DNA of 34,589 nucleotides from a virus. Positions 1 to 34,589 of the stretch are shown here, in pieces (the stretch's first letter is position 1; the number at the start of each line of letters is the position of its first letter). Location: the IMG/VR virus record IMGVR_UViG_3300027734_000190, positions 1 through 34,589 of that record; one strand, 5' to 3'. The notes under the pieces were generated by a model. The model made no database searches. It had not been told where the DNA came from and worked only from the letters and a program-made list of their open reading frames with translations. Both the position numbers and the translations under genes were made by a program.

Positions 1-972
1 TTGTGATGTATCGCCAAGCTCGTCCATGATTGCGGATGTAACGAACATTCCTCTTTCCAGCAACCACTTGCAGTTGTACGACATCTGGAACTCATCAGAG
101 TCCTCGCCAATGCGGAGCATCTCTTTCTTAATGAACTTGCCATAGTTTGTGTTGACTTTTGCTACGTCACGCCAATCCCATTCAAAATGATTTTGACGAG
201 AAGATCGTGCAGTCTGTCTGCGCTTGTTTAACTGGATGGACTTGTAAAAGTTATTCTTGTGTGTAGTAGGTGTACCAGTCTTCACCATTGTGCCTGAGTA
301 GTAAGCAAGCATAGGAGAAATTGATTTAGACACAACGAAGTCGTCCGCCTCTTGGCACTCGTCAATAACAATAAGATGGAAAGACTTAGACTCAATCTTT
401 GCACGCGGGTTAGCGGTCATCATAGAAAGGCTAGAGCCAGAGTTCTTTAGTTTGATCTGACGCGTAACTCCGGGAACCTTACCTAGCGAATCATCAATCT
501 CTGCGTCGTTTAAAATTTCTAAAGCACGCTCACTTGTAAGTCGGTTTAATGCACGACCAAACAGGGTTTCTACCTGACCCTCAACTGGAGCAAACATACC
601 AATCCAAACGCCATCTTTGTATTTACCTAGTAAGTCTGGGTACATACGACCTAAGCGTGGAAGTAGCACCATAAGAGTTACAACAGTGTTAGCAATAGTT
701 TCTGACTTACCTGACTGACGTGCAGCAAGCGCTGTTATTTCTTCACCGTCGTTTATAAGAACCGACTCAATTATTCGTCTAGCAAGTGGTTTTTGGTAAA
801 GGTGTAGATCGTGACCAACAAGGGCTTCCATAAAAGTCATAGTCTTGTCTATGATTTTGTTTACAAACTCACGGGATAGTTCGTCTAACTCTTCATCTTC
901 TTCTCCGAGCAGGAGGTCTTGATCTTCATCTTCCAGAAGATCGTCTTCATCAAGAAATTCAATGTCGCTCAT
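1..972 (-). CDS. terL: Terminase large subunit (N-terminal part, runs off window)
   Basis: ATPase/nuclease motor that packages DNA into the prohead; 324 codons are visible and the frame is open to the window edge, so the nuclease domain is missing. After a very acidic N-terminus (about residues 2-32) comes a Walker A motif ARQSGKS (84-90), then a Walker B LIVIDE (200-205) with the catalytic Glu. The start is the ATG at 972, giving MSDIEF. It is the last gene visible of the leftward block and lies about 120 nt after the preceding small gene, with a short hairpin (AAAGCC/GGCTTT) in the gap. The family call is firm; only the N-terminal ATPase half can be judged. Confidence 0.93.
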   Translation of the reverse strand, partial: MSDIEFLDEDDLLEDEDQDLLLGEEDEELDELSREFVNKIIDKTMTFMEALVGHDLHLYQKPLARRIIESVLINDGEEITALAARQSGKSETIANTVVTLMVLLPRLGRMYPDLLGKYKDGVWIGMFAPVEGQVETLFGRALNRLTSERALEILNDAEIDDSLGKVPGVTRQIKLKNSGSSLSMMTANPRAKIESKSFHLIVIDECQEADDFVVSKSISPMLAYYSGTMVKTGTPTTHKNNFYKSIQLNKRRQTARSSRQNHFEWDWRDVAKVNTNYGKFIKKEMLRIGEDSDEFQMSYNCKWLLERGMFVTSAIMDELGDTSQ

Positions 973-1092
973 ATAAACCTAAGTCTAGTAGAAAACATAA
1001 AGCCCTGGCTTTTATACCAGAGCTCTACGTTGCCACACGGGGAGAAGGAAGTGAGGTGCCTTAATTGTAGGTGGTTTACTAAAACCGTGCTT

Positions 1093-1350
1093 TTACACTC
1101 TTGTCATTCTGTTGTGGAGTTCGTCAATAATTGCGTGAATGGCCTCTACGCCAGTCAAGGCTTCCTTCAGGTAACTCAAATCCCTACTTCTGCCATACAT
1201 GCTGAGGCAACGTCCAAGTTCTACTAAAGTTTGATCTGCCCACAAATCAAGTTCTCCTGTAGGAATTTTTTTAACTCGGCTAGCAATCTTTTCATCAAAG
1301 GGTTTTACCCAAGGTTCTTTCTTTTTAAACATTCCAGTCTTCAATTTCAT
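1093..1350 (-). CDS. Small conserved-looking phage protein, unknown function
   Basis: 85 residues, basic N-terminus followed by mostly helical sequence; no motif I recognise. It starts inside the preceding gene (26-nt overlap), as expected for tightly packed phage operons, and lies just upstream of terL. A small-terminase role is possible from position, but nothing in the sequence such as a helix-turn-helix supports it. Confidence 0.6.
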   Translation of the reverse strand: MKLKTGMFKKKEPWVKPFDEKIASRVKKIPTGELDLWADQTLVELGRCLSMYGRSRDLSYLKEALTGVEAIHAIIDELHNRMTRV

Positions 1351-1612
1351 CTGGTGTCAGCTCCATATTCCGTAGTCCCATAGCGCTCGCTAGCCTAGCA
1401 GTGGCGCCTTCTTCGTCATAACCGGGTAGACCTTTATCTGTCCAAAATCCTACGTAGAACCCTGGGTGAGTTTTAGGAAACCTAAACACTAGGCATGATC
1501 CCTTTTTGTAGGGGAAGTCCGTTTCTTGAGTCCATCCCTTTTCAACCACTGGCAAAATATCACGGTGGTAATACTGAAGCGTTCCTACATATAGTGATCC
1601 GAATGATTTCAT
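1325..1612 (-). CDS. Small phage protein, unknown function
   Basis: 95 residues, mixed and rich in aromatic residues (FGSLYVGTLQYYH near the N-terminus), acidic C-terminus. The start codon overlaps the stop of the KTSC-domain gene by one base, so translation is probably coupled. No family recognised. Confidence 0.6.
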   Translation of the reverse strand: MKSFGSLYVGTLQYYHRDILPVVEKGWTQETDFPYKKGSCLVFRFPKTHPGFYVGFWTDKGLPGYDEEGATARLASAMGLRNMELTPDEIEDWNV

Positions 1613-2070
1613 TAGCTGTTGAACATTACCCTTGTCTCTGGAGGCATCTCTGCGGGGTTAAACGGCGCCCAAGGGTAGTCGTCTAATCCTGAATGTTTTA
1701 AGTATAGACCAGTTGAGTTGCTTGACTTTAAATCGTTCCACATCTCTACTGGAACATCGTTATATTCAATCCAAGGCCCATTATTCTCATGCCCAGCACT
1801 GCCTCGGAACTTAACAACAAGTTTTTGCTCTTCACGACTGTACGCAAGTTTTATTGCACGTGGGCGCGATGGGTTAGTGGTTGGGGCGGGAATTGAGGAG
1901 TAGGAAGGAGTAGTTTCACGAGGCTCTTCATTTACTGGTTGCGCTATCTCCCAGTCGGTTGCTCGACCAAATTTTTCTCTAGCGGCTTGCTGAAGGTTGT
2001 AGGTTTTTTGACCAGACTGTTCTTCAGAGGCTTGTTTGCGAGAAAAATAACTATCGTTGCCTCTTGCCAT
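1612..2070 (-). CDS. KTSC-domain protein
   Basis: 152 residues. The C-terminal part (about residues 72-135) resembles the KTSC domain (Pfam PF13619): a beta strand LAYSREEQKLVVKF, then WIEYNDVPVEMWNDL and a Ser-x-Gly segment (NSTGLYLKHSG). KTSC domains are short phage and bacterial modules of uncertain, possibly nucleic-acid-related role. The N-terminal 70 residues are polar and Pro/Thr-rich, probably unstructured. It shares single-base overlaps with the genes on both sides. Confidence 0.65.
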   Translation of the reverse strand: MARGNDSYFSRKQASEEQSGQKTYNLQQAAREKFGRATDWEIAQPVNEEPRETTPSYSSIPAPTTNPSRPRAIKLAYSREEQKLVVKFRGSAGHENNGPWIEYNDVPVEMWNDLKSSNSTGLYLKHSGLDDYPWAPFNPAEMPPETRVMFNS

Positions 2071-2333
2071 TAATCTCTACATTCATGATCGCCAGTTTTA
2101 TTTTCTAAAACTCTGCTGTGACATTCTGAACAAATCATTGTTCTTGGCTGTTTAAATCCGTTTTGGGCTGTTGCGCCAAGAGGGTGGTTAGCACCGTCTT
2201 CCGCTAACTCTGGTTCGTAATCATCGACTACGGGTTTTTCATTAAACAACTCTCGGGGAAAAGGTCCCTGAGGGTTCATTATTGATTTAGGAAATGGGTG
2301 TGCTTGTTTAGCCTCAAACCGCTGGATTTTCAT
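2070..2333 (-). CDS. Small protein with C-terminal zinc-ribbon-like motif
   Basis: 87 residues. The C-terminus carries CSEC followed about 14 residues later by HEC, a possible single metal site. The rest is polar and Pro-rich. It overlaps the next upstream gene, which also has paired Cys motifs, by 20 nt, suggesting a functional pair. No family recognised. Confidence 0.6.
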   Translation of the reverse strand: MKIQRFEAKQAHPFPKSIMNPQGPFPRELFNEKPVVDDYEPELAEDGANHPLGATAQNGFKQPRTMICSECHSRVLENKTGDHECRD

Positions 2334-2547
2334 CAGAACCCTCTGATGGCGCAGGAGTTTCTACAACAGGCTCTTCGACAACTTTCTTAGCGGATTTTTT
2401 TTCAACCGGCTTTTGAATGTCTAACTGCCCAACATCGGCTCTATCGCGTAGCGATTTAGGAAGGCACGTTGCACAATAGTACGCAGGACTTACGCCCGGA
2501 TCTAAAATGTTATAGATTGCATCTGATGGACAGTTAGAACACTTCAT
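2314..2547 (-). CDS. Small zinc-ribbon-like protein
   Basis: 77 residues: an N-terminal CSNC and a CATC about 22 residues later form a plausible four-Cys zinc ribbon (residues 3-29). A Lys/Glu/Pro-rich low-complexity tail follows. It lies directly after the holin-like gene, with a 2-nt gap. Function unknown. Confidence 0.6.
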   Translation of the reverse strand: MKCSNCPSDAIYNILDPGVSPAYYCATCLPKSLRDRADVGQLDIQKPVEKKSAKKVVEEPVVETPAPSEGSDENPAV

Positions 2548-2549
2548 GG

Positions 2550-2789
2550 TTACTTAGCCTTTTTCTTTGGAGCGGCTGCCTTAGCAAGTAGATCTGTGGC
2601 AATCTTTGCCGCAATACCGAATGCTGGATCTTTAGGGTTGATTGCTCTAAGCGCTACCGGCAAAGTGGCCGCAAGAGCTGCGATAACAATTGACTTAGGG
2701 TCGTTGTTACCGGTTGCGTTTACGGCAATTGCTGCCGCAAGAAATGAACGTCCATAGGACGCTAGCATTGCTTTAATCTTTGGTGACAT
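2550..2789 (-). CDS. Putative holin (two hydrophobic segments)
   Basis: 79 residues with hydrophobic stretches around residues 15-27 and 33-49, then a conserved-looking AINPKDPAFG and a Lys-rich tail, the pattern of small actinophage holins. The ribosome-binding site AAGGAGATTATATG is strong. It lies between a single-pass membrane protein and the zinc-ribbon gene, near the transglycosylase at 3302. Holin activity is inferred from topology and context only. Confidence 0.5.
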   Translation of the reverse strand: MSPKIKAMLASYGRSFLAAAIAVNATGNNDPKSIVIAALAATLPVALRAINPKDPAFGIAAKIATDLLAKAAAPKKKAK

Positions 2790-2805
2790 ATAATCTCCTT
2801 ATATA

Positions 2806-2822
2806 GCGGGCCGAAGCCCTGC
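2806..2822 (-). promoter_or_regulatory. TTCG-loop hairpin before the holin ribosome-binding site
   Basis: On the minus strand GGGC-TTCG-GCCC forms a small stable hairpin just upstream of AAGGAGATTATATG of the putative holin gene. There is no T-run, so it is more likely an mRNA stability or translation element than a terminator. Such control would fit a lysis-timing gene. Confidence 0.35.
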
Positions 2823-2838
2823 GCCTAGTGTAGCAGTT

Positions 2839-3075
2839 TTACTTATTTGTCTCTTCAATGTGTGTATCTAAACGGCCCTTCATTTCAGCCAGATCGACTT
2901 TAATCTCTGTAAGTAATGGTAGAACCTCTAATTTGATCTTGTCATTGAGGCTTGTCCCACCATTTGGCTTAAGTTCTGAAAGGTATGCTTTTATCATCCA
3001 GCGTGAAAACGCCCCTACGCCTGCAAGTGTTGCGGTTACAGCAGCAGCTATTCCTGCCCAATCCATGGGTGTCAT
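2839..3075 (-). CDS. Single-pass membrane protein with coiled-coil tail (lysis accessory?)
   Basis: 78 residues: an N-terminal transmembrane segment (about residues 5-23, Ala/Gly/Val-rich) and a C-terminal amphipathic helix with a Leu/Ile heptad-like pattern (residues 45-75). This layout recurs in phage lysis clusters beside holins. Start ATG at 3075 is preceded by AAGGAACG. It is the first leftward gene from the divergent control region at 3076-3301. Confidence 0.5.
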   Translation of the reverse strand: MTPMDWAGIAAAVTATLAGVGAFSRWMIKAYLSELKPNGGTSLNDKIKLEVLPLLTEIKVDLAEMKGRLDTHIEETNK

Positions 3076-3114
3076 TAACGTTCCTTATAAGTAGAAGGGG
3101 GAACCGAATTATTC

Positions 3115-3130
3115 TGTGAATTATGTCACA
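3115..3130. promoter_or_regulatory. CRP/GlxR-type operator, perfect TGTGA-N6-TCACA
   Basis: TGTGAATTATGTCACA matches the TGTGA-N6-TCACA consensus of CRP-family regulators (GlxR and Crp in actinobacteria). Its centre (3122.5) lies about 41.5 nt upstream of the start predicted from the TATACT at 3153-3158, the classical class II activator position for the rightward transglycosylase gene. It also lies 40 nt upstream of the leftward membrane-protein gene and could affect both. The same motif recurs in the plus-strand leaders from 19699 to 26906. Confidence 0.6.
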
Positions 3131-3152
3131 TAATTTATTGCACTGGTTTATT

Positions 3153-3158
3153 TATACT
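3153..3158 (+). promoter_or_regulatory. Candidate -10 element (TATACT)
   Basis: TATACT is a good sigma-70-type -10 hexamer. No good -35 lies 17 nt upstream; the palindrome at 3115-3130 covers that place, as in CRP-dependent class II promoters. Transcription would start near 3164 and give a leader of about 140 nt. Confidence 0.45.
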
Positions 3159-3202
3159 GTAATTCTGTCTATTTTGTCCGTTTTAAACTAGATTAATATT
3201 TC

Positions 3203-3232
3203 ATACAGAGTTCAGTTTGTTCTACTCTGTAT
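3203..3232 (+). promoter_or_regulatory. Inverted repeat in the transglycosylase leader
   Basis: ATACAGAG at 3203-3210 pairs perfectly with CTCTGTAT at 3225-3232 around a 14-nt loop. It lies between the candidate promoter and the terminator-like hairpin at 3260, so it may be an operator or an RNA structure affecting readthrough. Confidence 0.4.
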
Positions 3233-3259
3233 AGCATGTGCTACCGTTAAGGCAGAGAT

Positions 3260-3282
3260 AGGCACCCACAAGGTGCCTTTTT
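3260..3282 (+). terminator. Terminator-like hairpin upstream of the transglycosylase start (attenuator?)
   Basis: AGGCACC-CACA-AGGTGCC followed by TTTTT is a complete intrinsic terminator, placed only about 20 nt before the start codon and just before the GAGAGGAG ribosome-binding site. Expression of the gene from the upstream promoter requires readthrough, so it is either an attenuator or insulation against upstream transcripts. Confidence 0.6.
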
Positions 3283-3301
3283 CCAACTGAGAGGAGCAGC
3301 A

Positions 3302-3841
3302 ATGCTTAATATCAGAATCAACTTCCAAGTTGATCTAAAGAAGTTAGGGGCGAAGTTAGCAGTATTTCTTATTGCTATATCGCACCTAGTAGTACCACCA
3401 ACGGCACAGGCTCTGACAACACCTGCAAAGCCCGAAAAATCAGTTACGGTCAGTTTGACCTATCTGAAGGTAACAACTACTAAATCAGAAGCCAAGGCCG
3501 CCTTGGCAAGTGACACCGTCAAATACTTTGACGCTGAAGCGCTCGCTTTCTTGACTACTTACAGCGATGGGTGGGATATGAAAGAGTGGAAGTGTCTCCA
3601 GAACATCTGGCAAAAGGAGAGCCATTTCAACCCTAAGGCTAAGAACATGAGCTCTGGCGCATATGGAATTGCCCAGTTCATGCCATCTACTTGGGGCAAC
3701 TACGGGGTCGAAAAGACTGCCGAAGCAAAACTCCAAATCAAATACGGACTTCGTTATATCTACAAAAGATATGGATCCGCCAGCGATCCTAACGGCGCAT
3801 GCAACGCATGGGCATTCTGGCAAAAAAATAGATGGTACTAA
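3302..3841 (+). CDS. Secreted SLT-type lytic transglycosylase
   Basis: 179 residues. A Sec signal peptide (basic N-terminus, hydrophobic core about 18-31, cleavage after AQA at 35-37) precedes a low-complexity linker and a C-terminal SLT-like domain. The motif ESHFNP supplies the probable catalytic Glu106, with GAYGIAQFMPSTW downstream; the domain ends ACNAWAFWQKNRWY, typical of actinobacterial SLT proteins. It should cleave peptidoglycan from outside the membrane, in lysis or wall remodelling. It is the only plus-strand gene inside an 18-kb leftward late region and has its own operator, promoter, leader and terminator, so it looks like an independently expressed moron. GAGAGGAG precedes the ATG. 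Confidence 0.85.
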   Translation: MLNIRINFQVDLKKLGAKLAVFLIAISHLVVPPTAQALTTPAKPEKSVTVSLTYLKVTTTKSEAKAALASDTVKYFDAEALAFLTTYSDGWDMKEWKCLQNIWQKESHFNPKAKNMSSGAYGIAQFMPSTWGNYGVEKTAEAKLQIKYGLRYIYKRYGSASDPNGACNAWAFWQKNRWY

Positions 3842-3848
3842 AGCAAAA

Positions 3849-3878
3849 AGCCCCCTGCATATAGCAGGGGGCTTTTTT
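3849..3878. terminator. Strong intrinsic terminator
   Basis: AGCCCCCTGC-ATATA-GCAGGGGGCT followed by TTTTTT, preceded by AAAAA, so it can work in both directions. It ends the rightward transglycosylase transcript and also lies just beyond the stop of the leftward structural gene at 3890. Confidence 0.9.
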
Positions 3879-3889
3879 GTTTGGGAAAC

Positions 3890-4591
3890 TTATGAAGCTG
3901 TTGCCCAAGGTGTGATTGTGATTGTTGCTGTTGTAGCCACAGAAGCAGCACCTGCTGCTGTTGACTGAGACTTGATTGTTCCAGCAACACCAATAATTGA
4001 ACCTGTACCTGATGTAAGCACTGTGCTTGCATTTGAGGTAAAGCGAATCTTGTTGGTGCTTGTGTTACCTGTTACAGTCCATGTACCGTCAACAGTTCCT
4101 GTTGAAGAAACTGTAATCTTTGTACCTACTGGATATGCTGCTGTGAATCCGACACCTGTAAGTTCTACAGTTGTTGATCCAGCTGTGCGGTCAATATCTG
4201 TGATGCTGCCAGCTACGTTTGTAGCTGCTGTAGCTGTAGTGATATTAGCTGCTTCGTAACCAGCATCCTTAAGCTCATCAAGAGCTAAGGCTGTTGTGTC
4301 ACCAAGTACTGAAGGAACTACGATATACGCAACTCCTGAAACATATGCGCCATCATCATTACCAGTGAAGCCAGGGTATCCAGCGTAAGCCGCTTCTGCG
4401 ACTGCGTGGTTTGAAAGTGCTGGGTTAAGACGGTCTGACGCTACGCGTGTAGTTGCAGACCAAGAGTAATCTCCGGCGCCTCCGCCGATGTTTGCTGGGG
4501 TGATTGCCGCAGCGCGGTCGTTATTTGGTTGCATAGGGAAGTTACCCCATACGAAGTCAACTGCTTGCTGACCTGATGTATCTGTTGCCAT
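3890..4591 (-). CDS. Putative virion structural protein with PASTA-like and Ig-like segments
   Basis: 233 residues from MATDTSGQQ, chosen because AGAGGAGATAAAATG precedes that ATG; an upstream in-frame ATG at 4618 lacks a good site. Residues about 93-120 (VVPSVLGDTTALALDELKDAGY) read like the first half of a PASTA repeat, and the Thr/Ser/Gly-rich C-terminal half looks like an all-beta Ig-like surface domain. Such proteins decorate capsids or tails and bind cell-surface sugar. It is the last gene of the leftward block before the convergent terminator. Exact virion role unknown. Confidence 0.6.
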   Translation of the reverse strand: MATDTSGQQAVDFVWGNFPMQPNNDRAAAITPANIGGGAGDYSWSATTRVASDRLNPALSNHAVAEAAYAGYPGFTGNDDGAYVSGVAYIVVPSVLGDTTALALDELKDAGYEAANITTATAATNVAGSITDIDRTAGSTTVELTGVGFTAAYPVGTKITVSSTGTVDGTWTVTGNTSTNKIRFTSNASTVLTSGTGSIIGVAGTIKSQSTAAGAASVATTATITITPWATAS

Positions 4592-4651
4592 TTTATCTCC
4601 TCTAGAGTGATTAAGCACCTGATCGGGGCGCAGTCCAAGTATCTAAGAAGA

Positions 4652-5617
4652 TTAAGGTGTTGTCAGCGCTACTTGCTCTTCTATCCAACTGTATGTTTTA
4701 GAAAGACCAGCTCTTAAGTCCTCGTCTACCGACCAACCCATGATTGACCTAAACAATGTGTTGTCTGATGTTCGTGCATGTACACCTATTGGGCCATCAA
4801 TATGCTTCTTAGTTAATTGCTTACCAGCAATCTCTGAAACTATATCTACCAACTCATTAATAGAGACGTGCTTTTCAGATCCGATGTTGATTGGATCAAA
4901 GAACTCTGGCTCTCTATAGAACTCCACGGTTGCACGGATGCACTCGTCAATATACAAGAATGAACGATGCTGATTTCCGTCTCCCCAAATCTCAATCTCA
5001 TCTGTAGCCTTTGCCACTTTACGACATATAGCCGCTGGCGCTTTCTCTTTGCCACCATCCCATGTGCCGTAAGGCCCGAAGACGTTGTGGTACCTAGCAA
5101 TCTTGTTCTTCATTCCGTGATTCTTGTTGTAAGCGGTGTAGAGGCGCTCGCTAAAGAGTTTCTCCCAGCCGTACTCAGTATCCGGTGAAGCTGGGTAGAC
5201 CGTTCCTTCTTTACAGTTAATGCTGGACGGATCCATCTGGTTGCACTCTGGATACACACATGCGGTAGAGGAGAAAAACACGCTTTTAACGCCAACCTCT
5301 TGAGCCCTTTTTAGCACATGAACATTTATCAATATTGAGTTGCCCATAACATCTGCGTCATTATCACCAGTGTTGATATACCCAGCGCCACCCATATCCG
5401 CGGCTAGTTGGTAGACCTCATCAAAAGGCTGATCTAGCGTTGCGGCTACCACGTTTACATCACGAAGGTCGCCCAACACAAACTCGTCCGCAAGGGTGTC
5501 CCAATACTCAGGGTGCTTAATATCAACCCCACGAACCCACATGCCATCTTCTTTAAGGCGCTTGACTAGGTGGCTCCCAATAAAACCGCCCGCTCCTAAA
5601 ACCAGTGCTTTCTTCAT
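4652..5617 (-). CDS. GDP-mannose 3,5-epimerase-like NAD-dependent sugar epimerase
   Basis: 321 residues from the ATG that overlaps the preceding stop (ATGA). Extended short-chain dehydrogenase fold: Rossmann motif GAGGFIGSH (8-16), Cys120 in SSTACVYPE, Tyr149-x3-Lys153 (YGWEK), then GPYGTWDGGKEKAPAA (181-196) and GDGNQHRSF (212-220). The AADMGG, ACVYPE and GTWDGGKEKAPAA blocks are those of plant-type GDP-mannose 3,5-epimerase, which makes GDP-L-galactose (and GDP-L-gulose) from GDP-D-mannose. A GDP-fucose or other NDP-sugar epimerase is the alternative. It is translationally coupled to a GT11-type transferase, so the two probably make and use one activated sugar. Confidence 0.75.
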   Translation of the reverse strand: MKKALVLGAGGFIGSHLVKRLKEDGMWVRGVDIKHPEYWDTLADEFVLGDLRDVNVVAATLDQPFDEVYQLAADMGGAGYINTGDNDADVMGNSILINVHVLKRAQEVGVKSVFFSSTACVYPECNQMDPSSINCKEGTVYPASPDTEYGWEKLFSERLYTAYNKNHGMKNKIARYHNVFGPYGTWDGGKEKAPAAICRKVAKATDEIEIWGDGNQHRSFLYIDECIRATVEFYREPEFFDPINIGSEKHVSINELVDIVSEIAGKQLTKKHIDGPIGVHARTSDNTLFRSIMGWSVDEDLRAGLSKTYSWIEEQVALTTP

Positions 5618-6549
5618 ATTGTTATACACCTACTCGCTGTTCCTAGATACATCCAATGTGGCTGGTTGCCTTTAACAAAATACGCTTCAATCTCTTCAGT
5701 CTTGTCATCTCGACCATAGATAATTTGGTTATCTAGAACAGGGCTGTAAACAGTTGCTGTAGGGGACAAGAAACAAGCCCACCAACTAAAACTACTATTA
5801 GCCCTAAAAACTGTACGGGCGAAATAGAGGCGTAAGAAATCTTCTAGCCAATCAAACACAATACCTTCTTGATATTCGGCTCCCATAGGGTAGCTCCAGC
5901 CTAATCTAGGGCTTGCTGGGCGATCTGGATGCCACTTGTTTAAGTAGTCATCTGAGCACCATTCCATATGGTCTGGGTCAAATCCGTATTGTCTAAATGC
6001 TTTGTAGTACGCCTCTTTAGATAAAACAGAGTATCCCTGAATGTTTACCTTATTAAACTCAGGACTTGCTATGTCGTCTCTGCGTAGATGAGAGATGTCG
6101 TAAGTACCAGCGCGAGTAGACCAATACTTGTATGCGGCTGTTTCCTTTACTTCATCCGAAAACTCAAATACTTCAAGCAAATGATCTTTTTTCATTGGAG
6201 CAAACACGGAGTCGTTGTATGCCGACAAACTATCAAAAAAGATTGGCGTTTCGTGCTTCATGTAATTCTGCGGCTCAATAAGTGCGTCTACTTTAATTAT
6301 CCCCGGAAAAGCGCTATATACAACATTATCTCGATTATCGCCTAAAATAGCACCATTATTTAAAGATTGAACCAACTCCGCGTTATCGGTAACTCTATGG
6401 TTTTGGTTCTTGAAAAGGTGGGCTCCTTCCCATTCAGAGTGGGTTAGGTATTCCACATTGTGAAGTCTTTTATAAGTAGATGCGTACGCGTATTGATGCA
6501 TACGATTTCCAAACTTACCATGCCAGTGAGATTGAAATATAAAACTCAT
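5614..6549 (-). CDS. GT11-type (alpha-1,2-fucosyltransferase-like) glycosyltransferase
   Basis: 311 residues. GT11 hallmarks: an N-terminal GKFGNRMHQYAYA (family form G-x-FGNQMFQYA), HLRRDD at about 154 (the HxRRxD GDP-binding motif) and RANSSFSWWACFLS in the C-terminal third. GT11 enzymes transfer L-fucose from GDP-L-fucose to galactose; with a GDP-L-galactose-forming enzyme next door, L-galactose (6-hydroxy-L-fucose) is a reasonable donor here. The acceptor is likely a virion protein glycan or a host surface sugar; unknown. Its stop overlaps the epimerase start. Confidence 0.72.
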   Translation of the reverse strand: MSFIFQSHWHGKFGNRMHQYAYASTYKRLHNVEYLTHSEWEGAHLFKNQNHRVTDNAELVQSLNNGAILGDNRDNVVYSAFPGIIKVDALIEPQNYMKHETPIFFDSLSAYNDSVFAPMKKDHLLEVFEFSDEVKETAAYKYWSTRAGTYDISHLRRDDIASPEFNKVNIQGYSVLSKEAYYKAFRQYGFDPDHMEWCSDDYLNKWHPDRPASPRLGWSYPMGAEYQEGIVFDWLEDFLRLYFARTVFRANSSFSWWACFLSPTATVYSPVLDNQIIYGRDDKTEEIEAYFVKGNQPHWMYLGTASRCITI

Positions 6550-6556
6550 GGCAGAA

Positions 6557-6793
6557 CTACCACTTACCGATGGGGCAGACGGCCTTCTCTAATTTAGTTT
6601 TTATTGACATGATGCATCCACACTGTTTGCACTGTGTTGTTAGCTTTATAAATTCTGGGCAGGTCTGACACAGGCTATATCTTTGATTAGTCTTTTCTTC
6701 CGTTGCGTACTCAGTTTTTGGGTTAAGTAAATCCCAAGGCCTAGTATCGCCTAATTTTTCTTTGTACTGTTGCCACTTACTTTTTTCTGTCAT
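6557..6793 (-). CDS. Small Cys-rich zinc-binding phage protein
   Basis: 78 residues from MTEKSKW, whose ATG overlaps the preceding stop (ATGA) and follows AGGAG. Five to six Cys in the second half (CQTCPEF, CKQCGCIM, then AVCPIGKW) form a compact zinc-ribbon. Proteins ending CP-x-x-KW with this Cys spacing often sit beside glycosyltransferase genes in large phages. No biochemical role known to me. Confidence 0.65.
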   Translation of the reverse strand: MTEKSKWQQYKEKLGDTRPWDLLNPKTEYATEEKTNQRYSLCQTCPEFIKLTTQCKQCGCIMSIKTKLEKAVCPIGKW

Positions 6794-7164
6794 TCGAACA
6801 CTCCTGGGACTATAAACTGACCATCTACGTACAACCAACCAGGTTCTGCTTTGTCTGCATGTCTCTGAACATCTAAAGTTACATGTACAATAACTGGATC
6901 TGAAACCATGATTGAGTATGTTTTCTCATTTGCTACTACGGTTTCACCGTCAACACTAAATTCAAAAAGCCCTGAACTAGTTTCTCCAATATCAGTTATA
7001 GAAGATGCGTTTAAAAACTTTTCTGCTATCTCGGGATTAACTCCAATAAAATCAATAATTTCCCCATCTATAATTAAAGCTAACTGCATTGCAGTTTTGC
7101 CCGCTTCAACTTGACTCTGCTTTACTCCCGGAATAAACCAGTCTTCCTCTTGTAAATTAATCAT
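6790..7164 (-). CDS. Phage protein, possibly tail-fibre associated
   Basis: 124 residues, acidic and beta-rich; the C-terminus GWLYVDGQFIVPG resembles the ends of small tail-fibre or fibre-assembly proteins in many phages. It sits between the large fibre-like gene and the small zinc protein. Fibre association is inferred from context. Confidence 0.5.
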   Translation of the reverse strand: MINLQEEDWFIPGVKQSQVEAGKTAMQLALIIDGEIIDFIGVNPEIAEKFLNASSITDIGETSSGLFEFSVDGETVVANEKTYSIMVSDPVIVHVTLDVQRHADKAEPGWLYVDGQFIVPGVFE

Positions 7165-7217
7165 GATTTATTGTAGCATTCCTATTAGACCTTGGAAATA
7201 ACACATTATTACCATCT

Positions 7218-8903
7218 TTAAGCACAACAGCTTGCTCTAGAGCCGTCTGGGTTTCTAGGCGCCGTACATGCATCAACTGAGTAGCAGTCGTAGTAATTTG
7301 TGCTTGCAGAGTTTGTTACATCGTAAGACTTACATCTAAACTTGGAATTACATGCTGTAGTCGTGGCTGCTGTAGTAGTGGCTGCTGTAGTAGTGGCTGC
7401 TGTAGTTGTCGCAACCGTTGAGGTAGTTGCTGGTGCACAAGAAGCTCCAGAGGCACCGCCATCAACGCAGTTAACTCCAGTACCGCTTCCATTACTTGGA
7501 CATGGGCTTGCTGGGTTTGGAGCATCTCCCGCAGCGCAATAGTGCAGTCCAGCAAGAAGTGTTGGGTATGAAGCGGTAGTTGTAGTAGTTGTAGTAGTTG
7601 CAGCGGTAGTGGTTGTAACTGGTGCTGGAACGCAACTGCCATTTTGATCATAATTTGGACAAGCGGCTGCAGTTATACAAACTCTATAGTATCTAGATCC
7701 TGTATCTGGACATGTTGCATCCGCTTTAGTAAGCGTGTAAGCGCCATTTGTTGGGTTAGTGCTAAGGCATGTAACACAGTCCGTTGTAGTTGTAGTTGTT
7801 GCGGTCGTAGGCGCTGTATAACTGTAAAGAGTTAAAGTAGCGTTAACGGTATACCCACAAGTACCAACAGTTCCCGGCGCTGGATCTTGAGCCTTAACAT
7901 ACCCATTGTTTTGAGCAGTTGCGCCTACAGTTGAGTAAGAAGTAAATTCATAGGCAATCCCAGCATTGGTGATTGCGGTAGATGCCGCACCTTCGGTAAG
8001 ACCTACTACGCTAGGCATTGTGCAACTAGCTGCTGTAGTTGTAGTTGTTACTGGAACGCAACCATTAGTTTGAGTTATATCTAGACAACCACTTGGGGTT
8101 ACGCAAACTCTGTAGTATTGTGATCCTGAAGGACAGGTGCTAGTTGCAACCGATCTAGTACCGTATGTTCCGTCAGCATACGGTGAATAGGTATTACATG
8201 TAGTGCAAGGATCTACTGTAGTAGTTGTAGTAGTACTTGGTGCTACCCAAGGTCTTCCATCACTGTCACAACATGTATTACCGCATGGTGAGTCATAACT
8301 TGCAGTCATACCCGGGAAAGGACAGACTGGGGTTGTAGTTGTAGTAGTTGTAGCCGCTGCTGTTGTAAAGCTTGTGCTAGCAGAAGCACTCTGCCCGCTG
8401 TAGTTAGCGTTTGCAAATAAAGTTACTGTTACTGAGTAAGGAGTACTTGCTGAAAAACCTGTAAGTAAAACAGGAGGTCCGCCCGCAGAACTAGCGCTGT
8501 TACTACTAGATCCGTTAGATGCAATTACAGTGTATGAACCCCATCCGCTTCCGCCCCATGTTATGTAGGCCGCGTTTGAAGTCCACGCTTGACCCGCCCC
8601 CGCACCATACGCAATTGCAGAACTAATATTTGGGTATGCCTGTGCTGTTGTAGTAGTTGTAACAGGAACTGTTGTGGTAGTTGTAACAGGAACTGTTGTA
8701 GTGGTAGTTGTAGTTGTAACAGGGGTCGTAGTTGTAGTTGTGGTTGAAACTGGCGCAGGAGCGCAAACAGCTTTCCAAACATTTGCTACTTTTACGTAAG
8801 AGTTCGAGACGGTACGCCAAACGCCATTGACTTTAACTTTTCCGCAGTCCGCGGATTCGTCAACAGCTTTCCAAGTACCTTGAACTTTTACGTACTTTGG
8901 CAT
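7218..8903 (-). CDS. Modular Thr-rich fibre/adhesin protein with FN3 and PASTA modules
   Basis: 561 residues. Three short N-terminal repeats of the type YVKV-x-G-x-WKAV (about 4-46) precede poly-Thr linkers. A fibronectin-III-like domain (about 95-190) follows, then a Cys-rich repeat present twice (C-x2-C ... YYRVC ... NG-x-CVP, about residues 235-285 and 375-425), a PASTA-like domain between them (VVGLTEGAASTAI, about 297-350) and a Cys-rich C-terminus. TTT linkers separate every module. PASTA modules bind peptidoglycan or beta-lactam-like groups; FN3 modules are common on tails. Likely an exposed tail fibre or decoration protein for binding the host wall. The Thr linkers are obvious glycosylation targets for the adjacent GT11-type enzyme. 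Confidence 0.65.
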   Translation of the reverse strand: MPKYVKVQGTWKAVDESADCGKVKVNGVWRTVSNSYVKVANVWKAVCAPAPVSTTTTTTTPVTTTTTTTTVPVTTTTTVPVTTTTTAQAYPNISSAIAYGAGAGQAWTSNAAYITWGGSGWGSYTVIASNGSSSNSASSAGGPPVLLTGFSASTPYSVTVTLFANANYSGQSASASTSFTTAAATTTTTTTPVCPFPGMTASYDSPCGNTCCDSDGRPWVAPSTTTTTTVDPCTTCNTYSPYADGTYGTRSVATSTCPSGSQYYRVCVTPSGCLDITQTNGCVPVTTTTTAASCTMPSVVGLTEGAASTAITNAGIAYEFTSYSTVGATAQNNGYVKAQDPAPGTVGTCGYTVNATLTLYSYTAPTTATTTTTTDCVTCLSTNPTNGAYTLTKADATCPDTGSRYYRVCITAAACPNYDQNGSCVPAPVTTTTAATTTTTTTTASYPTLLAGLHYCAAGDAPNPASPCPSNGSGTGVNCVDGGASGASCAPATTSTVATTTAATTTAATTTAATTTACNSKFRCKSYDVTNSASTNYYDCYSVDACTAPRNPDGSRASCCA

Positions 8904-8906
8904 TTA

Positions 8907-9041
8907 CTAGGCCGTATATTTCAGCCAGACATCTCCATCGCGACCATCAGTACTCAACGGGTTAGATGTGGATATCAAAATGTTTCTTTGGCCCGAAGCG
9001 TTATTAGCAAGGATTGTAGGGCCGTATACCTTGATAGACAT
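8907..9041 (-). CDS. 44-residue virion-type small protein
   Basis: Translates from ATG 9041 to MSIKVYGPTILANN and ends DGDVWLKYTA; this D-G-D-x-W-L-KY ending is frequent in short phage tail-tip and fibre proteins. The start overlaps the stop of the upstream gene (TAATG), and its stop is 3 nt before the large fibre gene. Too short for most gene callers. Confidence 0.65.
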   Translation of the reverse strand: MSIKVYGPTILANNASGQRNILISTSNPLSTDGRDGDVWLKYTA

Positions 9042-9382
9042 TATGCAGTTACCTCGTAGCCAGTAACCATTACGTTAATCGCTGATGCAGCGCTTGCAAA
9101 AGCAGAAAGGGCGTCTCCATTAGCAAGAACTTGATTAAGGTCAATTAGGATAAAAGAGTTTGGGGCAACAGGAACGGCAGGGGACATTAGGTTGGATGCG
9201 CTAGCAATTCCACCGCTTGGTACCACGTGCATTGAGAAATTGACAGAGGATCCAGAAACGTTGGACACCATTATCTGTCTTACAGCAACGGTTAGTCCTA
9301 CACCAGAGACTGTGTAAATAGAGGAAGCGGCTGTACCCAGTTGAGTTGGGTTGGTAAGGCGCTTAATTGTATAAGAAGCCAT
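9041..9382 (-). CDS. Putative virion structural protein (beta-rich)
   Basis: 113 residues. Pattern NPTQLGTAAS..YTV, then QIMVSNVSGSSVNFSMHVV and LIDLNQVLANGDALSAFA. This all-beta family is common near phage tail and fibre genes, though I do not recall a named domain. AAAGGACTACTATG is a good ribosome-binding site. Confidence 0.6.
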   Translation of the reverse strand: MASYTIKRLTNPTQLGTAASSIYTVSGVGLTVAVRQIMVSNVSGSSVNFSMHVVPSGGIASASNLMSPAVPVAPNSFILIDLNQVLANGDALSAFASAASAINVMVTGYEVTA

Positions 9383-9442
9383 AGTAGTCCTTTCTTAAGG
9401 CAACACCACAATACGGGATAAGGATAGCGATTTCTTGCTAAA

Positions 9443-9607
9443 TCAGTTTTGGCTCTCGCCTTGAACTCCACGTCCAGGGTTTGCGTATGAAAATATGCTT
9501 GGTTGTTCTTGAGGACTTCCGTATTTTGGTCGTATACCAAATCTAGAGTCCAATCTTGCTGGCTCATCATTTCTGAATTTGCCTTCTTTGAACTCCGCTT
9601 TCCTCAT
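9443..9607 (-). CDS. 54-residue phage protein
   Basis: Starts MRKAEFKEGKFRNDEPARLD from ATG 9607, which overlaps the upstream stop (ATGA), and ends PGRGVQGESQN. Polar and basic, no motif. This frame is preferred over a longer out-of-frame reading of 9298-9570 because of the coupled start and absence of overlap with the next gene. Confidence 0.5.
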   Translation of the reverse strand: MRKAEFKEGKFRNDEPARLDSRFGIRPKYGSPQEQPSIFSYANPGRGVQGESQN

Positions 9608-9702
9608 GGGTTAAATCGATCCCACTGAATAGCGTTTGTTTCTGTACCTTTTTCAGCACCAACCGCACGGGTTAATGCATCACGGAATTCTCTGTCTCTC
9701 AT
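9604..9702 (-). CDS. 32-residue phage peptide
   Basis: Short frame MRDREFRDALTRAVGAEKG...WDRFNP, with start and stop both overlapping neighbours as ATGA, which makes translation likely despite its length. Amphipathic helical. Function unknown. Confidence 0.45.
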   Translation of the reverse strand: MRDREFRDALTRAVGAEKGTETNAIQWDRFNP

Positions 9703-10199
9703 TTTACGTCATCTAAATTTACTGAGGGTGGACGGGTGTCTGGTGCTTTGTCGTAGTTCATAGCGCCTTGAGATTGATCTGGAATTGCTTGACCAGCTCG
9801 AACACCAGTAAATTGCTTACCAATATTTGTTCCACCATTTCCAGCAGCGTTAGCGGCAAACTTTCTTTGGTAAGTCTTACTTAGACCCATATCTTTACCC
9901 CACTCGCCACCAGTGGCTTCTTCTGGAGTAATAAAACCTTTAGAGACTGCCTCTTCAACATCTGCAGTGCTTGCGTCTTTACCTTTATTACTTACAGGTT
10001 TTGGCGGCTTGACTGGTGCTGGATCATTTGTAGCTGTAGGTGGTGTAGCAGGTTTAACTGGCTTTGGTCCGTCTTGTTCTTTTTTAAATCGTGAAGCAAA
10101 CTGTTGACCTAGCGAAATCGTGTACTTGCTCGCACCGGGAATATTAGAGAACCCAGCGGCAGAGCCCTTGGCTACAGAAGCTTTGAATGCGAAAGTCAT
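9699..10199 (-). CDS. Phage protein, unknown (Pro/Lys-rich middle)
   Basis: 166 residues from MTFAFKASVAKG; an upstream in-frame ATG at 10283 would add an aromatic-rich, unlikely N-terminus. Neither start has a convincing ribosome-binding site. Residues about 45-75 are a Pro/Lys/Ala linker, and the C-terminal half is Gly/Ala/Asn-rich. It resembles no family I know; location suggests a virion or assembly protein. Confidence 0.5.
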   Translation of the reverse strand: MTFAFKASVAKGSAAGFSNIPGASKYTISLGQQFASRFKKEQDGPKPVKPATPPTATNDPAPVKPPKPVSNKGKDASTADVEEAVSKGFITPEEATGGEWGKDMGLSKTYQRKFAANAAGNGGTNIGKQFTGVRAGQAIPDQSQGAMNYDKAPDTRPPSVNLDDVK

Positions 10200-10316
10200 G
10201 TTGTTATTATCTAATAAATACCCAAAGTAAAACCAGTAAAAGGGGTAAAAGAATGAGCAGTTTAAGGACATACTCAGGTCCATGTGACAGGTAGCGAAAC
10301 GCTGTCAGTAGATATA

Positions 10317-10817
10317 TTACTTGATTTTTATAGTCTTTGGTTTCATCTCTTCTGGGACTTCTCGCTCAATTTTGATGGTCAAAAGCCCATCTTTTAGAGC
10401 AGCGTCCTTTACCTGCATCCATTCACCCAAAACAAACTTCTGGGTCCATAGGCGCTTTGCGATTCCTTGATGAAGAACTTCAGCGTCTTTTGCTTCGTCC
10501 TTTTCAATACTTCTAACCGTTAAGACGTCTTTCTCTACCACTACCTCGATGTCCTCTTTAGTGTAACCAGCAAGTGCCAGTTCAACTACATAGTGATCAT
10601 CATCAGTCTTGATGAGGTTGTATGGGGGGAAGGTTGTTACCTTCATATTGGTAAGGCCGTTCCAGCGAGAGATTTGATCTTGAAATCCTAAAAAGAATTG
10701 ATCGCTTAGAACTTGGTGAAGGCTTGGTAATTTAAGAGGCTCTGGTAATCCCTTAGGGTACTTAGTGTACTCGTGAGGCCAATCACCTTTGTTAGACATT
10801 TGTATTCCTGATGCCAT
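10317..10817 (-). CDS. Hsp20-type small heat-shock protein
   Basis: 166 residues with an alpha-crystallin domain (about 65-160). Key parts are DHYVVELALAGYTKEDIEV, the DVLTVRS strand and ALKDGLLTIKIERE, followed by the C-terminal I-x-I anchor (TIKIK). The N-terminal FQDQISRWNGL is the oligomerisation part. Small heat-shock proteins hold unfolding proteins; phage copies in T4-like cyanophages are thought to assist virion assembly. GGAGATATAAAATG precedes the start. Confidence 0.9.
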   Translation of the reverse strand: MASGIQMSNKGDWPHEYTKYPKGLPEPLKLPSLHQVLSDQFFLGFQDQISRWNGLTNMKVTTFPPYNLIKTDDDHYVVELALAGYTKEDIEVVVEKDVLTVRSIEKDEAKDAEVLHQGIAKRLWTQKFVLGEWMQVKDAALKDGLLTIKIEREVPEEMKPKTIKIK

Positions 10818-10876
10818 TTTATATCTCCTTAGACGATATAAGTTAAATGAACCCCAGTCGGCGGTTCAGGCAAAAG

Positions 10877-10910
10877 TATAGCCCACCAGCCAAAAAGCTG
10901 ATGGGCTATA
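10877..10910 (-). terminator. Long hairpin between the endolysin cluster and hsp20 (weak terminator)
   Basis: TATAGCCCACCAGC pairs with GCTGATGGGCTATA (13 bp, one mismatch) around a CAAAA loop. On the minus strand only CTTTTG follows, so termination may be partial; it could instead protect the 3' end of the lysis transcript. Confidence 0.5.
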
Positions 10911-10921
10911 TATCCCCGTGT

Positions 10922-11014
10922 TTAACGATTAGCCCACCAGTCCCCAAGAATTACCGCCCCAATTATTGAAGCAATAAATATTCCTTGAAACGTAATGTGG
11001 GTTAAGTAGTACAT
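10922..11014 (-). CDS. 30-residue membrane peptide next to the endolysin
   Basis: MYYLTHITFQ followed by a hydrophobic run and ending DWWANR: one transmembrane helix. The ATG overlaps the endolysin stop (TAATG), so it is probably translated by re-initiation. A holin, pinholin or spanin-like helper is possible, but this is inference from location. Confidence 0.5.
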   Translation of the reverse strand: MYYLTHITFQGIFIASIIGAVILGDWWANR

Positions 11015-11565
11015 TATTTACCGCAAGTCGGGCACTTAGATACTGGAGCTGCTGGCGCACCCGCACCTTTAAACTTAGGACGACCGAAGCCAACGATTGA
11101 AATCATTACCTTCTTAGGGTTTTTCTTATAAGCACGAAGTTTCTTTGAAACCTGTCCGCCATTTCTTTGGCTTCCCTTATCATCTGGGCTAGTGTTTCCT
11201 TCAATACACCAAACGGTTCCATCACCATTGTCTTTAATAACAATACCTACGTGACTGATCCGGTCTACGCCATCTGAGGGAAAATCAAAATAAGCAATAT
11301 CTCCAGCATCTGGATCAGCAATGTCTGCATCAATCCATGCGCCAGCTTTCTTAAATGCTGCCGCACCGCCTGGGGTGTAAACAGTGTTAGGAACTTTTAC
11401 GCCAGATTCGTTTGCGCACCAGTTTACGAAACTTCCGCACCAGGGTTGAAAGTTAGCTTTTGTGTAAGCGCCGTACTTTGTTTCGTTATCTTTAGGGCCT
11501 TCAATAGTCCCTAGTTCTGCTGTAGCAACTTCAATAAGTTTTTTTGCTGTACCTTGTTCTGCCAT
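11014..11565 (-). CDS. CHAP-domain endolysin
   Basis: 183 residues. CHAP amidase/peptidase core: Cys43 in QPWCGSFVNWC, His105 in ISHVGIVI and the polar third residue in IEGNTS (122-126) form the catalytic set. This fold cuts peptide cross-bridges or the amide bond of peptidoglycan. A short C-terminal tail ends CPTCGK, a two-Cys knuckle rather than a full wall-binding domain. No signal peptide, so release would need a holin; three small membrane proteins surround it. Confidence 0.88.
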   Translation of the reverse strand: MAEQGTAKKLIEVATAELGTIEGPKDNETKYGAYTKANFQPWCGSFVNWCANESGVKVPNTVYTPGGAAAFKKAGAWIDADIADPDAGDIAYFDFPSDGVDRISHVGIVIKDNGDGTVWCIEGNTSPDDKGSQRNGGQVSKKLRAYKKNPKKVMISIVGFGRPKFKGAGAPAAPVSKCPTCGK

Positions 11566-11942
11566 TATCGTTTATCCCAATCTTCATCAACTGGTTGCTC
11601 ATCTGGAACTTGTCCATCTGGCTTTGCAAAAGTAGGTTCAATAGTTACAGCTTTTCCTGATTGATTAGCTTCAACTTGAAGATCAGCAGCTGTTTTAGAG
11701 TTAACATCAACTGCTGCAAATGCAGAGTTAATCTCTGAGATATCAAGCTTGCCATCATTCATAAAGCCACGTGCTAGCTTCTCTACGACTGCGGCAACTG
11801 CTGTAAGACCGGCAACTGTAATTGCTTTTGCTACTGAAATACCAGCTACTGAACCTGCACCGATTACGGATAGGCCAGATGCTGCAAATACTGCAACGAT
11901 GCGTAGTAGCACGTTGCCAAACATTTTAATTCCTGATTTCAT
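11565..11942 (-). CDS. Holin-like membrane protein with acidic tail
   Basis: 125 residues. Residues about 8-55 form one or two hydrophobic Gly/Ala/Val helices, followed by NDGKLDISEINSAF, a single EF-hand-like loop, and an acidic tail. The start at 11942 overlaps the preceding stop (ATGA); an alternative ATG at 11924 also has AGGA upstream. It overlaps the endolysin start by one base. Holin function is inferred. Confidence 0.55.
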   Translation of the reverse strand: MKSGIKMFGNVLLRIVAVFAASGLSVIGAGSVAGISVAKAITVAGLTAVAAVVEKLARGFMNDGKLDISEINSAFAAVDVNSKTAADLQVEANQSGKAVTIEPTFAKPDGQVPDEQPVDEDWDKR

Positions 11943-12091
11943 TCTTCATCCTTTGGGTTACGTAGTGGATAAGTAACAGCCCATGCAAATAGCGTTCCAA
12001 TAATTGCGTACCCCACAACTGTCTTTGCAGACCCGTCGAGCACTACCCAAGCAATGAACATGCCAAGCAATGTCCATAGTTGGTCAATCAT
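11939..12091 (-). CDS. 50-residue two-helix membrane protein
   Basis: MIDQLWTLLGMFIAWVVLDG forms one helix; a second hydrophobic stretch (VVGYAIIGTLFAWAVTY) precedes a charged end. Stop and next start overlap (ATGA). Its place at the head of the holin-like/endolysin run suggests a lysis component. Confidence 0.55.
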   Translation of the reverse strand: MIDQLWTLLGMFIAWVVLDGSAKTVVGYAIIGTLFAWAVTYPLRNPKDEE

Positions 12092-12105
12092 GTCTTTAAT
12101 TATTC

Positions 12106-14604
12106 TCAAGGCTTTCTTCTCCTTACTCCCTTTGAATCACCAGAGGCTCCTCCGCCTCCAGAACTTCCTCCCCCACCACCAGAAGATGAACCTCCGGTAG
12201 TGGTACTAGCAGCAGCTGCGCCAACTGCATTCATAGCAGCTCCGGCAGCAATAACGGAAGCAACAACCATTTTGGTTGCTTCTTCGCGTTCTTCGGTTGA
12301 CATATCAGCACCGATGTTTCCAAGTGCTTGTAGTGCTTCACCTGGGTCGCTAAATATTGCGCCAATTAATTCAGATGGGTTCTCTAGTAAAACTAGAGCC
12401 GCAGCTACGTCTGCAGTAATTATAACTTCGTTACCGTTTTCATCCTGCCTAACCTCGACAGGTGTCTCTGCTGGTAGATCCTTATACTCAATACCAGCGT
12501 CTTGAATTTGCTCTTTAGTAAGAGTCTCTCCTGGCGCTACTGATTCAATCAAGGCTTCAGCAACAAGTTCTTTTTCAGCCGTAGTCAGTTTGCCATCGGC
12601 CGCTAGTGCATCGGATAGCGCAGATACTTCTTCTGCTGTAACTTCTCCATCAGCGCTTAAAGACTCAAGAATTGCATCAGCATCGGAGGCAGAAAGCTTT
12701 CCATCAGCCAAAGCGTCATCAACAGAGGCCGTAACCGCTTCTTCAACAGTTGCAGGGGGTTCTTCTGGGGGTGTAGGCTCAGCAGGTGGTTCCTCAGCGG
12801 GAGGTTCCTCGACTGGAGGTTGTGATGGTTCTTCTATCGGATTTTGTGGCTCTGGCTCTGGTGTCTCTGGTGCTTGTGGTTCTTCCGCAGGTGGCTCAGG
12901 TGCCACAGGAGGCTCCTCGGGTGCTACGGGTGGCGTTTCGGGCTCTTCCACGGGTGGTTGCGGTTCTGTGGGTGGTAATGGCTCTTCTGTGGGTGGCTCA
13001 GTAGGTGTCGGTTCAGGATCAGGAATTGCCACAGGTGGCTCAGGAGTTGGAGCAGGTGGCTCAGGAGTTGGAACAGGCTCAGGAACAGGTTCAGGCGCTG
13101 GCGTTGGAGATGGCTCGGGAGTTGGGACTGGCTGCGGCGCAGGTTCGGGCGTTGGCGCAGGGACTGGCTCGGGTTGAGGAACAGGCTGAGGTTCGGGAAT
13201 CACTACTGGGGCAGGGACTACTGGTGGAACTATAGGTGCTGGAGGAACGTAAGCCTGAATAGCGGTAACCGCTGTTGCTACTTTTGTAGTAGCGGTGTTT
13301 GCTAATTGATTTGCTGTATCAAGTGCTGTGCTAGCCGTTGATTGGAGGGTAGTTAATGTTTGAGTCTCTGTTGTTAATGTGGTCTGAGCTGTTGCAAGTA
13401 CTGTCACTGCTGTTGTTTTCGCTTCTGTAACAGTTGCAAGAACAGCAACTTCAACTTCTTTAACTTCTGTTTTATCAGCGACTACTGCTGTTTGGCTTGT
13501 AATTTGAGCCGTTAAAGTTTCATTGGTTACGTTAGTCATTGGCTTGACTGCAGTATTTGCAATTTCACGAACACCAATGCGTGGTCCATTCCAAAGGTTA
13601 GTTGTGTTACCTGCAACTGTGCCCGTGCCAGTCCACTCACCTGTTGTTGGGTTTACTGTCATTATCCAGTTAACGTTTGTAAGTGGGCTTCCTGGGTCAC
13701 TAAATCTATGTAAATCCCAATCAACTGCAAGTGTAGTTTGAGTAGTTGTGACTGTTATACCAGCACCTGCTCCCGCACTTTGAAAGTCAGAACCAAATAC
13801 AGAAATGCTTGGACCATTAGGGAAATCCCACCAATTAAAATCACCAGTACCAAAAGTAATAGTTGCTTTAGATGTTACATAAATTTGACTGGATGTTCCT
13901 TGACCTTCATAAACAGTATTCCCCATTTTAATATCAAAGGGAGTTTGGATTTTTGTTGCACCATCATACATAGCAGGAAGAGTTGTAGTTGTAACTGTTG
14001 GGGTTGCTGGAGCAACGGGGGCTACATACCCAGCAGTTGTGTAAGTCTTAGAATCAGACGGAGTGTTTTGAAGAGCGGTCAATGTAGTTTGAGCATTAGT
14101 TAAGTTAGTTGTTGCAACTGCTACTACTGCTGTTTGTGACTCAACTGCTGCTGTTGCTGTAGCAACAACCGCTGTGGCTGAGTCTACGGTAGTAACGGCT
14201 AGCGTTACTACTGCTGTCTGGGAGTCAACAGCTGCCACTGCTGTAGTGGCTGTAGACAAAGCTGTTTGGGCGGTTGTAATTGCAACCTGTGCTTCTGTAA
14301 CTGGTACGGATGCTTCCAAAACAGCTGCGGGAATTGCGGCTTCAACAGCCGTTGCCAATGTTACAGTTGCACTCTCAATCTTACTTGTAACGGAGGTAAC
14401 TGTTGGCAGAGCATTTTGTGTTGGCTGGGGGGCAGGAACACCCACGGGCGACAACGTGGAAACGGTACTTGTATCAGAAGTCGTTAGAACAACTACAACA
14501 GGAGTCTGAGTTGAACCGGGAGTCGGATCGACAACAGGCTGAGAAGGATCGTTGGATTGATCCGCCTGTGCAGGTGACATCACAGTAAGCACTAGGAATA
14601 TCAT
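12106..14604 (-). CDS. Large exported Pro/Glu/Thr-rich modular protein
   Basis: 832 residues from the ATG at 14604. Layout: hydrophobic start ending SPAQA (signal-peptide-like), Ala/Thr/Val repeats (about 30-190), a Trp-containing beta domain (about 205-350), a second Ala/Thr repeat region, a long P-E-P/P-T-P region (about 450-620), helical DGKLSASDA/DGEVTAEEV/DGKLTTAEK repeats and a Gly/Ser-rich tail ending RRRKP. The open frame extends upstream without a stop to 14703; 24 extra codons from a CTG at 14676 would add RRYFKK before the hydrophobic core, completing the signal peptide. A signal peptide is unusual for a virion protein, so this may be displayed on or secreted by the infected cell. 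No homologue recognised. Confidence 0.7.
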   Translation of the reverse strand: MIFLVLTVMSPAQADQSNDPSQPVVDPTPGSTQTPVVVVLTTSDTSTVSTLSPVGVPAPQPTQNALPTVTSVTSKIESATVTLATAVEAAIPAAVLEASVPVTEAQVAITTAQTALSTATTAVAAVDSQTAVVTLAVTTVDSATAVVATATAAVESQTAVVAVATTNLTNAQTTLTALQNTPSDSKTYTTAGYVAPVAPATPTVTTTTLPAMYDGATKIQTPFDIKMGNTVYEGQGTSSQIYVTSKATITFGTGDFNWWDFPNGPSISVFGSDFQSAGAGAGITVTTTQTTLAVDWDLHRFSDPGSPLTNVNWIMTVNPTTGEWTGTGTVAGNTTNLWNGPRIGVREIANTAVKPMTNVTNETLTAQITSQTAVVADKTEVKEVEVAVLATVTEAKTTAVTVLATAQTTLTTETQTLTTLQSTASTALDTANQLANTATTKVATAVTAIQAYVPPAPIVPPVVPAPVVIPEPQPVPQPEPVPAPTPEPAPQPVPTPEPSPTPAPEPVPEPVPTPEPPAPTPEPPVAIPDPEPTPTEPPTEEPLPPTEPQPPVEEPETPPVAPEEPPVAPEPPAEEPQAPETPEPEPQNPIEEPSQPPVEEPPAEEPPAEPTPPEEPPATVEEAVTASVDDALADGKLSASDADAILESLSADGEVTAEEVSALSDALAADGKLTTAEKELVAEALIESVAPGETLTKEQIQDAGIEYKDLPAETPVEVRQDENGNEVIITADVAAALVLLENPSELIGAIFSDPGEALQALGNIGADMSTEEREEATKMVVASVIAAGAAMNAVGAAAASTTTGGSSSGGGGGSSGGGGASGDSKGVRRRKP

Positions 14605-14673
14605 TCCTGTGCCGATTAGTAGGTTTAGCTTCTTAAAGTACCGTCTTAGTATTGCGAATGGACGTGAAGCGTT

Positions 14674-14697
14674 CAGTTGTCTTCTCCCTCGACAACT
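14674..14697 (-). promoter_or_regulatory. Hairpin presenting a ribosome-binding site; probable CTG start
   Basis: On the minus strand AGTTGTC and GACAACT pair around the loop GAGGGAGAA, so the purine-rich ribosome-binding site lies in the loop and the CTG at 14676-14674 is 7 nt downstream, at the edge of the stem. In-frame translation from this CTG gives a textbook signal peptide for the large protein. Initiation at CTG is inferred. Confidence 0.4.
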
Positions 14698-14706
14698 TAA
14701 ATTTTA

Positions 14707-14904
14707 CTAGAAGATAGAATCCTCTGGGTCGTAAACATTTGCTGCTTGCTTTAATAAACTATCTTTTAAACTTCTTGCGTGGTGACCGCAAAACATTAAC
14801 TCACCGTTTAAAAATGTAGCGATAACTTTTGCTGCTGCGTTACAAGAATCACATCGATCCTCCGCCGTCAGTTCCCGACCCGCCATCTGCTCCTGTGTTG
14901 CCAT
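14707..14904 (-). CDS. Small DUF7455-like zinc protein
   Basis: 65 residues from MATQEQ, preceded by AAGGAG at good spacing. LTAEDRCDSCNAAAKV and ELMFCGHHARS match a small actinobacterial/actinophage family I recall as DUF7455 (LTAADRCDRCGAQA...FCGHH), with a C-x2-C plus CGHH metal site. Function unknown. It overlaps the end of the preceding gene by 56 nt in another frame. Confidence 0.65.
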   Translation of the reverse strand: MATQEQMAGRELTAEDRCDSCNAAAKVIATFLNGELMFCGHHARSLKDSLLKQAANVYDPEDSIF

Positions 14905-15076
14905 CGTGTCCAGCTCCTTCAGTAGTAGTTGTGTCAGCATTGGTTGTTCCTGAGCCCATACCACCCCACATGTACGCAGGATAGTACGGAAGTACGATTC
15001 CCCCAACTCGAAGAAACCCTCGGTCATTCATAGACACGTTTTTATATTGTCTGTGCTTCTTTTTACGCTCAGTCAT
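14849..15076 (-). CDS. Small Gly/Thr-rich protein
   Basis: 75 residues from MTERKKK, whose ATG overlaps the end of the upstream small gene by 8 nt. Basic N-terminus, PYYPAYMWGGMGSG in the middle, then a Gly/Asp/Thr low-complexity tail. Possibly a minor virion protein; no family recognised. A GTG at 15115 is an alternative, less likely start. Confidence 0.5.
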   Translation of the reverse strand: MTERKKKHRQYKNVSMNDRGFLRVGGIVLPYYPAYMWGGMGSGTTNADTTTTEGAGHDGNTGADGGSGTDGGGSM

Positions 15077-15191
15077 TTTCGTAGTCTTTCTGTAGGTGGC
15101 GCTCTTCGCAATCACGTGCTAAGCCCGGAACTACGTATATCTTTTGACAAAACTCACAAGTCCAACGCTTTATGCGCTCCTTGTCATCCAA
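15069..15191 (-). CDS. 40-residue zinc-finger-like protein (TTG start)
   Basis: Reading from TTG 15191: DDKERIKRWTCEFCQKIYVV, then ARDCEERH. C-x2-C plus C-x3-H spaced 12 residues apart gives a compact zinc knuckle. Its TTG lies 2 nt after the previous stop, and its stop overlaps the next start. There is no ATG in frame, so TTG initiation is inferred. Confidence 0.5.
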   Translation of the reverse strand: MDDKERIKRWTCEFCQKIYVVPGLARDCEERHLQKDYEND

Positions 15192-15192
15192 C

Positions 15193-15513
15193 TTAGCGGC
15201 GTTTCATCTCGCGCTCAGTAGTTTTCTTCGTTTCAATTTTTTTGCGCTTTTCTTTTGCTAAAGCGGCGCCACTTACTGGTCCGCCAAGCATTGTTGGATT
15301 ATCTGTTGCTTCTTTTACAGTTGGGTTTAACTTAACTGCATTACGAGCACCTTGAACACCAGTTTTAACATCATCTTCAAAGCGCTCTGCACCTGTCATC
15401 TTACGAGTGCGATCCATCTCACCAATAGATTGTTCTACGGCACGCTTCTTTAGACCTGAGTCGTCTCCGCCTTTGCGATAGATATTAGAGAACTGACCGC
15501 TAGTTGGTTCCAT
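15193..15513 (-). CDS. Basic phage protein with MEP-x2-GQF-x-N start
   Basis: 106 residues, highly charged and Lys/Arg-rich at the end (EREMKRR). The N-terminus MEPTSGQFSN closely matches that of the 47-residue protein at 17294-17437 (MEPAKGQFDN), so the two share a short N-terminal motif, perhaps a partner-binding or cleavage signal. Overlaps the upstream gene by one base. Confidence 0.55.
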   Translation of the reverse strand: MEPTSGQFSNIYRKGGDDSGLKKRAVEQSIGEMDRTRKMTGAERFEDDVKTGVQGARNAVKLNPTVKEATDNPTMLGGPVSGAALAKEKRKKIETKKTTEREMKRR

Positions 15514-15806
15514 TACTTTTCATTCTCCTTTTTACCTGCACGGCGCTTATTTTCTTTTGCAGTGTTCTTACTACGAGATATAGCTCTTAGGTTTCCCTTA
15601 GAGTCATTATTGTGGTTATTATCTTTATGATCCACAGTAATATCTTTAGACTTAAGTTTACCGTTTTTTGACTCGTAGTCAGCGCGAGCTTTGTTCTTAG
15701 AAGTAGTAACCCACTTATCGCCTACCTTTTTCTTGTAGACATAAATAGGGCGTCCGCCATTAGCGTCACTGCCCTTGTAGGGTCCAAACTTCTTAGTCTC
15801 AGCCAT
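15513..15806 (-). CDS. HNH-like endonuclease (small)
   Basis: 97 residues. VDHKDNNHNNDSKGNLR...SRSKN shows the D-H, N and N-L pattern of HNH nucleases, without the zinc Cys pairs. HNH proteins nick or cut DNA, and some work with terminase in packaging; terL is far away here but in the same leftward block. Overlaps the upstream gene by 8 nt. Confidence 0.65.
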   Translation of the reverse strand: MAETKKFGPYKGSDANGGRPIYVYKKKVGDKWVTTSKNKARADYESKNGKLKSKDITVDHKDNNHNNDSKGNLRAISRSKNTAKENKRRAGKKENEK

Positions 15807-16026
15807 TCTTCTTATGCCAATCTTTTGTAGCCTTTACGCCTTGCTTAATTGTCTTAGCGCCAGCCTTCTTAGTAAGGTTAATCTTGTCGTACTTACCTTT
15901 TTTACCAGCGTGGTCAACAATTACTTCACCGCTAGGCTTTTGCTTGATAGTGTGCTTCTCACCTGCGACTTTGATTGTTTTTTTATGAGATGCTTTTGGC
16001 TTACCGCAGCCGCAGGTGGCGCACAT
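15799..16026 (-). CDS. Small Cys/Lys-rich protein
   Basis: 75 residues; N-terminal MCATCGCGKP is a metal-knuckle motif shared with the next upstream gene (MCKSCGCGC). The remainder is Lys-rich and basic (pI clearly high), with a beta segment KVAGEKHTIKQKPSGEVIV. Start overlaps the upstream stop (TAATG). Function unknown, nucleic-acid binding plausible. Confidence 0.55.
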   Translation of the reverse strand: MCATCGCGKPKASHKKTIKVAGEKHTIKQKPSGEVIVDHAGKKGKYDKINLTKKAGAKTIKQGVKATKDWHKKNG

Positions 16027-16187
16027 TACTTCTTCTTCTTTCGTAGAGCAGCGAAGTCAGATCCTTCTAGCTTGCCATCTTTGTCAACATCAAGCTTCTT
16101 CTGCTTTGGTGACATCTTCTTAGCAGTCTTCTTGCAGGCGCCCTTACAGCCCGGCTTTGAACAACCACATCCACATGATTTGCACAT
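16026..16187 (-). CDS. 53-residue Cys-rich plus EF-hand-loop protein
   Basis: MCKSCGCGCSKPGCKGACKK packs six Cys in 18 residues like a metallothionein. LDVDKDGKLEGSDF then fits a 12-residue EF-hand loop (D-x-D-x-DG, closing Asp). Poly-Lys end. Both ends overlap neighbours as TAATG, which supports translation. A Zn- and Ca-binding miniprotein is predicted; role unknown. Confidence 0.55.
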   Translation of the reverse strand: MCKSCGCGCSKPGCKGACKKTAKKMSPKQKKLDVDKDGKLEGSDFAALRKKKK

Positions 16188-16336
16188 TATTTTTTACCAG
16201 CTTTCTTTTTAGTAGGTTTTGCAACTTTTGACTTACCAGAGCCTGCAGGAACACAGTTAGGAACTTTCTTGCCCCTTAGCATCTTCATGCCAACTTGAAC
16301 ATAGCCTTCCCAACATGGGTTTGAATCTTTTGCCAT
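16187..16336 (-). CDS. 49-residue basic phage protein
   Basis: MAKDSNPCWEGYVQVGMKM followed by KKVPNCVPAG: the PCW-x-GY...VGMK...VPNCVP pattern is very common in phage small proteins, with two Cys that may pair. Lys-rich tail. Both junctions are TAATG. Function unknown. Confidence 0.6.
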   Translation of the reverse strand: MAKDSNPCWEGYVQVGMKMLRGKKVPNCVPAGSGKSKVAKPTKKKAGKK

Positions 16337-16593
16337 TAGCAGTCCCACTTTCTAAGCGCAAGCGCTTTACGTGTTGGTTTGCCATTTTCCATCATAGGAC
16401 CTGGCATACCACCCATTCTCGCACAGAAAGACTTACGACGTGATGCACCTTTAGGTGAACGACGTGCTTCCTTTGCAGATACAGGAGGTTTTAAATCAGA
16501 GCCTGGGTTAGCAGCCTCATAAGACTTACGTCCTTTTTCATTAAGACCGCCCTCAGAGTTTTTACCCTCTTTGCGTGTCCATGCTTGAGTCAC
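16336..16593 (-). CDS. DUF6321-like small basic protein
   Basis: 85 residues, GTG start overlapping the previous stop (TAGTG). The pattern GGLNEKGRKSYEA..., SRRKSFCARMGGM and the end ALALRKWDC match a phage family I recall as DUF6321 (GLN-x-KGR...KKSFCARM...SLRKW-x-C). Strongly basic. Abundant in phages, but no function known to me. Confidence 0.65.
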   Translation of the reverse strand: MTQAWTRKEGKNSEGGLNEKGRKSYEAANPGSDLKPPVSAKEARRSPKGASRRKSFCARMGGMPGPMMENGKPTRKALALRKWDC

Positions 16594-16739
16594 TACTTAT
16601 TGCCTTTAACAGTTACGTGCCCACCGCTCGACTTTTTTTGTTTTCTAACCGCTTGCTTGCCGTAAATAGCTTGGCCAGGCTTTGCAGCCTTTGGATTCAT
16701 TAATCCAGTCTTTGGATCTACCTTAGGTGTTTTAATCAT
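16593..16739 (-). CDS. 48-residue basic protein
   Basis: MIKTPKVDPKTGLMNPKAAK then GQAIYGKQAVRKQKK; Lys-rich, no motif. Start overlaps the upstream stop (ATGA), stop overlaps the next GTG. Probably a minor nucleoid- or capsid-associated peptide, but this cannot be shown. Confidence 0.5.
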   Translation of the reverse strand: MIKTPKVDPKTGLMNPKAAKPGQAIYGKQAVRKQKKSSGGHVTVKGNK

Positions 16740-16921
16740 TTTGTTTTCTTATCCCTCATCTGTTGTTCGTAGGACTGACCCTTGAAGTCAGGCTTAAAAG
16801 TATGTGCGGCCTTATCGCCACCTTTTGCTTCCCAAGTCTCTTTAGCCCACGTAGCATCAGCATCAATCTGCGCTCTGCGTGATTTAGCGCTATCTGAGAA
16901 TTGCGTTCCGTTTGGAATCAT
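16736..16921 (-). CDS. 61-residue polar protein
   Basis: Starts at MIPNGTQFSDS (ATGA overlap with upstream stop); a longer upstream start at 16963 lies inside the preceding gene and is unlikely. Charged helical stretch AQIDADATWAKETWEAK. No family recognised. Confidence 0.5.
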   Translation of the reverse strand: MIPNGTQFSDSAKSRRAQIDADATWAKETWEAKGGDKAAHTFKPDFKGQSYEQQMRDKKTK

Positions 16922-17091
16922 TTGCTGTACCTTCCGGGGTATTGGTCGGGCGCTGATGCACAATCCATAGGATCTGCATGAAACGTTTGTGAACCTAGTC
17001 TACTGTTAGCAATCGTATTTGTTTTCCCTAATATGGGTTTTCCACAACTGTCACAACGATGAATATCAAACTGCTTTTGAGAGGGTTTCAT
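16918..17091 (-). CDS. 57-residue zinc-finger-like protein
   Basis: MKPSQKQFDIHRCDSCGKPI, then SQTFHADPMDC. The set C-x2-C...H-x5-C forms a likely single zinc site, as in HNH or DUF-type knuckles. Start TAATG overlaps the upstream stop; stop ATGA overlaps the next start. Function unknown. Confidence 0.5.
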   Translation of the reverse strand: MKPSQKQFDIHRCDSCGKPILGKTNTIANSRLGSQTFHADPMDCASAPDQYPGRYSK

Positions 17092-17297
17092 TACATACCT
17101 TTATTGACTGCATCCGATGCTGTATCACCGACTTGATATCTTCCGTAACTAGCATGTGGACCCTCATAAATGCCTTTAGCTACTTTACGTTTTCCTAGAA
17201 AAGCTTTCGAACGACCCGACCCTGTACTTACACCCTTAGCATCTCTACCAAATGCACGTTGCTCACGAGTCTTACCCGTTGCTGGATCGTAAATCAT
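17091..17297 (-). CDS. 68-residue basic protein
   Basis: Gly/Lys/Arg-rich, begins MIYDPATGKTREQRAFGRDAK. Couples to its neighbours by overlaps at both ends. No motif recognised. Confidence 0.5.
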   Translation of the reverse strand: MIYDPATGKTREQRAFGRDAKGVSTGSGRSKAFLGKRKVAKGIYEGPHASYGRYQVGDTASDAVNKGM

Positions 17298-17437
17298 TTG
17301 TTGTCCTTGTCGTAAGGTTTAACAACGCCTGCTTGTTGTGGTCCCCACTGACGTTCACCTTTTGCTTGTGCTTTCTTTTCAGCACGCTTAGCATCAAGGG
17401 ATACGACGTTATCGAACTGGCCCTTTGCAGGTTCCAT
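17294..17437 (-). CDS. 47-residue protein sharing the MEP-x2-GQF start
   Basis: MEPAKGQFDNVVSLDAKRAE..., ending KPYDKDNK. The first ten residues parallel the 106-residue protein at 15193-15513. ATG immediately follows the upstream stop; its own stop overlaps the next ATG (ATGA). Confidence 0.5.
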   Translation of the reverse strand: MEPAKGQFDNVVSLDAKRAEKKAQAKGERQWGPQQAGVVKPYDKDNK

Positions 17438-17833
17438 TTACTTACCCTTTTCAGTTTCTTCCTTGATAGCACGCTTAGCGTTATCACCCTTGTTAGGGTT
17501 GCTACCTGCCCACTTAATAAATTCCGCACGACGCTTTGCAGCGCCTTCACGATCCTTAGCAATACCTGCTCCACCAGCGGGACGAGCAGACTTCCACTTG
17601 TTAACTACAGCAGTACGCGTTTTAGTTGGTTTACCTTTACGTGTACCACGTGTCATAGTTGTTGGGTTGTCTTCAAACTCTTCTAAGCGATCTTCGGCAT
17701 TAGCCAAACGATCTGGAGACCTCTTAGCCCAATCGCGGAATTGGCGAGTCGATGCACCATGTTCAGGGCGCTCTGCTTTCCAATTCTCTACGGAATTGTC
17801 TTCTGGTTCTGGTGCTGGGTTCTTGATAGCCAT
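17438..17833 (-). CDS. Basic, Arg/Lys-rich phage protein
   Basis: 131 residues, alternating acidic and basic helices with two similar segments (VENWKAERPEHGAS... and VNKWKSARPAGGAG...), suggesting an internal duplication of a W-K-x2-RP element. Might bind DNA or scaffold assembly; no named family. Confidence 0.55.
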   Translation of the reverse strand: MAIKNPAPEPEDNSVENWKAERPEHGASTRQFRDWAKRSPDRLANAEDRLEEFEDNPTTMTRGTRKGKPTKTRTAVVNKWKSARPAGGAGIAKDREGAAKRRAEFIKWAGSNPNKGDNAKRAIKEETEKGK

Positions 17834-17842
17834 AATGGAATT

Positions 17843-18064
17843 CTACTTTGCTAGTGGGTCTTCGTAAGCCTTAATAGCTTCTACAAGGTGTGAGCGAAGG
17901 ATAATAAACTGGTTTGGATGCCTATCTATGAAATGCTGTATTACGTACTTCATACTGGCTACAGAGTTAAGACAGCCGTTATTGCGGTCATTGTAGATTA
18001 ACTTGTATAAAGAGCCGACTTCATCGTCTCTATCGTCCTGCTCCATAAGCCATTGCATAAACAT
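17843..18064 (-). CDS. YozE/SAM-like domain protein
   Basis: 73 residues. FMQWLMEQDDRDDEVGSLYK fits the YozE_SAM_like family (Pfam PF06855, F-x-x-WL...DR-D-x-VG-x-L). These small helical proteins are found in Gram-positive bacteria and phages, with unknown role. ATG at 18064. Confidence 0.7.
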   Translation of the reverse strand: MFMQWLMEQDDRDDEVGSLYKLIYNDRNNGCLNSVASMKYVIQHFIDRHPNQFIILRSHLVEAIKAYEDPLAK

Positions 18065-18100
18065 GGCTAAAGGGTAAATCTATTCGGGGCCGAATTGGTT

Positions 18101-18478
18101 CTAATCGTTTAAATCTATTTTGGGAGTCTTAGCTGACATAGGCTTCTTCTTGAAATCAGAACGTACTCCAATGACTTGATCATTAACTGTTGCTTCTGGC
18201 AGGTCGCTGGCGACTCTATTGAATTGGCGAGACTGTGTCTTGACTTGATGAGGCTCAGCGCCACCGGGCGGTACCTGCATCAGGGAACCTAGTTCTTCCC
18301 TAGAGAAATCCTTAGTAGGGCGATTAGCAATCTTCTCAGAGGCCAAATTGCCTTCAGCAATCTCCATCTTAGTTAACTTAGAAAGCTTCTCAGTATTACC
18401 GCCACCTTTATTCATGGAGGTTACCTTCTTTGCCTTCAAAGGAGGAAGTTTCTTGTAGCGTTCGGGTTTTGCGGCCAT
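18101..18478 (-). CDS. Basic phage protein at the head of the leftward block
   Basis: 125 residues from MAAKPERYKKLPPLK; an in-frame GTG/ATG further up (18523) would overlap the divergent gene and is unlikely. Lys-rich N-terminus, then polar helices. Only 22 nt separate it from the divergent HNH gene, so no separate promoter for both fits in the gap. Confidence 0.55.
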   Translation of the reverse strand: MAAKPERYKKLPPLKAKKVTSMNKGGGNTEKLSKLTKMEIAEGNLASEKIANRPTKDFSREELGSLMQVPPGGAEPHQVKTQSRQFNRVASDLPEATVNDQVIGVRSDFKKKPMSAKTPKIDLND

Positions 18479-18500
18479 ATGGCAATGGTAGTGTTCTGGG

Positions 18501-19589
18501 ATGGAAAAGTCACCCGCAACCATAAATGAACGATGCGGAACCTACGCTGGTTACAAAATCCATCGTAAAAGAAATGAAGAACTGTGCCTGCCCTGTAGAG
18601 AGGCTATGAGGGAATACCGTAGGGAGTACCACAAGCGCAACCCAGACAAGAACAGCAAGTATAGAAAAGCCTATGTATCTCAACCAGATAAAAAAGCGGC
18701 AATCAATGAGTATGGTCGTAACTACCATAAGATTAAGAGCAACTCTCCAGAAGCAATTCAGGCTCGTCAAGATAAGAAAGCGTTAAGAGAAGAAAAAGCT
18801 AAGGCTACTGCACGGAAAAAGCAATCTCAAAAATTATTTAAAGAGGAGTCCCGTAAAGCAGCGCTAGAAGAACGTCGATTGGCTAGAGAAACAAAAAAGA
18901 ATGATCCAGCCGTACTTGCACAAAAAAGAGCCAATCAAGAGAAGGCTTGGGAGCAAGGCCGACAAAGGATTATGGCTCTTAATGCAATTGCACATGAAAA
19001 GGCTGAAATTAGAAAAGCCGAAGAAAAGATCATCAAGGATGCAGAAAAGGCAAGGAAGCAAGAAGAGCGAGAGAGAAAATTGCTACTTGTCAAGGTTGCA
19101 AAGATAATTCGTAAGAAACTCCGTGTACAAAAAGAACGGGTACTTAAAGATCAGCACGGAGTAAACACAGGGGATTACTCAAGATGTAGAAAACTTAACG
19201 GAAAAGCCTGCGACCTTTGTAGAACATTTGCAGCCAAGTACGCTAGAGATAAATTTCATTCTGATCCAAAGTACAAAGAAGCCGAAAAACGTTGGAGGAA
19301 AGCCAACCCAGATAAAGTCTATAACGACAAACATCGTGCTCAAAAATATGGCGTTCCTTATGAGTATTACTCACGTGAACAGATCTTCAAACGTGACGGC
19401 TACGATTGTTATCTATGCAATACCCCAACCAATCCAACTGCCGCACATATTCAAGGTCAACCCGGCTGGGAGCTTTATCCGCATCTTGAGCACGTAATCC
19501 CAATATCAAAAGGCGGACCCGACACCAAAGGCAACATTAGAATTGCTCATGCTAAATGCAATATCGATAAGGGCGTTAAGTTGTTGTAA
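18501..19589 (+). CDS. HNH endonuclease with duplicated zinc modules
   Basis: 362 residues. C-terminal HNH domain (about 285-362): CYLC zinc pair, LEHVIPISKGG, NIRIAHAKCN and a second C-x4-DKG. Two similar N-terminal modules (about 11-50 and 213-265) each have C/H...C-x2-C (LCLPC, ACDLC) followed by R-x5-H/F and NPDK. Between them is a Lys/Glu-rich helix of about 130 residues (likely coiled coil). The architecture suits a free-standing homing endonuclease or a group-I-like mobile nuclease. It sits exactly at the strand switch between the late and early blocks. Ribosome-binding site weak. Confidence 0.75.
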   Translation: MEKSPATINERCGTYAGYKIHRKRNEELCLPCREAMREYRREYHKRNPDKNSKYRKAYVSQPDKKAAINEYGRNYHKIKSNSPEAIQARQDKKALREEKAKATARKKQSQKLFKEESRKAALEERRLARETKKNDPAVLAQKRANQEKAWEQGRQRIMALNAIAHEKAEIRKAEEKIIKDAEKARKQEERERKLLLVKVAKIIRKKLRVQKERVLKDQHGVNTGDYSRCRKLNGKACDLCRTFAAKYARDKFHSDPKYKEAEKRWRKANPDKVYNDKHRAQKYGVPYEYYSREQIFKRDGYDCYLCNTPTNPTAAHIQGQPGWELYPHLEHVIPISKGGPDTKGNIRIAHAKCNIDKGVKLL

Positions 19590-19799
19590 TGAAAAAAAGC
19601 CACTGGGTCCTTTTTGAAGGTGTTACCCGTTTTTCTGCCCTGGCCCCCTTTTCTGTGGCGCAAATCACCTAACCCTAGGGGGGGTCTTTCAAAGTAGATG
19701 TGACGAACACCACAGCAAAGGTCATTGGTGCGTGGGGTGCTAGGGCATAGTCTTGCGTTAGCAAGGTGGGAACCGCCCACATGCGGAACGGGGCTAACA
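19590..19799 (+). promoter_or_regulatory. Leader 0: CRP-type site, two hairpins, GGGGCTA start region
   Basis: The palindrome TGTGACGAACACCACA (19699-19714) is followed by GCAAAG as in the other leaders, 86 nt before the ATG. Two perfect copy-specific hairpins follow: CTTGC-GTTA-GCAAG (19752-19765) and GTGGG-AACCG-CCCAC (19766-19780); GGGGCTA then precedes the ATG. The TTTGTGTTG box and the CCCNCCCNCCC element are absent or degenerate here (GTGTTACCCG at about 19620). CCCTAGGG lies at about 19674. No coding sequence seen in this stretch. Confidence 0.6.
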
Positions 19800-19985
19800 A
19801 TGAAACTATCAAAGCGTGGCGAAATAGTATTCGCTTCACTATTGTTCTCAGCGTTTGTAATGGGTGCTTCAGCACTTGTTGCTGGTGGGGTGTGGCTTGC
19901 CACTCATCACCAAGTCATTGACCAATCATCATGTAAGCAAACTATCGAAGGCGTAATGTGCGACTTCACTTGGGAAAGGAAATAA
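19800..19985 (+). CDS. 61-residue single-pass membrane protein
   Basis: MKLSKRGEIVF starts a hydrophobic helix (about residues 9-34, Ala/Gly/Val), then WLATHHQ and a short outer or periplasm-facing tail with two Cys (CKQTIEGVMC) that could form a disulfide. First gene under the leader at 19590. Function unknown; superinfection exclusion would be one possibility. Confidence 0.6.
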   Translation: MKLSKRGEIVFASLLFSAFVMGASALVAGGVWLATHHQVIDQSSCKQTIEGVMCDFTWERK

Positions 19986-19987
19986 CA

Positions 19988-20452
19988 ATGGGGCTAGACA
20001 TGTATCTTCACGCAAAGAAGTATGAAAGCAATTACAATTTCCAAATCGAACAAAACGGTGAGAACGAAGTCTTTAATACTGTGCTCACCGCTATCGGTGG
20101 TTATGTCACACCTAACTCACCTTCAATCGAAGTCTCAACGACTATCGGATACTGGCGCAAGGTCAACGCTATTCATAACTGGTTCGTCAAGAACCTAGCC
20201 AATGGTGTGGATGAGTGCCAGCCAATCTATGTGCCTCGTGAGAAGTTGGTTGAGTTGCGACTTCTATGTAAGCAAGTCCTCAAGGACAAGTCACTTGCTG
20301 GCAAGTTGCTTCCTACTGGTTCAGGGTTCTTCTTTGGTAGTACTGAGTTCGACGAGTGGTACTTCAGAGGACTAGAGGACACCGTTGCGCAGATTGAGAA
20401 GGCGCTTCATCTCGACGAGGAATGGAGTTTCGAATACCAAGCCTCTTGGTAA
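19988..20452 (+). CDS. Conserved phage protein of the MGLDMYL family
   Basis: 154 residues. MGLDMYLHAKK, WRKVNAIHNWFV, the LPTGSGFFFGSTEFDEWYF motif and an alpha/beta pattern match a widespread but unnamed family in phages and bacteria. AAAGGAAATAACA gives the ribosome site. The codons for GLD-M (GGGGCTAGACATG) are the same bases as the ribosome-binding region of the leaders at 22354 and 23249. Function unknown. Confidence 0.65.
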   Translation: MGLDMYLHAKKYESNYNFQIEQNGENEVFNTVLTAIGGYVTPNSPSIEVSTTIGYWRKVNAIHNWFVKNLANGVDECQPIYVPREKLVELRLLCKQVLKDKSLAGKLLPTGSGFFFGSTEFDEWYFRGLEDTVAQIEKALHLDEEWSFEYQASW

Positions 20453-20463
20453 TCGAATAAGTC

Positions 20464-20505
20464 AAGCGCCTCGCCCTCCCGTTCGGGGGCGGGGTGCTTT
20501 GCTTT
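20464..20505 (+). terminator. Intrinsic terminator (13-bp stem)
   Basis: AAGCGCCTCGCCC pairs with GGGCGGGGTGCTT (including G-T pairs), extended by CC/GG around CGTTC, and followed by TTGCTTT. Ends the transcript of the MGLDM gene before leader 1. Confidence 0.8.
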
Positions 20506-20523
20506 GTAGCTGAGATCGCGCCA

Positions 20524-20707
20524 AATGTTTGTGTTGGTACCCGCCCTCCCAGTACCTAATCCCTAAAGGGAAGGGTGGAGAGAAGCTCGAACAGATGTTC
20601 GAACGCCGGGTGTGATGGACATCACAGCAAAGGTGCTTGGTGAGAGTGGCGAGAGATGAGAAGGTTCTCTTATCAGCGAAACCAAGTAACTGATAAAGGG
20701 GCTAGAA
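20524..20707 (+). promoter_or_regulatory. Composite leader 1
   Basis: TTTGTGTTG box at 20528-20536. Hairpin 1 GGTAC (20536-20540) with GTACC (20552-20556) encloses CCCGCCCTCCC. Hairpin 2 TCCCT-AA-AGGGA (20060+600: 20560-20571) follows, then a GGAGAGAAG run. CRP-type site TGTGATGGACATCACA at 20611-20626, then GCAAAG. Hairpins GAGAA-GG-TTCTC (20658-20669) and TTATCAG/CTGATAA (20670-20696) precede AAAGGGGCTAG and the ATG. CCAAATG before the box is shared with the leader at 26372. Confidence 0.75.
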
Positions 20708-21166
20708 ATGAAACTAACCAACAAGCAAGCACTTAGTGCTTACAATGAAATAGCGGAAGCGTTCGCCTCAAACGAACCCCTTCCAGTAAATGCGGTAAAT
20801 CTTATCGTCTACGCAATACAAGACTTACAGGTTCGTGACTATTTTCTTGGACACGCACCAATGTCTTTCGGTGTTGAAGGCGCGATTAAATTCGTTACCG
20901 AAATCCTTCCGTTAGTTGAGGAAGGTCACCGTTCACCGTTCTACACTTTACTATCAGCGTTCTACTATGAGGCAAACGATAAAGAGTTGGCGTATGTCTC
21001 ACTCGTTCAAGCACAATTGCTTGACCCTAATTACTCACTCGCTAAGTTACTCGACCGAGTTTACAAGGCAGGTTGGGCAACTGACGCAATGGCAACAATG
21101 CGCACCGAATTGCACCCGAAGGTAGTTGCAACCTTCGAAGTGGAAGAAGAGTTGGCTATCGCATAG
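20708..21166 (+). CDS. DUF4192-like protein
   Basis: 152 residues. The segment SPFYTLLSAFYYEANDKELA and ALLDPNYSLAKLL-like end (LLDPNYSLAKLLDRVYKAGW) match the C-terminal repeat of actinobacterial DUF4192 (Pfam PF13830; A-x-D-P-x-YSLA-x-LLD). Found in actinobacteria and their phages, function unknown. Shorter than the usual host protein, so this is the C-terminal half of the family. It stands alone between a leader and a terminator. Confidence 0.7.
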   Translation: MKLTNKQALSAYNEIAEAFASNEPLPVNAVNLIVYAIQDLQVRDYFLGHAPMSFGVEGAIKFVTEILPLVEEGHRSPFYTLLSAFYYEANDKELAYVSLVQAQLLDPNYSLAKLLDRVYKAGWATDAMATMRTELHPKVVATFEVEEELAIA

Positions 21167-21183
21167 CCAGCCCCAATGGAAAG

Positions 21184-21210
21184 CCCTCGGCAGAAATGCC
21201 GGGGGTTTTT
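21184..21210 (+). terminator. Intrinsic terminator
   Basis: CCCTCGGCA-GAAA-TGCCGGGGG followed by TTTTT: 9 bp with a GAAA tetraloop. Closes the DUF4192-like transcript. Confidence 0.9.
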
Positions 21211-21284
21211 CCATGCCCGGATCCTGGAGCTCGTTTTTTTAGGGGATGCCAAAATACTATTTTGCCCAAAGCCTCAATGCCTTA

Positions 21285-21449
21285 ATTGTTTGTGTTGGAC
21301 ACCCACCCTCCCAGTGTCCTATCCCTAAAGGGATCGGGAGGAGAGAGATGATGTGATGTAGATAACAACAAAGGGCATTAGTGCGATTGGCGAGAGATGA
21401 GAAGGTTCTCTTAGTTGAGGCGAACGACCTCAACGACAGGGGCTAAGAA
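21285..21449 (+). promoter_or_regulatory. Composite leader 2
   Basis: TTTGTGTTG at 21289-21297. Hairpin 1 GGACAC/GTGTCC (21297-21302 with 21314-21319) around CCCACCCTCCC. Hairpin 2 ATCCCT-AA-AGGGAT (21321-21334). GGAGGAGAGAG run. CRP-type site TGTGATGTAGATAACA (21353-21368) then ACAAAG. GAGAA-GG-TTCTC and GTTGAGG/CCTCAAC (21414-21434) precede AGGGGCTAAG and the ATG. The 70 nt before the box (AGGGGATGCCAAA...CCCAAAGCCT) also match the region before leader 5. Confidence 0.75.
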
Positions 21450-21716
21450 ATGAACGAAGAAAAAGCAATGAAAGTGTTTGACCTTATTAGCAAGACTGGT
21501 GATGAGGAATTGACTTCAGAGGAAGTTAGTTTTCTCAACAACAACCTTGCGCCTTTCACCTCAGTTCTAATTGAGGCAGGGGTTCATACAATGACCAAAG
21601 CGGGAATGGATAAAGAGGAAGCACTCTCTATCTTGGAATTGCTCGCAATGGTATCTCGTATGGCTGGTGCGTCAAACTTCGTTGATTTCGTCAATGTAAA
21701 ACAAATGGAGGGCTAG
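21450..21716 (+). CDS. Small acidic helical protein, unknown
   Basis: 88 residues, all-helical with alternating acidic residues (EEKAMKVFDLISKTGDEELTSEEV) and no Cys. First of two genes after leader 2, 4 nt before the next. No family recognised. Confidence 0.55.
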   Translation: MNEEKAMKVFDLISKTGDEELTSEEVSFLNNNLAPFTSVLIEAGVHTMTKAGMDKEEALSILELLAMVSRMAGASNFVDFVNVKQMEG

Positions 21717-21720
21717 ACAA

Positions 21721-22140
21721 ATGGCATCAAAAGCAATAACTGTAAAAGTTCCAACGGCAAAAGTAATAACTGCTCTACAAGCAAAGTTGGAAAAGATTGA
21801 GTTGGATTTTGCTTCTCAAGAATCCAATGATGCTCAATACCAAACGGCAATGGACGCGTGGCGCAAAGAAATTGGAAAGTGGGCTATTGACCGCTTCTCA
21901 AAGGCTTCTAACATCAGAACCAACTATCGTGAGTGGCAGAAAACTCTCAATGTTGATTTTGACATCACAGTTGATGAGAAAGAGTTTCCAAAAGAACCCG
22001 TGCGAGAACACGAAAAAATCCATCTTCACGAATACAAAGAGATGAAAGAGGACATTACAAATGCCCTTAGTATCTTGCGTATGACCGAAGAAGAAGTAGT
22101 AAATGCCTCAACTATGAAATCCATAGCAAGGTATCTATAA
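21721..22140 (+). CDS. Helical phage protein, unknown
   Basis: 139 residues: an N-terminal KAITVKVPTAKVITALQAKL, a central basic helix with WRKEIGKWAIDRFSK and a C-terminal acidic stretch ending in a bilobed EMKEDITNALSILRM helix. Resembles early phage proteins of unknown role. AGGGCTAGACAA precedes its ATG. Confidence 0.55.
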   Translation: MASKAITVKVPTAKVITALQAKLEKIELDFASQESNDAQYQTAMDAWRKEIGKWAIDRFSKASNIRTNYREWQKTLNVDFDITVDEKEFPKEPVREHEKIHLHEYKEMKEDITNALSILRMTEEEVVNASTMKSIARYL

Positions 22141-22152
22141 GAGAAGCGACCG

Positions 22153-22191
22153 GCTGCTCTGGGCTTCGGCTCAGAGCGGCGCGGGCCGCGC
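22153..22191 (+). terminator. Two adjacent GC hairpins, possible terminator
   Basis: GCTGCTCTGGGC and GCTCAGAGCGGC pair over 12 bp around a TTCG tetraloop (22153-22180); GCGCG-GGC-CGCGC (22179-22191) is an overlapping alternative. AAAAAG follows rather than T residues, so termination efficiency is uncertain. It lies directly in front of leader 3. Confidence 0.6.
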
Positions 22192-22197
22192 AAAAAG

Positions 22198-22362
22198 TTT
22201 GTGTTGGATCCCACCCTCCCTGATCCTTTCCCTTACAGGGAAGGTAAGAGAGAGATTCAGCTATGTGATGCACATCACAGCAAAGCCCCTTAGCGCTGGG
22301 GGATAGCGGGCTTATTGTTCAGTTATTAGAGAAGCACAGTATCTAATGGAATGGGGCTAGAC
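22198..22362 (+). promoter_or_regulatory. Composite leader 3
   Basis: TTTGTGTTG at 22198-22206. Hairpin 1 GGATC/GATCC (22206-22210 with 22222-22226) around CCCACCCTCCC. Hairpin 2 TTCCCT-TAC-AGGGAA (22228-22242). TAAGAGAGAG. Fully symmetric CRP-type site TGTGATGCACATCACA (22264-22279) then GCAAAG. CCCC/GGGG hairpin at 22287, and ATTAGA/TCTAAT (22325-22347) before TGGGGCTAGAC and the ATG at 22363. Confidence 0.75.
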
Positions 22363-22623
22363 ATGAGTAATGGAAGCAACGAATTTTGGAACGAATACTA
22401 CGGTTCATTCGTAGGCGCTCGCATTCTAAAATTTGAGGGCATGAATACCGAGGATGATTTAGGCGACGGGTTCCCTGAATTTACCGTTCAATTCGCAAAT
22501 GGTGAGATTGGACTAATCTCAGTATCACAAGACCCCGAGGGTAATGGCGGAGGATTCTTGTTCGGATTGGCATTACCTGCAGAACATCCACAAGGTGGGG
22601 AAGTGAGGACACTAAATGCTTGA
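22363..22623 (+). CDS. Small acidic protein, unknown
   Basis: 86 residues from MSNGSNEFWNEYYG; an in-frame ATG at 22351 would make the ribosome-binding region GGGGCTAG part of the coding sequence (MGLDM), so 22363 is preferred. Beta-rich, Gly-rich centre (DPEGNGGGFLFGLALP) and a DDLGDGFPEF acidic patch. No family recognised. Confidence 0.5.
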   Translation: MSNGSNEFWNEYYGSFVGARILKFEGMNTEDDLGDGFPEFTVQFANGEIGLISVSQDPEGNGGGFLFGLALPAEHPQGGEVRTLNA

Positions 22624-22732
22624 TGAATACACTAATAAAGAACTCATTGCAGAACTCATTGCACGTGGTGCGTATGACATTGACAATGACGGTCAAGCGC
22701 TTATTTACACGGGGGTGACCCCTGATGCCTAG
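22616..22732 (+). CDS. 38-residue acidic peptide
   Basis: MLDEYTNKELIAELIARGAY then DIDNDGQALI: one amphipathic helix and a short strand. Starts 8 nt inside the upstream gene and overlaps the next by 8 nt (ATGCCTAG), so expression is likely by coupled translation. Confidence 0.5.
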   Translation: MLDEYTNKELIAELIARGAYDIDNDGQALIYTGVTPDA

Positions 22733-22907
22733 ATTAGAAGTAGGTGATACCTACACTACGCAAAAGAATGGCGTTACTGGCGTAATCATGGAGATTGTGC
22801 CAAATGACACGGGCTCCACTAGATTGAAGTTGTTGACCGCGGATCTCGTGATCCGTTGGACGACATACGTTCCTGAGAGACTGGGGCAGGTAAAGGTTTC
22901 TCGTTAG
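22725..22907 (+). CDS. 60-residue beta-rich protein (KOW-like)
   Basis: MPRLEVGDTYTTQKNGVTGV then EIVPNDTGSTRLKLLTADL: Gly-Val turn and strands like a small KOW/SH3 barrel, a type often binding nucleic acid or ribosomes. Third gene of the leader 3 cassette. Confidence 0.5.
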   Translation: MPRLEVGDTYTTQKNGVTGVIMEIVPNDTGSTRLKLLTADLVIRWTTYVPERLGQVKVSR

Positions 22908-23082
22908 CCCCACTAAAGAGAAAGTGCTGGGTCACACTATAAAATGACCCTATAAATTTAGCTAGGCTGAGTCAAAGCTGGTTTTTTATTATTTGGTTAC
23001 AGCCAAAGCGTGTCCAGGATCCGGTTCCAGGGGAGACACAGCTGCTCGGCCTAGCTGCTCCATTTCGGCCGCTCGCAAAAAG
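22908..23082 (+). other. Intergenic stretch before leader 4
   Basis: No gene seen. Contains the hairpin GGGTCA/TGACCC (22929-22950), a TTTTTT run near 22984 (weak terminator), a GGATCC-type segment (CCAGGATCC around 23022) and AGCTGCTCGG/AGCTGCTCC direct repeats, also found near 23870. CGGCC/GGCCG precedes the AAAAAGTTTGTG of leader 4, as in leader 3. Confidence 0.5.
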
Positions 23083-23256
23083 TTTGTGTTGGCCCACCCT
23101 CCCCATTCTCTTTCAGAGGGAATAGTAGTAGAGAGAGCTCAGCTGCCGGGGATCCAGGTGTGACGAGCATCACAGCAAAGACTCTTCGCAGTAGGGGAGA
23201 GATAAGAGATAGTTCTACTACTAGCAAATCGCTAGTGATTGAGAAAGGGGCTAGAC
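23083..23256 (+). promoter_or_regulatory. Composite leader 4
   Basis: TTTGTGTTG at 23083-23091 directly followed by CCCACCCTCCC (23093-23103) without a clear hairpin-1 stem. Hairpin 2 ATTCTCT/AGGGAAT (23105-23123). GTAGAGAGAG. CRP-type site TGTGACGAGCATCACA (23159-23174), GCAAAG. Hairpin ACTAGC/GCTAGT (23220-23236) precedes AAAGGGGCTAGAC and a GTG start. Confidence 0.7.
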
Positions 23257-23814
23257 GTGGGTTACTACGTTTCGTTGCATTCATCAGATTGGGAGATTAC
23301 AGAATCTCCTGAGTTACTGGCAGTTCTAAAAGAAATGCCTACACGGTTCCATGCTATCAAGCGTGGCGGTTCATCTAATGGTGAATCATGGTTCTCATGG
23401 GTAAATGATGAGGACTTCGTCAAAGCGACTACATGCGAAGAGATTATCAACGCATTCGGTTTCGAGACATCAGAATCACAAGGCGTTGTATCTATAGATG
23501 GATACAACAACAAGACTGGACAAGAAGACGTCCTACTCGCAGTCCTTGCACCATTCGTTACAGAAGGTGCAGAAATGGAATGGAGTGGCGAAGAAGGCGA
23601 GCGCTGGCTCTACCTTGTCAAAGACGGCAAGTTATTTGTATCAGGTGAGATTCGCAAATGGGATGAGCCTGAGCCATACAAGTATCTTCACTACGATTTC
23701 CACACGGATGCAGATGGCAAAATGGTTACTGACACCAAGGTCATTGACATCTATGCGCCAATGCCAGAAGACTTAGTAAGTCGCTGGGATAAGAAGAAGA
23801 AGGTCGAAGCCTAA
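23257..23814 (+). CDS. Phage protein, unknown, GTG start
   Basis: 185 residues from GTG 23257, chosen because GGGGCTAGAC precedes it as in the other leaders; an ORF start further upstream would absorb this region. YYVSLHSSDWEIT near the start and WSGEEGERWLYLVKDGKLF are the kind of segments seen in a common but unnamed phage family. Basic end KKKKVEA. Stands alone between leader 4 and a terminator. Confidence 0.6.
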   Translation: MGYYVSLHSSDWEITESPELLAVLKEMPTRFHAIKRGGSSNGESWFSWVNDEDFVKATTCEEIINAFGFETSESQGVVSIDGYNNKTGQEDVLLAVLAPFVTEGAEMEWSGEEGERWLYLVKDGKLFVSGEIRKWDEPEPYKYLHYDFHTDADGKMVTDTKVIDIYAPMPEDLVSRWDKKKKVEA

Positions 23815-23827
23815 GAAGTAGAAGAAG

Positions 23828-23856
23828 CCCCTCAGCCAAAAGCTGGGGGGTTTTTT
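23828..23856 (+). terminator. Intrinsic terminator
   Basis: CCCCTCAGC-CAAAA-GCTGGGGGG followed by TTTTTT, a 9-bp stem with one G-T pair. Confidence 0.9.
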
Positions 23857-23931
23857 CATACCAGGATCCAGCTGCTCGATCGCGCCGGTAAATTTAGGGG
23901 TGCCAAATGTTATTTCCCAAAGCCTAATTTG

Positions 23932-24105
23932 TTTGTGTTGAACAGCCCTCCCACCCTGTTTAACCCTTTCAGGGAATGGGTAAGAGAGAGATTGATCCAG
24001 GCATGTGATGCAGATAACACCAAAGCCTATTAGCGAGAGAGACACGTGGGCATATGTTTATACCAGTGAGCAACACCGCTTACTAAATAGTGAAGGGCTA
24101 GGCAC
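23932..24105 (+). promoter_or_regulatory. Composite leader 5
   Basis: TTTGTGTTG at 23932-23940. Hairpin 1 TTGAACAG/CTGTTTAA (23938-23945 with 23956-23963, 8 bp) around CCCTCCCACCC, with the order of the spacer bases reversed relative to other copies. Hairpin 2 CCCT-TTC-AGGG (23964-23974). TAAGAGAGAG. Site TGTGATGCAGATAACA (24004-24019) then CCAAAG. Hairpin AGTGAGC/GCTTACT (24065-24084) precedes GAAGGGCTAGGC and a GTG start. Confidence 0.75.
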
Positions 24106-24351
24106 GTGAGACCACTATCTCAAATTGCTCAGGACATCGAGTCCGAGTGCGGTACCAAGGATTGGTACGTATATGCAGAAGCATATGTGACACCAATGAA
24201 ATCGCTTACATCTTTAAGCGATACATATGGCGCTGATAGCGCTGAATCTATAGTGCTCTACGCACTATCTAATCTCACCTCATGGCGAGGAGAGAGAGCC
24301 CGCAGTATCAAGGCGGAGCTCAACGGGATGCTCAAGGGGGTGAGTGCATGA
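24106..24351 (+). CDS. Small helical protein, unknown
   Basis: 81 residues, GTG start after AAGGGCTAGGC. Residues 1-50 are amphipathic helices; ends GMLKGVSA. ATGA overlaps with the next gene. No family recognised. Confidence 0.5.
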   Translation: MRPLSQIAQDIESECGTKDWYVYAEAYVTPMKSLTSLSDTYGADSAESIVLYALSNLTSWRGERARSIKAELNGMLKGVSA

Positions 24352-24806
24352 GCGTCGATACATATAACCCGAATGCGCTAGTTACTTATAAAAAGATAGC
24401 TGGCACCTATGCTGAACCAGAAGCACCAGAATACATTACCGACAAGGTAGTGGACCTCGAGTGGACGCTGCACCAAGGCCGCGAAGCTCGCACCGAAGCT
24501 CAAAAGCTCCGGGCCACAATAGCTTCGATCCAGGAGCACATGACCCGCAACGATTGGTATAACCCGAATACAGAAGCATCGGAGATCCTGGCTGCTCTGC
24601 AGGAGATCCTGGGTTACGAACCAAAAGCTGAAATTCGGATCACAGCTGTAATTGAAGTAGAGGTTACGGTTGAGCTCAACATGGATGAAGTAGAAGATTT
24701 CGATGCAGAGACCTGGATCAGTGATTGGGTCTCAGTAGATACCAGCTCGGGAGATTCGAGCTGTGATAGCTGGGCAGTTAGCTCAGCTGATTGGGAAGAT
24801 GCCTGA
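24348..24806 (+). CDS. Helical-plus-beta phage protein, unknown
   Basis: 152 residues from MSVDTYNPNALVTYKKIAG: an earlier in-frame ATG at 24282 lies within the preceding gene and is unlikely. Central coiled-coil-like helix (about 30-65), then the beta segment IRITAVIEVEVTVELNMDEV and an acidic C-terminus. Codon use is visibly more GC-rich (CTCGAG, CGCACC) than neighbours. Function unknown. Confidence 0.55.
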   Translation: MSVDTYNPNALVTYKKIAGTYAEPEAPEYITDKVVDLEWTLHQGREARTEAQKLRATIASIQEHMTRNDWYNPNTEASEILAALQEILGYEPKAEIRITAVIEVEVTVELNMDEVEDFDAETWISDWVSVDTSSGDSSCDSWAVSSADWEDA

Positions 24807-24978
24807 CGCATTAAGCATCGTGGGACGGCTGCTGGTCGAAGGGTCAGCAGCCTACCTAGATGCTAAAACAATCGATGAAGAGAATGGATATTCAGATGCT
24901 ATGGAATCCATGGAGAGAAAGTACTGGGAAGGGTACACAGATGCTCTCTATGAATTGGAAGCTCTGATTAATAAATAG
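24799..24978 (+). CDS. 59-residue acidic helical protein
   Basis: MPDALSIVGRLLVEGSAAY... an 8-nt ATGCCTGA overlap with the previous stop supports this start over one at 24763. Two acidic helices, no Cys. Function unknown. Confidence 0.5.
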   Translation: MPDALSIVGRLLVEGSAAYLDAKTIDEENGYSDAMESMERKYWEGYTDALYELEALINK

Positions 24979-24984
24979 CCCGGT

Positions 24985-25020
24985 GCGATCCTGGCGGCTT
25001 CGGCCGCTGGGGTTGCGCTT
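24985..25020 (+). terminator. Terminator-like 14-bp hairpin with TTCG loop
   Basis: GCGATCCTGGCGGC pairs with GCCGCTGGGGTTGC (several G-T pairs) around TTCG, then GCTTTGTTTG. It directly abuts the TTTGTGTTG box of leader 6, so the box overlaps the would-be U-tract. Confidence 0.75.
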
Positions 25021-25022
25021 TG

Positions 25023-25176
25023 TTTGTGTTGAATGCCCACCCACCCATTCACCCTTCGGGTTATTTTAAGAGAGAGCTCGCTCCTGGCGTGTGACGTACA
25101 TCACATCAAAGCCTATTGGGGAGAGAGGTGCCATAAGGTTAAATATGCATTACATCAACGACATGGAGGCTAGTTC
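25023..25176 (+). promoter_or_regulatory. Composite leader 6
   Basis: TTTGTGTTG at 25023-25031. Hairpin 1 TGAATG/CATTCA (25030-25035 with 25046-25051) around CCCACCCACCC. Hairpin 2 ACCC-TTC-GGGT (25051-25061), sharing one base with hairpin 1. TTAAGAGAGAG. CRP-type site TGTGACGTACATCACA (25090-25105) followed by TCAAAG. No clear third hairpin. GGAGGCTAG precedes the ATG, 72 nt after the palindrome. Confidence 0.75.
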
Positions 25177-25878
25177 ATGGAAAAGTTAAAGCGTAGTAAG
25201 GACCGCAAGGTAGCTAATTCTCTCACCGCATCGGGCGGCGTTAGAATCGCTAATTCTTTCGGTTTACCGGCGGGCAAGGCATATTCATGCCCTAGCGCCA
25301 CTAGTATATGCACACGCATATGTTATGCGGGCAAGCTAGAGAAGATTTACAAGGGTGTTAAGGCTAATCTCATTCACAATTGGGATTTATTGAGAGATGC
25401 CGATCATGACACTATGGAAGCACTATTAGAAGAGATGATTGCAGACTTTCGCAAGGATTGTGAGAAATGGGATGCGCCTAAAGAATTCCGTATCCATTGG
25501 GACGGGGATTTCTTTAAGCCAGACTACGCATTCGCATGGAAGCACGTTATTTTAAATAACCCGGATATTCTATTCTGGGCATATACACGTGTAGAATCTG
25601 CCGCGTACATGCTCAAGGGCATGGATAACCTAGCGTTATATTTCTCCACCGATACGGAGAATATGGAGGCGGCTAAGCGCTTAAGCGCACACGGTATCAA
25701 GCTCGCCGGGTTACATGAGACATTCTCTCAAGCCAAGGACATGCTCCTGGCATTAGGTGAGAGAGGGGCTAAGTGCCCGGAACAACGTAAGCAAATTCCA
25801 CTAGAGGGCGCATGCGTAGCATGCAGAATATGCCTAAAGGCGGATGCAAATATTACATTCTCAATAAGTAAGAGATAA
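25177..25878 (+). CDS. GP88-family phage protein
   Basis: 233 residues. C38, C44 and C48 in SCPSATSICTRICYAG, the HWDGDFF motif, FWAYTRVESAAY, LALYFSTDTENM and a late Cys cluster (CPEQRK...CVACRIC) match the actinophage GP88 family (Pfam PF17338, C-P-x-AT-x-C-x-x-x-CYA ... YFSTD ... C-x2-C). The Cys pattern suggests a metal or iron-sulfur site. Function unproven. First gene of the leader 6 cassette. Confidence 0.8.
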   Translation: MEKLKRSKDRKVANSLTASGGVRIANSFGLPAGKAYSCPSATSICTRICYAGKLEKIYKGVKANLIHNWDLLRDADHDTMEALLEEMIADFRKDCEKWDAPKEFRIHWDGDFFKPDYAFAWKHVILNNPDILFWAYTRVESAAYMLKGMDNLALYFSTDTENMEAAKRLSAHGIKLAGLHETFSQAKDMLLALGERGAKCPEQRKQIPLEGACVACRICLKADANITFSISKR

Positions 25879-25888
25879 GGGGATAAAA

Positions 25889-26170
25889 ATGGGACGTAAT
25901 CTATCAATGGAGCTAGCTGGGGGATTGGGAGACCTATCCTTGCAGCACCAGCTCAAGATTCAATTGCAGAATAATCACTACCCGCCAGTGCCTACATCCA
26001 TGGTATTCCCATGCATCGCGGCAATTACGGCCGTTAATGAATCCGATCCTGGCAAGCTCATCGAATTACCGGATGGCGTACTATGGAGAGGGCAGACATC
26101 CGCGCCAGCGAGCGCGATAGTAGAGGCCCATCACCTTGATGCATGGTTAGATGGAGATGACTATGAGTAA
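25889..26170 (+). CDS. Small phage protein, unknown
   Basis: 93 residues. Helical N-terminus MGRNLSMELAGGLGDLSLQH, then a beta segment with FPCIAAITAVN and ELPDGVLWRGQTSAP, acidic end. Resembles small proteins following GP88 in actinophages. Function unknown. Confidence 0.55.
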   Translation: MGRNLSMELAGGLGDLSLQHQLKIQLQNNHYPPVPTSMVFPCIAAITAVNESDPGKLIELPDGVLWRGQTSAPASAIVEAHHLDAWLDGDDYE

Positions 26171-26258
26171 TACATTCCTTGATTTGATGGACCAGATCCT
26201 AAAGGAGGGTCTGGCCGCCATCGATGCCCTAGATGAGGATGATCTAGAAGAAGAATAG
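26163..26258 (+). CDS. 31-residue acidic peptide
   Basis: MSNTFLDLMDQILKEGL..., ending DEDDLEEE. A GATGGAGATG purine run precedes the ATG and it overlaps the previous gene by 8 nt. Acidic tail could mimic DNA or bind a basic partner, but that is speculation. Confidence 0.4.
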   Translation: MSNTFLDLMDQILKEGLAAIDALDEDDLEEE

Positions 26259-26292
26259 AGTTGCTCCCGGTTCTTGCCCGGTCGAGCGCATG

Positions 26293-26337
26293 CTCCCAGC
26301 TACTGCTAGCCCGGTAGCTGGGAGTTTTTCTTTTTTT
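26293..26337 (+). terminator. Strong intrinsic terminator
   Basis: CTCCCAGCTAC pairs with GTAGCTGGGAG (11 bp) with a 10-nt loop, followed by TTTTTCTTTTTTT. Confidence 0.93.
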
Positions 26338-26371
26338 ATGGTTGTTTTTTTAGCCTACACCCATCCAAATG

Positions 26372-26475
26372 TTTGTGTTGACCCACCCTCCCCTTATCCC
26401 TTCGGGATAGGGTAAGAGAGAGAGGCTGTGACGTAAGTCACATGTGACATTACTCACGCAGTGATGTTCATCACA
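26372..26475 (+). promoter_or_regulatory. Composite leader 7, proximal part with three stacked CRP-type sites
   Basis: TTTGTGTTG at 26372-26380, then CCCACCCTCCC (26382-26392) without a hairpin-1 stem. Hairpin 2 is the longest copy: CCTTATCCC-TTC-GGGATAGGG with 9 bp (26392-26412). TAAGAGAGAG. Three palindromes follow at 16-17-nt steps: TGTGACGTAAGTCACA (26427), TGTGACATTACTCACG (26443) and AGTGATGTTCATCACA (26460), i.e. about 1.5 helical turns apart. Confidence 0.75.
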
Positions 26476-26890
26476 GTAGAGTTGAGTCGGGCCGGCTCAA
26501 CTTTGCTGAGTCCAGCCCATTCAAGCTAATTCCACCGGGAATTTGCGATCTCGAGAGAGATGAGAGAGAATGAGCTGAAGAGAGAGAGAAGGAGAGAGAG
26601 AGAGAGAGAGCCAAGCTAAATAGCCGACATTAAATGTCGACAAATCGACTGATTAGGCTACTGTGAGCCACATCACAGGACTCCGCAGTTATGCCACCAG
26701 CTCTACAGCCTGTTCAGCCTGAACATATGCGTATATGTGAGAGATATCGCTTGAATAGGCTGAATATGCGATCTCAGCCCGGTAGAGACTAAAGCAGCAG
26801 AGATAGCAAGCCAGGATCCATATGATTCTCTCTCATATGCTCTCTCTAGTAGAACAAGGAGAAGTAAATCTATTTCGGGCCCATCCGCCA
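26476..26890 (+). promoter_or_regulatory. Expanded control region with inverted repeats (no gene seen)
   Basis: About 415 nt without a convincing gene. Contains a further CRP-type site TGTGAGCCACATCACA (26662-26677), inverted repeats CGACAT-TAA-ATGTCG, TGTTCAG/CTGAACA (near 26710), ACATAT/ATATGT (near 26724) and CATATGA/TCATATG around CTCTCTC runs (near 26820). An origin of replication or complex enhancer are possible; I see no promoter consensus. Confidence 0.5.
26551..26610 (+). repeat. GA-rich polypurine tract
   Basis: GAGAGAGATGAGAGAGAATGAG... then an uninterrupted (GA)n run at 26592-26610. It echoes the GAGAGAG purine run conserved in each leader, so may have grown from it. Could adopt triplex structure or slip; length may vary between isolates. 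Confidence 0.7.
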
Positions 26891-26981
26891 CGTGATGCAG
26901 GTCACAGCAAAGGTACTTAGCCATAGCGCCATCAAGCTCTAATGTTCTCTATATCAAGCAAACAACGAAATGGAGCAAAAA
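26891..26981 (+). promoter_or_regulatory. Leader 7, distal part (CRP-type site and ribosome-binding site)
   Basis: CGTGATGCAGGTCACA (26891-26906) followed by GCAAAGGTACTTAG as in other leaders, 76 nt before the ATG at 26982. The TGGAG ribosome site replaces GGGGCTAG. No strong hairpin in between. Confidence 0.6.
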
Positions 26982-27197
26982 ATGATGGATTACCACAAGG
27001 CTGAAGAGGACAAGTACGACGCAGAACGTGACGTTGCTTTCCACGCAATTATGCAATTGGTTCGTGACTCACTCACAGCCAAGCAACAGGAAGAACTTAT
27101 CAAGTTATACGTAGATGCCACATTTGCAAGTTATTGGGCTGGCTGGCATGGTCATGGCTATGCCATTGCAAAGGTTGAAAACAAGGTAAGCGCATGA
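26982..27197 (+). CDS. Small helical protein, unknown
   Basis: 71 residues from MMDYHKAEEDKYDAERD, chosen because GGAG lies 6 nt upstream; ATG 26970 lacks this. Acidic helices with aromatic ASYWAGWHGHGYA near the C-terminus. First gene of the operon ending at 30670. Confidence 0.5.
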   Translation: MMDYHKAEEDKYDAERDVAFHAIMQLVRDSLTAKQQEELIKLYVDATFASYWAGWHGHGYAIAKVENKVSA

Positions 27198-27364
27198 TTA
27201 AAGAAGTGAAACTGCATTACACAGTCTTCACCCTTGCGAGGTTATCTCGTGAGGTGTGGGGTGACCAAGCGGTTGAGTATCTCTCAGCACGGTTGGATAG
27301 CGTTATATCCCACGATCAACTTAAAGCATTAATACACGAACTGGAATGGGAGGCAAAATCATGA
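27194..27364 (+). CDS. 56-residue protein, unknown
   Basis: MIKEVKLHYTVFTLARLSRE..., charged helix, ending EWEAKS. Start and stop overlap neighbours as ATGA. Confidence 0.5.
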   Translation: MIKEVKLHYTVFTLARLSREVWGDQAVEYLSARLDSVISHDQLKALIHELEWEAKS

Positions 27365-27501
27365 ACGATTCAATTAGCTGGGGCGAGTTAGCCGAACTCA
27401 CCCATGAGTCACAGGTCGAGCGATTTGGCTTCTGTTCTTGTGAGGATCTTGAACCTCATGAGTATCCCTATCCATCATGCCTAACAAGGTTGATGTCATG
27501 A
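27361..27501 (+). CDS. 46-residue protein with CSC motif
   Basis: MNDSISWGELAELTHESQVE then RFGFCSCEDLEPHEYPYPSC: three Cys and two His could bind a metal. Coupled by ATGA at both ends. Confidence 0.5.
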   Translation: MNDSISWGELAELTHESQVERFGFCSCEDLEPHEYPYPSCLTRLMS

Positions 27502-27704
27502 GTATCCGCGCAGAAATTGGCGCCGAGGTCGATGACCTAGTCAACGGCAAATTTGAGGAGGGCTCTCTTCATGGGCGCACTCTAAGTATTGTCCACTCGA
27601 TTATAAATCTTGAGGGCGAAGAGGCTACCGATGAGGAATGCCTATGGATGATTCACGATGTCATCAACCACTGGTCAGAACAAGCAGATGAAGGAAAATT
27701 TTGA
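27498..27704 (+). CDS. Acidic helical protein, unknown
   Basis: 68 residues from MSIRAEIGAEVDD (ATGA overlap); an in-frame ATG at 27477 lies inside the previous gene. Negatively charged (FEEGSLHGRTLSIVHSII..., NHWSEQADEGKF). No family recognised. Confidence 0.5.
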   Translation: MSIRAEIGAEVDDLVNGKFEEGSLHGRTLSIVHSIINLEGEEATDEECLWMIHDVINHWSEQADEGKF

Positions 27705-27847
27705 TGGACTTTGAGACTGTTATACCTATTGAGTCTAAGCCGAAGGTGTATTCAAAATTTTCGGACAAAAATACAAGAGAGCAGATATTGCAATCATTGC
27801 AAGATGAAGGACGACTTCATATAATCAAAGTAGGGGAGGATGAATGA
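27704..27847 (+). CDS. 47-residue protein, unknown
   Basis: MDFETVIPIESKPKVYSKFS then a charged helix. The first codon shares one base with the previous stop (TGATG), and the stop overlaps the next start. Short but in keeping with the operon. Confidence 0.5.
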   Translation: MDFETVIPIESKPKVYSKFSDKNTREQILQSLQDEGRLHIIKVGEDE

Positions 27848-28071
27848 CGATTTCAACTAAAGATGCAATTATGATCCATATGCTTAAAACAGGTAATTTT
27901 GAAGATGCAACGCTAACCGTCAAAGGTTTGGTGGGCGCTAACCTCGTGGCAGCACGGGTTGCGTTACAAGAGTTACCTAAACCATTAACACAAGAGGATA
28001 TAGATAATGTTCTTGCGTTCATTATTGAAGCGGAAGCCACCCTTGAATATCTAGGAGATGTGGAGGATTAA
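27844..28071 (+). CDS. 75-residue protein, unknown
   Basis: Starts MTISTKDAIMIHMLKTGNFE: helical with a hydrophobic central VKGLVGANLVAARVALQEL and an acidic end. GGGGAGGATGA is a strong ribosome site. Precedes the WhiB gene by 4 nt. Confidence 0.5.
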   Translation: MTISTKDAIMIHMLKTGNFEDATLTVKGLVGANLVAARVALQELPKPLTQEDIDNVLAFIIEAEATLEYLGDVED

Positions 28072-28075
28072 TTGA

Positions 28076-28366
28076 ATGGCAGTAAAAGCATATGAAAACC
28101 TCAAACCAACTGCGGATTTATGGGAATGGCAAAATCAAGGTAATTGCGTAGGCAAGGATCCTGAGATGTTCTTTTTAGAGCATAACATGCGTGACTCCAT
28201 GAAGCGCAAGAAAGAAACAGAAGCAAAAGCTGTGTGCAAAAGTTGCCCGGTAATTGCTAAATGTTTAAATCACGCGTTAAGTGTCCCTGAAGCCTATGGC
28301 GTATGGGGAGGCTTAAGTGCTGATGAAAGGTTTTATTACAACACTAAGAGAAGGGTAAACGCATGA
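28076..28366 (+). CDS. WhiB-like [4Fe-4S] transcription regulator
   Basis: 96 residues. Four cluster Cys at 24, 54, 57 and 63 (C...C-x2-C-x5-C), then GVWGG (75-79) and a short basic C-terminus with KRR. This is the WhiB (Wbl) family, which binds region 4 of the primary sigma factor in actinobacteria and reports redox or nitric oxide state. Phage copies (e.g. WhiB of mycobacteriophage TM4) repress host whiB2 and cause septation defects. Overlaps the methyltransferase start (ATGA). Confidence 0.95.
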   Translation: MAVKAYENLKPTADLWEWQNQGNCVGKDPEMFFLEHNMRDSMKRKKETEAKAVCKSCPVIAKCLNHALSVPEAYGVWGGLSADERFYYNTKRRVNA

Positions 28367-29097
28367 AGGCTGTATCGCTGTTTGCTGGTGTAGGTGGATT
28401 TGATTTAGCGTTGGAGAATGCTGGTGTATCAGTCGTTGCTTCATGTGAAATCGATAAACACGCACGAGCTGTGCTTGCAAAACAATTTCCAAACTCAAAA
28501 CTAATCAACGATGTAAAGGATGTAACAGGTGATCAACTTAGAGAACTCGGATTCAACGGTAGTGAAGGAATTATTGTCGGAGGATTTCCATGCCAGGATC
28601 TGTCCGTTGCGGGAAAACGAGCAGGACTTGCTGGCTCTCGAAGTGGACTCTTCTGGGAAATCTGTCGCATCCTCGACGAAACGAAAGCGAAATGGTTCGT
28701 CCTCGAAAACGTCCCCGGTTTGCTGTCATCTAACGACGGAGCAGACATGGGCACCGTCCTCCAAGCGTTGGCTGAGCGCGGGTATGGGGTCGCATACAGG
28801 ATTCTTGACGCTCAGCACTTCGGAGTCGCCCAAAGAAGGCGTCGAGTCTTCATTGTTGGATGTCTTGGAGACAACGGGAGCGCACCTGCAGAAGTACTTG
28901 CTCTCATCGAGGGCATGCGAGGGCATCTTGAGACGAGCGACAAAAAGAGGAAAGTCATTGCCAGCGCTACTCCACTCAGCACTCGAGCGGGGGATGGAAG
29001 AAAAGTAGCTAACGCTATTCCAGCAGAGATTTACCATCATGCAACAGTAGTCAACCAAGATGTGGACAGTGGTCACCTTGTGGTTCATCAAGAGTAG
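28363..29097 (+). CDS. C5-cytosine DNA methyltransferase, N-terminal part (frame ends early)
   Basis: 244 residues ending at a TAG. Motif I FAGVGGFD, motif IV GGFPCQDLS with the catalytic Cys, motif VI ENVPG and motif VIII QRRRRVF (AQRRRRVFIVG) are present. Motifs IX-X lie in another frame, at 29060-29827. A single-base change in about 29084-29096 would join both parts to about 487 residues, with continuous sequence VVHQ followed by RRAQTVDDFETW. Either a real or sequencing indel, a split gene, or a recoding site. Together the parts would methylate cytosine C5, protecting phage DNA from restriction. Confidence 0.85.
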   Translation: MKAVSLFAGVGGFDLALENAGVSVVASCEIDKHARAVLAKQFPNSKLINDVKDVTGDQLRELGFNGSEGIIVGGFPCQDLSVAGKRAGLAGSRSGLFWEICRILDETKAKWFVLENVPGLLSSNDGADMGTVLQALAERGYGVAYRILDAQHFGVAQRRRRVFIVGCLGDNGSAPAEVLALIEGMRGHLETSDKKRKVIASATPLSTRAGDGRKVANAIPAEIYHHATVVNQDVDSGHLVVHQE

Positions 29098-29827
29098 GAG
29101 AGCACAGACTGTGGATGATTTTGAGACATGGGTAGATGGAGAAGTTACTCCAACACTCAACGCGTTTGATAACAACGGGGACACTCGTGCAACGGTATTG
29201 ATCTTCTATGGTAATCGAGTCGATGACATTCGTATTCAAGGAGGAGTAATCAATACACTACAAGCACGTATGGGAACTGGTGGAAACAATATGCCAATGC
29301 TGGCGTATCCAATACAAGATGGGCGTGATATGGAAAAGAAACAGAACGGTTTAGGTGTAGGTGAAGAAAATGATCCTTCATACACACTAGATAGAACTGG
29401 TGGTCAGGCTGTTGCTTATCCAATTCAAGGCACAGTAATTGGTCGTAGTGATACAGCTGGACCGCAAGGAAAGGGTTACGGCAATCCTGATGATCCTATG
29501 TTTACTATCGATACAGTTGGAGGTCATGCAGTGGCACGAGTAGGTAACTTTGAGTTGTATGACTTCCCTAAAGAAGATGTGGCGCCAAGCCTTAACGCTC
29601 GACGTGCTAAAGATACGTTGGCTTATGAGGACGCTGTTGTTCGCAGACTAACTCCGTTAGAGTGCGAGCGCTTGCAGGGCTTTCCTGATGGTTGGACTGA
29701 TAGCCAGTCTGATTCACAGCGCTACAAGCAAATGGGTAATGCTGTTGCAGTACCTGTTGTTCAATGGATTATCAACCGTATTGTGGAGGTAGATAATGCA
29801 AGACCTGATGCAGAACCTAAAGAATAA
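29060..29827 (+). CDS. C5-cytosine methyltransferase, C-terminal part (+1 frame)
   Basis: Contains target-recognition-type repeats (YPIQDGRDM, YTLDRTGGQAVAYPIQ, FTIDTVGGHAVA) and the C-terminal motif region VRRLTPLECERLQGFPDGW...QRYKQMGNAVAVPV (motifs IX/X). No ribosome site precedes ATG 29060, and the reading frame is +1 to the N-terminal part. Likely functional only if recoded or rejoined with 28363-29097. Confidence 0.8.
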   Translation: MWTVVTLWFIKSRRAQTVDDFETWVDGEVTPTLNAFDNNGDTRATVLIFYGNRVDDIRIQGGVINTLQARMGTGGNNMPMLAYPIQDGRDMEKKQNGLGVGEENDPSYTLDRTGGQAVAYPIQGTVIGRSDTAGPQGKGYGNPDDPMFTIDTVGGHAVARVGNFELYDFPKEDVAPSLNARRAKDTLAYEDAVVRRLTPLECERLQGFPDGWTDSQSDSQRYKQMGNAVAVPVVQWIINRIVEVDNARPDAEPKE

Positions 29828-29993
29828 ATGCATTGAGATTCATAATGCTGGTGGGTTGGATGCTGTTGATCGGTATCTTGATGAACACCACCGCCTGATT
29901 CCGTGGGAGTCGTGCTTTGAATGCGACGCTATTACCCCACGTGATCCACGAACGCTTAAATGTTTTTTTGAGGAGGAATGTCATGAAATCTAA
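29796..29993 (+). CDS. Small four-Cys protein
   Basis: 65 residues. CFECDAITPR and a later CFFEEEC form two Cys pairs, a zinc-ribbon-like spacing with an unusually acidic second half. GGAGGTAGATA precedes the ATG, inside the end of the methyltransferase gene. Confidence 0.55.
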   Translation: MQDLMQNLKNKCIEIHNAGGLDAVDRYLDEHHRLIPWESCFECDAITPRDPRTLKCFFEEECHEI

Positions 29994-30381
29994 TCCATAC
30001 GATTTCTTTTTCTACGATAGAAACGGAAAAGGTATCACCATGAAGCAGTGGTGCGTTGAGTCCAGTAGCAAGTATGCTTTCAGAAAGGAAGTAACTGTTA
30101 ATGGATTAAGGATTCTTACTAAGTGGACTGGCGTTGACGCACCAGAATACGACTGGATGGTTAAGAACCAGTTCAGTATTAGTAAGTGGAAGCCCAGTCA
30201 CCGGGCTCGAGTCTTCGTCTCATACATATGGAATGAAGACAGCGAAATCGTAAAGTCTCAGCGTTACATTACGATTGAGCAAGCATACGAGGGTCATCAC
30301 AAGTTAGTAGCGCAAGTTGAGGCTATGGACTTTGGGGTGTACCATCAACCAGTAAACCAATTGGAGGAAGTACATGGCTAA
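29983..30381 (+). CDS. Phage protein, unknown
   Basis: 132 residues from MKSNPYDFFFYDRNGKG (GAGGAGG ribosome site); an earlier in-frame ATG at 29917 lies inside the previous gene. Mixed alpha/beta, basic and aromatic-rich (WCVESSSKYAFRKEV), no recognised motif. Confidence 0.5.
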   Translation: MKSNPYDFFFYDRNGKGITMKQWCVESSSKYAFRKEVTVNGLRILTKWTGVDAPEYDWMVKNQFSISKWKPSHRARVFVSYIWNEDSEIVKSQRYITIEQAYEGHHKLVAQVEAMDFGVYHQPVNQLEEVHG

Positions 30382-30670
30382 AAAAGTTACGCAAACTCTC
30401 AAGGCTCACCTAGCAAAGAACACCATCTTTGAAAAGGGCGGGGCTTGGTTGTTAGAAATCACAATTCAAACTGAAGGTCATAACATTCATGATCTAAACA
30501 CACGCACAGCTTGGGCTAACCCATCAGCTGCTAAACGTTATCTTAAGTCGGTTGTACTCGATAACACACCACGCAAGTCAATCAAGATGGCTGTTACAAA
30601 AACAAATGATGCTGATAAGCCTCTTACTCTTGAGGGCGAACTAACCTATAAGGTTGACTCAGGTCTATAA
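30374..30670 (+). CDS. Phage protein, unknown, beta-rich
   Basis: 98 residues, begins MAKKVTQTLKAHLAKN, with LLEITIQTEGHNI and RKSIKMAVTKTN strands. GGAGGAAGTAC is a strong ribosome site. Last gene of the rightward operon before the convergent terminator. Confidence 0.55.
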   Translation: MAKKVTQTLKAHLAKNTIFEKGGAWLLEITIQTEGHNIHDLNTRTAWANPSAAKRYLKSVVLDNTPRKSIKMAVTKTNDADKPLTLEGELTYKVDSGL

Positions 30671-30679
30671 ATAAAATTA

Positions 30680-30729
30680 CCCCCAGCCTTTAAAGCAAAA
30701 TGTGAGTTGCTAAGGCTGGGGGCATTTTT
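30680..30729. terminator. Bidirectional intrinsic terminator
   Basis: CCCCCAGCCTT pairs with AAGGCTGGGGG over 11 bp with a 21-nt loop, followed by CATTTTT on the plus strand. Lies between the convergent rightward operon and the leftward reductase gene. Confidence 0.85.
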
Positions 30730-30737
30730 ATGCCTAT

Positions 30738-32780
30738 TTACTTTTGATTATCTTTAATCAGTTTCACTTCGCATGCGTCTGTTGTGCAATACATCTCACC
30801 AATAGCGTCGGCCGCCATACCTGCATACACTCCGCTAAAGTCAATCGGCATCAGTTTCAATCTTGCGTCTTCGAACTTTTTCTCTGTAATTTGAGTGTAA
30901 GGCATCTGCGGATAAGTCTCGTTCCCCATAGGTAGGAAGGAAACGGTTTTGAGTTGTCCGTCAAACATATGTAGGACTGTTCCTACATCATCCCTTTCAG
31001 TCTCTGCATTAAATGATACGGTCACAGATACTGAGTTGTCTGACCAATGTCGCTGTGCTGTAGCAGCCAATGACACCTTCTCATAAATTGATACATCTTT
31101 CTCTGATCGCTTAGCTGAGGACTTGATTGGGAAGAACACCACTGATGTTGTCTTTGGTGATTCACTTGCCTTCTCAACTCGATAGTTAGCCATCTTAAAC
31201 AATGGGAGCATAGGGTCTTCGTTACTAAATCGAATAGCACGATCAAAGTATTCTCCGCCCGGTGTCCAGTGAACTCCCGGTGATTCTCCCGCCAGGATCG
31301 ATACTGTTCCTGATGGCTTGACTGTTGTGGTCTTGATTGACTCACGAATACCTAGCCACTCTGAATACGTTGTGTCGTACTTCTTGATTACTGCGTAACC
31401 TTCGTCCATCCAGTTACGAAGTATTGGCAAACCGTTGATGTCTGCGAAGTTAGCAACGCCTGACATCGATGTACCAATGCGACGGTTACGTTGCATGATG
31501 GCGTTAGTCTCTTCCCAGTGGGTTGGGAGCAGAGTTACAGTCTTTGCGTATAGGTAAGCAAACTTAAGTGTGCGCTTGTAGTCCTCTAAGTTGTCGTGAC
31601 GGTTTAGGTATGTCTCAACCAAAGTACACATCTCGAATGACTCTAGTGACTGCTCAGCACATGGGTTGTACCCAGCTACACGCCAGTCCTTATCGTTAGC
31701 AGGATCAATCAAACGACCATACTTACGGCTTACATCCATCCAAACAACACCCGGTTCTCCGTTGTTAGCAATACCGTCGACAATACCTGAAAGATCAGCG
31801 CCCACGGATGCTTCAATTGAGTTGTTGGACATCCACGCCCAACCAGGACTAGCAGGATCGTAGGAGTTGCGCTCAGGGAATACAGCAGCGTTCTTTAAGT
31901 TGAGGAAATCTGGGTCATCCAAACGACCAATCAATAACTCTGCTGAACGACGGACGTTACCTGATACAACGCATACACCAATCATGTTGCCAATGTCTGC
32001 AATGTCACGACGAGTTAGTGTCTGACCAGCGCGACCCTTAAACAATGAGTGAATGTGGTTGTGAAGCTTTAAGAGTGGTTCGTGTCCTGCGGCTGTTCCG
32101 CCGAAGGTTTTGATTGGGGTTCCTGCTGGGCGGATTTCGCTGTAATCAAAGCCTGCAATCTTCTGATCTGGTCGGAGGTAAGAATTGATGACTGCTGTGA
32201 GGGACTCAACCCAGCCTTCTCTAGTGTCTGCAATGACGGTAAGTGTTTCAGGTTCTTTTGGCTCATAGATTGTAAATTCCTTGTCTGCTCCCTTATCGTC
32301 AAAGCCAACGCCCACTCCGAGCATTGAGGCTTCCATAAGAAATGCGAATGGTTTTGCTGGATCGTTTTTTGTCATTGAAGATGTGCTAACAAAAGCACAG
32401 TTCTGTAAAGCAGCGGAGTTCTTTTGCTCGTTGACAATTTGAGTTCCCATTACCCACAGCCCACGTCCCGGTGGTGACCACTTCAAATGAAACAAACGGT
32501 CGAAGGCTTCCTTTGCTGATGCTTGAGCCTTGGCGTCTGACCAAGGAAGTCTCTGGGACTTAGCGTGATCCTTTTGAAGGGAGTACATGCCATTGATGAC
32601 TCGCTCGCATACATCTACCCAAGTCTCCTTGGTTCCGTCCTCTTTTAGTCGGGAGTAAGTTCTTAAGAAAGTAATCTCTCCCACTGAGTTTCCTGCCGCA
32701 TCTTTGTAACCCCAAGGAACTGTCTTACCCTTGTATCCAGTTACAAACTCATCTGCTAGGCGGAAACTCAAATTCATCAT
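30738..32780 (-). CDS. nrdJ: Class II (B12-dependent) ribonucleotide reductase
   Basis: 680 residues. Active-site set as in the monomeric Lactobacillus-type enzyme: Cys128 (QNCAF), NPCAEQSLESFEMC (372-385, giving Cys374, Glu376, Cys385), PSGTVSIL, and the C-terminal shuttling pair Cys665/Cys670 (CTTDAC, same spacing as 731/736 in L. leichmannii). Uses adenosylcobalamin to make dNTPs aerobically or anaerobically, feeding phage replication. The length is somewhat shorter than the 739-residue bacterial enzyme. Leftward, starting about 137 nt downstream of the gene at 32917. The enzyme needs host or environmental B12. Confidence 0.93.
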   Translation of the reverse strand: MMNLSFRLADEFVTGYKGKTVPWGYKDAAGNSVGEITFLRTYSRLKEDGTKETWVDVCERVINGMYSLQKDHAKSQRLPWSDAKAQASAKEAFDRLFHLKWSPPGRGLWVMGTQIVNEQKNSAALQNCAFVSTSSMTKNDPAKPFAFLMEASMLGVGVGFDDKGADKEFTIYEPKEPETLTVIADTREGWVESLTAVINSYLRPDQKIAGFDYSEIRPAGTPIKTFGGTAAGHEPLLKLHNHIHSLFKGRAGQTLTRRDIADIGNMIGVCVVSGNVRRSAELLIGRLDDPDFLNLKNAAVFPERNSYDPASPGWAWMSNNSIEASVGADLSGIVDGIANNGEPGVVWMDVSRKYGRLIDPANDKDWRVAGYNPCAEQSLESFEMCTLVETYLNRHDNLEDYKRTLKFAYLYAKTVTLLPTHWEETNAIMQRNRRIGTSMSGVANFADINGLPILRNWMDEGYAVIKKYDTTYSEWLGIRESIKTTTVKPSGTVSILAGESPGVHWTPGGEYFDRAIRFSNEDPMLPLFKMANYRVEKASESPKTTSVVFFPIKSSAKRSEKDVSIYEKVSLAATAQRHWSDNSVSVTVSFNAETERDDVGTVLHMFDGQLKTVSFLPMGNETYPQMPYTQITEKKFEDARLKLMPIDFSGVYAGMAADAIGEMYCTTDACEVKLIKDNQK

Positions 32781-32916
32781 TTTCTCTTTTCTTGTCGTAT
32801 GGAAAGGTAATTTTACTCAAGCGGACCTTACACTTCATGACGTGTTAGGACAACTTTTATGCTTATCTAGCGTCGGTATAGGTTCATGGTTTAAAACACG
32901 AACATATCCGATATGT
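32781..32916 (-). other. Short intergenic region upstream of the reductase
   Basis: No gene seen in 136 nt. It holds the 17-bp inverted repeat at 32901-32917 next to the stop of the upstream gene. No clear promoter; GAGAAAATG serves the reductase start. Confidence 0.5.
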
Positions 32917-32917
32917 T
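32901..32917. promoter_or_regulatory. Palindrome AACATATCCGATATGTT (copy 1)
   Basis: AACATAT and ATATGTT pair perfectly around CCG. It lies at the stop codon of the 32917-34377 gene and upstream of the reductase. An inverted copy (AACATATCGGATATGTT) lies inside that gene at 33551-33567, and the shared stretch extends to 18 nt. Could be an operator or hairpin terminator without T-run. Confidence 0.45.
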
Positions 32918-34377
32918 TATTCTTCTATTGCTTGCTTAATTATGGTCGTGGTGTCCTCTTCACTGATCCCACCGTTAGGTATTTCTTTTAAGATTTGAGC
33001 TTTCTCGCCAAATATTTGAGACAAAACTCCAGCGTTTCCTTGGCGCTCTACGGTCATTCTAATGAACTCTCGCGAATCGTCCAATTCTTTAGTTGTTTTA
33101 ATTAATTTAAACAAACGATCAATCTCTTGGCTAACATTTGGGTCAGCGTACCCGCCGTTCATTTCTTCAGCAAATCGCATAAAAGCAACTCTTTGCCCCT
33201 GCATTTCGATGATTGCGTTAATCAAACTCTTAAGTTGATCTTTAGTCTTTACTTCAATAGGGAGTTTAAATGCACAAGTATTTTGAGGTTTAAACGCTGG
33301 GCAATTTGATGCAATAAAGCACGTGTCGCACTGTCGCAAACTTGTGTCATGTGTACGAATTACTGGAACATCTTTTAGTACGTCGTTACCTGAATCATCT
33401 CGTTCAACAATGGTCTTTATTTCAAATCCAAAGACAGGTAAATTGCCCATTTCTTCTGGATTTCTAGGTTGAAGTTTCCGCATCTCTACCCCCAACCTAT
33501 CCGATACTGCGGGTACGTTTTCCGCATAATCTTCACCAGCTGGATCTTCAAACATATCGGATATGTTGCCCACTTTGGTTAACCTCGTCTCTAATTGGTC
33601 AAAAGACCAAACTGCTAATTTACAAAGTTCTTCTGAATCATCTCCGACTATCTTGTCAAAGTCTAAACCAGCCTTTTCGTACACGGCCTTGTGACGTGGA
33701 CGAGCTTGCTCTTTCATGCTCTTTGGGTAGCGTACCAGTCTGGTTCCGTCCCAGACGATAGTTTCTCCACGAGTCATTGGCGATAGCCACGAAAGTGTTG
33801 CTGCGCTTTCCACAGGCACCTGACGCAAGTTGTCTGGTCGGGCTGTACCCAAAGCGTGAAAGCGGCTTCCTTCTGTCCTTACAAGCCTCTGTGTGACTCC
33901 TGATAGCCACGTGTGATCTTCTAGGGACTCACCGGGAAGGGCTACATCCAAGTACTTGGCGGTTAGTTCGCCTAACCCCTTTTGACCAGTTTGAGGGTTC
34001 CAGACAGGCAAGAACTTGGCTGGTGGCATTTCCGCCCAGACAGTTTCTCGTTGATCTCGAACAAAGTCAGGGCTTACTTGAAAGTGGTTAATTTCTGTGA
34101 ATTGGTTAAGGCGTTCAATATTGTTGACTATAAACTCTTCATAATCAGCGGCAAACTCTTCCAGCTCTGTGCGGCCAATCTCTTGGGCTCTTGGTATTCC
34201 GGGGTGAACCAGAATGCTCATGCCTTCTGGAAAATAGTTCTCTAATAAATAAATCTTGGTCTTGGGTAAGCCCCGTTTAACTAAACGCCAGTAACTTACG
34301 CCAACAGACGTGGCTCCAGCTGAGCCTAAAAGGATGCGATTGCTAGGGACTTCTGCCCCAAGGTAAATAATCTTCAC
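32917..34377 (-). CDS. Putative TGT/DpdA-like base-exchange enzyme with C-terminal Cys cluster
   Basis: 486 residues, GTG start overlapping the upstream stop. N-terminal MKIIYLGAEVPSN and the region RFHALGTARPDNLRQVPVES...LSWLSPMTRG (about 168-205) resemble the tRNA-guanine transglycosylase fold as used by phage DpdA proteins (H-x-LG...S-x-SWL), which insert 7-deazaguanines into DNA. The C-terminal third has CDTCFIASNCPAF-x5-TCAF, a four-Cys metal site, and a helical tail (EMNGGYADPNVSQEIDRLFKLI). Catalytic Asp residues cannot be assigned by eye. DNA modification is a tentative call; no queuosine-synthesis genes are in this window. Confidence 0.45.
   Translation of the reverse strand: MKIIYLGAEVPSNRILLGSAGATSVGVSYWRLVKRGLPKTKIYLLENYFPEGMSILVHPGIPRAQEIGRTELEEFAADYEEFIVNNIERLNQFTEINHFQVSPDFVRDQRETVWAEMPPAKFLPVWNPQTGQKGLGELTAKYLDVALPGESLEDHTWLSGVTQRLVRTEGSRFHALGTARPDNLRQVPVESAATLSWLSPMTRGETIVWDGTRLVRYPKSMKEQARPRHKAVYEKAGLDFDKIVGDDSEELCKLAVWSFDQLETRLTKVGNISDMFEDPAGEDYAENVPAVSDRLGVEMRKLQPRNPEEMGNLPVFGFEIKTIVERDDSGNDVLKDVPVIRTHDTSLRQCDTCFIASNCPAFKPQNTCAFKLPIEVKTKDQLKSLINAIIEMQGQRVAFMRFAEEMNGGYADPNVSQEIDRLFKLIKTTKELDDSREFIRMTVERQGNAGVLSQIFGEKAQILKEIPNGGISEEDTTTIIKQAIEE
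33551..33567. repeat. Palindrome AACATATCGGATATGTT (copy 2)
   Basis: Perfect reverse complement of the element at 32901-32917, here inside the coding sequence of the base-exchange-like gene (codons for NISDMF). Both copies are near-perfect palindromes 650 bp apart. Confidence 0.45.
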
Positions 34378-34589
34378 TTACGGGGGTCTTCCAAGTACAT
34401 ATCCGCCTGTTTATTCAGTTCTGCGGTTATGTCTCCCCAGCTTTTTCTTCCTTCAATGCTGTCGGGTCGAAACTTATGATCAATATAAACTGGATCAAGG
34501 AATAAAAGTACCCTGAAACCGTGTTCTAGTAGTTTGGTAGAAAGTGCGGGGTCTGAAGTAATTACATAATCAATAGGACCTTGACACGG
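34374..34589 (-). CDS. C-terminal part of an unknown phage protein (runs off window)
   Basis: 71 codons visible, ending MYLEDPRK at a TGA that overlaps the next GTG start. DYVITSDPALSTKLLEHGFRV, LFLDPVYIDHKFRPDS and RKSWGDITAEL resemble a recurrent but unnamed actinophage protein (V-x-T-x-DPEL...GVR-x-W-x-DI). N-terminus outside the window. Confidence 0.6.
   Translation of the reverse strand, partial: PCQGPIDYVITSDPALSTKLLEHGFRVLLFLDPVYIDHKFRPDSIEGRKSWGDITAELNKQADMYLEDPRK

Follow-up and report, generated by a model that had tools for sequence, protein, structure and literature searches.

The DNA analysed here (hereafter the window) comprises positions 1–34,589 of the IMG/VR record IMGVR_UViG_3300027734_000190, one strand of virus DNA with a length of 34,589 nt, and carries seven copies of an intergenic element (Table 1). 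Elements of this kind are located between same-strand genes, often ~60–90 nt past a stop codon and 150–170 nt before the next start codon (based on rough ORF calls), with most copies placed behind an intrinsic terminator. The motif CCCNCCCNCCC was exact in all seven copies and had 10 matches in the window when up to one mismatch was allowed, a count reached by none of 100 shuffles. An earlier note on this DNA described five copies in which stems of differing sequence surround a C-triplet loop, and two further copies (4 and 7) that lack the stem and keep the triplets; all five stems were located by coordinate, and the stemless state was confirmed at 23083 and 26372. One element subtype is oriented opposite to the flanking genes.

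The predicted promoters share a geometry of a 16-bp dyad, 10 nt, TTnGnn, 17 nt and a TAnnGT-like hexamer, while the operators differ by phage and are positioned between element and gene. Start sites (predicted rather than mapped) were placed downstream of all six elements with an adjoining promoter and 26–41 nt ahead of the start codon, i.e., with a nearly constant leader length. Two promoter-like sites, at 19699 and 26891, have no element next to them, and the element is therefore not needed for every promoter.

Table 1 Elements, terminators, predicted operator-promoters and genes in the window (stem coordinates and first position of TTTGTGTTG within each element are given in the description)
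Feature	Position	Strand	Description
Operator-promoter of first block (predicted)	19699..19753	+	without element ahead
Intrinsic terminator	20464..20499	+	upstream of element 1
Element 1, form A	20527..20583	+	TTTGTGTTG 20528; GTTTGTGTTG; stem GGTAC 20536-20540 / GTACC 20552-20556 round CCGCCCTCCCA; second hairpin ATCCCTAAAGGGA; GGAGAGA
Operator-promoter 1 (predicted)	20611..20665	+	TGTGATGGACATCACA, 10 nt, TTGGTG, 17 nt, GAAGGT
Gene block 1	20708..21166	+	DUF4192-domain protein; 12 homologues in compared arrays
Element 2, form A	21288..21348	+	TTTGTGTTG 21289; stem GGACAC 21297-21302 / GTGTCC 21314-21319; second hairpin; GGAGAGAGA
Operator-promoter 2 (predicted)	21352..21406	+	geometry as operator-promoter 1
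Element 3, form A	22197..22255	+	TTTGTGTTG 22198; stem GGATC 22206-22210 / GATCC 22222-22226; second hairpin; AAGAGAGAGA
Operator-promoter 3 (predicted)	22264..22318	+	TTAGCG, 17 nt, TATTGT
Element 4, form B	23082..23136	+	TTTGTGTTG 23083; without stem 1; CCCACCCTCCCC-A ... GGGA-A, identity-coupled bases
Operator-promoter 4 (predicted)	23159..23213	+	TTCGCA, 17 nt, GATAGT
Element 5, form A, second register	23931..23991	+	TTTGTGTTG 23932; stem TTGAACAG 23938-23945 / CTGTTTAA 23956-23963, i.e., (TT)GAACAG/CTGTTT(AA), including one G.T; second hairpin
Operator-promoter 5 (predicted)	24004..24058	+	TTAGCG, 17 nt, TATGTT
Intrinsic terminator	24982..25019	+	abuts element 6; its T-rich end extends into GTTTGTGTTG
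Element 6, form A, second register	25022..25075	+	TTTGTGTTG 25023; stem TGAATG 25030-25035 / CATTCA 25046-25051; second hairpin ACCCTTCGGGT
Operator-promoter 6 (predicted)	25090..25144	+	TTGGGG, 17 nt, TTAAAT
Gene block 6	25177..25878	+	GP88 family protein, E 7.6e-45
Intrinsic terminator	26292..26325	+	upstream of element 7
Element 7, form B, T/T allele	26371..26424	+	TTTGTGTTG 26372; CCC(CT)TATCCC-TTC-GGGATAGGG
Operator-promoter behind non-coding stretch (predicted)	26891..26945	+	no element directly ahead

Forms and distribution of the element family

The sequence GTTTGTGTTG is the invariant anchor of a larger element family that occurs in four forms. A short stem (5–6 bp round a loop of 10–11 nt) surrounds the C-triplets in form A, form B is stemless, form C is closed by CAACACAAAC, and form D consists of mostly variable foldbacks of 65–99 nt with perfect arms of 18–27 bp. 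Forms C and D keep the ends of the element, which are constant and inverted (GTTTGTG ... CACAAAC), and have the interior replaced by long perfect foldbacks. Two bases of form B are identical in 62 of 62 copies, and in many of these phages the array ends with the T/T allele of this form, represented here by element 7. Two scans with patterns that did not contain GTTTGTGTTG matched only in stretches already known from the GTTTGTGTTG scans, at the positions of anchored copies.

The family was found in WhiB-bearing actinophage contigs, and the phages carrying it are probably viruses of freshwater actinobacteria. The element was not found by a pattern scan of 84,980 prokaryote genomes or with two DNA queries against GenBank phages, all 52 genome-contig matches inspected as host copies looked unrelated on reading, and the first 16 kb of Streptomyces phage BRock contained no element, though its terminase is 54% identical. 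Gene order differs between phages. A given gene family can follow different element alleles, and gene-specific regulation was rejected on this ground. The copy-specific stems were also considered as orthogonal addresses, a reading set aside because copies within a phage are no more different than copies between phages.

Several other readings of the motif were discarded. Peptide coding by ATG-TTT-GTG-TTG was rejected by eye, as the 5' arms have lengths not divisible by three, and a pseudoknot between the C-triplets and a downstream GGG is not universal, some copies having just GGA. A bottom-strand G-quadruplex was rejected since most form B copies have just three G-tracts; its appeal lay in the one-nucleotide linkers, among which T,T was never used (about 9 expected).

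Covariation and base pairing of the stems

The seven copies alone make a weak case for a selected structure, because no single copy folded better than its shuffles (z +0.2 to -1.1, top strand). With IMG/VR homologues added, the covariation of the stems is decisive, and the interpretation put forward in the earlier note, that compensating stem changes reflect selection on secondary structure, was upheld. Across these homologues a copy's own arms paired over 4.26 bp (2.13 ± 0.12 after shuffling). Form A stems were aligned in two registers with 27 and 13 distinct rows, in which 88% and 94% of the cells were paired, respectively. Cells changed on both sides numbered 42 in the 27-row register (12.5 ± 3.3 shuffled) and 22 in the 13-row register, and the covariation scores were 0.753 (0.228 ± 0.036 shuffled) and 0.800 (0.290 ± 0.063 shuffled), values reached in none of 500 shuffles in either register. 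The signal was gone after sliding the alignment by one column.

Internal G.T pairs were absent from 48 form A stems and from 108 bp of hairpin 2, and were rare in the hairpins of form C (1 in 233 bp; 0 in 504 in a wider count) and in form D (5 in 794 bp), whereas the adjoining terminators carried them commonly (47 in 787 bp; 94 in 1678 and 17 in 693 in wider counts; about 5%). The difference between element pairs (1 G.T in 576 bp) and adjacent terminators (47 in 787 bp) was highly significant (Fisher p = 1e-10). This near-pure Watson-Crick pairing points to selection for DNA folding in untranscribed DNA, a better reading than an RNA structure; as evidence it is weaker for form A than for forms C and D, because short stems tolerate G.T poorly.

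A proposed DNA boundary and its alternatives

We tentatively favour, at a little below even chances, a reading in which the elements are intergenic DNA between the terminator of an early cassette and the next operator-promoter, with folding under selection, and act as a boundary that is opened by supercoiling and bound by protein. Conservation, covariation, placement and Watson-Crick-only pairing suggest that the DNA holding the elements is probably largely untranscribed and that the function is probably performed by the DNA itself. The selected property would be the foldability of DNA, either as a single strand or as an extruded hairpin, and GTTTGTGTTG together with the C-triplets would be the recognition sequence. 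RNA polymerase leaving the downstream promoter would produce negative supercoiling behind it, by which the element could open; form A stems are too weak for unaided extrusion, and the lack of stem 1 in form B likewise speaks against this reading. The folded form may then be bound by a putative phage or host protein, and the resulting complex would isolate adjoining, independently regulated cassettes from one another, both as a topological insulator and as a read-through barrier. We infer the insulator role from placement only, and it does not account for the identity rule of form B.

A more far-reaching version, which we consider possible but doubtful, is a DNA structural code in which an untranscribed foldback of nearly free sequence, one per cassette, would retain Watson-Crick folding, have its GTTTGTGTTG read by a dedicated protein, and organise independent early transcription units in actinophages as a new genome organiser. 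Its architectures (C-triplet stem, stemless C-triplet, multi-branch, 18–27 bp foldback, and perfect three-way junction) would be interchangeable.

It is rather unlikely that the elements belong to the upstream transcript, with GTTTGTGTTG as a U-rich terminator tail and the stems as a back-up terminator, RNA 3'-end stabiliser or RNase III site. In 53% of copies (24% shuffled) a GC-rich hairpin does end no more than 10 nt upstream, the terminator abutting element 6 continues into the anchor, and form D often directly follows a terminator T-run, but the G.T pairs of those terminators are missing from the element stems, the stems of the element itself are not followed by a U-run, and GTTTGTGTTG is kept even where no hairpin abuts.

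We regard as unlikely a recombination site at cassette boundaries or a foldback mobile element, with the folded DNA used by a structure-recognising enzyme (cf. attC, MITEs). Sequence-diverse, structure-conserved hairpins present once per cassette, the constant inverted ends of forms C and D, and the differing gene order would fit; however, no tyrosine recombinase (PF00589), serine resolvase or Y1 HUH transposase (PF01797) was found in 18 contigs, some of them incomplete, with controls positive, which led us to reject recombinase-driven cassettes. Furthermore, element alleles do not strictly co-travel with genes, no target-site duplications were seen by eye, and the ends differ from those of attC.

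It is very unlikely that the elements are hairpin promoters, or start signals in single-stranded form, used by another polymerase or primase. In the early promoter hairpins of N4, too, the non-conserved stem bases can vary as long as complementarity is preserved (PMC4496689), and one element precedes each cassette, mostly in gene direction, but the loops are C-triplets of 10–11 nt instead of 3 nt, some promoters have no element, and no very large polymerase ORF was among those listed for a contig of 96 kb (largest 1200 aa); a search for a T7-type polymerase (PF00940) gave no match, with controls equally silent. Least probable is a 5' leader RNA regulating the downstream gene, where the earlier note had placed these features, since, even though most copies lie on the strand of that gene and hairpin 2 has UUCG-type loops, six of seven copies lie 65–145 bp upstream of the predicted start sites, the predicted leaders are short, operators that differ by phage are interposed between element and gene, internal G.U intermediates are missing, and Rfam at gathering and lax thresholds returned no gathering-level match in the window, only two at chance level (E 1.6 and 4.7).

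Comparison with known systems

There are few documented cases among double-stranded DNA phages of structured DNA that selection maintains without transcription, and the viruses concerned here probably infect abundant freshwater actinobacteria. The family offers well over 100 natural variants with freely changing stems, and the recognition rule is therefore directly testable.

Integron attC sites are folded DNA of conserved structure and variable sequence with constant ends (RYYYAAC ... GTTRRRY), one per gene cassette. The elements share these properties and differ in their end motifs (GTTTGTG ... CACAAAC) and in cassettes with their own promoters, and no integrase was found. REP/BIME and MITE-type sequences are intergenic palindromes placed after terminators, which the elements resemble in position and in the inverted constant ends of forms C and D; unlike them, the elements have an almost unconstrained interior, no Y1 transposase was found, and there is one copy per cassette at a fixed position.

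N4-type hairpin promoters have a 5–7 bp stem and a 3-nt loop centred near -11 (PMC4496689), and the elements are comparable as DNA-level hairpins whose stem bases are free while complementarity is kept, but have a larger loop and a site upstream of a sigma-70-like promoter, with no polymerase found in the search whose controls were silent. The ESAS of cluster K mycobacteriophages are consensus 17-bp inverted repeats next to the start codon (PMC3203893). Like SAS/ESAS, the elements are repeated intergenic inverted repeats before many small actinophage genes, mostly in one orientation; unlike ESAS, their arms are free of any consensus, the anchor consists of GTTTGTGTTG and C-triplets, they lie upstream of the promoter, and six copies end at least 100 nt before the start codon. 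The PeSL cassettes of T4-type phages are described in citing papers as promoter-terminator stem-loops with a fused early promoter that mediate module exchange (PMC4503421, PMC4177764). Terminator and early promoter likewise form a composite module here, which recurs among the small genes of a plastic region, and the array comparison gave no demonstrated exchange at the element. Unlike in PeSL, a third, structured DNA module with covarying stems lies between terminator and promoter, and it would add to these two a further component of the interchangeable early-gene cassettes of phages.

Elements in the window and their relatives

The sequence G-TTTGTGTTG followed by CCCNCCCNCCC recurs in seven intergenic regions of the window, at 20.5–26.4 kb (Table). 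An earlier note had described differing stems around C-triplets in five copies and the triplets without a stem in copies 4 and 7; the same five stems were found in the window sequence, and the two stemless copies were confirmed. None of the seven copies, folded singly, did better than its shuffled versions, so homologues were needed to decide on structure.

The pattern TTTGTGTTG-N1..12-CCCNCCCNCCC matched 70 IMG/VR DNA stretches, the majority with the element, which occurs several times per contig, usually in a single orientation and a single cluster. After duplicate removal, the 140 matches comprised 56 of form A (with the stem, a few B-like alleles included), 65 of form B (no stem), and 14 of form C (with CAACACAAAC, an inverted anchor copy, at the opposite end); a further 5, unrelated or atypical, were excluded. 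Two anchor-free scans gave matches only in stretches already known from the anchored search, lying nine bases after TTTGTGTTG where compared with the anchored-pattern matches; the anchor is thus essentially invariant across elements.

Form D emerged from scans for an anchor facing its own inverted copy 45–137 nt apart, which gave about 57 foldbacks of 65–99 nt with constant ends (GTTTGTGTTGG/CCAACACAAAC); a few matches of the facing-anchor scans were unrelated sequence (e.g., L207, L209). The arms of 44 D elements run beyond the constant ends to 19–27 bp in total, with 27 different arm sequences. They enclose either a hairpin with a single-stranded stretch on one side or a three-way junction that is perfectly paired (contigs L018, L165). 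Arrays can mix forms, as in contig L016 (A/B-type, D and C). In a further subtype, CATNCCCCTACGGGGAATCGAGAGAG is joined to a GC-rich hairpin. Its copy in L080 is oriented against the genes on either side, and the GAGAGA side of that copy abuts a putative sigma-factor gene terminator; similar copies occur in L009, L022, L028, L049 and L067.

The pattern TTTGTGTTG-N1..12-CCCNCCCNCCC gave 52 matches in 84,980 prokaryote genomes, every one unrelated on reading, and a 53-nt element query and an array DNA query had no match in 50,697 GenBank phage records. Among named phages, those of the Streptomyces BRock group come nearest by terminase (54% identity); the element was not found in the first 16 kb of BRock, including its own small-gene array. 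WhiB, present in 24/24 contigs searched, points to actinobacterial hosts. Judged from the putative DpdA-like protein and the methylase (Table), the phage DNA may be modified, and deazaguanine, if present, would make quadruplexes or triplexes on the G-rich strand less likely. The GP88 family gene recurs in arrays of several related contigs.

Features of the window (IMG/VR virus record, 34,589 bases) and of contig L080
Feature	Position	Strand	Remarks
Elements 1–7 (anchor starts)	20528, 21289, 22198, 23083, 23932, 25023, 26372		
Eight promoters	19699–26945		16-bp TGTGA-N6-TCACA-like dyad, fixed 10 nt to TTnGnn, 17-bp spacer
Promoter-like sites without element	19699, 26891		
GP88 family gene	25177–25878		Pfam PF17338; also present in mycobacteriophages, about 52% identity
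Region after element 7	26372–26900		non-coding; three tandem dyads, GA-rich tracts, ATGTCGACAAATCGAC
C5-cytosine methylase	28363–29097	+	
DpdA-like protein	32917–34377	-	33–34% identity with proteins of Streptomyces phages, among them an annotated DpdA-like tRNA-guanine transglycosylase
CATNCCCCTACGGGGAATCGAGAGAG subtype (L080)	8198–8273		

Covariation and the nature of the folded strand

The form A stem has 5–6 bp in two registers (arm end C with an 11-nt loop, arm end G with a 10-nt loop). Arms of the same copy paired over 4.26 bp on average, a value lowered by a few chance pattern matches in the set, vs. 2.13 (sd 0.12) for arms shuffled among copies with equal register freedom. The two register alignments had 88% and 94% paired cells, 42 and 22 cells changed on both sides (shuffled 12.5 ± 3.3 and 8.4 ± 2.4) and covariation scores of 0.753 and 0.800 (shuffled 0.228 and 0.290), values reached by 0/500 shuffles. 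Each copy had been assigned the register in which it paired best, and a single row with poor pairing was dropped from the second alignment; both choices somewhat favour structure. Sliding the alignments by one column abolished the signal. Selection on secondary structure, as previously proposed, therefore stands, by covariation across homologues.

Adjacent terminators, with 47 G·T and no A·C in 787 bp (mismatch-neutral hairpin search), show the pattern expected for RNA. Element helices contained no internal G·T in 48 A stems, none in 108 bp of hairpin 2 (the second hairpin within form A elements) and one in 233 bp of C hairpins (Fisher p = 1.2e-10 vs. terminators, A stems entered as about 235 bp). 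By a second counting method, C and D had 0/504 and 5/794 vs. 94/1678 and 17/693 in terminators. G·U cells in the first register alignment are confined to the outermost pair and to alleles with a loop one base longer. Given this near-absence of G·T, selection most likely acts on DNA rather than RNA folding, bearing in mind that the short stems of form A are less tolerant of G·T and that template switching can perfect palindromes such as those of form D.

Form B copies carry identical bases after CCCC and after GGGA, in 62/62 cases from the window and IMG/VR loci (A/A 24, G/G 22, T/T 16). The A and G copies alone were identical in 46/46 cases vs. a maximum of 34 in 10,000 shuffles, each allele occurring in at least 20 distinct contexts; L033 and L041, with the same downstream gene family, carry A/A vs. 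G/G in nearly the same loop. Watson–Crick pairing does not predict this coupling. The T/T allele of element 7 (CCCTTATCCCTTCGGGATAGGGT) is the array end in many of these phages. C-triplet linkers never use T,T, and between GGGA and GAGAGA forms A and B contain short tandem repeats of a copy-specific unit (e.g., GTTGTTG, GTATGTATG, ATACATACA, ATATATA; mean repeated span 3.7 vs. 2.4 ± 0.24 shuffled).

Placement between predicted terminators and promoters

Nine TGTGAYNNNNRTCACA-like dyads of CRP/GlxR-type resemblance occur in the window, 8/9 followed by exactly 10 nt (nCAAAGnnnn), TTnGnn, exactly 17 nt and a -10-like hexamer, and the number of promoter matches has a sharp maximum at a 17-nt spacer. 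The eight promoters may be a phage regulon borrowing a host CRP/GlxR-type regulator. In other phages, different operators occupy this position, namely CGTTATC repeats, CGGCGTGTCG or the DnaA-box-like CTGTGGATAAC. The latter takes the position of the dyad behind D elements, mostly at 0–10 nt (L016, L049, L067, L167, L173 and others); a DnaA-box-like sequence lies ≤ 60 nt downstream in 31/57 D elements, and a terminator T-run directly upstream of many.

For the six elements with a promoter, the predicted start site lies 26–41 nt before the start codon (36–38 in 4/6); relative to this start site, the element covers roughly -145 to -65. As an intrinsic terminator precedes most copies, the element sits between predicted terminator and predicted promoter. 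The stems had been read as parts of leaders, a claim that is not supported, the predicted (unmapped) start sites being downstream of six elements and the terminator mostly upstream. Element and promoter modules are separable, since two promoter-like sites lack an element and element 7 lacks an adjacent promoter.

Possible mechanism and known systems

The elements join an invariant anchor and covarying Watson–Crick folds to this predicted terminator–promoter placement. The fold would form in DNA once the duplex is opened, the probable cause being negative supercoiling in the wake of RNA polymerase, and a protein would read anchor and fold; more tentatively, the complex might topologically separate independently regulated cassettes and block read-through. 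A role in recombination is weakened, as the 18 contigs searched, several of them incomplete, yielded neither a tyrosine or serine recombinase nor a Y1 transposase. Gene-specific regulation and copy addressing are disfavoured, because no allele goes with a particular gene and copies within one phage are not unusually distinct.

We group the family with the repeated regulatory or structural elements that lie between phage genes; a DNA-level structural code is a possible, more novel reading. The family shares one or two properties each with cluster K SAS/ESAS, T4 PeSL cassettes, N4 hairpin promoters, integron attC sites and REP/MITE palindromes, but a defining feature fails here for all of them except the PeSL cassettes, which the elements' surroundings resemble in having a terminator and a promoter.
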